Part shown: positions 1-43,476 of the stretch, in pieces | How the letters are laid out: each line of letters opens with the position of its first letter | Numbering within the stretch: the stretch's first letter is position 1 | DNA from: a virus | Virus record (IMG/VR): IMGVR_UViG_3300007735_000737 | Coordinates: 1 to 43,476 of that record | Length of the DNA stretch: 43,476 bases | Reading direction: 5' to 3' (one strand) | Notes under the pieces: model-generated | What the model was told of the DNA's origin: nothing | Seen by the model: only the letters and a program-made list of their open reading frames with translations | Database searches by the model: none | Position numbers and translations under genes: made by a program

Positions 1-15
1 TAGTGGTAAAATAGT

Positions 16-31
16 TTTCCACTTGTGGAAA
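16..31. repeat. Inverted repeat at the left edge
   Basis: TTTCCAC (16-22) and GTGGAAA (25-31) are perfect 7-bp complements around a TT centre. On the minus strand the repeat is followed by ACTATTTTACC, so it could form a weak hairpin in a leader or a weak terminator in the leftward transcript. It may equally be an operator. The gene it belongs to lies outside the window. Confidence 0.4.
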
Positions 32-74
32 CTGAAAAATTAATTATAATGTGTTTCACTTAGATTTAATGTAT

Positions 75-87
75 TTTGTGTTACAAA
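75..87. repeat. Operator-like palindrome, copy 1
   Basis: TTTGTGTTACAAA has perfect 5-bp arms (TTTGT/ACAAA) around GTT. The 12-mer TTGTGTTACAAA recurs exactly at 1788-1799, and its core GTGTTACA occurs again at 1592-1599. This copy lies about 50 bp downstream of the leftward promoter's -10 box, within the predicted leader, where a repressor could act. Confidence 0.35.
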
Positions 88-135
88 CCTTATAGTCAAT
101 TAAATGCTCTGATACCTTGTGATCTTGGCCTGCGT

Positions 136-164
136 ATTATAACACGACCGCGCAAAAATGTCAA
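136..164 (-). promoter_or_regulatory. Consensus sigma70-type promoter firing leftward
   Basis: On the minus strand TTGACA (complement of 159-164) is followed by exactly 17 nt and TATAAT (complement of 136-141). Both hexamers match the bacterial sigma70 consensus at all positions with ideal spacing. The expected start is near 129, and transcription leaves the window at position 1. Cyanophage early genes are known to use host sigma70-type promoters, so an early operon on the minus strand just outside the window is likely. Confidence 0.8.
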
Positions 165-220
165 GACCCCCGGACACATCAAAAACCGCCACATCAAAAC
201 AACAATAAGACCCGCGATTC

Positions 221-317
221 TCATAAGAACTATGAGTTTCGCGCCTTTTTTATTGCCTATTCATAAGACTCATAAGACACAGACCACCTCACAAACTGGC
301 ACAGTGACTCATGAGTC
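221..317. repeat. TCATAAGAC repeat cluster with 12-bp palindrome
   Basis: TCATAAGA occurs at 221-228; TCATAAGAC occurs as a perfect head-to-tail tandem at 261-269 and 270-278. A variant, TCATGAGTC (309-317), forms the right end of the perfect palindrome GACTCATGAGTC (306-317). The cluster lies about 60-150 bp behind the leftward promoter. It looks like a set of binding sites for a regulator, though none can be named. Confidence 0.5.
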
Positions 318-491
318 TTACAGAATTGGCAGTAGACTTTTAGGGCGGCAAGAGGGAGGGAAGATCATCAGAACTCCCCACACATTGGGTAATAATGATA
401 AACACTCCCAGAGACACTTATATGCCCCAGGAAGGCACTTATAATTACTTTCAGGGCACAGAGTATCTTATAGTATTTATTTTAAAACTTG

Positions 492-499
492 TATAAATA
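492..499 (+). promoter_or_regulatory. T4-late-type promoter box
   Basis: TATAAATA matches the T4 late -10 consensus, which is also the late motif reported in cyanophages. No gene starts within 450 bp downstream, so any transcript would have a long leader crossing the repeat array at 630-863, or the match is chance in AT-rich DNA. Confidence 0.35.
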
Positions 500-629
500 A
501 AACAACTATTCAATTCATAGAGCAGCACTTGAACTTCCCACGGGACTAAAAGGTAACAATCTGACAGAAGAGAATAGTTATAAACAAGGCGAACAGGGTT
601 TAATTATAGATTTCCCAATGTGCCAAATG

Positions 630-863
630 ATTCGTGATTAGATAAGTCTCGTAATGAATGATAAGAATATAAGAAATCTAATACAATCATTTCAAAAAAT
701 GATTCGTGATTAGATATGTTTCGTATGCTTTCTTATAATTAACAAGACAGAGAAAAGATATTATAAATTCATTCGTGATTAGATAAGTTTCGTATCAGAA
801 CTTTTTATATCATTTTTTTCACAGATACTAATTGTTAGAATTCGTGTATAATAGTTCTTCGTT
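630..863. repeat. Iteron-like array: four units, about 70-bp period
   Basis: Three near-identical 24-bp units lie at 630-653, 702-725 and 771-794, each beginning ATTCGTGATTAGATA and ending TTCGTA (TCTCGTA in the first). A fourth, degenerate unit at 840-863 keeps ATTCGTG at its start and TTCGT near its end. Each unit is itself a direct repeat of TTCGT spaced 17 bp apart. Unit starts are 72, 69 and 69 bp apart, and the 45-48 bp between units are unrelated in sequence. The regular phasing with unrelated intervening DNA suggests binding sites for a protein, for instance at an origin or a promoter-proximal control array. No known array of this kind comes to mind. Confidence 0.75.
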
Positions 864-877
864 TTGGCAATAAGAAC

Positions 878-885
878 TATAAATA
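878..885 (+). promoter_or_regulatory. T4-late-type promoter box
   Basis: TATAAATA lies about 110 bp upstream of the 55-aa gene at 995 and 46 bp before the sigma70-type promoter at 931. If both are used, the small gene could be read both early and late. Confidence 0.45.
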
Positions 886-930
886 TTCTACAATATAATG
901 ATGCGTCCAAATCTTCGTGTAGAGTGTTCG

Positions 931-959
931 TTGACAGTCTCTACCCGATATGATAGAAT
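931..959 (+). promoter_or_regulatory. Sigma70-type promoter for the 55-aa gene
   Basis: TTGACA (931-936), a 17-nt spacer, then TAGAAT (954-959), one mismatch from TATAAT. The predicted start, near 966, gives a leader of about 29 nt before the ATG at 995. This is the rightward counterpart of the leftward promoter at 136-164 and probably drives early transcription. Confidence 0.7.
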
Positions 960-994
960 GAAGTTCTCTTCAGTTTATTCTTCACTCACGTCTT

Positions 995-1162
995 ATGGCA
1001 AATTCGTATCTGTCGGCACAAAAGAATAAGTATCGCATTACTCTTGAACTTAGTGTAATGGAAGATTTTAATCCTCATCAATTAGATTGGAATAAACTCT
1101 TTAACCTTGAACCATCAGAACAAGTAGAGAGTTATGTAGAAGATCTCTCTGTTCGTTGGTAA
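995..1162 (+). CDS. Small conserved-type protein, 55 aa, function unknown
   Basis: The frame starts MANSYLSAQKNKYRITLEL and ends ESYVEDLSVRW. It has no signal peptide or membrane segment; the sequence is mixed-charge, with a DFNPHQLDW stretch in the middle. It reminds me of short hypothetical proteins in cyanomyoviruses, but I cannot give a function. The start is chosen because it lies about 35 nt downstream of the TAGAAT box at 954-959; no clear Shine-Dalgarno sequence is visible. The gene stands alone, followed by 500 bp without a gene. Its sigma70-type promoter suggests early expression, unlike the late structural genes further right, so a small host-takeover or regulatory protein is a reasonable guess and no more. 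Confidence 0.7.
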   Translation: MANSYLSAQKNKYRITLELSVMEDFNPHQLDWNKLFNLEPSEQVESYVEDLSVRW

Positions 1163-1275
1163 TTCTTATAATGTTCGTGTTGTTTGATAAAAATTGACAG
1201 TGTTTGTGTATTTGTAGCACAACTGTTTGTCTGATCGTATAAGAAATCTCACAGTTTTATATGAATTACCAGGTT

Positions 1276-1321
1276 CAATGTATCAATAATCAACAAATCT
1301 TCGTGAGTTGTTGATACATTG
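1276..1321. repeat. Bulged hairpin / inverted repeat
   Basis: CAATGTATCAA (1276-1286) pairs perfectly with TTGATACATTG (1311-1321). After a 4-nt bulge (taat, 1287-1290), CAAC (1291-1294) pairs with GTTG (1307-1310), leaving a 12-nt loop containing TTCGTG. No T-run follows, so it is not an ordinary terminator. It could be an RNA element or a protein-binding palindrome. Confidence 0.55.
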
Positions 1322-1396
1322 GACAGTGTTTTATGTTTTTTCGTGGGGTTTGTGATACTTATATCAGGCGATTTATCAGCAGTTAGTATTATTTTA

Positions 1397-1437
1397 AACG
1401 AATAAAATACTTATTCGTTGTCAGTTGTTTATTCGTT
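1397..1437. repeat. TTATTCGTT hairpin and direct repeat
   Basis: AACGAATAA (1397-1405) and TTATTCGTT (1411-1419) form a perfect 9-bp inverted repeat with a 5-nt loop. TTATTCGTT recurs at 1429-1437, 18 bp after the first copy, and each copy is followed shortly by CAGTT. The TTCGT core is the same as in the array at 630-863, which hints at one shared binding factor. Confidence 0.5.
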
Positions 1438-1521
1438 ATGGCAGTTATTTGTTTTTATTGTTGATTGTTTATATCGGGCGTTGCCCCCCCGTATTAAAAA
1501 ACCCAAACTACCCTAACCTAC

Positions 1522-1542
1522 AGAGGTGACAAATCGACCTCT
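1522..1542. repeat. Short hairpin AGAGGT/ACCTCT
   Basis: AGAGGT (1522-1527) pairs with ACCTCT (1537-1542) around a 9-nt loop. Downstream is AT-rich (atatatcaaatac) but has no T-run, so it is a weak terminator candidate at best. Confidence 0.3.
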
Positions 1543-1578
1543 ATATATCAAATACAAAAAAAAATTCCCCAGTATAAA

Positions 1579-1596
1579 AACACTTTTCAAAGTGTT
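1579..1596. repeat. Near-perfect palindrome AACACTTT/AAAGTGTT
   Basis: Eight-base arms flank a TC centre about 70 bp upstream of the ATG at 1667. It could be an operator or a tight hairpin in the leader. The right arm overlaps a GTGTTACA core (1592-1599) shared with the palindromes at 75-87 and 1788-1799. Confidence 0.35.
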
Positions 1597-1666
1597 ACAG
1601 ATAAAATTTCATAACCAAAATAAAATCATATTATATAAAAGTTAAAAAAATTTCCGGAGGTAAAAA

Positions 1667-1747
1667 ATGGGTGTCAAATGGATTCATAAAGGTGGTTATT
1701 CTCGCCCCGATAAAAGAACTGTAAGAAAGGGTGGAAAGAAAAAATAA
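1667..1747 (+). CDS. Tiny basic protein, 26 aa
   Basis: The frame begins MGVKWIHKGGYSRPDKR and ends in a GGKKK tail; about ten of its 26 residues are Lys or Arg. The strongest argument for it is its ribosome binding site, GGAGG (1656-1660), six bases before the ATG, one of the best in the window. No domain can be named at this length. Its basic, Gly-containing tail recalls the 47-aa protein at 3004-3147, which ends in KKKYRGQGK, and suggests contact with nucleic acid, but that is inference. It lies alone between hairpin-rich DNA and the 63-aa gene. It could also be a leader peptide. Confidence 0.5.
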   Translation: MGVKWIHKGGYSRPDKRTVRKGGKKK

Positions 1748-1787
1748 TTTTGTATTGTTGTGATATATAAAACAGTGATGCATTAAC

Positions 1788-1799
1788 TTGTGTTACAAA
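1788..1799. repeat. Operator-like palindrome, copy 2
   Basis: TTGTGTTACAAA, an exact copy of bases 76-87, with TTGT/ACAA arms around GTT. It lies 28 bp upstream of the ATG at 1828, a good place for a repressor or leader element. Confidence 0.35.
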
Positions 1800-1827
1800 A
1801 AATTTCCGACAATATTTTTAACCCCCC

Positions 1828-2019
1828 ATGGAAAAGGTATATCATATCTACGCAAAAGATAAGTGTTTATTACATTCGATAAAAGAAGAAGAATTTCAGA
1901 CCACATGGAGGACACTGAATAATATGGTAGGATTAATGAAGACTGATTACACAAATGATGATTTGTCATATGAGGAATTATTGGTGAATAGGGAAGTTTC
2001 ACTAAATTCATCACATTGA
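1828..2019 (+). CDS. Small conserved-type phage protein, 63 aa
   Basis: The protein starts MEKVYHIYAKDKCLLHSIKE and ends EVSLNSSH. I recognise this pattern (KVYHIYAKD at the start, YEEL near residue 50, LNSSH at the C-terminus) as a small hypothetical protein of T4-like cyanophages; its function is unknown. It is soluble, mildly acidic in its second half, with no membrane segment. The ATG follows a run of C with no clear Shine-Dalgarno sequence. It sits just before the promoter of the glycosyltransferase gene, its TGA overlapping a TTGACA at 2016-2021. A minus-strand frame over the same bases has no support. Confidence 0.75.
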   Translation: MEKVYHIYAKDKCLLHSIKEEEFQTTWRTLNNMVGLMKTDYTNDDLSYEELLVNREVSLNSSH

Positions 2020-2031
2020 CATGCGTTAGCA

Positions 2032-2060
2032 TTGACAAACTCTAAATAAACTGATAAAAT
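2032..2060 (+). promoter_or_regulatory. Sigma70-type promoter overlapping a late-type box
   Basis: TTGACA (2032-2037), a 17-nt spacer, then TAAAAT (2055-2060). Inside the spacer is CTAAATA (2042-2048), a match to the late core TAAATA. A second TTGACA lies 16 bp upstream (2016-2021). The gene at 2085 could thus be read from a host-type and a late-type promoter that share DNA. Confidence 0.6.
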
Positions 2061-2084
2061 TGATCTGAAGGTTGATTAAACTTT

Positions 2085-2852
2085 ATGGCAAAAGGATTTA
2101 CAGTTAAAGCAGCAGCTCCAACTACTCCAAAAGAAGAGTGGGATTATGATGCAATCAAAGCAAGAATGAAAGGGAAATCGATTGTTTTCTGCTTACCTGG
2201 CAGAGGATGTTCATTTATCTTTCTAAAAGCATTTGTACAACTTTGTTTTGATCTTGTACAAAATGGAATGAGTATTCAAATTTCACAAGATTACTCATCA
2301 ATGGTTAACTTTGCACGTTGTAAAGTATTGGGTGCAAATGTACTTCGCGGTCCCAAGCAAATTCCTTGGGATGGTAAACTACAATATGATTATCAACTTT
2401 GGATTGACTCGGATATTGTCTTTGATTCTAACAAGTTCTGGCAACTTTGTGATCTTGCACTGAATAAAGAAGGCGAAGAAAAAGAGATTGTTGCAGGATG
2501 GTATGCAACAGAGGATGGTCACACAACTTCTGTCGCACATTGGTTAGAAGAAGATGACTTCCGCAAAAATGGTGGAGTCATGAATCATGAAACTGTGGAG
2601 TCAATTTCAAAACGCAGAAAGCCTTTCACAGTGGATTACACTGGATTTGGTTGGGTACTGATTAAGCACGGTGTATTTGAGCGTCTTGAGTATCCTTGGT
2701 TTGCTCCGAAGATGCAAGTCTTTGATTCTGGCAAAGTGCAGGATATGTGTGGTGAGGATGTTTCATTCTGTCTTGATGCAAAAGCAGCAGGTATGGTTAC
2801 ATGGTGTGATCCGCGAATTCGTGTGGGACATGAAAAAACTCGCGTAATCTAA
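2085..2852 (+). CDS. GT-A-like glycosyltransferase, 255 aa
   Basis: The pattern is that of a GT-A fold nucleotide-sugar transferase. Residues 31-38 (KSIVFCLP) are a typical first beta strand, residues 104-112 (QLWIDSDIV) hold a DxD motif (D108, D110) for metal and nucleotide-sugar binding, GEDVSF (223-228) matches the usual acidic acceptor-side motif, and VGHEK (247-251) the C-terminal His. It would be cytoplasmic; there is no signal peptide or membrane segment. Donor and acceptor cannot be read from sequence. In phages such enzymes modify DNA bases, virion proteins or host surface glycans. It leads a run of overlapping small genes and has its own promoter (2032-2060). Cyanomyoviruses carry similar proteins upstream of the baseplate genes. 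Confidence 0.75.
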   Translation: MAKGFTVKAAAPTTPKEEWDYDAIKARMKGKSIVFCLPGRGCSFIFLKAFVQLCFDLVQNGMSIQISQDYSSMVNFARCKVLGANVLRGPKQIPWDGKLQYDYQLWIDSDIVFDSNKFWQLCDLALNKEGEEKEIVAGWYATEDGHTTSVAHWLEEDDFRKNGGVMNHETVESISKRRKPFTVDYTGFGWVLIKHGVFERLEYPWFAPKMQVFDSGKVQDMCGEDVSFCLDAKAAGMVTWCDPRIRVGHEKTRVI

Positions 2853-3011
2853 ATGATACTTTACAATCTTTTATATAAAGGGCGTAAAATTTATTCGAAT
2901 CTCACTATGGAAGACTGTAGTGAGATTCTTCAAGACTTCTCAGAGCGTTTCTACTCGGGGGAAGATATTGATCCTAATGAACTTGAAATGGAGGAAATTT
3001 TAAATGGCTAA
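2853..3011 (+). CDS. Small acidic protein, 52 aa, function unknown
   Basis: The frame starts MILYNLLYKGRKIYSNLTME on the base after the stop of the glycosyltransferase gene, and its end overlaps the next gene by 8 bases (the ATGGCTAA region, 3004-3011). The N-terminus is basic and hydrophobic, while the second half is acidic (GEDIDPNELEMEE). It has no recognisable domain. The tight packing between two other frames, with codon use like theirs, supports it as a real gene. A role linked to either neighbour is only a guess. Confidence 0.75.
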   Translation: MILYNLLYKGRKIYSNLTMEDCSEILQDFSERFYSGEDIDPNELEMEEILNG

Positions 3012-3147
3012 AAGTGGTGGAATGAATAAGGTTCATTTTGAACCAGGAGCTCCAAAGAAGACACGTCAAGGTCGTTCTGCTCGCACATTATTGAGTGCAA
3101 CCTCTCGTAATGGACGCAAAAAGAAATATCGCGGTCAAGGTAAGTAA
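3004..3147 (+). CDS. Small basic protein, 47 aa
   Basis: The protein starts MAKSGGMNKVHFEPGAPKKT and ends GRKKKYRGQGK, with many Lys/Arg and few acidic residues. The pattern is familiar to me from T4-like cyanophages as a conserved hypothetical protein. The ribosome binding site GGAGG (2991-2995) lies eight bases before the ATG. The gene overlaps the stop of the preceding 52-aa gene by 8 bases, suggesting coupled translation. A nucleic-acid-binding or virion-packaged role would fit its charge, but nothing proves it. Confidence 0.8.
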   Translation: MAKSGGMNKVHFEPGAPKKTRQGRSARTLLSATSRNGRKKKYRGQGK

Positions 3148-3155
3148 TTCTTATC

Positions 3156-3374
3156 ATGCTTCAATTAAATCCTACAATCCCAGTTCTTACTCCAAAGGGT
3201 AAGGGTTGGGCATTTTTTTGTATTGATCGTTCACAAGAACACGATCTTGAATGGGTTGTTTTTCTAGATAGTAATGGTGAATGTTGGACATTTAAAAATT
3301 CTGATATTCGAATACAAAATAATTTTACTTTTCATCGAAATCATGTATCTGGATTTAATACATGTATTACTTAG
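3156..3374 (+). CDS. Conserved-type small protein, 72 aa
   Basis: The N-terminal signature MLQLNPTIPVLTPKGKGWA, then DLEWVVFLDSNGECWTF, is one I recognise from cyanomyovirus hypothetical proteins. It looks like a small all-beta protein; the second half (SDIRIQNNFTFHR) carries alternating hydrophobic positions. There is no signal peptide or membrane helix. It begins 8 bp after the 47-aa gene, and its last 13 bases overlap the start of the next gene. Function unknown. Confidence 0.8.
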   Translation: MLQLNPTIPVLTPKGKGWAFFCIDRSQEHDLEWVVFLDSNGECWTFKNSDIRIQNNFTFHRNHVSGFNTCIT

Positions 3375-4033
3375 ACCCAGCAGAAGAATGGAACTCTATT
3401 CATCAAGAAGATCTTTGGGTATATAACAAGTTAATTTTAAATCGTCGTATAGGACATCTGTGTGGTCCTGTAGGATGCTCTGTTCCATATTCAGGCCATT
3501 ATATCGTCCGTCCATGCATTAATTTACTTGGAATGGGACGATTTTCTCGTATAGAATGGATAGATAGTCATACAGATCATTTACATCCAGCTGAGTTTTG
3601 GTGCGAAATCTTCAAAGGAAAACATATTAGCGTTGATTATCATCATAAACAGTCAGATTTGGTAGTTTTGGGTGAGAGAGATTTCAATGATCCTTTGTAT
3701 AAATGGAAAAAATGGTCTAAAATAGACACAAAAATTGAATTTCCTCCAATTTTGCACCTATTAAGAGGTAATTATGAGTGGATTAATTGTGAATTTATCG
3801 ACAATAAATTAATAGAAGTTCATTTTAGAAGAAATCCAGACTTTCGTTATGGAAATTCTGTTGCAGTTCCAGTTTGGAAAGATCAAGATATTCAAAAAAT
3901 AGATAATTTAGTTTTTATTGAAGATCAAGATTATTTAAGAAAAGGTTTTTATATTGATGTTCGGGATAGCAACCCCGTAAAAAGTTCTGATTTACCAAAT
4001 CAGGAGCAAAACAATGACCAAACAAGTCGATAA
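3362..4033 (+). CDS. Hypothetical protein, 223 aa
   Basis: The protein starts MYYLDPAEEWNSIHQEDLWV. Residues 30-60 contain GHLCGPVGCSVP and YIVRPCINLLGMG, and the middle is rich in Trp, His and Tyr (EWIDSHTDHLHPAEFWCEIF). The CGPxGC and YIVRPxxNxxGMG stretches look like an ATP-grasp-like or pre-carbamoyl-type fold fragment, but I cannot assign a family. The Ser/Gln-rich C-terminal 20 residues are probably disordered. The gene overlaps both neighbours (13 bp upstream, 20 bp downstream), so it is part of the same transcript. No Shine-Dalgarno sequence is seen before its ATG, which lies inside the upstream frame and suggests coupled translation. Confidence 0.75.
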   Translation: MYYLDPAEEWNSIHQEDLWVYNKLILNRRIGHLCGPVGCSVPYSGHYIVRPCINLLGMGRFSRIEWIDSHTDHLHPAEFWCEIFKGKHISVDYHHKQSDLVVLGERDFNDPLYKWKKWSKIDTKIEFPPILHLLRGNYEWINCEFIDNKLIEVHFRRNPDFRYGNSVAVPVWKDQDIQKIDNLVFIEDQDYLRKGFYIDVRDSNPVKSSDLPNQEQNNDQTSR

Positions 4034-4265
4034 AGACGAAAATTTCATGAAAAATCAGTGGGGAACTGAATTTTTAGCATCAGAATATGGTTGGGAAACT
4101 AAAATTCAGAAGCAAAAAATGCTTCGTGAGATTGCAAATGATGATCTGACACCAAAAAAACATGATTTTCAGGTTCAAAAAGAACTTCATGAAAAAATTC
4201 GCAATGATGATGACTATGATGACTGGGAATATGGCACGGAACCCATTCCTTTAACCGAATTTTAG
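4014..4265 (+). CDS. Acidic hypothetical protein, 83 aa
   Basis: The protein starts MTKQVDKDENFMKNQWGTEF and has a charged helical middle (QKQKMLREIANDDL, then VQKELHEKIRNDDD) and an Asp-rich stretch near residues 65-72. It probably forms one or two amphipathic helices. The ribosome binding site GGAG (4002-4005) is eight bases before the ATG, which lies within the end of the 223-aa gene. It is the last gene before the late promoter of the baseplate module (4269-4276). Function unknown. Confidence 0.75.
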   Translation: MTKQVDKDENFMKNQWGTEFLASEYGWETKIQKQKMLREIANDDLTPKKHDFQVQKELHEKIRNDDDYDDWEYGTEPIPLTEF

Positions 4266-4268
4266 TGC

Positions 4269-4276
4269 AATAAATA
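4269..4276 (+). promoter_or_regulatory. Late promoter box of the baseplate module
   Basis: AATAAATA lies three bases after the stop of the 83-aa gene and 20 bases before the gp25 start. It matches the ATAAATA late core. The position at the head of the gp25-gp6-gp7 run makes a real late promoter likely. Confidence 0.65.
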
Positions 4277-4296
4277 AGATAGAATTATAATACTTA

Positions 4297-4698
4297 ATGC
4301 CATTAGAGCGAGTAAGTCAAGGTTTCAAAGATATCAGTATGACTTTTCAGAGCAATCCTCTGAATAGTGATTTGATTGCGCTTAAAAATGAAACTGCAAT
4401 TGCTCGCTCTCTTCGTAATATTGTTTTTACTCTTCCTGGCGAAAAGTTTTTTAATGAAAACTTTGGTTCAAGAGTCAGTAGATCACTTTTTGAAAATGTT
4501 GATGAAATTTCTGCATCAATTATTCGGGATGAAATTCGAAATTCAATTAATAACTATGAACCAAGAGTTCAATTAATTGAGGTACAAACAATTCCTGACT
4601 ATGATAATGGTTCTTTTGATGTGGTGATTAATTATAGAATTATTGGTGCCGATGTTCCTGCTCAGCAATTACAATTCGTTCTGCAACCTACTAGGTAA
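4297..4698 (+). CDS. 25: Baseplate wedge subunit gp25
   Basis: This 133-aa protein matches gp25 of T4-like phages (GPW/gp25 family, 132 aa in T4) along its length. The ISMTFQSNPLNSDLIALKN opening, the ARSLRNIVFTLPGEKFF stretch (residues 36-52) and the EPR core triad (E88-P89-R90 in NYEPRV) are diagnostic. In T4, gp25 sits with gp6 and gp53 at the inner baseplate and nucleates sheath polymerisation. Here gp6 follows directly: the gp25 TAA and the gp6 ATG are adjacent. The start has no clear Shine-Dalgarno sequence but lies just downstream of a late promoter. Confidence 0.95.
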   Translation: MPLERVSQGFKDISMTFQSNPLNSDLIALKNETAIARSLRNIVFTLPGEKFFNENFGSRVSRSLFENVDEISASIIRDEIRNSINNYEPRVQLIEVQTIPDYDNGSFDVVINYRIIGADVPAQQLQFVLQPTR

Positions 4699-6627
4699 AT
4701 GCCATTAGTAAATTTTACAAATCTGGACTTTGACCAGATCAAAACAACTTTAAGAGATTACTTAAAGTCCAATTCAAATTTTACCGATTATGACTTCGAA
4801 GGATCCAATCTTTCGACTATTCTTGATGTTCTGGCATATAATACCTATATTACTTCATATAATGCCAATATGGTGGCAAATGAGGTCTTCATTGATAGTG
4901 CAACACTCAGAGAAAATGTTGTTTCTCTGGCAAGAAATATTGGATATATTCCCCGCTCAAAAAAAGCAGCAAGAGCAACCGTAAGTTTCTTTGTCGATAC
5001 TACAAATATCACACCTGCTCCTGCATCTTTAACATTAAAAAAAGGTCCTGTTGCAAGTACGACAGGTTCTTTTGGTAATCAATCATTTGTTTTCTCTATT
5101 TTAGAAGATATTACGGTTCCTGTAGTTGATAATATTGCATCTTTTAATGAAATTCAAATTTATGAAGGCATTTTATTAAATACCAACTTCACTTATACAT
5201 CAAGAAATCCAAATCAGAGATTTATTCTTCCAAATAGTGGAATTGATACTGACTTAATCTCAGTATTAGTTAAAAATAATCCATCCTCAGCAACTGTCTC
5301 AGTAAAATATAATCTTCAAGATAGTCTATTTGGAATTGATAGTGAATCTGAAGTTTATTTTTTACAAGAAATTGAAGATGAAAGATATGAATTGATTTTT
5401 GGTGATGGTGTTTTTGGGAAAGCACTTCAAGAAGGTTATTATGTTGAAGCGTCATATATTGTAACCAATGGTGATAGTGGAAATGGCATTAGTCAATTTA
5501 GTTTTTCTGGAAGATTGACCTATACAAGAAATTCTATAGATTATGTCGTTTCCTCAGGAATTTCTCTTTTGACGACTGGTTTATCTTCAATTGGCGGTGA
5601 AAGTATAGAAGGAGTTGAATCAATTAAAAAATATGCGCCAAGAATTTATGCATCTCAAAATAGAGCACTAACTGCAAATGATTATGAGACTTTAATTCCT
5701 GCAAAAATTTATCCAGAAACAGAGTCTATTTCTGTATTTGGTGGAGAAGAAGTAGTTCCTCCACAATATGGAAAAGTTTTTATTAGCATTAAACCAAGAA
5801 CTGGTGATTTTCTTCCAAACTTGATTAAAGAAAATATTAAAATGAAGCTAAAGAAATATGCTGTTGCAGGTATTGTTCCAGAAATTTTAGATTTAAAATA
5901 TCTTTATCTTGAGATAGATTCAAAAGTTTATTATAATACAAACCTTGCTTCAAATTCAGCATATGTTTCTAGTATAATTCAATCAAATGCAAATAAGTAT
6001 GCAGAATCAACAGAGTTAAATAAGTATGGAGCACGGTTCAAATATAGTAAATTCTTGAAAATTATTGATGATAGTCATGCATCAGTTACCTCAAATATTA
6101 CTAAGGTTCAGATGAGAAGGGATCTTAGAGTTGTATTAAATAGTTTAGCAGAATACTCAATTGGTTTTGGAAATGAATTTCATATTAAGAATATCAATGG
6201 ATATAATATCAAATCTTCTGCGTTTAGAGTAAATGGAATTTTAGAAGATGTTTATCTTTCAGATATTCCAGATACTAATAGAAAAACGGGATCTATATTC
6301 TTATTCACTGTTCCATCACCATCATCATCGAGTCCAACAATTTTGAGAAGAAATGTTGGAAAAATTAATTATACTAGTGGCATTATTACATTGAATCCAA
6401 TCAATATTACTTCTGCCAAAATCAAAGATGGACAGTCAATTGTAGAAATTTCTGCCAATCCACAATCAAATGATGTAATTGGATTACAGGATTTATATTT
6501 GCAACTAGATATTAACAACAGTATATTTGAAATGGTTATTGATGAAGTTTCATCAGGTCTTGATCCATCTGCATCAAACTACATTGTAACATCAAGCTAC
6601 AACAACGGGAACTTAGTAAGATCATAA
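4699..6627 (+). CDS. 6: Baseplate wedge subunit gp6
   Basis: This 642-aa protein (T4 gp6 has 660) opens MPLVNFTNLDFDQIKTTLRD and carries the conserved segment LSTILDVLAYNTYITSYN (about residues 38-55), followed by NEVFIDSATLRENVVSLAR and IGYIPRSKKAARA. This is the gp6/gpJ baseplate family. gp6 forms the continuous inner ring that links the six wedges around the hub, working with gp25 and gp53. The gene is joined without a gap to gp25, and the gp7-like gene follows after 4 bases, so the three are probably translated in sequence. The middle, from FGDGVFGKALQEGYYVEASY (about residue 234), is typical beta-rich wedge structure. Confidence 0.95.
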   Translation: MPLVNFTNLDFDQIKTTLRDYLKSNSNFTDYDFEGSNLSTILDVLAYNTYITSYNANMVANEVFIDSATLRENVVSLARNIGYIPRSKKAARATVSFFVDTTNITPAPASLTLKKGPVASTTGSFGNQSFVFSILEDITVPVVDNIASFNEIQIYEGILLNTNFTYTSRNPNQRFILPNSGIDTDLISVLVKNNPSSATVSVKYNLQDSLFGIDSESEVYFLQEIEDERYELIFGDGVFGKALQEGYYVEASYIVTNGDSGNGISQFSFSGRLTYTRNSIDYVVSSGISLLTTGLSSIGGESIEGVESIKKYAPRIYASQNRALTANDYETLIPAKIYPETESISVFGGEEVVPPQYGKVFISIKPRTGDFLPNLIKENIKMKLKKYAVAGIVPEILDLKYLYLEIDSKVYYNTNLASNSAYVSSIIQSNANKYAESTELNKYGARFKYSKFLKIIDDSHASVTSNITKVQMRRDLRVVLNSLAEYSIGFGNEFHIKNINGYNIKSSAFRVNGILEDVYLSDIPDTNRKTGSIFLFTVPSPSSSSPTILRRNVGKINYTSGIITLNPINITSAKIKDGQSIVEISANPQSNDVIGLQDLYLQLDINNSIFEMVIDEVSSGLDPSASNYIVTSSYNNGNLVRS

Positions 6628-6631
6628 TCAA

Positions 6632-9600
6632 ATGACAGAAACTAGAATCAAATTTAGCAACATCGTCCAGAATCAACTTCCTTCTTATGTTAGGGAAGAA
6701 TTTCCATTAGTTTCTGAATTTTTATCACAATATTACATATCTCAAGAATTTAAGGGTGCTTCTGCCGATTTAATACAAAATATTGATAATTATATCAAAA
6801 TTGATGAGCAGACAAACCAAACTGAAAGTGCAATATTATCTGCTGACGTTTCAATTACTGATGATGTAATTAATGTAGGATTTAATGGGTCAATATCAAA
6901 TGGAACCTATGGTTTTCCTGATTCATATGGATTAATTCAAATAGATGATGAAATTATCACATATACAGGAAAAACTGATAGTTCATTTACTGGATGTATA
7001 AGAGGTTTTAGTGGTGTTACTTCTTATAATAAGCAAAATCATCCAGATGAATTGGTATTTTCAAAATCAGAAGTTGCAGAACATACTTCTGGAGCAACAA
7101 TCACCAATTTAAGTTCATTATTCCTGAAAGAATTCTTACTCAAGTCAAAATATCAATTAACACCAGGATTTGAGAATAGAACTTTTTCTGATAATTTAAA
7201 CCAATCCCTTTTCATCAAGCAAGCAAAAGATTTCTATAGAAGTAAGGGAACTGACGAATCGTTCAGAATTTTATTTAAAGCACTTTATGGAGAGAATGTA
7301 TCAATAATTCGTCCAAGAGATTTTCTTTTTAGACCATCAGACGCACATTATGATGTAACACAAGATTTGGTTGTTGAGAGTATTTCTGGAGATCCTCTCA
7401 ATCTTGAAAATTCTACTTTGTTACAAGATTCTTATGGAGATATTACTAAGGCATATGCTCCTATTGCAAAGGTTGAGAAAATAATTTCAGGAGTTGGAAA
7501 TACTTATTACAAATTAAGTCTTGATGCAGGATACAATAGAGATATTATTGTTGATGGTGCAATATACGGAAAATTTTCTATTCATCCAAAAACAAAATTA
7601 ATTGGACAAGTTTCTGCTGGAACCACAGTATTGTCTGTAGATTCTACTGTTGGATTTCCTCAAAGCGGTGAATTATCCGTAACTTATAATGATGGAAGTT
7701 TGGGTGTAGTGTATTATTCATCAAAATCTCTCACCCAATTTTTTGATTGTTCAAATTTAACTGCAACAATTTTAGATGCTAGTAATATTGGAATCAATAC
7801 TTTTGCATATGGAATGTATAATGGGCAGACAATAAAGGTAAAAATTAACTCTATTTTAAAAAATCTTGATATTGTTGACGACACTTATTATTATACAAAA
7901 GGAAATACTGGCAAGATCAAAACTCTTGGAATTAACGCAAAGGATGTAGTTTCGAATAATTGGTTGTTTAATTTAGCAACATCATATAATATTTCATCTT
8001 TCACTAAACTTGATAGTTCTGATAATACATATCGTCTTATTACTACAAATGAGCATATTTTTAAAATAGGAGATAAATTAAAAGTTATAGGCGAATCTGG
8101 GGTACAAAAATCAGCAATTGTTATTGATATTACTTCTTCCAATTCATTAACAATAAGGGGACAAGGAGAATTATTAGAAAATAACTATACTATAAAAAGA
8201 GAATTATTAAAAGTAAATTCGTCTACTTTCCCCTCAACCTCAATATTAAATGCTAATGTTCAAAATATCTACAAAATAAAAGATAGAACATTAGTTGCAT
8301 CACCATCTTTGCCATATTACAATAATCAAGATCTTAATATTTCTGATAAATCAATAACATTTTCTGGAACTTTTGTTGGAGATACCTTCAAAATAACATC
8401 CTCCACAGATCATGGTTTTTATACTGGTGATATGGTGTATTATACACCCCAAAAAACTACATCTTTTTCAACCGATTCTGACGGACGTATTATTGAAACA
8501 TCCATTATAGAAAGTTCTCTATTTGATGAAGGAATTTATTATATAAAAAGAGTAGATTCGAATAGTATTAAATTAGCAAAAAGTAGATCAAATATAAATG
8601 ATTCTAAATTTATTTTGGTTGATGATGAAACTGTTGTAAATTTCAATAAAATTGAATTTTATAAATTTAAGTCAAAAACTTTAAAATCTCAAAAACTTTT
8701 AAGAGAAATAGTTTCTTCTCCAATTGAGGGAAAAACTTATCCAACAAAACCAGGTTTAACTGGCATACTAATCAATGGCGTTGAAATATTAAATTATAAA
8801 TCTACGGATACAGTTTCCTATGGAGAATTGGAGAACATTGAAGTACTTTCTCCAGGTTCTGGATATGACATAATCAATCCACCAACTTTAAACATTAGTG
8901 ATTTGGTCGGAACTGGTGCTACTGGATATTGCGCCGTAAAGGGAAGTTTAAAAGAAATTAGAATAGTTGACCCAGGATTTGATTATCAAGATACTCCAAT
9001 TATCAAAATTACTGGAGGAAACGGTAGCAATGCAAAAGCATCTGCAAATATGAAATTGGTGACTCACCAGTCAAATTTCAATTCTCAATCGAATGCAGGT
9101 CTTGTTGGATTAGGAGTTACTTTATCAACGATTGGATTTACCACATATCATAAATTTGCAAATTCCGAGAAGGTTGTTTATAAAGCAAATGGTCAAACAT
9201 CTGTTGGTGGATTATCTACAGATTCCTCATACTATGTCTCCGTCCAAACTCCATATACAATTAAATTGCACAGAACACTGGAGGATTCTGTATCGGGAAT
9301 CAATACTGTTGTTTTAACATCTTATGGCACTGGCACTCACGCAATTGAATCTTATAATAAAAAGTCTATTTTAGCATCTATCAATATAATTAATTCTGGC
9401 AATGGATATGAAAGTAAAGTCAGAACTACATCTTCTACTGGAATTAGCACATCTTTAGGTTCTATCGAAATAAAAAATCATGACTTTAAATCAGGAGAAG
9501 TTGTAACTTATACTACTGATGGTATTCCAGTTGGTGGATTATCTACTAACACAAACTACTATGTTACAAAAATTGATGATGATAATTTTAAATTATCTCA

Positions 9601-12600
9601 AGTAGGATTAGGCGCTACTAATCAAGATTTTTATTACAATACAAATCAATATATTGTATTAAATTCTAAAGGATCTGGTACTCATACATTTAACTATCCA
9701 GAAATTTCTGTAGAAGTACTTGGAAATGTTGGAATTTCTTCAATTAATAATGAAACATTTAAAGCAGTAGTTCAACCAATATTCAGAGGAGAAATTACTT
9801 CTATTCACTTATCATCAAAAGGTTATTCATACGGAACTTCTGATATATTAAATTATAATAGATTGCCATTGGTTACTTTAAACAGTGGTTCAGGTGGACA
9901 ACTTATTCCGATTATTTCTGACGGTAAAATTATCGAAGTATTAGTTAATAGTAAGGGAAACAATTATAACTCTCCACCAAATTTAACTATTATTGGAGAT
10001 GGAACTGGTGCTGTTATAACTCCGATTCTTCAAAATGGACAAATTCAATCAATAAGGGTTATTGAAGGAGGTATTGGATATAATTCAGATACAACTTCAA
10101 TAAAAATAACTCCAGCAGGTTCTTTGGCAGAATTTTTACCAAAAATAACAACATGGAATGTAAATCTATTTGAAAAATATTTTTATAATATTACCAATGA
10201 TGATGGATTTATTGCAGAAGGAATTAATCATGAGTATGAATTGCAATATTCTCATTTATATGCTCCAAGAAGACTTAGAGAAATAGTTTATTCAGTCGAT
10301 CAAAGTGGAAAATCTTTATATGGAAGTTCAAAAGTTGATCTAAAAAAAGTTAATGATATTGAAGTTTCTTCATCAAACCATTCTCCAATTATTGGTTGGG
10401 CTTATGATGGCAATCCCATCTATGGACCATATGGATATGTAACAAAACAGGGTGGAATTGTATCTCAGGTTAAGTCTGGATATGCAAAAGTTTTAAAACC
10501 AAACAGACCTTCTTTAACAGAATTTCCTTTAGGATTTTTTATAGAAGATTATGTCTACTCAAAAACTACTGATGATACTGTTTTAGATGAAAACAACGGT
10601 AGATTTTGCGTAACACCAGAATTTCCAAATGGAACTTATGCATATTTTGCAACGATTAATTCATTGACAGATTCTTCTGGCGTTTTTGCTGGATATAAGA
10701 GACCAACATTCCCGTATTTAATAGGAGAAAATTACAAATCAAAACCAAATGAATTTAATTTTAAAAAATCATCAAATCAAGAAGAAATTGATCTGAATAA
10801 AACAAATTGGTCCAGAAATACATCTTATTATAATTTAATTAATGAGGATGCATCCTATAATTACTTATCAATACCAAATCTTTTAAATCAAACTGTAGAT
10901 GTTAAATATGCATCTCCGGGATTTATTGAAAATATTGGCATAGTTACAGGTGGAAATAATTATAAAGTTAATGATTCGGTAGTTTTTAACGAATCCAACA
11001 CTTCTGGATATAATGTTAGTGCCAAAGTTTCCAAATTAAAAGGAAAATCAATAAATTCTGTTAGTGTTGCAACAAGTACAATTTCAAATGTTGAAATATA
11101 TCCAACAAATAATGCAGGTTCAATTACAATTTTTACAGCAAATCCGCATAATTATTCAAATAAAGATATTGTATCAATTTCTGGATTAAATACTACTTCT
11201 GCATTAATTGAAGGATCTTATCAGGTTGGCGTTTCTACTATTAATACATTATCTCTTGTTACTGGTGTTGGTACAACAGGTTCAACCGGATTAGTCACCT
11301 ATTTTTCTGTTGGAGGTAATTTAAATTCATCATATATACGCGAAAATGATATATTCAGTATAGGAACAGAAAAAGTAAAGATTTTAAACATTGATGCTCC
11401 ATCTTCAAGAATTAGAGTTTTAAGATCTATTGGAGGTAGTGTTGGGTCATCACATACTGCTACTGAAGTTTTATATGAAAACTCAAGAAAGTTAACAACA
11501 AATTCTGGATTCAAAACTTCATATGATTATAAAATTAACAAACAAATATATTTTAATCCAATAGAATCTGTAGGATTAGGAACTATATCTGGTGTTGGAA
11601 TTGGAACAACAATATCCTTCTCAAATCCTGGCGCAGGAATTACTCAAATTTTTATTCCAACCAGAACAATTTATATTCCAAATCACAAATTAGAAACTGG
11701 TGATCAACTTACTTATTCTACAAATGGCGGAAATCCTTTGGTAGTTTCCTTCACGGGGATTGGTACTACAACACTATCTAATAATTCTTCAGTATATGTT
11801 GCAAAAATTTCCAATGATTTAATTGGAATTGCCACTGTAAAAGTTGGACTTGGTTCTACTGGCACATTTGTTGGAATTGCTTCAACAACAATTACATCAA
11901 GTACTTTATATTTTGTAGGAATTGGATCTGGCACATATCACAGTCTTCAAACAAATTATTCAGTAATTACTGGAAAAATATCCAGAAATTTGGTAACAGT
12001 TTCTGTTGCAGAGACACATGGACTGCAAAACAATGATACTGTTTTTGTTGACGTAAATCCATCAATATCAACTTCAATCACAGTTAAGTATAATGATTAT
12101 AATAGAAAATTACTTATAAATCCAAAAACTTTTTCATCTGTCGGTGTTGATACTTCTCTAAATTCGATAACAATCGTAAATCATGGATTTGTCAACGGCC
12201 AAAAGGTAATTCATACTTCATCATCACCTGCAGTTGGACTTCAAGATAACAAAATCTATTATGTAGTTATTATTGATTCTAATACAATCAAACTTTCCAA
12301 CACATACTATAGTGCTGTTAGTTTACAACCAGAAATTGTAGGAATTACTAGTTCTTCAACTGGAACTCTCTCACCAGTCAATCCTCCAATTAAAGTTTAT
12401 AAAAATTCTACAGTAACATTTGATTTATCAGATTCCACTCTTTCTTATGTAAATCAGGCAAATTCTTACCCTGCCTTTAGTTTGGAATTCTATAAAGATT
12501 CAAACTTTACTGATTTATTTGATTCATCAAAAGAGACTAAAACATTTGAAATTCAGAGATTTGGTACGGTAGGTGTTAGTAGTGATGCAAGGGTTGTTCT

Positions 12601-15600
12601 TTCAGTTAATGAATATCTTCCAGAAAAACTTTATTATACTTTAGTTCCAGTCTACAATAGCATATTGCCAATTGAAAAAGAAGAAGTAAATATAGATTCT
12701 TCTGTATTTTCTAATAATGAAATTCAAGTAAAAGTAAGCGATTATAATGGCGAATATCCAATAACAATTGCATCAACAACATCTTTCACTTACAATTTAG
12801 AAAAAACTCCAGAATTTGTTTCATATGCATCAAGTACTTCTATATTGAATTATGAAACAAATTCTTTATATGCATATGGTTCAATTTCCGAACTTAATAT
12901 TACAAACAAAGGACAAAATTATTATTCATTACCACCAATAACAAGTATAAATTCTGGAATTGGAACTGGTGCATTACTTGAACCATATAGCAAATCAATA
13001 GGAAAAATTAAAAAAACAAAGATTAAAGATATTGGATTTGATTTTCCATCAGATTTTACAATTAGACCAAGTGTTTCTCTCCCACAAATTGCAAAAATAG
13101 AACCTTTAGCTTCATTTGAATCTATTGGAATTACTTCTTTCGGTAGAGGTTATAGTTCTGCTCCTAAATTACTTGTCTTTGATGGAAAAACTAACCAAAT
13201 AGTTCCAGAAGTTGATTTAAGATATGATCTTGGTGATACTAAGGTAACTATTTTAAGAAATTCTTATGGTTTATATAATTTAACTCCTACAATTTTGCCA
13301 ACACAAAATTCAAATGGTGTTGGTATTAGTTCTATAGCATTTAATGCAATAACTAATGATGTAACAATTACACTTTCTGTTGGATTTAGTACTGCAGATT
13401 CATTTCCATTTGCTATTAATGATAAAGTTTTAGTTGAAAATATTAGTGTTGGAGTTAATTCTACCGCTAAAGGATATAACTCTTCTGACTATGATTATCA
13501 GTTATTTACAATTAATTATGTTGATGCAAATATTGGAGGAAATAATGCAACTGTCAGGTACAGTTTAAATGGATTTTTAAATTCTGGAGAAAATCCAGGA
13601 ACATATGATGCATCAAATTCTTCAGGAAGAATAATACCACAAAAATATTTTCCAATTTTCAATCCAGTTCTTAAGAAAAATAATTTCTTAATTGGTGAAA
13701 ATGTCAAATCAAATTCTGCAAATGGTTATGTTGAAGACTGGAATTCTACAATAAACCAATTAAAAATAGGTTCTAAAGATGATTTTGTAATTGGAGAGGT
13801 TGTTGAAGGATTAACATCAAAAACTCAAGGTATCATTTCTTCTATCAACAAATTCAATTCATTCTTTAATTTGGATTCAAAATCAACTGTCGAAAAAGGT
13901 TGGCAAATTGATGCTGGATTTTTAAATGAAAATTCACAAAGAATTCAAGATAGTTATTACTATCAGAATTTCTCATATTCACTAAAATCAAAAGTAGATT
14001 ATGATACTTGGAATGATGTAGTTGGGACATTAAACCATACCCTTGGATTCAAAAAATTTGCAGATTATCAATTAGAATCTTCATTGCCACAATCAAATGC
14101 AAATTCAATGGTTGTTGGACTTTCAACATATCTCACATCAGTTGAAGTTATAAATGATATAATTGGTGTTATTGATTTAAATTGTGTTTATGATTTTGAT
14201 TTGGTTAGCGAAAATTCTCTTAATATGGGATCATCAACATTTTCAGATGAAATATCATTTTCAAGTAGAGTATTAACTGATTATTTTGAATCTGTTGGCA
14301 ATAGAGTTTTATCGATTGATGATATTAGTTCTCAATTTAACAGCAATCCAAGAGCAGCAAGATATAGTGAAGTTCATAGATTTGATCTTACAGATGCAAG
14401 ATCTCAAAAATATATTACATATGTAAGAGATAAAAGATATACTGGACAAAGGCAGATGATGCTTTTAACTCTTCTACATGATAATGTCCTTGGATATATT
14501 AATCAATATGGAAGAGTTGAATCCACCTATGATTTGGGATCATTTGATTTTGGTGTTGAAGGAAGTGAGGGTGTCATTTTCTTCTATCCAACAAAATATA
14601 GCGTAAATGATTATGATGTAACCACATTGGCATATAATTTAAAAGATAGTCTTATTGGTACCGGTACTTCTAATTTTGGAGGTATTGTTGATATAAAAAC
14701 CAGTAGTGTTAGCGTTTCTTCTGGCGCAACCACTATTGTTGGAATTGCAAGTACTTATACTTCGACAAAAGTTTTAGTCGAAATTGCTGGGTCAAATGGG
14801 GATTATCAATTTGACGAATTAAGCGTTTTACACGATGGCACTACCGTACAATATCTTGATTATGGACAATTAACTACAATATCACAGGACATATATTCTA
14901 ATTCTGGACTTGGTACTTATTATGCATATCTATCAGGGTCTCAATTAAAAATTGATTTTATTCCAACTGTTGGAATAGCGGCAACAATTAATACAATTCA
15001 AGTTGCTGTCGGTAATACATTATCATCAGGTATTGGAACCTTTGATATGAAGCACGCTAGATTGCAGGCAACATCAACTTCAATAGCTTCATCGATATCC
15101 CCAGCAGCAACAGTAATTGCTGATTATCCAGAAGAATATGATGGAATATATGCAATACTTCAAGTTTCTGATGTAACTAACAATAGACATCAATTTTCAG
15201 AAGTTGTTGTTGTAGATGATGGAACAGAGACTTATATTGCAGAATATGCAAATATTAATACTTTTGGTGGCACAGGACTTGGTACTATAGGTGCTGTAAG
15301 TGGAATAACTTCAACAAGATTAACATTTACACCTTTACCAAATATTGATGTTGGAGTAAAAATATTTTTCAATGCATTAAGATATCAAGATGATGATAAA
15401 GATATTGTTGATTTTAATAACGCTACTATAGAAACAAATTATGGCACTTATTATGGCACTGATAGGGATATTAAAAGGGCATTCGAGTTGACTCACGAAG
15501 GTTATCCAATATTCCAAAGATCTTTTGATGGAAGTAATGCATCAATAGTCAATTTATCATCAAATACCATATCTTTACCAAATCACTTTTTCGTTACTGG

Positions 15601-18600
15601 TGAAGAAGTAGTCTATACTAATGCAGGTTCCGGAACTACATCTGCAATTGGAATTGCCACTACATCCTTTGTAAGTGTTGGTTCTACCAATAAATTACCG
15701 TCAAGTGTTTATGTAGTAAAATTAAATAATAATTTAATTAAACTTGCAAGAAGCGCAGAAGATGCTTTAAAATCTGTTCCAATAACTTTAGATTTTACAA
15801 GTGTTGGTGTTGGTACTACACACGCATTTACTTCTAAAAATCAAAATGCCAAGGTAATAGTTGCAGTTGATAATCTTATTCAATCTCCCATTGTTGCATC
15901 CGCAGTAACTACAACGTTAGCAATTAATGCATATACAACGGATGATTTATTATATTTTACGGGAATAACATCGTTCTTTGGAGGAGATCTCATTAAAGTT
16001 GGTGATGAAATTATGAGAATTGATGGAGTTGGTATTGGAAGTACCAATTCAATAAGAGTTCGTAGACCTTGGTTGGGAACCAATATTGTCGGATATTCAA
16101 CTGGCACTTTGGTTACTAAAGTGTTTGGAAATTATAATATTGTTGACAATACTCTCAATTTTGTCGAAGCTCCATATGGAAATATTCCTTTAAGCACCAC
16201 TACCAATCCACCAGATGAAAGGGACTGGTTGGGTATATCAACATCCTCAAGTTTCCAAGGTAGAAGTTTCTTGAGATCTGGCACACAAAATACAAATAAT
16301 GAGACATATTACAAAAATTATATATTTGATGATATCTCATCAAAATTTAATGCAAACCGAAGAGATTTTATTCTAAAATCAAATAGGTCTGATGTAACAG
16401 GAATTTCTAATGAAAATGCTGTTATTTTGATAAATGATGTATTCCAATCTCCAGGGGCAACTGCTGGATATACATTGACCGAAAGTGTCGGAATAACAAC
16501 AATTAGTTTTGTTGGGACAGGAGTTTCATCCAAATATGATGTAAATACTTCCAATTTACCTGTAGGAGGTATTATTGTATCTGTTGGATCGAAGGAAGGA
16601 TTGGGATATCAACCTTTAGTTTCTGCTGGAGGAACTGCCATAATATCTGGATTAGGCACAATTTCTTCAATTAGTATTGGAAACAGTGGTTCTGGATATC
16701 GAGTGGGAGTACAAACAGTTAGAGTTGGTGTTGGAACTTCTTCAGTAGGAATTTCCAATATTCAATTTATAGGAACAGCAACTGTCTCTAATGGTCATAT
16801 TGTTAGCATTGCAGTAACCAATCCAGGTTTTGGATACACTTCAACAAATCCACCATATGTCTTTATTGATGCTCCATTATCATACTCAAATATTCCATTA
16901 GTCTATAGTTCTTCATCCACAAGTGGTTTGGGAACTCAGGCAGTTATTGATGTTGTTGTTGGACAAGGATCTAGTATTATAGATTTTGAGATTAAAAATA
17001 CTGGATATGGATATGATATTGGACAAATTCTAACAGTTCCTATCGGAGGACTTATTGGAATTCCAACAACTTCAAGTTTTAGTGAATTCCAAATAAGTAT
17101 CCAAAATACATCTACTGATAAATTTACTGGTTGGTCTATTGGAGAATTGCAACTATTAGATAGTATTGATAATTTGTTTGATGGCAAAAAAATTGTTTTC
17201 CCAATCAAATATCAGGGTAATTTAATTTCTATACGTTCATCAAGAGGATCAAATATTAGCGTACAAGATTCACTTCTTGTTTTTGTAAATGATATACTTC
17301 AAGTTCCTGGTAAAGGTTACATTTTCCCAGGAGGAAGTACAATAACTTTTACTGAACCACCAAAAGTCGGTGATATATCAAAAATTATTTTTTATAGAGG
17401 AAGTGGTTCTGTTGATGTTATTGAAAGAAATATTTTAGAAACTGTAAAAATTGGTGACGAATTGACTATTGGGTATGATTCGTCTATAGGTCAAAGTTCA
17501 ACATTACAAGAAGAATCGAGAACAGTTACAAGTGTAAATTCGACAGATCTTCTCAATACAAATCCTTATTTTGGACCAGGAAATACTGAAGATGAAACAT
17601 TATTGAGGCCAGTTGTTTGGTGTCGTCAAACTGAAGATAAAATTATTGATGAAAAAGGTGTTGGAAAGGATCGTATTCTTTATGAGGCCTCAATTTATCC
17701 AACATCATATCTTATTCAATCTGTTGGGATCGGATCTACGATTGCTTTTGTTCAAAGTATTAGACCTTTCTTTAATGCAATCAATGAAAATAATATTTCA
17801 TTATCTTTCCAAAAAGATATTACATTAATATCTCAAGATTCTAAGGTTGCGGCAGCTGCAACAGCAGTTGTATCTATTGCTGGAACAATTTCGTCAATTA
17901 TTCTTTCTGATGGTGGAGTTGGATATACAACTTCACCAACAATAACCATTGAAAATCCTGTAGGACTTGGAACTACTCAAAGGGCAACTGCAATAGCATC
18001 AATTACTTCTGGAATTGTCACTTCTATTTTCATAACTGGACCAGGAACAGGATATACAACATCAAATCCACCAGTCGTTCTAATCGAATCCCCCACCTTC
18101 CAATTTGAAAATAATACGGTTAGTTCTTTTGAAGGTGATTTTGGTATTATTTCTGGAGTATCAACGACTTCTGTTGGAGTTGCATCAACAGGAATTGTTT
18201 TTGATTTTGTTATTCCAAAAGATTCTTTCCTCAGAAATTCTTCAATAACTGGTGTAACTACTATCAGTGGAATTCAGACAGGTTATTATTTTGTTATCAA
18301 CAACTCTAATGTTGGAAATGGAGTAACTTCTCTCAATTCTTTAGGATCAACTGTTGGAGTTGGATCCACTTTCTTAGATAATGTATATCAAGTAGCATCA
18401 GTTTCAATAGCACAGACATCTGTAACTGGACTTGGAGTTACTTATGTTGCAAAAGTAACTGTGAGTGTTTCTGGTTATAATGGATTGACTGGAATTGGAT
18501 TTAGTAATTTTTATGGCGAATATAGTTGGGGTAGAGTTATTCTTGGATCCAGAATTAAAGACAATTCATATAACGCATATACCTCAAATGGATATACTGG

Positions 18601-18664
18601 AATTGCGACTGGAACAATTTTAAGAAGAACTAATCCTCTAAAATACTTAAACTATATTCCATAA
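6632..18664 (+). CDS. 7: Giant gp7-like baseplate protein, 4010 aa, with YHYH-like domain
   Basis: The place after gp6 and before gp8 and the N-terminal region (about 1-240: QLPSYVREEFPLVSEFLSQY, then FYRSKGTDESFRILFKALYG) identify this as the counterpart of the wedge initiator gp7, which has 1032 aa in T4. The remainder is a long chain of beta-rich repeats. GSGY...P...GTGA modules recur (about 740-810, 1080-1160, 3330-3430, 3750-3820). Modules of the form HxFxxGExVxY...YYV...KL occur near 590-660, 835-905, 945-1020, 1850-1905 and 2980-3060. Residues 1254-1341 resemble a YHYH domain: GWAYDGNPIYGPYGY, then RFCVTPEFPNGTYAYF, with YAYF (1336-1339) in place of the YHYH motif. One uninterrupted frame of 12 kb argues for an intact gene. 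Confidence 0.85.
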   Translation: MTETRIKFSNIVQNQLPSYVREEFPLVSEFLSQYYISQEFKGASADLIQNIDNYIKIDEQTNQTESAILSADVSITDDVINVGFNGSISNGTYGFPDSYGLIQIDDEIITYTGKTDSSFTGCIRGFSGVTSYNKQNHPDELVFSKSEVAEHTSGATITNLSSLFLKEFLLKSKYQLTPGFENRTFSDNLNQSLFIKQAKDFYRSKGTDESFRILFKALYGENVSIIRPRDFLFRPSDAHYDVTQDLVVESISGDPLNLENSTLLQDSYGDITKAYAPIAKVEKIISGVGNTYYKLSLDAGYNRDIIVDGAIYGKFSIHPKTKLIGQVSAGTTVLSVDSTVGFPQSGELSVTYNDGSLGVVYYSSKSLTQFFDCSNLTATILDASNIGINTFAYGMYNGQTIKVKINSILKNLDIVDDTYYYTKGNTGKIKTLGINAKDVVSNNWLFNLATSYNISSFTKLDSSDNTYRLITTNEHIFKIGDKLKVIGESGVQKSAIVIDITSSNSLTIRGQGELLENNYTIKRELLKVNSSTFPSTSILNANVQNIYKIKDRTLVASPSLPYYNNQDLNISDKSITFSGTFVGDTFKITSSTDHGFYTGDMVYYTPQKTTSFSTDSDGRIIETSIIESSLFDEGIYYIKRVDSNSIKLAKSRSNINDSKFILVDDETVVNFNKIEFYKFKSKTLKSQKLLREIVSSPIEGKTYPTKPGLTGILINGVEILNYKSTDTVSYGELENIEVLSPGSGYDIINPPTLNISDLVGTGATGYCAVKGSLKEIRIVDPGFDYQDTPIIKITGGNGSNAKASANMKLVTHQSNFNSQSNAGLVGLGVTLSTIGFTTYHKFANSEKVVYKANGQTSVGGLSTDSSYYVSVQTPYTIKLHRTLEDSVSGINTVVLTSYGTGTHAIESYNKKSILASINIINSGNGYESKVRTTSSTGISTSLGSIEIKNHDFKSGEVVTYTTDGIPVGGLSTNTNYYVTKIDDDNFKLSQVGLGATNQDFYYNTNQYIVLNSKGSGTHTFNYPEISVEVLGNVGISSINNETFKAVVQPIFRGEITSIHLSSKGYSYGTSDILNYNRLPLVTLNSGSGGQLIPIISDGKIIEVLVNSKGNNYNSPPNLTIIGDGTGAVITPILQNGQIQSIRVIEGGIGYNSDTTSIKITPAGSLAEFLPKITTWNVNLFEKYFYNITNDDGFIAEGINHEYELQYSHLYAPRRLREIVYSVDQSGKSLYGSSKVDLKKVNDIEVSSSNHSPIIGWAYDGNPIYGPYGYVTKQGGIVSQVKSGYAKVLKPNRPSLTEFPLGFFIEDYVYSKTTDDTVLDENNGRFCVTPEFPNGTYAYFATINSLTDSSGVFAGYKRPTFPYLIGENYKSKPNEFNFKKSSNQEEIDLNKTNWSRNTSYYNLINEDASYNYLSIPNLLNQTVDVKYASPGFIENIGIVTGGNNYKVNDSVVFNESNTSGYNVSAKVSKLKGKSINSVSVATSTISNVEIYPTNNAGSITIFTANPHNYSNKDIVSISGLNTTSALIEGSYQVGVSTINTLSLVTGVGTTGSTGLVTYFSVGGNLNSSYIRENDIFSIGTEKVKILNIDAPSSRIRVLRSIGGSVGSSHTATEVLYENSRKLTTNSGFKTSYDYKINKQIYFNPIESVGLGTISGVGIGTTISFSNPGAGITQIFIPTRTIYIPNHKLETGDQLTYSTNGGNPLVVSFTGIGTTTLSNNSSVYVAKISNDLIGIATVKVGLGSTGTFVGIASTTITSSTLYFVGIGSGTYHSLQTNYSVITGKISRNLVTVSVAETHGLQNNDTVFVDVNPSISTSITVKYNDYNRKLLINPKTFSSVGVDTSLNSITIVNHGFVNGQKVIHTSSSPAVGLQDNKIYYVVIIDSNTIKLSNTYYSAVSLQPEIVGITSSSTGTLSPVNPPIKVYKNSTVTFDLSDSTLSYVNQANSYPAFSLEFYKDSNFTDLFDSSKETKTFEIQRFGTVGVSSDARVVLSVNEYLPEKLYYTLVPVYNSILPIEKEEVNIDSSVFSNNEIQVKVSDYNGEYPITIASTTSFTYNLEKTPEFVSYASSTSILNYETNSLYAYGSISELNITNKGQNYYSLPPITSINSGIGTGALLEPYSKSIGKIKKTKIKDIGFDFPSDFTIRPSVSLPQIAKIEPLASFESIGITSFGRGYSSAPKLLVFDGKTNQIVPEVDLRYDLGDTKVTILRNSYGLYNLTPTILPTQNSNGVGISSIAFNAITNDVTITLSVGFSTADSFPFAINDKVLVENISVGVNSTAKGYNSSDYDYQLFTINYVDANIGGNNATVRYSLNGFLNSGENPGTYDASNSSGRIIPQKYFPIFNPVLKKNNFLIGENVKSNSANGYVEDWNSTINQLKIGSKDDFVIGEVVEGLTSKTQGIISSINKFNSFFNLDSKSTVEKGWQIDAGFLNENSQRIQDSYYYQNFSYSLKSKVDYDTWNDVVGTLNHTLGFKKFADYQLESSLPQSNANSMVVGLSTYLTSVEVINDIIGVIDLNCVYDFDLVSENSLNMGSSTFSDEISFSSRVLTDYFESVGNRVLSIDDISSQFNSNPRAARYSEVHRFDLTDARSQKYITYVRDKRYTGQRQMMLLTLLHDNVLGYINQYGRVESTYDLGSFDFGVEGSEGVIFFYPTKYSVNDYDVTTLAYNLKDSLIGTGTSNFGGIVDIKTSSVSVSSGATTIVGIASTYTSTKVLVEIAGSNGDYQFDELSVLHDGTTVQYLDYGQLTTISQDIYSNSGLGTYYAYLSGSQLKIDFIPTVGIAATINTIQVAVGNTLSSGIGTFDMKHARLQATSTSIASSISPAATVIADYPEEYDGIYAILQVSDVTNNRHQFSEVVVVDDGTETYIAEYANINTFGGTGLGTIGAVSGITSTRLTFTPLPNIDVGVKIFFNALRYQDDDKDIVDFNNATIETNYGTYYGTDRDIKRAFELTHEGYPIFQRSFDGSNASIVNLSSNTISLPNHFFVTGEEVVYTNAGSGTTSAIGIATTSFVSVGSTNKLPSSVYVVKLNNNLIKLARSAEDALKSVPITLDFTSVGVGTTHAFTSKNQNAKVIVAVDNLIQSPIVASAVTTTLAINAYTTDDLLYFTGITSFFGGDLIKVGDEIMRIDGVGIGSTNSIRVRRPWLGTNIVGYSTGTLVTKVFGNYNIVDNTLNFVEAPYGNIPLSTTTNPPDERDWLGISTSSSFQGRSFLRSGTQNTNNETYYKNYIFDDISSKFNANRRDFILKSNRSDVTGISNENAVILINDVFQSPGATAGYTLTESVGITTISFVGTGVSSKYDVNTSNLPVGGIIVSVGSKEGLGYQPLVSAGGTAIISGLGTISSISIGNSGSGYRVGVQTVRVGVGTSSVGISNIQFIGTATVSNGHIVSIAVTNPGFGYTSTNPPYVFIDAPLSYSNIPLVYSSSSTSGLGTQAVIDVVVGQGSSIIDFEIKNTGYGYDIGQILTVPIGGLIGIPTTSSFSEFQISIQNTSTDKFTGWSIGELQLLDSIDNLFDGKKIVFPIKYQGNLISIRSSRGSNISVQDSLLVFVNDILQVPGKGYIFPGGSTITFTEPPKVGDISKIIFYRGSGSVDVIERNILETVKIGDELTIGYDSSIGQSSTLQEESRTVTSVNSTDLLNTNPYFGPGNTEDETLLRPVVWCRQTEDKIIDEKGVGKDRILYEASIYPTSYLIQSVGIGSTIAFVQSIRPFFNAINENNISLSFQKDITLISQDSKVAAAATAVVSIAGTISSIILSDGGVGYTTSPTITIENPVGLGTTQRATAIASITSGIVTSIFITGPGTGYTTSNPPVVLIESPTFQFENNTVSSFEGDFGIISGVSTTSVGVASTGIVFDFVIPKDSFLRNSSITGVTTISGIQTGYYFVINNSNVGNGVTSLNSLGSTVGVGSTFLDNVYQVASVSIAQTSVTGLGVTYVAKVTVSVSGYNGLTGIGFSNFYGEYSWGRVILGSRIKDNSYNAYTSNGYTGIATGTILRRTNPLKYLNYIP

Positions 18665-18667
18665 ATA
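18660..18667 (+). promoter_or_regulatory. Late promoter box over the gp7 stop codon
   Basis: CATAAATA, with the gp7 TAA stop (18662-18664) inside the box. It lies 17 bases before the gp8 start. Confidence 0.6.
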
Positions 18668-18684
18668 GATAAAAAACGGATAAA

Positions 18685-20232
18685 ATGGCAGCAATTATAA
18701 CTGACCAAATTAGAATATTGAATGCGAAAAATTTTGTAGCGGGTGTTACAAGTTCTTCAAATTCTTATTATTCTTTTATTGGTCTACCAAATTCAACTGA
18801 TATTAAATCTGATTGGGATGTTACCCCACCTTCACCAAAAGATAATTTTGATGAAGAAAATAATTATTGGGACACAATGATTGCTTTGAAAAAAATAAAT
18901 TCAAGTGATATAAGACAGGTTGTCCAAAAAAGAATGTGGTCATCTGGATCAACTTATGATATGTATCGTCATGACTATAGCAGATCAAATACTGCTAAGG
19001 TCTCTGGCGCAGTTAGCTTATATTCTGCATATTATTATGTTTTAAATAGTGACTATAAAGTTTATATTTGTCTTCAAAATGGCACAAATCCAGAAAATCC
19101 GAATGGAAGACCTTCTTTAGATGAACCAACATTTACGGATTTAGAACCAAGGTCTGCTGGATCTAGTGGTGATGGGTATATTTGGAAATATCTTTATACG
19201 ATTAAACCAAGTGATATTGTAAAATTTGAATCAACAGATTTTATGCCCGTTCCTTCAGATTGGGAAAATGGTTCTGATAATGCTTCAGTTAGAGATAATG
19301 CTGTTGATGGATCAATTAAAATTGTCACTATTACAAATAGAGGAGTTGGATTAGGAACTGCAAATAGAACATATACAAGAGTGCCTATAAAGGGAGATGG
19401 TACGGGCGCAGAATGTACAATCGTAATCAATAATGATAGAGTAGTAGATTCGATTACAATTTCAAGTCAAGGATCTGGATATACTTATGGAAATGTTGAT
19501 TTAGTTTCTGGTGGAGTACCGACTGGATCAACTATACCTTCATTTAATGTTATTATTTCTCCACAAGGAGGTCATGGTTATGACATTTATAGAGAACTTG
19601 GTGCATATAATGCTTTGCTTTATTCAAGAATAGAAAATGATATAGAAAATCCAGATTTTATTACAGGAAATCAAATTGCTAGAGTTGGAATTGTAAAAAA
19701 TCCAAAAGCATTTGGAGGATCTTTACTGACCTTGGATAAAGCTAGTGCTCTTTCTGCACTTAGATTAACTGGGGCAGGTTACAGTTCTGCAACATTTACT
19801 GCAGATTCTTATATTACACAAACAATAGGAACTGGCGTAACTGCAGTTGGTAGAGTTGTCAATTATGATCGAAATACTGGTGTATTAAAATATTGGCAAG
19901 ATAGAACTTTTGCAGGATTTACTACTGCAGGTATTGGTATCACAAATCCAACTTATGGATTTGATCTAACGGAATTTACAAGTTCCCCATTAACAGGTGG
20001 TAGTATAGTTATTTCTGGTGGAAGTGTTTCTTTATCAATTAGCACTTCATTTACTGGTGTATCAACAGTAATAAATAATAGGACCTACTATTTTGGTCAA
20101 TCATTTACAAAGGGCATTTCTTCGCCCGAAGTTAAAAAATACAGTGGTAGTATTATTTACGTTGATAATAGACCATCAATTACTAGATCATCAAATCAAA
20201 AAGAAGATATCAAAGTCATTTTGCAGTTCTAA
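18685..20232 (+). CDS. 8: Baseplate wedge subunit gp8
   Basis: This 515-aa protein opens MAAIITDQIRILNAKNFVAG and carries YYSFIGLPNSTDIKSDWDVT and the DGYIWKYLYTIKPSDIVKF segment (about 164-182), both characteristic of gp8 in T4-like phages. T4 gp8 is 334 aa; the extra length is largely an insert of repeat modules near residues 215-280 (GDGTGAECTIVINN, then GSGYTYGNVDLVSGG), the same type as in the gp7-like protein and gp14. gp8 dimerises in the wedge and binds gp7 and gp10. It lies between the giant gp7-like gene and the DUF4815 gene, with a late promoter box just upstream. Confidence 0.9.
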   Translation: MAAIITDQIRILNAKNFVAGVTSSSNSYYSFIGLPNSTDIKSDWDVTPPSPKDNFDEENNYWDTMIALKKINSSDIRQVVQKRMWSSGSTYDMYRHDYSRSNTAKVSGAVSLYSAYYYVLNSDYKVYICLQNGTNPENPNGRPSLDEPTFTDLEPRSAGSSGDGYIWKYLYTIKPSDIVKFESTDFMPVPSDWENGSDNASVRDNAVDGSIKIVTITNRGVGLGTANRTYTRVPIKGDGTGAECTIVINNDRVVDSITISSQGSGYTYGNVDLVSGGVPTGSTIPSFNVIISPQGGHGYDIYRELGAYNALLYSRIENDIENPDFITGNQIARVGIVKNPKAFGGSLLTLDKASALSALRLTGAGYSSATFTADSYITQTIGTGVTAVGRVVNYDRNTGVLKYWQDRTFAGFTTAGIGITNPTYGFDLTEFTSSPLTGGSIVISGGSVSLSISTSFTGVSTVINNRTYYFGQSFTKGISSPEVKKYSGSIIYVDNRPSITRSSNQKEDIKVILQF

Positions 20233-20238
20233 CGAATT

Positions 20239-23200
20239 ATGTCCCAGCAAACTAATCTTAATGTAGCTCCATATTTTGATGATTTTGATGCAAATAATGA
20301 CTACTATAGGGTATTATTTAAACCCGGATATCCTGTGCAGGCAAGAGAATTAACAACTCTTCAATCAATACTGCAAAATCAAATTGAAAAATTTGGTCAA
20401 CACTTTTTTAAAGAAGGCGCTAAGGTTATTCCTGGAAATACTGCATATAATGCTCTTTATTATGCTGTAGAATTAAACAACACTTATTTGGGAGTACCTG
20501 TATCTGCATATGCAGATCAACTTGTAGGGACAAAAATTACAGGACAAACTTCTGGAGTTACGGCAGTAGTTGAAAAAATATTATTACCAAATGAATCAGA
20601 AAGAGGAAATATAACATTATATGTAAGTTATATTGGTTCTAGTACTCAAGATAATTCGACAAAAGAATTTTTTGATGGAGAATCATTATCATCAAATACA
20701 ACAATTACTTCAGGTCTTTTAGGAAATACAACCATTTCCACAGGAACACCATTTGCAATTACAGTTGCTAATAATGCAACTTCAACTGGATCAGCGTTTT
20801 CAATTACAGATGGTGTTTACTTTATTCGCGGACAATTTGTAAATGTTAACACCGAGACATTAATTCTTGATCAATATACAAATAAACCAAATTATAGAAT
20901 AGGATTATTTGTTAATGAAGAAATCGTCAATGCAGACATTGACGAGGCATTGAATGACAATTCTCAAGGATTTAATAATTATTCCGCACCTGGAGCGGAT
21001 AGGTTAAAAATAACCGCTTCTCTTTTCAAAAAAAGTTTGAATGATTTCAATGATAATAATTTTGTAGAATTAGCAACTATTAAAGACGGGGTTCTTAGAA
21101 CATTAAAACAAACTACAGATTATAGTCTTATCGAAGATGAATTAGCAAGAAGAACATATTCAGAATCTGGAGATTATTATGTATCTCCCTTTGATGTTTC
21201 TGTGCAAGAATCTTTAAATAATGGATTGGGAAATCGTGGTATTTTTAATGTAGGTCAATTTACTTATGCAGGTTCTACTCCTTCAGATGATTTAGCAATA
21301 TATCAAATTTCTCCCGGAAAGGCATTTGTAAAGGGTTATGAAATTGAAACTATTTCTCCAACATTTTTAGATTTACCAAAACCAAGAACAACAAAAACAT
21401 TAGAAAATCAAGCTATAAACTATAATACTGGTCCAACTCTAAAATTAAATAGAGTTTATGGATCTCCTACAATTGGAATTGGAAATACTTACGTTTTAAG
21501 TTTAAGAGATCAGAGAGTAGGATCTGCACAAACAACTGCTCCCGGAAAAGAAATTGGTGTTGCAAGAGTTTATGATTTTAGATTAGAATCTGGATCCTAT
21601 AGCACTTCTAATGCAAATATTAATCAATGGAATATTTCTCTTTATGATGTTCAAACTACAACTGAAATAACTGTAAATGAAGCGGTTACACTCACAATTC
21701 CAACATTCGTAAAAGGAAATTCTAGTGGAGCAACTGGATTTTTAAAGGATGCAGTTTCAAATTCAAAATCTTTGGTGTTATATGAAACCAACGGTAATTT
21801 TATATCTAATGAGTCTCTTACTTTTAATGGAATTGCAAATGGAAGAGTTTCTACTGCGGTAACATCTTATGGAATTTCTGATATTAAATCTGTTTATGGT
21901 ATTGTAGGGTCTGCATCTACGTTTACGGCAGATACAATTCAGTCAAGTTCATATAATGTTGGAATAGCAACTATTAGCACTTATTCTGGTGGTATTAGCA
22001 CTGTAACAAGTTCAAACACACAATTTCCTGGAAAAATTATTAATCCAGGCAATTTAATTCAATATACAGATACTTCTCAACCATATAAAGTATTCGCAAG
22101 AGTGGTTAGTGTTGGTTCAACAACTATCACAGTTACTCAGGTACAGTCAGTATCGGGCGTGACAAGCAGTATTTTGCCATCTAGTACATTATCAGTAACA
22201 GATCTACAAATTCTAACAACAGGTCTGGAATTTTCAACGGATAATACACTTTATACAAAATTACCGAAGAATAATATTTCTTCTGTAGATTTAACTAATA
22301 CTTCTCTTACAATAAGAAAATCATTTACTGTTAATATTTCAGGAAATCAATTATCATCTCCAGTAAGTGCAGGAACTAATGAAACATTTTTACCTTTTGA
22401 CGAGGAAAGATATTCATTAATCAGATCTGATGGCACAACTGAGGTATTAACTTCTGATAAATTTGCATTTATAAATGGATCAACTCAATTGCAAATTTAT
22501 AATTTGGGTTCAAATAATACAGGAGCAACTTTAGTTGCTACTTTGACAAAATCCAAACCAAAAGCAAAGATAAAAAGAAAGAATAGAGTTAATTCAATTA
22601 TAATTGATAAATCAATTTATTCATATTCAGGAACAGGAACTACAACCGTTAATGATGGATTAGTATATGGTAATTATCCATATGGAACAAGAGTTCAAGA
22701 TGAGAAAATATCATTGAATGTTGCAGATATTATTAATATTCATGGAATTTATGAATCCTTAGATACTTCCAATCCTTCTGCACCAACAATCGTATTATCT
22801 TCTATTAGTGGTCCATCAACAAAAACATCAGATTTGATAATAGGAGAAAAATTTGTAGGACAATCTAGTGGTGCAATCGGAATATGCGCAGAAAGACTTA
22901 CAGATTCTCAAATTTCATTTATTTTAAAGAATCAAAATGGTTTTAAAGAAGGGGAAACTATTACATTTGAAGAATCTAAAATTAGTGCAATTATCACTAC
23001 ATTAAATTCACCAAGTTCTAATGTTTCTTCCAACTTTACTTTTGGAAGTGGACAAAAAGGAACATTTTATGACTATGGATATATTACAAGAAAATCAAAA
23101 ATTCAAGAACCCTCAAGAAAATTAAAAGTATATTTTACTAATGGTTATTACGAATCTTCGGATGACGGAGATATTACAACCACAAATTCATACAACACAT

Positions 23201-26200
23201 TTGATTATTCAAAGGAAATTCAAGTAATTGATGTTGCAAGAAATACTGATATCATTGATATCAGACCAAAAGTTTCTGATTATACAGTTACAAGTGGAGC
23301 AAGATCACCATTAGAATTTTATGGAAGAACATTCAATTCTTCTGGAAATTCTGCTGCAAATATTCTTGCATCAGATGAATCAATTGTAACAACATTTTCT
23401 TTCTATCTTGGAAGAATTGATAGAATATATCTTTCAAAAGACGGAAGATTCCAAATTAAGTTTGGAACACCTGGAGAAAAACTCACTCGCCCAGATATTA
23501 TTGATGATTCATTAGAAGTTGCTGCTATAACACTTCCACCATATCTTTATAATGTATCTCAAGCTTCGATTGAATTCTTGCAGCATAAAAGATTTACGAT
23601 GGCTGATATTAAAAAAATTGAAGACCGTGTAAAATCTTTAGAATATTATACATCTCTTTCACTTTTAGAAAGCAATACTTCAAATTTATTTGTATCTGAT
23701 GATCAAGGTCTGAATAGATTTAAATCTGGATTTTTTGTTGATAATTTTTCAACTTATTTGCCTCAAGAAAATTCTGTAGAATTTAAAAATAGTATAGATC
23801 TCAAAAATAATGAATTAAGAGCAAGACATTATACTAATTCTATTGATTTAATACCTGGACCTGTTACTAATGTAGATCCAACTGGAGATTTGGCGTTTTC
23901 TACTGTTGAAGGTAATAATATTAGAAAGACTGGTGGTATTATTACTTTAGATTATGCAGAAGTTGAATGGTTAAAACAAACCTTTGCAACAAGAAAGCAA
24001 AGTGTTACACCTTTCTTAATTAGTTTCTGGCAAGGATCTTTAGAATTAACCCCAGCATCAGATACTTGGGTAGATACTGTTAGATTAGATGCAAAAATTA
24101 TCAATGTTGAAGGTAATTTTGATTCCACAATGCAACTTGCAGTTAGAACATTAAATGTAGACCCACAAACTGGATTTGCACCTACTGTATGGAATGCATG
24201 GGAGACTGTATGGACTGGATCGAGCACAAGTTCAAGTACAAGCTCATGGGCCGAAACATCTAACTCAAGCTATACATGGAGTTCTGGTGGTTGGATAAAT
24301 GGAGGAGAAGGCTCAGCAAGACTTTTCCAAACAGATACAAGCACAACTACAACTTATCAAGAGACAACTACTACAACAACTTCATACGGAACTTCGTCAA
24401 GAACAGGAACCACAACATTCGTAACAGAACAATACGAAAAGACATCTGTTGGTGACAGGGTTGTAAGTAGAAATATTGTTGCTTACATGAGATCCAGAAA
24501 TATTGAATTTATTGCCAAAAAAGTAAAACCATTAACACAACTTTATGCATTTTTTGATGGTGTAGATGTCACAAGATATTGTGTGCCAAAACTTCTTGAG
24601 ATTAGTATGATTTCTGGGACTTTCCAGGTTGGTGAAAAGGTAATTGGAACTTCCAGACCTACAGGTCTTGGACCAAACTCACAAACGTTACGTCCATCTA
24701 TTGCCTTTAGAGTTGCTCAATCAAATCATAGAGAAGGTCCTTATAATCTACCAACTATTACTTATCCACAAAATCCATATACAAATGGAGTATTACAACC
24801 TACTTATTCATCTACTTCAAATATTTTAAATGTCGATACTTTTTCATTAGCAGCTCAATATCAAGGAGAATATAGTGGATGGATAGAAAGTGGAATGGTA
24901 TTGGTGGGACAAACGAGTGGTGCTCAAGCTACAATTACTAATGTTAGATTAATCTCTGATTTATCAGCAACATTAATCGGCAGTTTCTTTATTCCAAATC
25001 CAAATATTTTAGATAATCCAAGATTTGCAACTGGAGATAAAGTTTTTACTTTAGTAAATAACAATCTGAATGATCAAAATGTTGCCACAACAATTGCTGA
25101 GGAGGGATTTATTTCTGATGGAACAATTGAAACTGTTCAAGAAAATATAGTTTCTGTTAGAAATGCAAGAATCCAAAATAAACAGGAATTTGAAACAAGA
25201 GCAGTATCATCGACTTCATCATCATCCTCTGGTGGAGCAATTGGTTCAAATACAAGTTCTACAATTATTGATCTTGGTTGGTATGATCCTCTTGCACAAT
25301 CTTTCTTAGTTGATGATGAAACTGGAATTTTCTTGACAAGATGCGACGTATTTTTCTCATCAAAAGATGATAATGATATTCCAGTAACATTCCAATTGAG
25401 AACGATGCAGAATGGATATCCAACACAAAAAGTTTTACCATTTTCAGAAATTACTTTAGATCCAGGACAAATCAATATTTCTTCAGATTCTTCTATTGCA
25501 ACATCTTTTATCTTCAAGTCTCCAGTTTATCTTGAAGGTGGAAAAGATTACTGTATTTGTCTTGCATCAAATTCAACCAAATATAGTGTTTATATTTCGA
25601 GAGTTGGTGAAAATGATTTATTAACTCAAACTTATATTTCAAACCAACCATATCTTGGTTCACTATTCAAATCTCAAAATGCTGCTACCTGGGAAGCAAG
25701 TCAATGGGAAGATATGAAATTTGTTCTTTATCGTGCAGACTTCTTATCAAGTGGTAATGTAGAATATTATAGTCCAGAATTAAATGAAGGTAATGGACAA
25801 ATACCCACATTGCTTCCAAATTCTTTGAATACAAATTCAAGAAAAATTAGAGTAAGTTTAGGTTCAACCTTACAAGATAGTGGTCTGACTCTTGGTAACA
25901 CTATTTCTCAATACAATACAAATGCTACTGGAAATTATGTTGGTAGTGCTGGAATAGCGTATACCACTCTCAATATTATTAATGCTGGCATAGGTTATAC
26001 TCCATCTTCAGGATCTCTTACATTCAGTAATGTTAATTTGACCACAATAACTGGTAAAGGTAGAAATGCAACTGCAAATATTACTATTAGTAATGGTGTA
26101 GCAATTGCCGCAACTATTTCAAATGGTGGTTCTGGATATCAAGTGGGAGATGTTCTTGGAATTACAACTATTGGCGCCACTTCAGTGGGAAGCAATGCAA

Positions 26201-27717
26201 GATTCTCCATAGTTTCTATTGCAAGCACAAATCAACTTATACTCGACAATGTTCAGGGTGACTTCGAAGTTGGAATTGGCAAAACATTACGATATACAAA
26301 TAGTTCTGGCATAACAACTGATTTGAATAAGTCTGTTGGAGTTGCGGTAACAGTATCTGAAATTATTACAGAATCTGATGGATTGCATATTTTAGTCAAT
26401 CACAAAAATCATGGAATGTATTTCAATCAAAATTATGTAATTATTTCCGGAGTTGAATCTGATATTGCGCCTACAAAATTGAGTCTTGCATATAACTCAG
26501 ATTCTACATCAGCAATTTCTGTAGATAACATTTCAAACTTTACTATATTTGAAAATGTTGGAGTTGGAACAACCAATTTGGGATATGTTTTAATTGGTGA
26601 TGAAGTAATTTCTTACACTTCTGCTTCTGGAGGTACACTTGGAGGTACTATTGTTAGGGGATCAAATCCCAAAAATTATCCAGTAGGAACTCCTGTTTAT
26701 AAGTATGAACTATCTGGAGTTTCTTTAAATAGGATTAATACCACTCATAATCTTGAAGACGTAACAGTATCAAATCCAATTACTTTTGATTCTTATAATG
26801 TTAAACTTGATATGTCTTCTAATGGAAATGATCGATCTGTTGGCACAAGTTTCCCCAAACTTTATCTTAACAAAACCAAATCAACTGGAGGATATAATAT
26901 TAAAGCAACTCAAAATATTCCTTTTGAGTTAGTTACTCCAATGATTCAAAATCTAACTGTTCAAGGAACATCATTGAGTGCCGAAATAAGAACAATAACT
27001 GGTCAAAGTATTAGTGGAAATGAAGTTCCATATGCTAATAATGGATTTGAATCTATTTCTGTAAATAAAACAAATTATCTTGACAGCACAAGAATAATTG
27101 CTTCTAAAGTAAATGAAGATGCAAATCTTACCAATTTGCCAGGAAGTAAATCTTTGGATATGAGACTTCTTTTGAGCACCATCGATAGTAGATTAAGTCC
27201 TGTTATTGATACTCAAAGAGTCAGTTTAATAACGACTTCAAACAGAGTAAATAGCGTAATTACAGATTATGCCGCTGATAACAGAGTTAATAGTGTTGCA
27301 GATGATCCTACAGCATTCCAATATCTTTCTAAAGAAATTACTTTAGAAAGTCCCGCATCTTCAATTCTTCTCTTGACAAATGCAAATATCAATATTTACT
27401 CAGATATTCGTGCTTTCTATGCAATTGGAGAAAATCAAAACTTCACTCCAATTTTTGTACCATTCCCCGGTTACATGAATTTAGATGTGAAAAAGCAAGT
27501 TATTGATCCAGCAAAAAATGATGGTCGTCCAGATGCTTATGTTTCTCCATCAACTACATTAGGATTCTTACCACAAAATCTTGAATATAAAGAGTATTCA
27601 TTTAGTGTTGATCAATTGCCATCATTTAGATCATATAGAATTAAATTAGTTTTGACTTCAACAAGTCAAACATATGTACCAAGATTAAAAGATCTTAGAA
27701 TTATTACTCTTGCTTGA
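20239..27717 (+). CDS. DUF4815-type virion structural protein, 2492 aa
   Basis: The N-terminus (NVAPYFDDFDANNDYYRVLF, then KPGYPVQARELTTLQSILQN and QIEKFGQHFFKEGAKVIPG) is the signature of DUF4815 proteins of cyanophages and relatives, large baseplate- or fibre-associated virion proteins. Further on come a Ser/Thr-rich stretch (about 1327-1395, with repeated SSTSS and TTTT runs), an IEFIAKKVKPLTQLYAFFDG segment (about 1419-1438), a GSGY-type repeat pair (about 1910-1975), a GDEVISY...VRG module (about 2117-2157), and a conserved C-terminal block with FVPFPGYMNLDVKKQVIDPA. It takes the place of T4 gp9-gp12 after gp8, so it probably forms outer baseplate or short fibre structure. That role is inferred from position. 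It starts 6 bases after gp8. Confidence 0.85.
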   Translation: MSQQTNLNVAPYFDDFDANNDYYRVLFKPGYPVQARELTTLQSILQNQIEKFGQHFFKEGAKVIPGNTAYNALYYAVELNNTYLGVPVSAYADQLVGTKITGQTSGVTAVVEKILLPNESERGNITLYVSYIGSSTQDNSTKEFFDGESLSSNTTITSGLLGNTTISTGTPFAITVANNATSTGSAFSITDGVYFIRGQFVNVNTETLILDQYTNKPNYRIGLFVNEEIVNADIDEALNDNSQGFNNYSAPGADRLKITASLFKKSLNDFNDNNFVELATIKDGVLRTLKQTTDYSLIEDELARRTYSESGDYYVSPFDVSVQESLNNGLGNRGIFNVGQFTYAGSTPSDDLAIYQISPGKAFVKGYEIETISPTFLDLPKPRTTKTLENQAINYNTGPTLKLNRVYGSPTIGIGNTYVLSLRDQRVGSAQTTAPGKEIGVARVYDFRLESGSYSTSNANINQWNISLYDVQTTTEITVNEAVTLTIPTFVKGNSSGATGFLKDAVSNSKSLVLYETNGNFISNESLTFNGIANGRVSTAVTSYGISDIKSVYGIVGSASTFTADTIQSSSYNVGIATISTYSGGISTVTSSNTQFPGKIINPGNLIQYTDTSQPYKVFARVVSVGSTTITVTQVQSVSGVTSSILPSSTLSVTDLQILTTGLEFSTDNTLYTKLPKNNISSVDLTNTSLTIRKSFTVNISGNQLSSPVSAGTNETFLPFDEERYSLIRSDGTTEVLTSDKFAFINGSTQLQIYNLGSNNTGATLVATLTKSKPKAKIKRKNRVNSIIIDKSIYSYSGTGTTTVNDGLVYGNYPYGTRVQDEKISLNVADIINIHGIYESLDTSNPSAPTIVLSSISGPSTKTSDLIIGEKFVGQSSGAIGICAERLTDSQISFILKNQNGFKEGETITFEESKISAIITTLNSPSSNVSSNFTFGSGQKGTFYDYGYITRKSKIQEPSRKLKVYFTNGYYESSDDGDITTTNSYNTFDYSKEIQVIDVARNTDIIDIRPKVSDYTVTSGARSPLEFYGRTFNSSGNSAANILASDESIVTTFSFYLGRIDRIYLSKDGRFQIKFGTPGEKLTRPDIIDDSLEVAAITLPPYLYNVSQASIEFLQHKRFTMADIKKIEDRVKSLEYYTSLSLLESNTSNLFVSDDQGLNRFKSGFFVDNFSTYLPQENSVEFKNSIDLKNNELRARHYTNSIDLIPGPVTNVDPTGDLAFSTVEGNNIRKTGGIITLDYAEVEWLKQTFATRKQSVTPFLISFWQGSLELTPASDTWVDTVRLDAKIINVEGNFDSTMQLAVRTLNVDPQTGFAPTVWNAWETVWTGSSTSSSTSSWAETSNSSYTWSSGGWINGGEGSARLFQTDTSTTTTYQETTTTTTSYGTSSRTGTTTFVTEQYEKTSVGDRVVSRNIVAYMRSRNIEFIAKKVKPLTQLYAFFDGVDVTRYCVPKLLEISMISGTFQVGEKVIGTSRPTGLGPNSQTLRPSIAFRVAQSNHREGPYNLPTITYPQNPYTNGVLQPTYSSTSNILNVDTFSLAAQYQGEYSGWIESGMVLVGQTSGAQATITNVRLISDLSATLIGSFFIPNPNILDNPRFATGDKVFTLVNNNLNDQNVATTIAEEGFISDGTIETVQENIVSVRNARIQNKQEFETRAVSSTSSSSSGGAIGSNTSSTIIDLGWYDPLAQSFLVDDETGIFLTRCDVFFSSKDDNDIPVTFQLRTMQNGYPTQKVLPFSEITLDPGQINISSDSSIATSFIFKSPVYLEGGKDYCICLASNSTKYSVYISRVGENDLLTQTYISNQPYLGSLFKSQNAATWEASQWEDMKFVLYRADFLSSGNVEYYSPELNEGNGQIPTLLPNSLNTNSRKIRVSLGSTLQDSGLTLGNTISQYNTNATGNYVGSAGIAYTTLNIINAGIGYTPSSGSLTFSNVNLTTITGKGRNATANITISNGVAIAATISNGGSGYQVGDVLGITTIGATSVGSNARFSIVSIASTNQLILDNVQGDFEVGIGKTLRYTNSSGITTDLNKSVGVAVTVSEIITESDGLHILVNHKNHGMYFNQNYVIISGVESDIAPTKLSLAYNSDSTSAISVDNISNFTIFENVGVGTTNLGYVLIGDEVISYTSASGGTLGGTIVRGSNPKNYPVGTPVYKYELSGVSLNRINTTHNLEDVTVSNPITFDSYNVKLDMSSNGNDRSVGTSFPKLYLNKTKSTGGYNIKATQNIPFELVTPMIQNLTVQGTSLSAEIRTITGQSISGNEVPYANNGFESISVNKTNYLDSTRIIASKVNEDANLTNLPGSKSLDMRLLLSTIDSRLSPVIDTQRVSLITTSNRVNSVITDYAADNRVNSVADDPTAFQYLSKEITLESPASSILLLTNANINIYSDIRAFYAIGENQNFTPIFVPFPGYMNLDVKKQVIDPAKNDGRPDAYVSPSTTLGFLPQNLEYKEYSFSVDQLPSFRSYRIKLVLTSTSQTYVPRLKDLRIITLA

Positions 27718-27718
27718 T

Positions 27719-27946
27719 ATGAAATATTTAAAAGTTGAAGGACATCCCAATCTATTGAGAGATCCAAACACAAATTGCATTATCAATACTAATGTGACTG
27801 AATATCAAGAATATATTTTGAGGAGGGAAACTAAAAATGATGAGAATCAAAAAATACAAAATCTTGAGTCTGATGTTGCTAATATAAAAGGCGATCTTGA
27901 CGAAATAAAATCTTTACTTAGGAGTTTGATTGATGGATCCAAATAA
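27719..27946 (+). CDS. Small coiled-coil protein, 75 aa
   Basis: The ATG at 27719 is preferred to the upstream TTG at 27710 because it is an ordinary start right after the preceding stop (TGATATG). The N-terminal half (MKYLKVEGHPNLLRDPNTNC) resembles short hypothetical proteins next to the neck genes of T4-like phages. From about residue 45 the sequence shows heptad spacing (IQNLESDVANIKGDLDEI, then KSLLRSLI), a short coiled coil. The last 14 bases overlap the next gene. Likely a virion or assembly accessory factor; no function is known to me. Confidence 0.8.
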   Translation: MKYLKVEGHPNLLRDPNTNCIINTNVTEYQEYILRRETKNDENQKIQNLESDVANIKGDLDEIKSLLRSLIDGSK

Positions 27947-28115
27947 AATAGAACTTGAAAATTTAAGTAAAAGTTTTGAATACTTTAAAGTTGCATCAGA
28001 AATAGATAATATAGAAGACATTGAGCAAATTAAAAATATTGCAAAATGTTATTACAAACTCTATTTAAAGCAGCAAGAAGTGGTATTATCTTTAGGAATT
28101 TCTTCAGCACCCTAA
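27933..28115 (+). CDS. Small conserved-type protein, 60 aa
   Basis: The ATG at 27933 has GGAG (27921-27924) eight bases before it and is preferred to the TTG three bases upstream. The sequence, MDPNKIELENLSKSFEYFK then IAKCYYKLYLKQQEVVLSLG, is mostly helical and of a type I recognise as very conserved in cyanomyoviruses beside gp13. Function unknown. It overlaps the 75-aa gene by 14 bases, and its stop TAA lies in a CTAAATA box just before gp13. Confidence 0.85.
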   Translation: MDPNKIELENLSKSFEYFKVASEIDNIEDIEQIKNIAKCYYKLYLKQQEVVLSLGISSAP

Positions 28116-28118
28116 ATA
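28112..28118 (+). promoter_or_regulatory. Late-type box before gp13
   Basis: CTAAATA, containing the stop of the 60-aa gene, 20 bases before the gp13 ATG. It lacks the first A of ATAAATA, so it is a weaker match. AGAGG (28124-28128) near the gp13 start serves as the ribosome binding site. Confidence 0.4.
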
Positions 28119-28138
28119 TCTTAAGAGGTATTGAATAA

Positions 28139-28984
28139 ATGGCGCAACCATCTACTAGACAAGAACTAATAGACTATTGTAAAAGAAAACTGGGGGCGCC
28201 AGTTTTGGAAATCAATGTAGCCGATGAACAAATCGACGATTTGGTAGATGATGCCATACAATTTTTCCAAGAGCGTCATTTTGATGGTGTTTATCCAGCA
28301 TTTTTTAAATATCAATTTACGCAGGCAGATGTTGATAGAGGAAGATCAAGAGGCAATAATACAAATGTTGGAATTGTAACTACAACTGTAAATACTACGA
28401 TTGTAGGAGCTGCAACAACATTTAAATATGAGGAAAATAGTAATTATTTACAAGTTCCTCCTGGAGTTATTGGAGTAAACAAAATATTCCAATACGATGG
28501 GTCAAATAATATTACTCACAATATGTTTAGTGTTAAATATCAATTATTCTTAAATGATGTTTATTATTGGGGGACAACAGAACTTTTGTCATACGCAATG
28601 GTCAAAACATATTTGGAAGATCTTGATTTTTTACTGAATACTCAAAAGCAAATTCGATTCAATAAAAGACAAGACAGATTATATCTTGACATTGATTGGG
28701 GATCAGTAACAGTAGGAAATTATGTTATTTTAGATTGCTATGCTGTTTTAGATCCAAATGATTATAGCAGAGTTTGGAATGATTCGTTTATTAAACCATA
28801 TTTAACTTCATTGATTAAACGTCAGTGGGGACAAAATATGATGAAATTTACTGGAGTTAAACTTCCTGGAGGAGTCGAACTTAATGGAAGACAGATGTAT
28901 GATGATGCACAAAGAGAAATTGATATTATTATGGAAAAAATGTCCAATACATATGAACTTCCACCACTGGATCTTATTGGATAA
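28139..28984 (+). CDS. 13: Neck protein gp13
   Basis: This 281-aa protein (T4 gp13 has 309) starts MAQPSTRQELIDYCKRKLGA, followed by EINVADEQIDDLVDDAIQFF (residues about 24-43), the standard opening of gp13 in cyanomyoviruses. Later come RLYLDIDWGSVTVGNYVILD and a C-terminal LPGGVELNGRQMYDDAQREI. gp13 and gp14 form the neck complex that closes the filled head and receives the tail. The ribosome binding site AGAGG is about 10 bases before the ATG. In relatives gp14 follows directly; here a homing endonuclease gene is wedged between them. Confidence 0.95.
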   Translation: MAQPSTRQELIDYCKRKLGAPVLEINVADEQIDDLVDDAIQFFQERHFDGVYPAFFKYQFTQADVDRGRSRGNNTNVGIVTTTVNTTIVGAATTFKYEENSNYLQVPPGVIGVNKIFQYDGSNNITHNMFSVKYQLFLNDVYYWGTTELLSYAMVKTYLEDLDFLLNTQKQIRFNKRQDRLYLDIDWGSVTVGNYVILDCYAVLDPNDYSRVWNDSFIKPYLTSLIKRQWGQNMMKFTGVKLPGGVELNGRQMYDDAQREIDIIMEKMSNTYELPPLDLIG

Positions 28985-28990
28985 AATTTT

Positions 28991-29542
28991 ATGAAATATT
29001 ATACTTATGCGTATTTAAGAAAAAATAAAAAACCTTATTATATTGGTAAGGGAAAACTCAATAGAGCATATGAAAAACTTAATCACAAATCTCATGGTAT
29101 AATTGTTCCCCCAAAAGATAGAATAATTATATTAAAGAATAATTTAACTGAAGAAGAAGCATTTAAGCACGAAAAATATATGATTGCTGTGTTTGGCAGA
29201 AAAGATTTGGGAACAGGTATTTTGCATAATAAAACTGATGGTGGCGATAATCCACCTAAATCAAAACCTGGACAGATTAACAGAATAAAAGCAATACAAA
29301 AATTTTGGGATAATTTATCACCAATAGAAAGACAAATAAGAGGAAATAAAATTTCTAAAACAAAAAAAGGAAAAGGAAATCATTTACCAACGTGTGCAGT
29401 TATTATAAATGAATTAAATATTGAATTTAAATCTATATCAGAATGTGCAAGATATATTAATGGAGATTCATCTACTATTGTAAAATGTTTAAATAATAAA
29501 GGACAAAATAAACATAAAGGTTATACATTTAAAAGAGTATAA
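28991..29542 (+). CDS. GIY-YIG homing endonuclease, free-standing, 183 aa
   Basis: The N-terminal domain is a GIY-YIG nuclease: YTYAYL (residues 4-9), PYYIGKG (15-21) with Y17, an Arg at position 25, and a Glu at 61 in the EEAFKHEKYMI helix, followed by GRKDLGTGILHNKTDGGDN (69-87), the usual end of this variant. Residues 95-130 are basic. The C-terminus (about 135-183: VIINELNIEFKSISECARYI, then STIVKCLNNKG) looks like a NUMOD-type helix-turn-helix DNA-binding module. It sits 6 bases after gp13 and 3 before gp14. Sampled lines hold about 15-25% G+C, against 35-38% in gp13 and gp14, a sign of separate origin. The frame and visible catalytic residues are intact. Confidence 0.9.
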   Translation: MKYYTYAYLRKNKKPYYIGKGKLNRAYEKLNHKSHGIIVPPKDRIIILKNNLTEEEAFKHEKYMIAVFGRKDLGTGILHNKTDGGDNPPKSKPGQINRIKAIQKFWDNLSPIERQIRGNKISKTKKGKGNHLPTCAVIINELNIEFKSISECARYINGDSSTIVKCLNNKGQNKHKGYTFKRV

Positions 29543-29545
29543 AAA

Positions 29546-30958
29546 ATGCTTAATCCATTTTTTCTTCAAGGTTCTAAAGGGGAGCAAGGACTTATTCAAG
29601 ATTTAATTAATGAACAACTTCGAATGTATGGTGTTGAGGTTCATTACTTACCAAGAAAATATTTAAGTGAGAAAACAGTATTAAGAGAAGTTATTGAATC
29701 TGCATTTGATAACGCATATCCAATTGAAGCTTATATTGGTAATTATGAAGGATATAGTGACAATCCAACCATTTTATCAAAATTTGGAATACAAGCATTG
29801 AATGAACTTACAATTACAATATCAAAAGAAAGATTTGAAAATTATATTTCACCACTAATAAAAAATCAAGGAAATATAAAATTATCATCGAGACCAAAGG
29901 AAGGTGATTTGATTTATTTTCCACTTGGAGATCGTTTATTTGAAATTAAATATGTTGAGCATGAAAAACCATTTTATCAACTTCAAAAAAATTATGTTTA
30001 TGAATTAAGATGTGAATTATTCAGATATGAAGATGAAGTTATAGATACCAGTATTCTTGAAATAGATGATAATATTGGTGGAAGTAACATTAGTGGAGAT
30101 GGTTTAAGTGATACTTCTGGAATAATTCAAACATTAACTCTTGTTGGTTCTGGAATAACTGCATCTGCCACTACCACGTTAGTTAATGGTGGTATAAGAT
30201 ACTTTACTGTTACAAATAGAGGTGGTGGTTATTCATATGCTCCAAGAGTTGCAATTTCTTCTGCACCATCAGGAGGAATAACTGGGATTGGATCGGCAAC
30301 GATGATTGGTGGAATTGTTGTATGCAATAGTAATGTCAATCCAAATTTAAAATCAGTTCAGTCAGTCGAGGTTATTAACGCAGGTTATGGATATACTGTG
30401 GCACCAAAAGTTGTATTCTTTGGTGATGGTACTGGAGCAGCAGCAACAGCAACAATTGGTAATGGAGTTATTGGTATAGTTACAATTACAAATGGTGGTT
30501 CTGGATATACTTCACCTCCACAAATTACATTTAATGGAATTTCATCCGTCTCAGCTGCAGCAACAGCAGTTGTAAGCACTGCAGGAACCATTACTCAGAT
30601 AAGAATAACAAATGCTGGTCTTGGTTATACACAAATACCGACGATTACAATTGCAAGCCCCTCTTTAACATCTACAGGCAATTTCATTTTTAATGAAATT
30701 GTTACAGGTTCAATAAGCAGCACAACTGCAAGAGTAAGGTCTTGGAATTCGATTACAAATAATCTTGAAGTTTCTAATGTATCTGGAGAATTTGTAGTTT
30801 CAGAAACTATTGTAGGATCTGATTCTGGAGCATCTCATGTATTAAGAATAATTAATACAAACCCAGCAAATGATGGATTTGCTGATAATGAAAATATAGA
30901 GATTGAGGCAGATTCAATTATAGATTTTAGTGAAGCAAATCCTTTTGGAATGCCATAA
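29546..30958 (+). CDS. 14: Neck protein gp14 with internal repeat insert
   Basis: The N-terminal 170 residues (MLNPFFLQGSKGEQGLIQDL, then LPRKYLSEKTVLREVIESAF) and the C-terminal tail (ADSIIDFSEANPFGMP) are those of gp14, which has 256 aa in T4. This one has 470. The surplus is an insert at about residues 194-376 with four GxGY...P units near residues 226, 280, 319 and 360 (for example GYGYTVAPKV, GSGYTSPPQI, GLGYTQIPTI) alternating with GDGTGAAATAT-type segments. gp14 works with gp13 in the neck. The insert could decorate the neck surface, an inference from its beta-repeat nature. It follows the homing endonuclease gene by 3 bases. Confidence 0.92.
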   Translation: MLNPFFLQGSKGEQGLIQDLINEQLRMYGVEVHYLPRKYLSEKTVLREVIESAFDNAYPIEAYIGNYEGYSDNPTILSKFGIQALNELTITISKERFENYISPLIKNQGNIKLSSRPKEGDLIYFPLGDRLFEIKYVEHEKPFYQLQKNYVYELRCELFRYEDEVIDTSILEIDDNIGGSNISGDGLSDTSGIIQTLTLVGSGITASATTTLVNGGIRYFTVTNRGGGYSYAPRVAISSAPSGGITGIGSATMIGGIVVCNSNVNPNLKSVQSVEVINAGYGYTVAPKVVFFGDGTGAAATATIGNGVIGIVTITNGGSGYTSPPQITFNGISSVSAAATAVVSTAGTITQIRITNAGLGYTQIPTITIASPSLTSTGNFIFNEIVTGSISSTTARVRSWNSITNNLEVSNVSGEFVVSETIVGSDSGASHVLRIINTNPANDGFADNENIEIEADSIIDFSEANPFGMP

Positions 30959-30966
30959 TATAAATA
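30959..30966 (+). promoter_or_regulatory. Late promoter box before gp15
   Basis: TATAAATA, a full match to the T4 late consensus, starts on the base after the gp14 stop codon, 42 bases before the gp15 ATG. One of the best late promoters in the window. Confidence 0.75.
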
Positions 30967-31007
30967 TATTTTATTATGATTAAATATTAGTAAAGAAATT
31001 TATCACA

Positions 31008-32009
31008 ATGTTTGAGTATTTTTATAACGAAATTTTAAGAAGAACTGTAATTGCATTTGGTTCTTTATTTAATGGCATAGAAATAAAGCATACAGATTCT
31101 TCTGATAATGTAGTTAGTGTAATAAAAGTTCCACTTGCATATGGACCAACTCAAAAGTTTTTAGCAAGACTTGAACAATCTGCTGATTTAAGTAAAAAAA
31201 CTCAAATAACATTACCAAGAATGTCATTTGAGTTTACTGGATTGACCTATGATGCATCAAGAAAAGTTACAACTACTCAAACATTTACTGCAAAAGATCC
31301 AGTAGATGGAAAAGAAACAAAAAAAGCATATATGCCTGTTCCTTATAATATGCAATTTGAATTGAGCATAATGTCTAAACTTAATGATGATTGTCTTCAA
31401 ATTGTCGAACAAATTTTACCATATTTTCAACCAGCATATACTCTTACAGTTGATTTAGTACAAAGTATTAATGAAAAAAGAGATATTCCAATAATTTTAG
31501 AAAATATTACTATGCAGGATGATTATGAGGGAGATTTTACTTCAAGAAGAGTTCTTCTTTATACATTAAGATTTACTGCAAAAACATATCTTTTTGGACC
31601 CGTTTCTTCTGCTACAAAAGATATCGTCAAAAAGACAACTATCAGTTATATTACTGGTGGAAATACTTCTACACCAACAAGAGAAGTTGTATATACTACA
31701 GAACCAAGAGCAATCAAAAATTACACAGGAATAGTTCTTACAAATATTTCAAAAGACATTACAACAGAAGATGTCTTAATTCCTGTAAATAATGCAAGTT
31801 CAATTTCAGTAAATACATATCTTGAAATTGAAGGTGAGGAAATTTATGTTAAATCCAAATCAGGAAACATTCTCACTGTCGATAGAGGTAAAGATGGTAC
31901 AAGTATTGTTTCTCATCTTTCGGGAGCAGAAGTAAAATCTATTACATCTGCAGATAATCTTTTAGTTGAAGATGGAGATGATTTTGGATTTAGTGGAACT
32001 GTATCTTAG
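31008..32009 (+). CDS. 15: Tail sheath stabiliser / tail completion protein gp15
   Basis: The protein aligns by eye with T4 gp15 (272 aa): MFEYFYNEILRRTVIAFGSL against T4 MFGYFYNSSFRR, then ELSIMSKLNDDCLQIVEQIL and LPYFQPAY, almost the T4 text. gp15 forms the hexameric ring that caps the tail and joins it to the neck. This version has 333 aa; residues from about 270 (EIEGEEIYVKSKSGNILTVD, then RGKDGTSIVSHLSGAEV) form an extra C-terminal module of the GDE...RG...GT type also seen in the gp7-like and DUF4815 proteins. It heads a transcript from the promoter at 30959 and is followed closely by the small terminase gene. Confidence 0.93.
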   Translation: MFEYFYNEILRRTVIAFGSLFNGIEIKHTDSSDNVVSVIKVPLAYGPTQKFLARLEQSADLSKKTQITLPRMSFEFTGLTYDASRKVTTTQTFTAKDPVDGKETKKAYMPVPYNMQFELSIMSKLNDDCLQIVEQILPYFQPAYTLTVDLVQSINEKRDIPIILENITMQDDYEGDFTSRRVLLYTLRFTAKTYLFGPVSSATKDIVKKTTISYITGGNTSTPTREVVYTTEPRAIKNYTGIVLTNISKDITTEDVLIPVNNASSISVNTYLEIEGEEIYVKSKSGNILTVDRGKDGTSIVSHLSGAEVKSITSADNLLVEDGDDFGFSGTVS

Positions 32010-32017
32010 TAGATGGT

Positions 32018-32452
32018 ATGAAAATGACCAAAAAATTTGACAGTTTAAATGATGCATTTAATGTAACTGGAGAAATAGTTTCTAATGATCCAGAAACAAC
32101 GGTAGAAAAAATTGAAAAAATTTCAAACTCAATAGATGATGTAAAAAAAGACTATGACTACACAAGAGGAAATTTATATTCTCTTATAGAAAAAGGTCAG
32201 GAAGCAATTAATGGTATTCTTGAACTTGCTCAGGAGAGTGAAATGCCAAGAGCATATGAGGTTGCTGGACAACTTATTAAAAATGTAGCAGATGCAACCG
32301 ATAAGCTTATGGATCTTCAAAAGAAACTTAAAGATATTGAAGAGGAAAGAGTTTCTAAAGGTCCCACAAACGTTACTAATGCTTTATTTGTTGGATCCAC
32401 TGCAGAGTTATCCAAACTATTGAAGAATGGACTGACTCAAGAAGATAAATAA
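32018..32452 (+). CDS. 16: Terminase small subunit gp16
   Basis: This 144-aa, largely helical protein matches gp16 of T4-like phages (164 aa in T4): KKFDSLNDAFNVTGEIV at the N-terminus, a central coiled-coil region (EKIEKISNSIDDVKKDYDYT, then GNLYSLIEKGQEAINGILEL), and LQKKLKDIEEE. gp16 forms rings that regulate gp17 and initiate packaging. The start may be at 32018 (MKMTKK) or at the second ATG, 32024 (MTKK), which is closer to relatives; no Shine-Dalgarno sequence decides. It lies between gp15 and the 679-aa gene. Confidence 0.9.
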   Translation: MKMTKKFDSLNDAFNVTGEIVSNDPETTVEKIEKISNSIDDVKKDYDYTRGNLYSLIEKGQEAINGILELAQESEMPRAYEVAGQLIKNVADATDKLMDLQKKLKDIEEERVSKGPTNVTNALFVGSTAELSKLLKNGLTQEDK

Positions 32453-32459
32453 AAATAAA

Positions 32460-34499
32460 ATGCCTAAATTGAAGTCTCATCTTTCAGTTCAACAGATTGC
32501 AAAAAAGCATCGCCTTGATGTTTCTTTCATTCAAAAGCAGCTGGATATGGGAGAACCAATTGAACATGAGCATACTAAAGATCATACTCTTGCTATGGAC
32601 ATTGCTCTTCAACATTTAGATGAAATTCCCGATTATTATACACGTCTAAAAAAAATGGAAGCATCTGCCAAAAAAGAACATAAAAAGTTCAAAGATGTAA
32701 AAGAATATGTAGAGTATGATGGTAATGATGATATGGATTCTCCTATCAATATGCGATCAGTTCATGGAGTTCATGTTGAGCATGATAAAAGATATTGCAC
32801 AAAATGCAAAAAAGTGCAAACAAGAAGTGAATGTAAATATGGACCAAAGTGTTGGGATATATTTTCAATACCAGAAAAGTTAAAGGAAGAAACTATGCAA
32901 AACGAGCAAAGATATTGTCCTCTCTGTGATAAAAGAGAAACACGTTCTGAGTGTTCATATGGCGAAAAAGCATGGGATAAAGTTTCTGTTAAAGATCACG
33001 AATATTCTATGGCACGTTCAGAACTTGATACTTTGATGAAGGCTGCGCAAAGAATTAAAAAGAAAGTTGGTAAAGGTGAAGGTAATTTAGAAGCATGGGT
33101 TCAATCTAAGATTACCAAAGCAGCAGATTATATTGATACAGCAGCAGATTATATTGATAGTGGAGAAATGGAAGAAGCAGCAAATCCTGCTCAACAGGCA
33201 GCAATTGCAATTAACATGAAAAAGAAAGGAATAAAACCAAAATCAAAAGTTGATGAAGCAAAAGCACTTGGATTTGAAATTAAAAAATCATCAGGTGCTG
33301 GAGCATTAACTCCAGATGCTGCAAAACAACTTGGTGATAAAGCAATAGCACTTCAAAAGAAAAAAGCAGCAGCAGTTTCTTTACCAAAAGTAAAAGAAGA
33401 AAAACTTGTTAATAAAATTCTTGGTGAACTTCAAGAGGCATCAAAATCTGGAGATTCGTCACTTCATGATTGGTTTACAAAAAGTAAATCTTCTGACGGA
33501 AAACCTGGATGGGTTCAGTTAGGTGGAAAATATGCAGGTAAACCTTGTGCAAAACAAGAAGGACAAACAACTAAACCAAAGTGTGGTTCTTCAAAAATGG
33601 CAGGAGAAATGTCCCCAGAAGAAGAAGATAGAGCAGCAAGAAGAAAAAGAAAAGAAGATCCAAATCCAGAAAGAAAAGGTAAAGCAAAAAATGTTGCCAC
33701 TGAAGAATTTGTAGATGAAGATGCTTGTAAAGAAAAAGTAAAATCAAGATATAAAATTTGGCCAAGTGCATATGCATCAGGAGCACTTGTAAAATGTCGT
33801 AAAGTTGGTGCCAAAAATTGGGGCAATAAAACTAAAAATGAAAATGTAACCATTGAAGATGCAAATGGAAAGTTGCAAGCAGAAATTATTGATCTGATTA
33901 AACCAGATCCAATGGTATCTCCAAAGAGCACTTTTATGGCAAATAATGAACTTGATGAAGCAACACGTCTTCAATCAGAAACTGGAAATATTATTGCAGT
34001 TATTTTAAGTTGGAGAGGAAAAACTTATTCAATACGAATGTTCTTTCCGCAAGTTAATATGCCGTCTAAAAAGGATGTAACATTAGAAATTCAAAAAGTT
34101 TATCCTGGAGCAATAGTTCTTCAATATAATGTTTCGACTCTTCAAGCAGGAATGCCTTTGATTCAAGTTGTAAATTCTAAATCAAAAAATTATCTTTTGA
34201 ATAATAAAACAATTGGCGAAGAAACTATTGAGGAAGTCGCTGCATGGCAAAGAAAAGAAGGAAAAAATCCTGAAGGTGGTTTAAACAAAAAAGGAATTGC
34301 TTCTTATCGTAGAGAGCATCCAGGTTCTCATTTGTCTCTTGCAGTAACCACAAAACCTTCTAAACTCAAAAAAGGAAGTAAAAAATGGAAGCGCAGAAAG
34401 TCTTTCTGTGCTCGTATGGGCGGAATGCCTGGTCCCATGAAAGATGAAAAAGGTCGGCCAACAAGAAAAGCACTTTCCTTAAGAAAGTGGAATTGCTAA
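32460..34499 (+). CDS. Multidomain protein between terminase genes, 679 aa
   Basis: I see four parts. Residues 1-68 (SVQQIAKKHRLDVSFIQKQL, then AMDIALQHLDEIPDYYTRLK) resemble DUF5661. Residues 111-132 and 151-172 are two copies of a Cys motif: C113, C116, C125, C131, then C153, C156, C165 with Ala171 where the fourth Cys would be. Residues about 340-480 (HDWFTKSKSSDGKPGWVQLG, later SRYKIWPSAYASGALVKCRK) resemble the DUF5872-type region. The last 86 residues (AWQRKEGKNPEGGLNKKG, ending RKALSLRKWNC) resemble DUF6321. Domain names are from memory. Between these lie Lys-rich and Ala-rich linkers. It is absent from T4 at this place. The gp16-gp17 context suggests a packaged or packaging-associated protein, but that is inference. 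Confidence 0.75.
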   Translation: MPKLKSHLSVQQIAKKHRLDVSFIQKQLDMGEPIEHEHTKDHTLAMDIALQHLDEIPDYYTRLKKMEASAKKEHKKFKDVKEYVEYDGNDDMDSPINMRSVHGVHVEHDKRYCTKCKKVQTRSECKYGPKCWDIFSIPEKLKEETMQNEQRYCPLCDKRETRSECSYGEKAWDKVSVKDHEYSMARSELDTLMKAAQRIKKKVGKGEGNLEAWVQSKITKAADYIDTAADYIDSGEMEEAANPAQQAAIAINMKKKGIKPKSKVDEAKALGFEIKKSSGAGALTPDAAKQLGDKAIALQKKKAAAVSLPKVKEEKLVNKILGELQEASKSGDSSLHDWFTKSKSSDGKPGWVQLGGKYAGKPCAKQEGQTTKPKCGSSKMAGEMSPEEEDRAARRKRKEDPNPERKGKAKNVATEEFVDEDACKEKVKSRYKIWPSAYASGALVKCRKVGAKNWGNKTKNENVTIEDANGKLQAEIIDLIKPDPMVSPKSTFMANNELDEATRLQSETGNIIAVILSWRGKTYSIRMFFPQVNMPSKKDVTLEIQKVYPGAIVLQYNVSTLQAGMPLIQVVNSKSKNYLLNNKTIGEETIEEVAAWQRKEGKNPEGGLNKKGIASYRREHPGSHLSLAVTTKPSKLKKGSKKWKRRKSFCARMGGMPGPMKDEKGRPTRKALSLRKWNC

Positions 34500-34516
34500 T
34501 ACAATAGAGTTATATT

Positions 34517-36166
34517 ATGGCAGATGACATTTATCTTGGTAATCCCAATCTAAAAAAAGCAAATACTCCTATTGAATTTACTCAAGACCAAATTCTTGAG
34601 TTTGTGAAATGTAAAGAGGATCCAGTTTACTTTGCAAAAAATTATATTCAAATTGTTACTCTTGACCATGGATTACAACCATTCAAGATGTATCCGTTTC
34701 AAGAGAAGTTAATTCAAAATTTCCATGATCATAGATTTAATATCTGTAAGATGCCTCGACAGACAGGTAAGTCAACGACTTGTGTGTCTTATCTTTTACA
34801 TTATGCAGTTTTTAATGATAATGTAAATATTGCCATTCTTGCAAACAAAGCGTCAACAGCTAGAGATCTTTTAAGCAGGTTACAACTTGCATATGAGAAT
34901 TTACCAAAGTGGATGCAGCAAGGTATTCTATCTTGGAACAAAGGTAGTTTGGAACTGGAGAATGGATCCAAAATTCTTGCAGCATCTACATCCGCATCTG
35001 CTGTCCGTGGTGGATCTTATAATGTCATCTTCTTGGACGAATTTGCGTTCATTCCGAATCATATCGCAGACCAATTTTTTGCATCTGTTTATCCTACTAT
35101 TTCTTCTGGTAAAAGTACAAAAGTTATTATAGTTTCAACTCCACATGGTATGAATCACTTCTACCGTATGTGGCACGATGCAGAAAGAAGTAAGAATGAA
35201 TATGTACCCACAGATGTTCATTGGTCTGAAGTTCCTGGAAGAGATGAAGAATGGAAGAAACAAACAATTGCAAATACTTCGGAGCAGCAATTTAAGGTTG
35301 AGTTTGAATGTGAGTTTCTTGGATCTGTCGATACTTTGATTGCGCCATCTAAACTTAGAACCCTTGTCTATGACCATCCTAAGACCCGTAGTGCGGGTTT
35401 AGATGTATATGTAGATCCAGTTGATGAACATGACTATTTGATTACTGTAGACGTAGCCAGAGGTGTAGGAAACGATTATTCTGCATTTACCGTGGTAGAT
35501 ATAACACAATTTCCACATAGAGTAGTTGCAAAATATAGAAATAATGAAATTAAACCAATGCTTTTTCCAAGCATTATTTACGATATAGCAAAGAGTTATA
35601 ATAATGCTTATATCTTATGTGAAGTAAATGATGTTGGAGATCAAGTAGCAAGTATTATTCAATATGATTTAGAGTACAATAATCTTCTAATGTGCTCTAT
35701 GAGAGGTAGAGCAGGTCAAATTGTTGGACAAGGATTTTCTGGAAAGAAAACCCAATTGGGAGTTAAGATGTCCAAAACTGTAAAAAAAGTTGGATGTCTC
35801 AACCTCAAAACAATGATTGAGGAAGATAAACTTTATCTAAATGATTATGAGATTATTAGCGAACTTACGACTTTCATTCAAAAACATAATTCTTTTGAGG
35901 CAGAAGAAGGATGTAATGATGACTTGGCAATGTGTCTTGTCATTTATGCGTGGTTAGTTGCACAAGACTATTTTAAAGAACTTACTGATCAAGACGTAAG
36001 AAAAAGACTTTATGAAGAACAAAAGAATCAAATAGAACAAGATATGGCACCATTTGGATTTGTGTCGGATGGTTTAGGTTCAGATAGTTTTGTTGATGCT
36101 GATGGTGATAGGTGGTTTGTTGATGAATATGGAGATATGTCACATATGTGGGACTATATGACATAA
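34517..36166 (+). CDS. 17: Terminase large subunit gp17
   Basis: This 549-aa protein (T4 gp17 has 610) is the packaging motor ATPase and headful nuclease. The Walker A site is MPRQTGKST (residues 79-87, K85), Walker B is VIFLDEFAF (170-178, D174 and catalytic E175), and a coupling motif VSTPHG follows at 206-211. The RNase H-like nuclease carries D312 in TVDVARG, E369 in LCEVND and D468/D469 in CNDDLAM. All key residues are present. It works with gp16 and docks on the portal gp20. The TAA stop overlaps the ATG of the next small gene by one base. Confidence 0.97.
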   Translation: MADDIYLGNPNLKKANTPIEFTQDQILEFVKCKEDPVYFAKNYIQIVTLDHGLQPFKMYPFQEKLIQNFHDHRFNICKMPRQTGKSTTCVSYLLHYAVFNDNVNIAILANKASTARDLLSRLQLAYENLPKWMQQGILSWNKGSLELENGSKILAASTSASAVRGGSYNVIFLDEFAFIPNHIADQFFASVYPTISSGKSTKVIIVSTPHGMNHFYRMWHDAERSKNEYVPTDVHWSEVPGRDEEWKKQTIANTSEQQFKVEFECEFLGSVDTLIAPSKLRTLVYDHPKTRSAGLDVYVDPVDEHDYLITVDVARGVGNDYSAFTVVDITQFPHRVVAKYRNNEIKPMLFPSIIYDIAKSYNNAYILCEVNDVGDQVASIIQYDLEYNNLLMCSMRGRAGQIVGQGFSGKKTQLGVKMSKTVKKVGCLNLKTMIEEDKLYLNDYEIISELTTFIQKHNSFEAEEGCNDDLAMCLVIYAWLVAQDYFKELTDQDVRKRLYEEQKNQIEQDMAPFGFVSDGLGSDSFVDADGDRWFVDEYGDMSHMWDYMT

Positions 36167-36396
36167 TGGAACTTGATAAACAAATAAAACTTGGACACTT
36201 ATTACTTACTGATAGAAAATGTAGAGTTTGTGGAGAATTAAAAAATTTAACTGACGATTTTTATCGAACACGTAAGGATAGAGGACCTGTTGCATCTTCA
36301 TACTCTTACGAATGTAAAGAATGCACGATAAAGAGAATAGTAAATAAAAGAAAAAATAAATCACAATCTATTAATGATCAATATCCAGATTGGTAA
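36166..36396 (+). CDS. Small CxxC/CxxC zinc-finger-like protein, 76 aa
   Basis: The ATG at 36166 overlaps the gp17 stop (TAATG), typical of coupled translation, and gives MELDKQIKLGHLLLTDRKCR. Two Cys pairs, C19-C22 (KCRVCGE) and C50-C53 (YECKECT), enclose about 27 residues including FYRTRKDRG. This resembles the zinc-binding part of endonuclease VII/HNH-like small proteins, but no catalytic HNH triad is visible, so nuclease activity cannot be claimed. I recall such a gene between gp17 and gp18 in other cyanomyoviruses. The Lys/Arg-rich tail (NKRKNKSQ) would suit nucleic-acid binding. Confidence 0.85.
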   Translation: MELDKQIKLGHLLLTDRKCRVCGELKNLTDDFYRTRKDRGPVASSYSYECKECTIKRIVNKRKNKSQSINDQYPDW

Positions 36397-36436
36397 TTTG
36401 TTCACCACACATTTCCCCCACGTAAAGTAAATTTTT

Positions 36437-36444
36437 GATAAATA
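36437..36444 (+). promoter_or_regulatory. Late promoter box before gp18
   Basis: GATAAATA lies 33 bases before the gp18 ATG, in the 81-base gap after the CxxC gene. It fits the ATAAATA core. CGGAG (36467-36471) precedes the ATG at normal spacing. Tail sheath is needed in large amounts, so a dedicated late promoter is expected. Confidence 0.65.
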
Positions 36445-36477
36445 TTTTCAGATAAACTGAGACTTACGGAGAAAAAC

Positions 36478-38679
36478 ATGGCGACTCCTCAATTATCTCC
36501 AGGCGTACTCGTCAGAGAGGTTGATTTAACAGTAGGAAGAGCTGATAATGTTTTAGATAACATTGGTGCGATTGCTGGCCCCTTTCCAATTGGACCAGTT
36601 GATTATCCAATTGATATTGCAACTGAACAAGATTTAAATAACACTTTTGGCAAACCAATCTCATCAGATTCACAATATGAATATTGGATGAGTGCATCAT
36701 CCTTCCTTTCATATGGTGGTGTTCTGAAAGTTGTTAGAACCGATGGATCGACACTGAATAACGCTAACGCGGGTGTTGGCATCGGCACTACAACTAATTC
36801 AAAAATTAAAAATTATGATGATTATACCAGTAACTGGTCTGAAGCAACAAATTTCACATATGCAGCAAAGAACCCAGGTACTTGGGCAAATGGATTAAAA
36901 GTTTGTTTTATTGATGATTTTGCGGATCAAACAATCGGTATTACAACAACCAACTTAGGCACTTTAGGTGCTACAATTGGATTTGGAGTTACTGCGGCAC
37001 TTTCTAACCTTGTTCTTCCTGGTGCTGGTACAACTTCATTGTTTAATGGATATCTGAAAGGAATCATCACAGGTGTTACAACTGATTCTACAAACGGAAC
37101 CAGCACTATTGATGTTCATGTTGTTTCAAGAGTTTCTTCTGCTGGGACAGAAACTTTAATTAATTATGCCCAATCAGCAAGTTATGCATCATTCTCAACT
37201 TCCAATACAATTAAGTTCGTAAACAATTCTGGTATTGCCACTGGTTCTACTCAAGGATTAGCAGGCGTAACTCCAGCAACAGTTGTTGATTGGTACGACC
37301 AACAAACCTTGGGTCTTACAAATAGTACCATTTATTGGAAGTCAATTGCACCAAGACCAACATCTAACCAATATTCATTGGATAGATCTGGTGAAGGTGA
37401 TGGAATGCACATTGTCGTAGTTGATGACCTTGGAACAATTACAGGAAATCAAGGCACAATTATTGAAAAACATGTAGGTCTTTCAAAAGCATCCGATGCA
37501 GTTTCTGCTGTCAATTCTCCTCAAAAAATCTGGTATAAGCAATATCTTGCAGATTATTCAGCACAAATTTGGGCAGGTTATAATCCATCAAATGCTGCAG
37601 ATTCTTTTTGGGGAACTGCTCCAAGAGCGGTTGCATTCTCAACAGCATTTACACCATACACAACAGCACAAGGTCTCTGGGGACAAACTGCTCAGGGCGT
37701 AACCTTCAGCGCAATTGGAAATAAAACTTATAGTTTGAGTGGTGGTGTTAGTTATTCTGCTGCTGGTGGATTTGCTGCAACTCTTGGAGATTTGCAAAAC
37801 TCATATAATCTTTTCTCCAACAAAGATAATATTCAAGTTGATTACTTGATTATGGGTCCTGGTCTTACTTCAAAATCAGACTCTCAAGCAAAAGCACAAT
37901 ATCTTATCTCTCTTGCAGAAGGAAGAAAAGATTGCATGGCAGTTGTTGGACCACATAAAGCAGATCTTGTTGGCGTTACCAATAACACAACACAGACTAC
38001 TAACTTAATCCAATACTTTAGTTCACTTTCATCTTCATCTTATACGGTATTTGATAGCGGATATAAGTACACTTATGACAGATTTAATAATAAATTTGTA
38101 TATGTTCCCTGCAATGCTGATGTTGCTGGTCTAATGACTCGCACTAATATTGTTGCATATCCTTGGTTCTCTCCTGCTGGACAACAAAGAGGAATTTTGA
38201 ATAATGCAATTAAACTTGCATATAATCCTTCAAAAGCACAAAGAGATCAACTTTATCCTTTGAGAATTAACTCAATCGTCACTCAACCTGGAGTTGGAAC
38301 TCTTCTCTTTGGTGATAAAACTGCTCTTGGATATGCATCTGCATTCGATAGAATTAACGTTCGTCGTTTGTTCCTTACAATTGAACAAGCACTTCAAAAA
38401 GCAGCACAAGCTCAACTCTTTGAACTCAATGATGAACTGACAAGAGCAAACTTCAGAAACATTGTTGAACCATACCTCCGTGATATTCAGGCAAAGAGAG
38501 GTCTTTATGGATTCTTGGTTGTTTGTGATACCACAAATAACACTCCTGATGTCATTGATAATAATGAATTTAGAGCTGATATCTACCTGAAACCTGCCAA
38601 ATCTATTAACTATGTAACACTTACCTTTGTTGCCACAAGAACAGGTGTAAGTTTTGAAGAAGTTGCTGGTACAGTTTGA
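36478..38679 (+). CDS. 18: Tail sheath protein gp18
   Basis: The 733-aa protein (T4 gp18 has 659) opens MATPQLSPGVLVREVDLTVG and continues IGAIAGPFPIGPVDYPIDIA, which is the standard T4-like sheath N-terminus. The C-terminal domain has ALGYASAFDRINVRRLFLTI, EQALQKAAQAQLFELNDELT and LKPAKSINYVTLTFVATRTG, the conserved inner-sheath region that packs on the tube. The middle (about 100-450) is variable and surface-exposed in this family. gp18 forms the contractile sheath around gp19. It has its own late promoter and a good ribosome binding site (CGGAG). gp19 follows 35 bases downstream. Confidence 0.97.
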   Translation: MATPQLSPGVLVREVDLTVGRADNVLDNIGAIAGPFPIGPVDYPIDIATEQDLNNTFGKPISSDSQYEYWMSASSFLSYGGVLKVVRTDGSTLNNANAGVGIGTTTNSKIKNYDDYTSNWSEATNFTYAAKNPGTWANGLKVCFIDDFADQTIGITTTNLGTLGATIGFGVTAALSNLVLPGAGTTSLFNGYLKGIITGVTTDSTNGTSTIDVHVVSRVSSAGTETLINYAQSASYASFSTSNTIKFVNNSGIATGSTQGLAGVTPATVVDWYDQQTLGLTNSTIYWKSIAPRPTSNQYSLDRSGEGDGMHIVVVDDLGTITGNQGTIIEKHVGLSKASDAVSAVNSPQKIWYKQYLADYSAQIWAGYNPSNAADSFWGTAPRAVAFSTAFTPYTTAQGLWGQTAQGVTFSAIGNKTYSLSGGVSYSAAGGFAATLGDLQNSYNLFSNKDNIQVDYLIMGPGLTSKSDSQAKAQYLISLAEGRKDCMAVVGPHKADLVGVTNNTTQTTNLIQYFSSLSSSSYTVFDSGYKYTYDRFNNKFVYVPCNADVAGLMTRTNIVAYPWFSPAGQQRGILNNAIKLAYNPSKAQRDQLYPLRINSIVTQPGVGTLLFGDKTALGYASAFDRINVRRLFLTIEQALQKAAQAQLFELNDELTRANFRNIVEPYLRDIQAKRGLYGFLVVCDTTNNTPDVIDNNEFRADIYLKPAKSINYVTLTFVATRTGVSFEEVAGTV

Positions 38680-38714
38680 TTCTAATTAAACCATCAAAAA
38701 GGAGGAACTAAAAA

Positions 38715-39281
38715 ATGGCACACACAATTCAGAATTTCAAATCAGCACTTATTGGTGGCGGTGCTCGCCCCAATCTATTTGAGGTCAATATTCCATCTCC
38801 ACCTTCTGGAGTCAATTTGACTGCAAATTTCCCAATTCTTTGTAAAGCAGCTGCTTTACCTGCATCAAATGTTGCTTCAATTGACATTCCTTTCAGAGGA
38901 AGAATTTTTAAAGTTGCCGGAGATCGCACATTTGATACTTGGCAGATTACTGTCATTAATGATCAAGATTTCACAATCAGAAGTGCATTTGAAACTTGGA
39001 TGCAATCTATCGCCCAATATGGTGATGGAAGTGGTCTTACCAATCCAGCAGATTATATGAGAGATGCCTTTGTCAAGCAATTTAAAAGAGGTAAAAGTAA
39101 CACTGGAATAGGTGTTGCTGAGGGAACTGGACTTGAGGTTGTAAAAACCTATCAATTCTATGATATTTTCCCAACCACTATTTCAGCAATTGACCTTTCA
39201 TATGATACTGCAGATACTATTGAAGAATTTACAGTAGACTTCCAAGTTCAGTACTGGACACCTGTTGCAAATAAAGCATAA
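38715..39281 (+). CDS. 19: Tail tube protein gp19
   Basis: The 188-aa protein (T4 gp19 has 163) carries NFKSALIGGGARPNLFEVNI (about 6-25), CKAAALPASNVASIDIPFRG (about 44-63) and GRIFKVAGDRTFDTWQITVI, all hallmarks of the gp19 tube family. It stacks in hexameric rings inside the sheath from baseplate to neck. The ribosome binding site AAGGAGG (38699-38705) is among the strongest in the window, suiting a protein made in high copy. A late-type box overlaps its stop codon. Confidence 0.97.
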   Translation: MAHTIQNFKSALIGGGARPNLFEVNIPSPPSGVNLTANFPILCKAAALPASNVASIDIPFRGRIFKVAGDRTFDTWQITVINDQDFTIRSAFETWMQSIAQYGDGSGLTNPADYMRDAFVKQFKRGKSNTGIGVAEGTGLEVVKTYQFYDIFPTTISAIDLSYDTADTIEEFTVDFQVQYWTPVANKA

Positions 39282-39287
39282 TAAATA
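39280..39287 (+). promoter_or_regulatory. Late promoter box over the gp19 stop codon
   Basis: AATAAATA, whose first two bases are the end of the gp19 TAA (39279-39281). The gp20 ATG lies 30 bases downstream. Confidence 0.6.
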
Positions 39288-39305
39288 GTCTAAAGATAAA
39301 GACTA
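39286..39305. repeat. Short hairpin in the gp19-gp20 gap
   Basis: TAGTCT (39286-39291) and AGACTA (39300-39305) form a 6-bp stem with an 8-nt loop, followed by a run of A. On the plus strand there is no T-run, so it is not a rightward terminator. It may shape the gp20 leader. Confidence 0.3.
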
Positions 39306-39317
39306 AAAAAATAAATT

Positions 39318-41039
39318 ATGTCAAAATTATTTGGATTCTCTATTGAGGATACTGAACCATTATCACCCACTACTCTATCTCCTGTTCCTCCCAATAAAGA
39401 GGATGCATCAGATTTTTACTTGAGTAGTGGGTTTTTTGGTTCGTATGTAGATATTGAAGGTGTTTATAGAACCGAATTTGATTTAATTAAAAGATATCGT
39501 GAAATGTCACTTCACCCAGAGTGTGATAGTGCGATTGAGGATATTGTTAATGAAGCAATTGTATCTGATACCAATGACAGTCCCGTACAAATTGAACTTT
39601 CAAACCTGAATGCAAGTGATGGTATTAAGAAAAAAATTAGACAAGAGTTTAAGCATATTTTAGAACTTTTAGATTTTGATAAAAAATCTCACGAAATTTA
39701 TAGAAATTGGTATATTGATGGAAGACTTTATTATCATAAAGTAATTGATTTTAAAAAACCAGAGGAAGGTATACAAGAACTGAGATATATTGACGCAATG
39801 AAAATGCGTTATGTGAGGCAAGCTCAAAAAACAGACGCAAATAAGTATAGACTTCCAAGTAGTAGGAATATTGATAATCCAATGGATTATGATTTTCCTC
39901 AACTTGAAGAATATTATGTGTATAATCCAAAAATGACCTACCCAACAGGAACTCCAGCACCTGGAACTCTTGGTGGAGCAAATGATGGAATTAAAATGTC
40001 AAAAGATTCTATCACTTATTGCACTTCAGGTCTTGTAGATAGAAATAAGGGATCAACTCTTTCATATCTACATAAAGCAATTAAATCTCTCAATCAACTT
40101 CGTATGATTGAGGACTCTTTGGTTATCTATAGACTGTCACGCGCACCCGAAAGAAGAATTTTCTACATTGATGTAGGCAATCTACCAAAGGTAAAAGCAG
40201 AACAATATCTCAGAGATGTTATGATGCGTTATCGCAACAAACTTGTTTATGATGCAAACACAGGAGAAATTCGTGATGATAAAAAATTTATGGCGATGCT
40301 TGAGGATTTTTGGCTTCCTCGCCGTGAAGGTGGAAGAGGTACAGAAATTTCCACACTTCCAGGTGGTCAAAATCTTGGAGAAATCACTGATATTGAATAC
40401 TTCAAGAAAAAACTATATCGTTCACTAAATGTTCCACCATCAAGAATGGATGGAGAAGGTGGATTTAATCTTGGTCGCTCATCAGAAATTCTTCGTGATG
40501 AAGTCAAATTCAGCAAGTTTGTTGCTCGTTTGAGAAAAAGATTTTCTGCAATGTTTAGTGATATGTTGAGAACTCAACTTCTTCTCAAAAATATTATTAC
40601 ACCAGAGGATTGGAGTGTAATGGATGAACATATTCAATATGATTTCCTCTATGATAACCATTTTGCCGAACTTAAAGATGCAGAACTTTTGAACGAAAGA
40701 TTGAATATGGTTCAAGTCGCAGAACCTTATGTTGGCAAATATTTTTCACAAGATTATGTAAGACGTAAAATTCTTCGCCAAACTGATCAAGAAATCATTG
40801 ATCAAGATAATCTTATCAAAAAAGAAATTAAAGACGGAGTTATTCCCGATCCAAATATTCCTGTTGATCCTAATACAGGAATGCCAATAGATCAAAATGC
40901 ACCAATGGGTGATTTGGGAGCACCCGTAATGGAACCAAACACTGATGGGGTAAAGGGAGGTGGATCCACAGAAGCTGATGGCAAACCTGCAGAAATGGAC
41001 ACATCTATTACAAAAATGCCTAAGGGTGGTCAAATATAA
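39318..41039 (+). CDS. 20: Portal protein gp20
   Basis: The 573-aa protein (T4 gp20 has 524) shows the T4-type portal sequence: GVYRTEFDLIKRYREMSLHP (about 49-68), EAIVSDTNDSPVQIEL, RNWYIDGRLYYHKVIDF, LSRAPERRIFYIDVGNLPK (about 274-292), and LYRSLNVPPSRMDGEGGFNL. The RAPERR and SRMD stretches are near-invariant in this family; part of this gene is the usual cyanomyovirus diversity marker. Twelve copies form the portal vertex through which gp17 pumps DNA. The C-terminus, from about residue 515, is Pro/Gly-rich and probably disordered. It is followed by a small core-protein gene, as in T4. Confidence 0.97.
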   Translation: MSKLFGFSIEDTEPLSPTTLSPVPPNKEDASDFYLSSGFFGSYVDIEGVYRTEFDLIKRYREMSLHPECDSAIEDIVNEAIVSDTNDSPVQIELSNLNASDGIKKKIRQEFKHILELLDFDKKSHEIYRNWYIDGRLYYHKVIDFKKPEEGIQELRYIDAMKMRYVRQAQKTDANKYRLPSSRNIDNPMDYDFPQLEEYYVYNPKMTYPTGTPAPGTLGGANDGIKMSKDSITYCTSGLVDRNKGSTLSYLHKAIKSLNQLRMIEDSLVIYRLSRAPERRIFYIDVGNLPKVKAEQYLRDVMMRYRNKLVYDANTGEIRDDKKFMAMLEDFWLPRREGGRGTEISTLPGGQNLGEITDIEYFKKKLYRSLNVPPSRMDGEGGFNLGRSSEILRDEVKFSKFVARLRKRFSAMFSDMLRTQLLLKNIITPEDWSVMDEHIQYDFLYDNHFAELKDAELLNERLNMVQVAEPYVGKYFSQDYVRRKILRQTDQEIIDQDNLIKKEIKDGVIPDPNIPVDPNTGMPIDQNAPMGDLGAPVMEPNTDGVKGGGSTEADGKPAEMDTSITKMPKGGQI

Positions 41040-41042
41040 ATA
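41035..41042 (+). promoter_or_regulatory. Late promoter box over the gp20 stop codon
   Basis: TATAAATA, a full late consensus match that contains the gp20 stop TAA (41037-41039). The next ATG is 29 bases downstream. Confidence 0.7.
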
Positions 41043-41071
41043 CTAACGATTACTTATTGAAAGTATAAAAA

Positions 41072-41227
41072 ATGGATGAATTAATGGATATGATTGCTAC
41101 TGACGAATCACCATCTCAGATTAGCGATAAAATTAAAGATTTACTTTTTGCAAAATCAGCAGAAAAAATTGATGCTTTCCGTCCTGCAGTGTCACAATCA
41201 ATGTTTGGAGAAACGGAAGAAGAGTGA
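41072..41227 (+). CDS. 67: Small prohead core protein, gp67-like, 51 aa
   Basis: The sequence is MDELMDMIATDESPSQISDK, then IKDLLFAKSAEKIDAFRPAV and an acidic tail (GETEEE). T4 gp67, an 80-aa prohead core component encoded right after gene 20, has a similar helical N-terminus (AARKLFAEAMAARTIDLI) and a long acidic tail. Position directly after gp20 and this pattern support a gp67-like role in prohead assembly. The similarity is short, so the symbol is tentative. It has its own late box at 41035. In T4 the prohead protease gene 21 lies just beyond; here fibre-like genes follow. Confidence 0.65.
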   Translation: MDELMDMIATDESPSQISDKIKDLLFAKSAEKIDAFRPAVSQSMFGETEEE

Positions 41228-41233
41228 TAGATA

Positions 41234-42124
41234 ATGTCAGATCTATCAGATTTTTTCAAATTAGTTTCCGAAGATAAAAAAAAGAAAAAAGAAGAATTTA
41301 ATTCCGTAGTTGGAGATTTGGAATTAAATTCTCTTTTTGAAGAAGTTGCTGTTTTAAAAAAAGAAACAAAAAAGAAAAAAATACAAGAACAAAAAGCAGT
41401 CAAAGCATTTGAAAAGTGGTTATATTCAGAAACACCTAAAGAACAAAAACAAATCATCGAAGATGTAATTGAAAACTCTTTAGAAGAAGTTCTTGAAGTT
41501 TTAGAAGATCATAAAGAAGAAATTAAAGAACCAACACTTATAGAAAAATCTTTAGGACTTCTTGCAGAACCATCAGATGTTAAACAACAAAATGATCCGT
41601 TAACTCCACTGGATCAAAAGTTTGCAACACTTGATGATCTTCAAAAACATTATAATTTATTCCTCACTCGTATTCAACAACAACTTTCCACATTAGGTGG
41701 TGGTGGTGAAACTCGTCTTGAGTTCTTAGATGATGTTGATAGAAATTCTGTTAAGGTAAATAATAAATTCTTAAAATATGATGCAACTATTGGAAAATGG
41801 GTTGGTTCCAATGCTGGTGGTGGCGGTCCAGTTTCTTATGCAACAACCTACATAACTTCATCATCATATACAATCACCGAAAATGATTATTATATCGGAG
41901 TTAATTATGCAGGAGCAGTTACAATCACTCTTCCAAGTGTATCAATTGAAGGAACTACATACATAGTAAAAGATGAACTTGGAGAAGCATCCAAGGGAAC
42001 GAATAGATATATTACAATACTTCCATCTGGGTCAGATTTGATTGATGGTAGAGATAGAGCAATTCTTGCTTTTGATTATGGTTCACTTACTTTTGTTTAT
42101 AGAAACGGTTGGAGGGTAGTCTAA
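41234..42124 (+). CDS. Fibre-like virion structural protein, 296 aa
   Basis: Residues 1-110 are highly charged and helical, with Lys-rich runs (DKKKKKEE, KKETKKKK) and acidic stretches (EDVIENSLEEVLEVLEDHKE), a likely coiled coil. After about residue 140 comes LTRIQQQLSTLGGGGETRLE and NSVKVNNKFLKYDATIGKWV, a motif pair common in cyanophage tail fibre and structural proteins. The C-terminal 95 residues, after a Gly-rich linker, form a beta-rich tip (SYTITENDYYIGVNYAGAVT, ending NGWRVV). This layout of coiled stem and beta head suggests a trimeric fibre or head decoration, an inference. It starts 6 bases after the gp67-like gene, and its stop overlaps the next ATG by one base. Confidence 0.75.
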   Translation: MSDLSDFFKLVSEDKKKKKEEFNSVVGDLELNSLFEEVAVLKKETKKKKIQEQKAVKAFEKWLYSETPKEQKQIIEDVIENSLEEVLEVLEDHKEEIKEPTLIEKSLGLLAEPSDVKQQNDPLTPLDQKFATLDDLQKHYNLFLTRIQQQLSTLGGGGETRLEFLDDVDRNSVKVNNKFLKYDATIGKWVGSNAGGGGPVSYATTYITSSSYTITENDYYIGVNYAGAVTITLPSVSIEGTTYIVKDELGEASKGTNRYITILPSGSDLIDGRDRAILAFDYGSLTFVYRNGWRVV

Positions 42125-43344
42125 TGTCTCACTTATATAAACCTTGTCAAGACCAATATGATGCATTTGGTCGTTTAAGAATTTCACAACCACTTACACT
42201 ATTTGATAGTTCTCATAGATACCGAGACAATAATCTGTGGACTGGTTTAGTTGTTGGAACTGGTTCTACTGTAGGATTTGTAACGACACAGGGATTGGTT
42301 CAGATTGGTATTGGAACCACTGCAGGCTGTTCTGTAATTAGAGAAACCACAAAAGTATTTGCATACCAACCAGGAAAATCTCTGGAAGTGATGAATACTT
42401 TTGTAATGGAACCGAAAAAAACAAATCTGCGTCAAAGAGTAGGATATTTTGGTGCAGATAATGGAATTTACTTTGAGGTTGATGGAAATACTGTAAATTT
42501 TGTTGAAAGAAGCATTGTATCTGGAATGATGTCTGAAACACACGTTCCACAATCACAATGGTTATATGACAAAATGGATGGAACTGGTCCTTCTGGAATT
42601 ACTCTCGATACAAGTCAAGCACAAATCTTTTGGATGGATATTGAGTGGTTGGGAGTTGGAACCGTAAGAGTTGGTTTTGTAATTGATGGGCAATTTATTC
42701 ACTGCCATTCATTCCATCACGCAAATCTAATTCAATCAACATATATTACGACAGCATCATTACCTTTAAGATATGAGATTGCAAATACTGGAATAACTAC
42801 AAGTTCAAGCACACTCAAACAAATTTGTTCTACTGTACTTTCTGAAGGTGGTTATGAACTTCGTGGTTTGCAACAAGCAATTGGAACACCAGTTACATCT
42901 CCAGTAAATTTACCTTTACCCACAGGAACTTATTATCCAGTCATTTCACTTCGTCTTAAAACATCACCAAATCGTTTAGATGCTATTGTAATTTTGACTG
43001 CAATTTCACTTCTCGGTATTACAAATAACGCAAACTATAATTGGCAAGTCAGAGCAAGTGCTACTACAAGTGGAGGAACTTGGGTAAGTGCAGGTGTTGA
43101 TAGTGCTGTTGAATATAAGATTGATGGTGGAACAGTTACTGGTGGAAGAGTTTTAGCAAGTGGATTTTTGAATTCAACACAACAAAGTTCTGTTCCTGTA
43201 GATATTCTTAAGGAAGCACTATTTTCATTCCAGTTAGAAAGAGATGGATTAACTGGAACTCCTTATGAAATTACATTAGTATGTTCTGCAAGTATGAATG
43301 CTGATATTCTTGCCTCTATGGATTGGGAAGAAATTAGTAGGTAA
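42124..43344 (+). CDS. Virion structural protein, 406 aa, fibre/decoration-like
   Basis: The start is set at 42124 (MSHLYKPCQDQYDAFGRLRI) because its ATG overlaps the upstream stop (TAATG) and GGAGGG (42111-42116) lies eight bases before it; an upstream TTG at 42109 is less likely. The opening DQYDAFGRLRISQPLTLFDS, then YRDNNLWT and VMEPKKTNLRQRVGYFGADN, is a pattern I associate with structural proteins of cyanophages and other large marine phages. The whole chain is beta-rich with no membrane segment. The job is unknown; translation coupled to the fibre-like gene suggests they assemble together. Confidence 0.75.
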   Translation: MSHLYKPCQDQYDAFGRLRISQPLTLFDSSHRYRDNNLWTGLVVGTGSTVGFVTTQGLVQIGIGTTAGCSVIRETTKVFAYQPGKSLEVMNTFVMEPKKTNLRQRVGYFGADNGIYFEVDGNTVNFVERSIVSGMMSETHVPQSQWLYDKMDGTGPSGITLDTSQAQIFWMDIEWLGVGTVRVGFVIDGQFIHCHSFHHANLIQSTYITTASLPLRYEIANTGITTSSSTLKQICSTVLSEGGYELRGLQQAIGTPVTSPVNLPLPTGTYYPVISLRLKTSPNRLDAIVILTAISLLGITNNANYNWQVRASATTSGGTWVSAGVDSAVEYKIDGGTVTGGRVLASGFLNSTQQSSVPVDILKEALFSFQLERDGLTGTPYEITLVCSASMNADILASMDWEEISR

Positions 43345-43353
43345 TTTGGAATT

Positions 43354-43361
43354 TATAAATA
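43354..43361 (+). promoter_or_regulatory. Late promoter box before the last gene
   Basis: TATAAATA, full late consensus, 10 bases after the preceding stop and 24 before the ATG at 43386. A second, weaker box (AATAAATG, 43365-43372) follows. Confidence 0.65.
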
Positions 43362-43385
43362 ACTAATAAATGTATTATAAGAATA

Positions 43386-43476
43386 ATGACGCATAGACCA
43401 GTTGGGGCTGGGTCCTCATTCACATTTACAGCAGGAACTGCATCAACCTCAACAGCATTTTCAGTTCAATCTGATA
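43386..43476 (+). CDS. Partial structural protein, cut by the window edge
   Basis: Thirty codons are visible: MTHRPVGAGSSFTFTAGTAS, then TSTAFSVQSD, and the frame stays open at the edge. The Ser/Thr/Ala-rich start and the late promoter box just before it suggest another small virion surface protein. I have seen similar openings in small cyanophage structural proteins. It continues the fibre-like cluster. Its length and family cannot be judged here. Confidence 0.7.
   Translation, partial: MTHRPVGAGSSFTFTAGTASTSTAFSVQSD

Follow-up and report, generated by a model that had tools for sequence, protein, structure and literature searches.

What are the evenly spaced repeats in a non-coding gap of a T4-like cyanophage for, and what would read them? 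The window, meaning the whole stretch of DNA analyzed here (43,476 nucleotides; IMG/VR record IMGVR_UViG_3300007735_000737), derives from a T4-like cyanophage. Its gp6 gene (4699-6627) is closest to those of S-SM2 and Bellamy (76%) and is directly preceded by a gene for a baseplate wedge protein (4297-4698); a tRNA scan returned no hits. T4-like cyanophages are abundant, and the timing of their transcription, which proceeds without close equivalents of the T4 middle-mode regulators, is poorly understood.

Four units were identified on the plus strand of the window, at 631-652 (TTCGTGATTAGATAAGTCTCGT), 703-724 (TTCGTGATTAGATATGTTTCGT), 772-793 (TTCGTGATTAGATAAGTTTCGT) and 841-862 (TTCGTG-TATAAT-AGTTC-TTCGT), with start-to-start steps of 72, 69 and 69 bp. 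The fourth, or terminal, unit keeps both TTCGT boxes and carries TATAAT between them at 847-852. The four units and their phasing of approximately 70 bp, as described in the initial annotation, were thereby confirmed at 631, 703, 772 and 841, far above chance; its wording of every unit as TTCGT-N12-TTCGT is exact for three of them, the second box of unit 1 being CTCGT. The TTCGT-N12-TTCGT pattern has three exact matches in the 43-kb window, compared with 0.03 expected from shuffles, and the 22-mer unit with up to three mismatches also has three (0.00 expected), all confined to one place. Further TTCGT boxes on the same strand lie within 914-931, at 914 (73 bp past unit 4) and at 927.

The array is flanked by two strong σ70-type promoters. 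The rightward promoter, P1 (931-959, plus strand; TTGACA-17-TAGAAT, 11 of 12 consensus positions), is also found in relatives and precedes a 55-amino-acid ORF at 995-1162 (plus strand), while the leftward promoter (164-136, minus strand; TTGACA-17-TATAAT, 12 of 12) lies across the gap and was seen by eye in array-less relatives as well. The promoters had been described as opposing; both are present as claimed, but their directions diverge rather than converge. The 55-aa ORF (pattern M..SYL.AQK.KYRITLE...DFNPHQIDW) belongs to PHROG 12516, of the PHROG class "unknown function," and its predicted structure is of modest confidence (pLDDT, 78; pTM, 0.46) and gives no functional hint. It lies downstream of every array where it could be located and is followed, in most of the contigs with ORFs listed, by a MEKIYHIYAKDKC ORF and an MAKGFTVKA ORF. 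GIY-YIG homing endonuclease-like ORFs, recognized by eye from the sequence, often lie directly left of the array gap (in oriented coordinates, L017 438-1202, minus strand; L032 2388-3068; L050 3816-4631; L059 4506-5534).

A conserved non-coding block at 486-630 (plus strand) forms a neighboring module, with a late-promoter-like TATAAATA at 492-499 and GGCGAACAGGGTTTAA...TTTCCC. Similar blocks with TATAAATA and GGCGAACAGGGTTTAAC...TTTCCCGATGTGCC occur in L011, L012, L014, L017, L018, L019, L036 and L044; column identity is approximately 80%, and a single small hairpin can be drawn, for which compensatory changes are few. In L013, a similar TATAAATA stretch is found inside the terminal unit, past the array.

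To establish how widely the array is distributed, viral contigs were scanned with the unit core alone, which returned 14 stretches, and with two cores 66 to 76 bp apart, which returned 50. Excluding L051 and L052 (a 75-bp pair) and L021 (a single site), which were not counted as arrays, the remaining contigs carry the array, placing it in approximately 50 IMG/VR contigs of a single low-GC T4-like cyanophage lineage. Wherever ORFs were listed, it occupies the non-coding gap between the divergent promoters, upstream of the 55-aa ORF. Viral contigs hold at least 592 members of this ORF family, of which 80 were kept, and 44 non-redundant loci with at least 330 bp of upstream DNA were compared. The array was present in 21 of 21 loci whose 55-aa protein is ≥71% identical to that of the window and in 0 of 23 where identity is ≤69%. 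The search for placement at the homologous gap suggested in the initial annotation thus found the array there in all 21 close relatives and showed it to be absent from distant and cultured ones. A BLASTN search of 50,697 phage records gave no matching array, and a pattern search of six cultured genomes did not find it. By eye, S-SM2, Bellamy, SynMITS9220M01, S-SCSM1 and the 23 distant loci appear to have the same divergent promoters, separated by approximately 100 bp in which nothing resembles the array. Units scattered at random would have spoken against a dedicated array; none were found elsewhere in the searched contigs, which are incomplete genomes. A scan of prokaryotic genome contigs returned 31 stretches; their titles name other bacteria or archaea, with many Chryseobacterium among them and no cyanobacteria.

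A consensus was built from 59 non-redundant core copies and reads approximately AAATTCATTCGTGATTAGATAAG[A/T]TTCGTATnnnnnnT. Copies were selected on the first TTCGTGATTA only, yet conservation extends to the second box and to the A/T positions on the flanks, neither of which had been selected for. The two TTCGT boxes of a unit are 17 bp apart, and arrays hold three to six or more units in a single orientation, facing the 55-aa ORF. Across 20 non-redundant arrays, all 68 unit-to-unit steps fall at 69 to 73 bp (mean, 71.2; within-array standard deviation, 0.43), a narrower range than the 66 to 76 bp tolerated in the scan; the exceptional steps in these arrays are three doubled ones (142 to 143 bp) and one of 251 bp. 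Spacer interiors are essentially unconserved, at 34.5% identity compared with 31% expected. They are 34.8% identical within an array and 35.7 to 38.7% between arrays, and since they are no more alike within arrays, their regular length is not left over from a recent duplication. Variable positions of the units, in contrast, agree at 54% within an array and 43% between arrays, as would be expected if the units track one reader protein. We read this pattern as probable selection on DNA length, together with co-variation of the units with a single putative reader. The proposal that a protein reads the array along the helix is well supported in that spacing is conserved among same-orientation sites while spacer sequence is not. 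No 10- to 11-bp signal of A-tract phasing was detected.

The series also keeps a register with P1. In nearly all arrays scored, its last TTCGT box lies 14 to 19 bp upstream of the P1 −35 element; in the window, the box at 914 is 17 bp upstream, and the additional box, at 927, overlaps the −35. The terminal unit is usually TTCGT-N-TATAAT-N5-TTCGT or a variant of it and sits at the normal step. Where P1 is more distant, an extra TTCGT approximately 72 bp past the terminal unit restores the register, and in L033, L037 and L042 this extra box has a second box 17 bp on, making a full pair. The register to this one promoter is fixed, with L013 and L053 as exceptions; the gap is larger in L017 (48 bp), and L047, in which no P1 was matched, could not be scored. 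Past the terminal unit in L011, L008 and L056, a hairpin-like inverted repeat (TACTCCTT...AAGGGGTA, ACTTCTT...AAGAAGT and ACTCTTT...AAAGAGT, respectively) followed by GTTTTAT was seen by eye, and these could possibly represent a small terminated RNA from a terminal-unit promoter.

Geometry, orientation, uniqueness, promoter register and lineage restriction of the array can be read directly from the DNA. On these grounds, the array is probably a cis-regulatory element, an operator or enhancer, of the early-type σ70 promoter P1 of the 55-aa ORF (probability, roughly 0.6). Of the roles first offered for it, early-gene control is the best supported, because the array keeps a fixed register with P1, the promoter of the 55-aa ORF, and behaves at that promoter as a module that relatives either carry or lack; an origin is possible but weaker, and no evidence for partition was obtained. 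Protein binding, its cooperativity, regulation and its sign, and the phage origin of the protein are inferred. A putative, probably phage-encoded DNA-binding protein would contact, in each unit, the ATTA adjoining the first TTCGT box as well as the two boxes themselves, which are 17 bp apart. Three to six or more same-orientation units, approximately 70 bp (6.6 to 7 helical turns) apart, would be filled cooperatively to give a regular wrapped or looped complex reaching from just upstream of the P1 −35 to 200 to 400 bp upstream, and this complex would set the timing or strength of P1 firing. Where the terminal unit combines TATAAT with a usable −35, binding there would be expected to block a second promoter as well, or to shift its timing. 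Several observations count against this regulatory role: the spacing corresponds to a non-integer number of helical turns at 10.5 bp, the ORF also follows a similar promoter in array-less relatives, L013 and L053 depart from the register, and the modest-confidence model of the 55-aa protein offers no clue to a function.

The length-locked but sequence-free spacers, the co-varying units, and the single orientation, locus and register favor a protein-read array over an origin, a promoter series or an RNA element. A replication origin, in which a phage initiator would bind the units as iterons and primer RNA would come from the divergent promoters, as happens at T4 origins, nevertheless keeps some weight because of AT-rich repeats, DnaA boxes in a minority of contigs, and the repeats of T4 oriE near baseplate genes. 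The gap of approximately 1 kb does hold strong divergent promoters, and several relatives have AT-rich tandem repeats beside the leftward one. In L053, ATAAATGCTC is repeated 7.8 times at 2580-2657, just beyond the leftward promoter, and similar repeats occur in L011, L044 and L245 and also in array-less relatives. Cyanobacterial-type DnaA boxes (TTTTCCACA; consensus from PMC4674748) form pairs or triplets in the divergent gap of some contigs, namely, at G004 19685-19720, G006 36400-36421, S-SM2 58063-58084 and in the L026 gap; in G004, a 73-kb contig, three of the four exact sites fall in this gap. T4 oriE likewise combines evenly spaced repeats with an early promoter (PMC3016281). However, relatives that share the gap, its leftward promoter and the 55-aa ORF lack the array. 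In most array contigs the gap contains no exact DnaA boxes, so a DnaA-box cluster was rejected as a constant component, and homology to T4 oriE was rejected since the repeats found there, inside gene 5, are 24-bp periodic and do not resemble the unit. In two cultured relatives, gene strand dominated the GC skew, which was uninformative. Overall, an origin at this locus seems unlikely, though worth keeping in mind.

Less plausible is a series of tandem promoters, in which each unit or spacer would be a promoter and the 70-bp step would reflect RNA polymerase packing. Perfect or near-perfect σ70 promoters do occur in single spacers (leftward TTGACA-TATGAT in L010, L011 and L020; rightward TTGACA-TATAAT in L033 and L037), and many terminal units carry TATAAT or a close variant. 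The strong spacer promoters vary in strand and position, however, and spacer scores remain near those of dinucleotide shuffles (leftward, 5.80 versus 5.74; rightward, 6.21 versus 5.73; standard deviation of the mean, 0.23), for which a σ70 promoter at a constant position in every spacer was rejected as a class. It is also very improbable that the element acts as RNA, the array being transcribed, for instance, from the late-promoter-like site at 492, with the motif serving as an RNA sponge or a series of structures. The conserved block directly upstream in several phages would suit this, but units and spacers fold no better on the unit strand than shuffles, Rfam gave nothing credible for the window or for 1-1700, and length-locked, sequence-free spacers point to DNA geometry; on the minus strand, one stretch stood out in folding (window 617-700; z, −2.2). 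A partition, packaging or DNA-organizing site with no tie to transcription would account for a single locus with regular, protein-site-like geometry, but the register is tied to P1 and the array is absent in relatives, making this the most far-fetched of these explanations.

If the array is a cis-regulatory element of P1, a reader would probably be encoded in the phages that carry it. A search by gene co-occurrence met too many lineage-specific ORFs. L126 encodes, at 14553-15101, a protein with a weak MazE/AbrB-type domain match that is common to four array contigs and present also in S-SRM01 and DSL-LC03; it was not found in four cultured array-less relatives. This protein is a weak candidate for the reader. 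A bolder and rather speculative extension is that a dedicated reader assembles into a regular superhelix over as many as six sites, spaced 70 bp from one another, which would be a new enhancer or initiator architecture coupling early transcription, and possibly the start of replication, in a T4-like lineage. With its single-copy locus, strict geometry, defined promoter, plus/minus split between lineages and within-array co-variation, the locus offers a direct handle for finding a phage regulator.

Judged from its sequence, the array looks like a previously undescribed switch. Searches of openly licensed full texts for the origins, early promoters, non-coding RNAs and intergenic direct repeats of cyanophages found no such element described, and the statement that nothing like it has been described in T4-like phages holds within these papers and the records searched. 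As a general class, multi-site phased operator or enhancer arrays of bacterial and phage promoters share with it same-orientation two-box sites, register with one promoter, neutral spacers and apparent selection on spacing. They differ from it in its step of approximately 70 bp, its boxes 17 bp apart and its six or more units in some cases, and no described case of that class with this unit or geometry was found. Plasmid iterons are approximately 20 bp long and nearly contiguous. Origins built from them resemble the array in having direct repeats that look like protein-binding sites at constant phase; unlike them, the array has unconserved gaps of 35 to 45 bp, and consistent DnaA boxes were not found at it, nor was an initiator gene recognized, the adjoining ORF being the PHROG 12516 member. 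CRISPR arrays likewise have spacers of constant length and unrelated sequence between short repeats. Here, by contrast, spacers are common to close contigs, a −10 box alters the last unit, and the register runs on into a promoter; a CRISPR-like nature was not supported, as no spacer turnover was seen between close relatives. A further parallel is T4 oriE with its 12-nt "iterons" (PMC3016281), which likewise places evenly spaced direct repeats and an early-type promoter near baseplate genes of a T4-like phage, whereas the repeats described here are approximately 37 bp long, recur at 69 to 73 bp and are non-coding.
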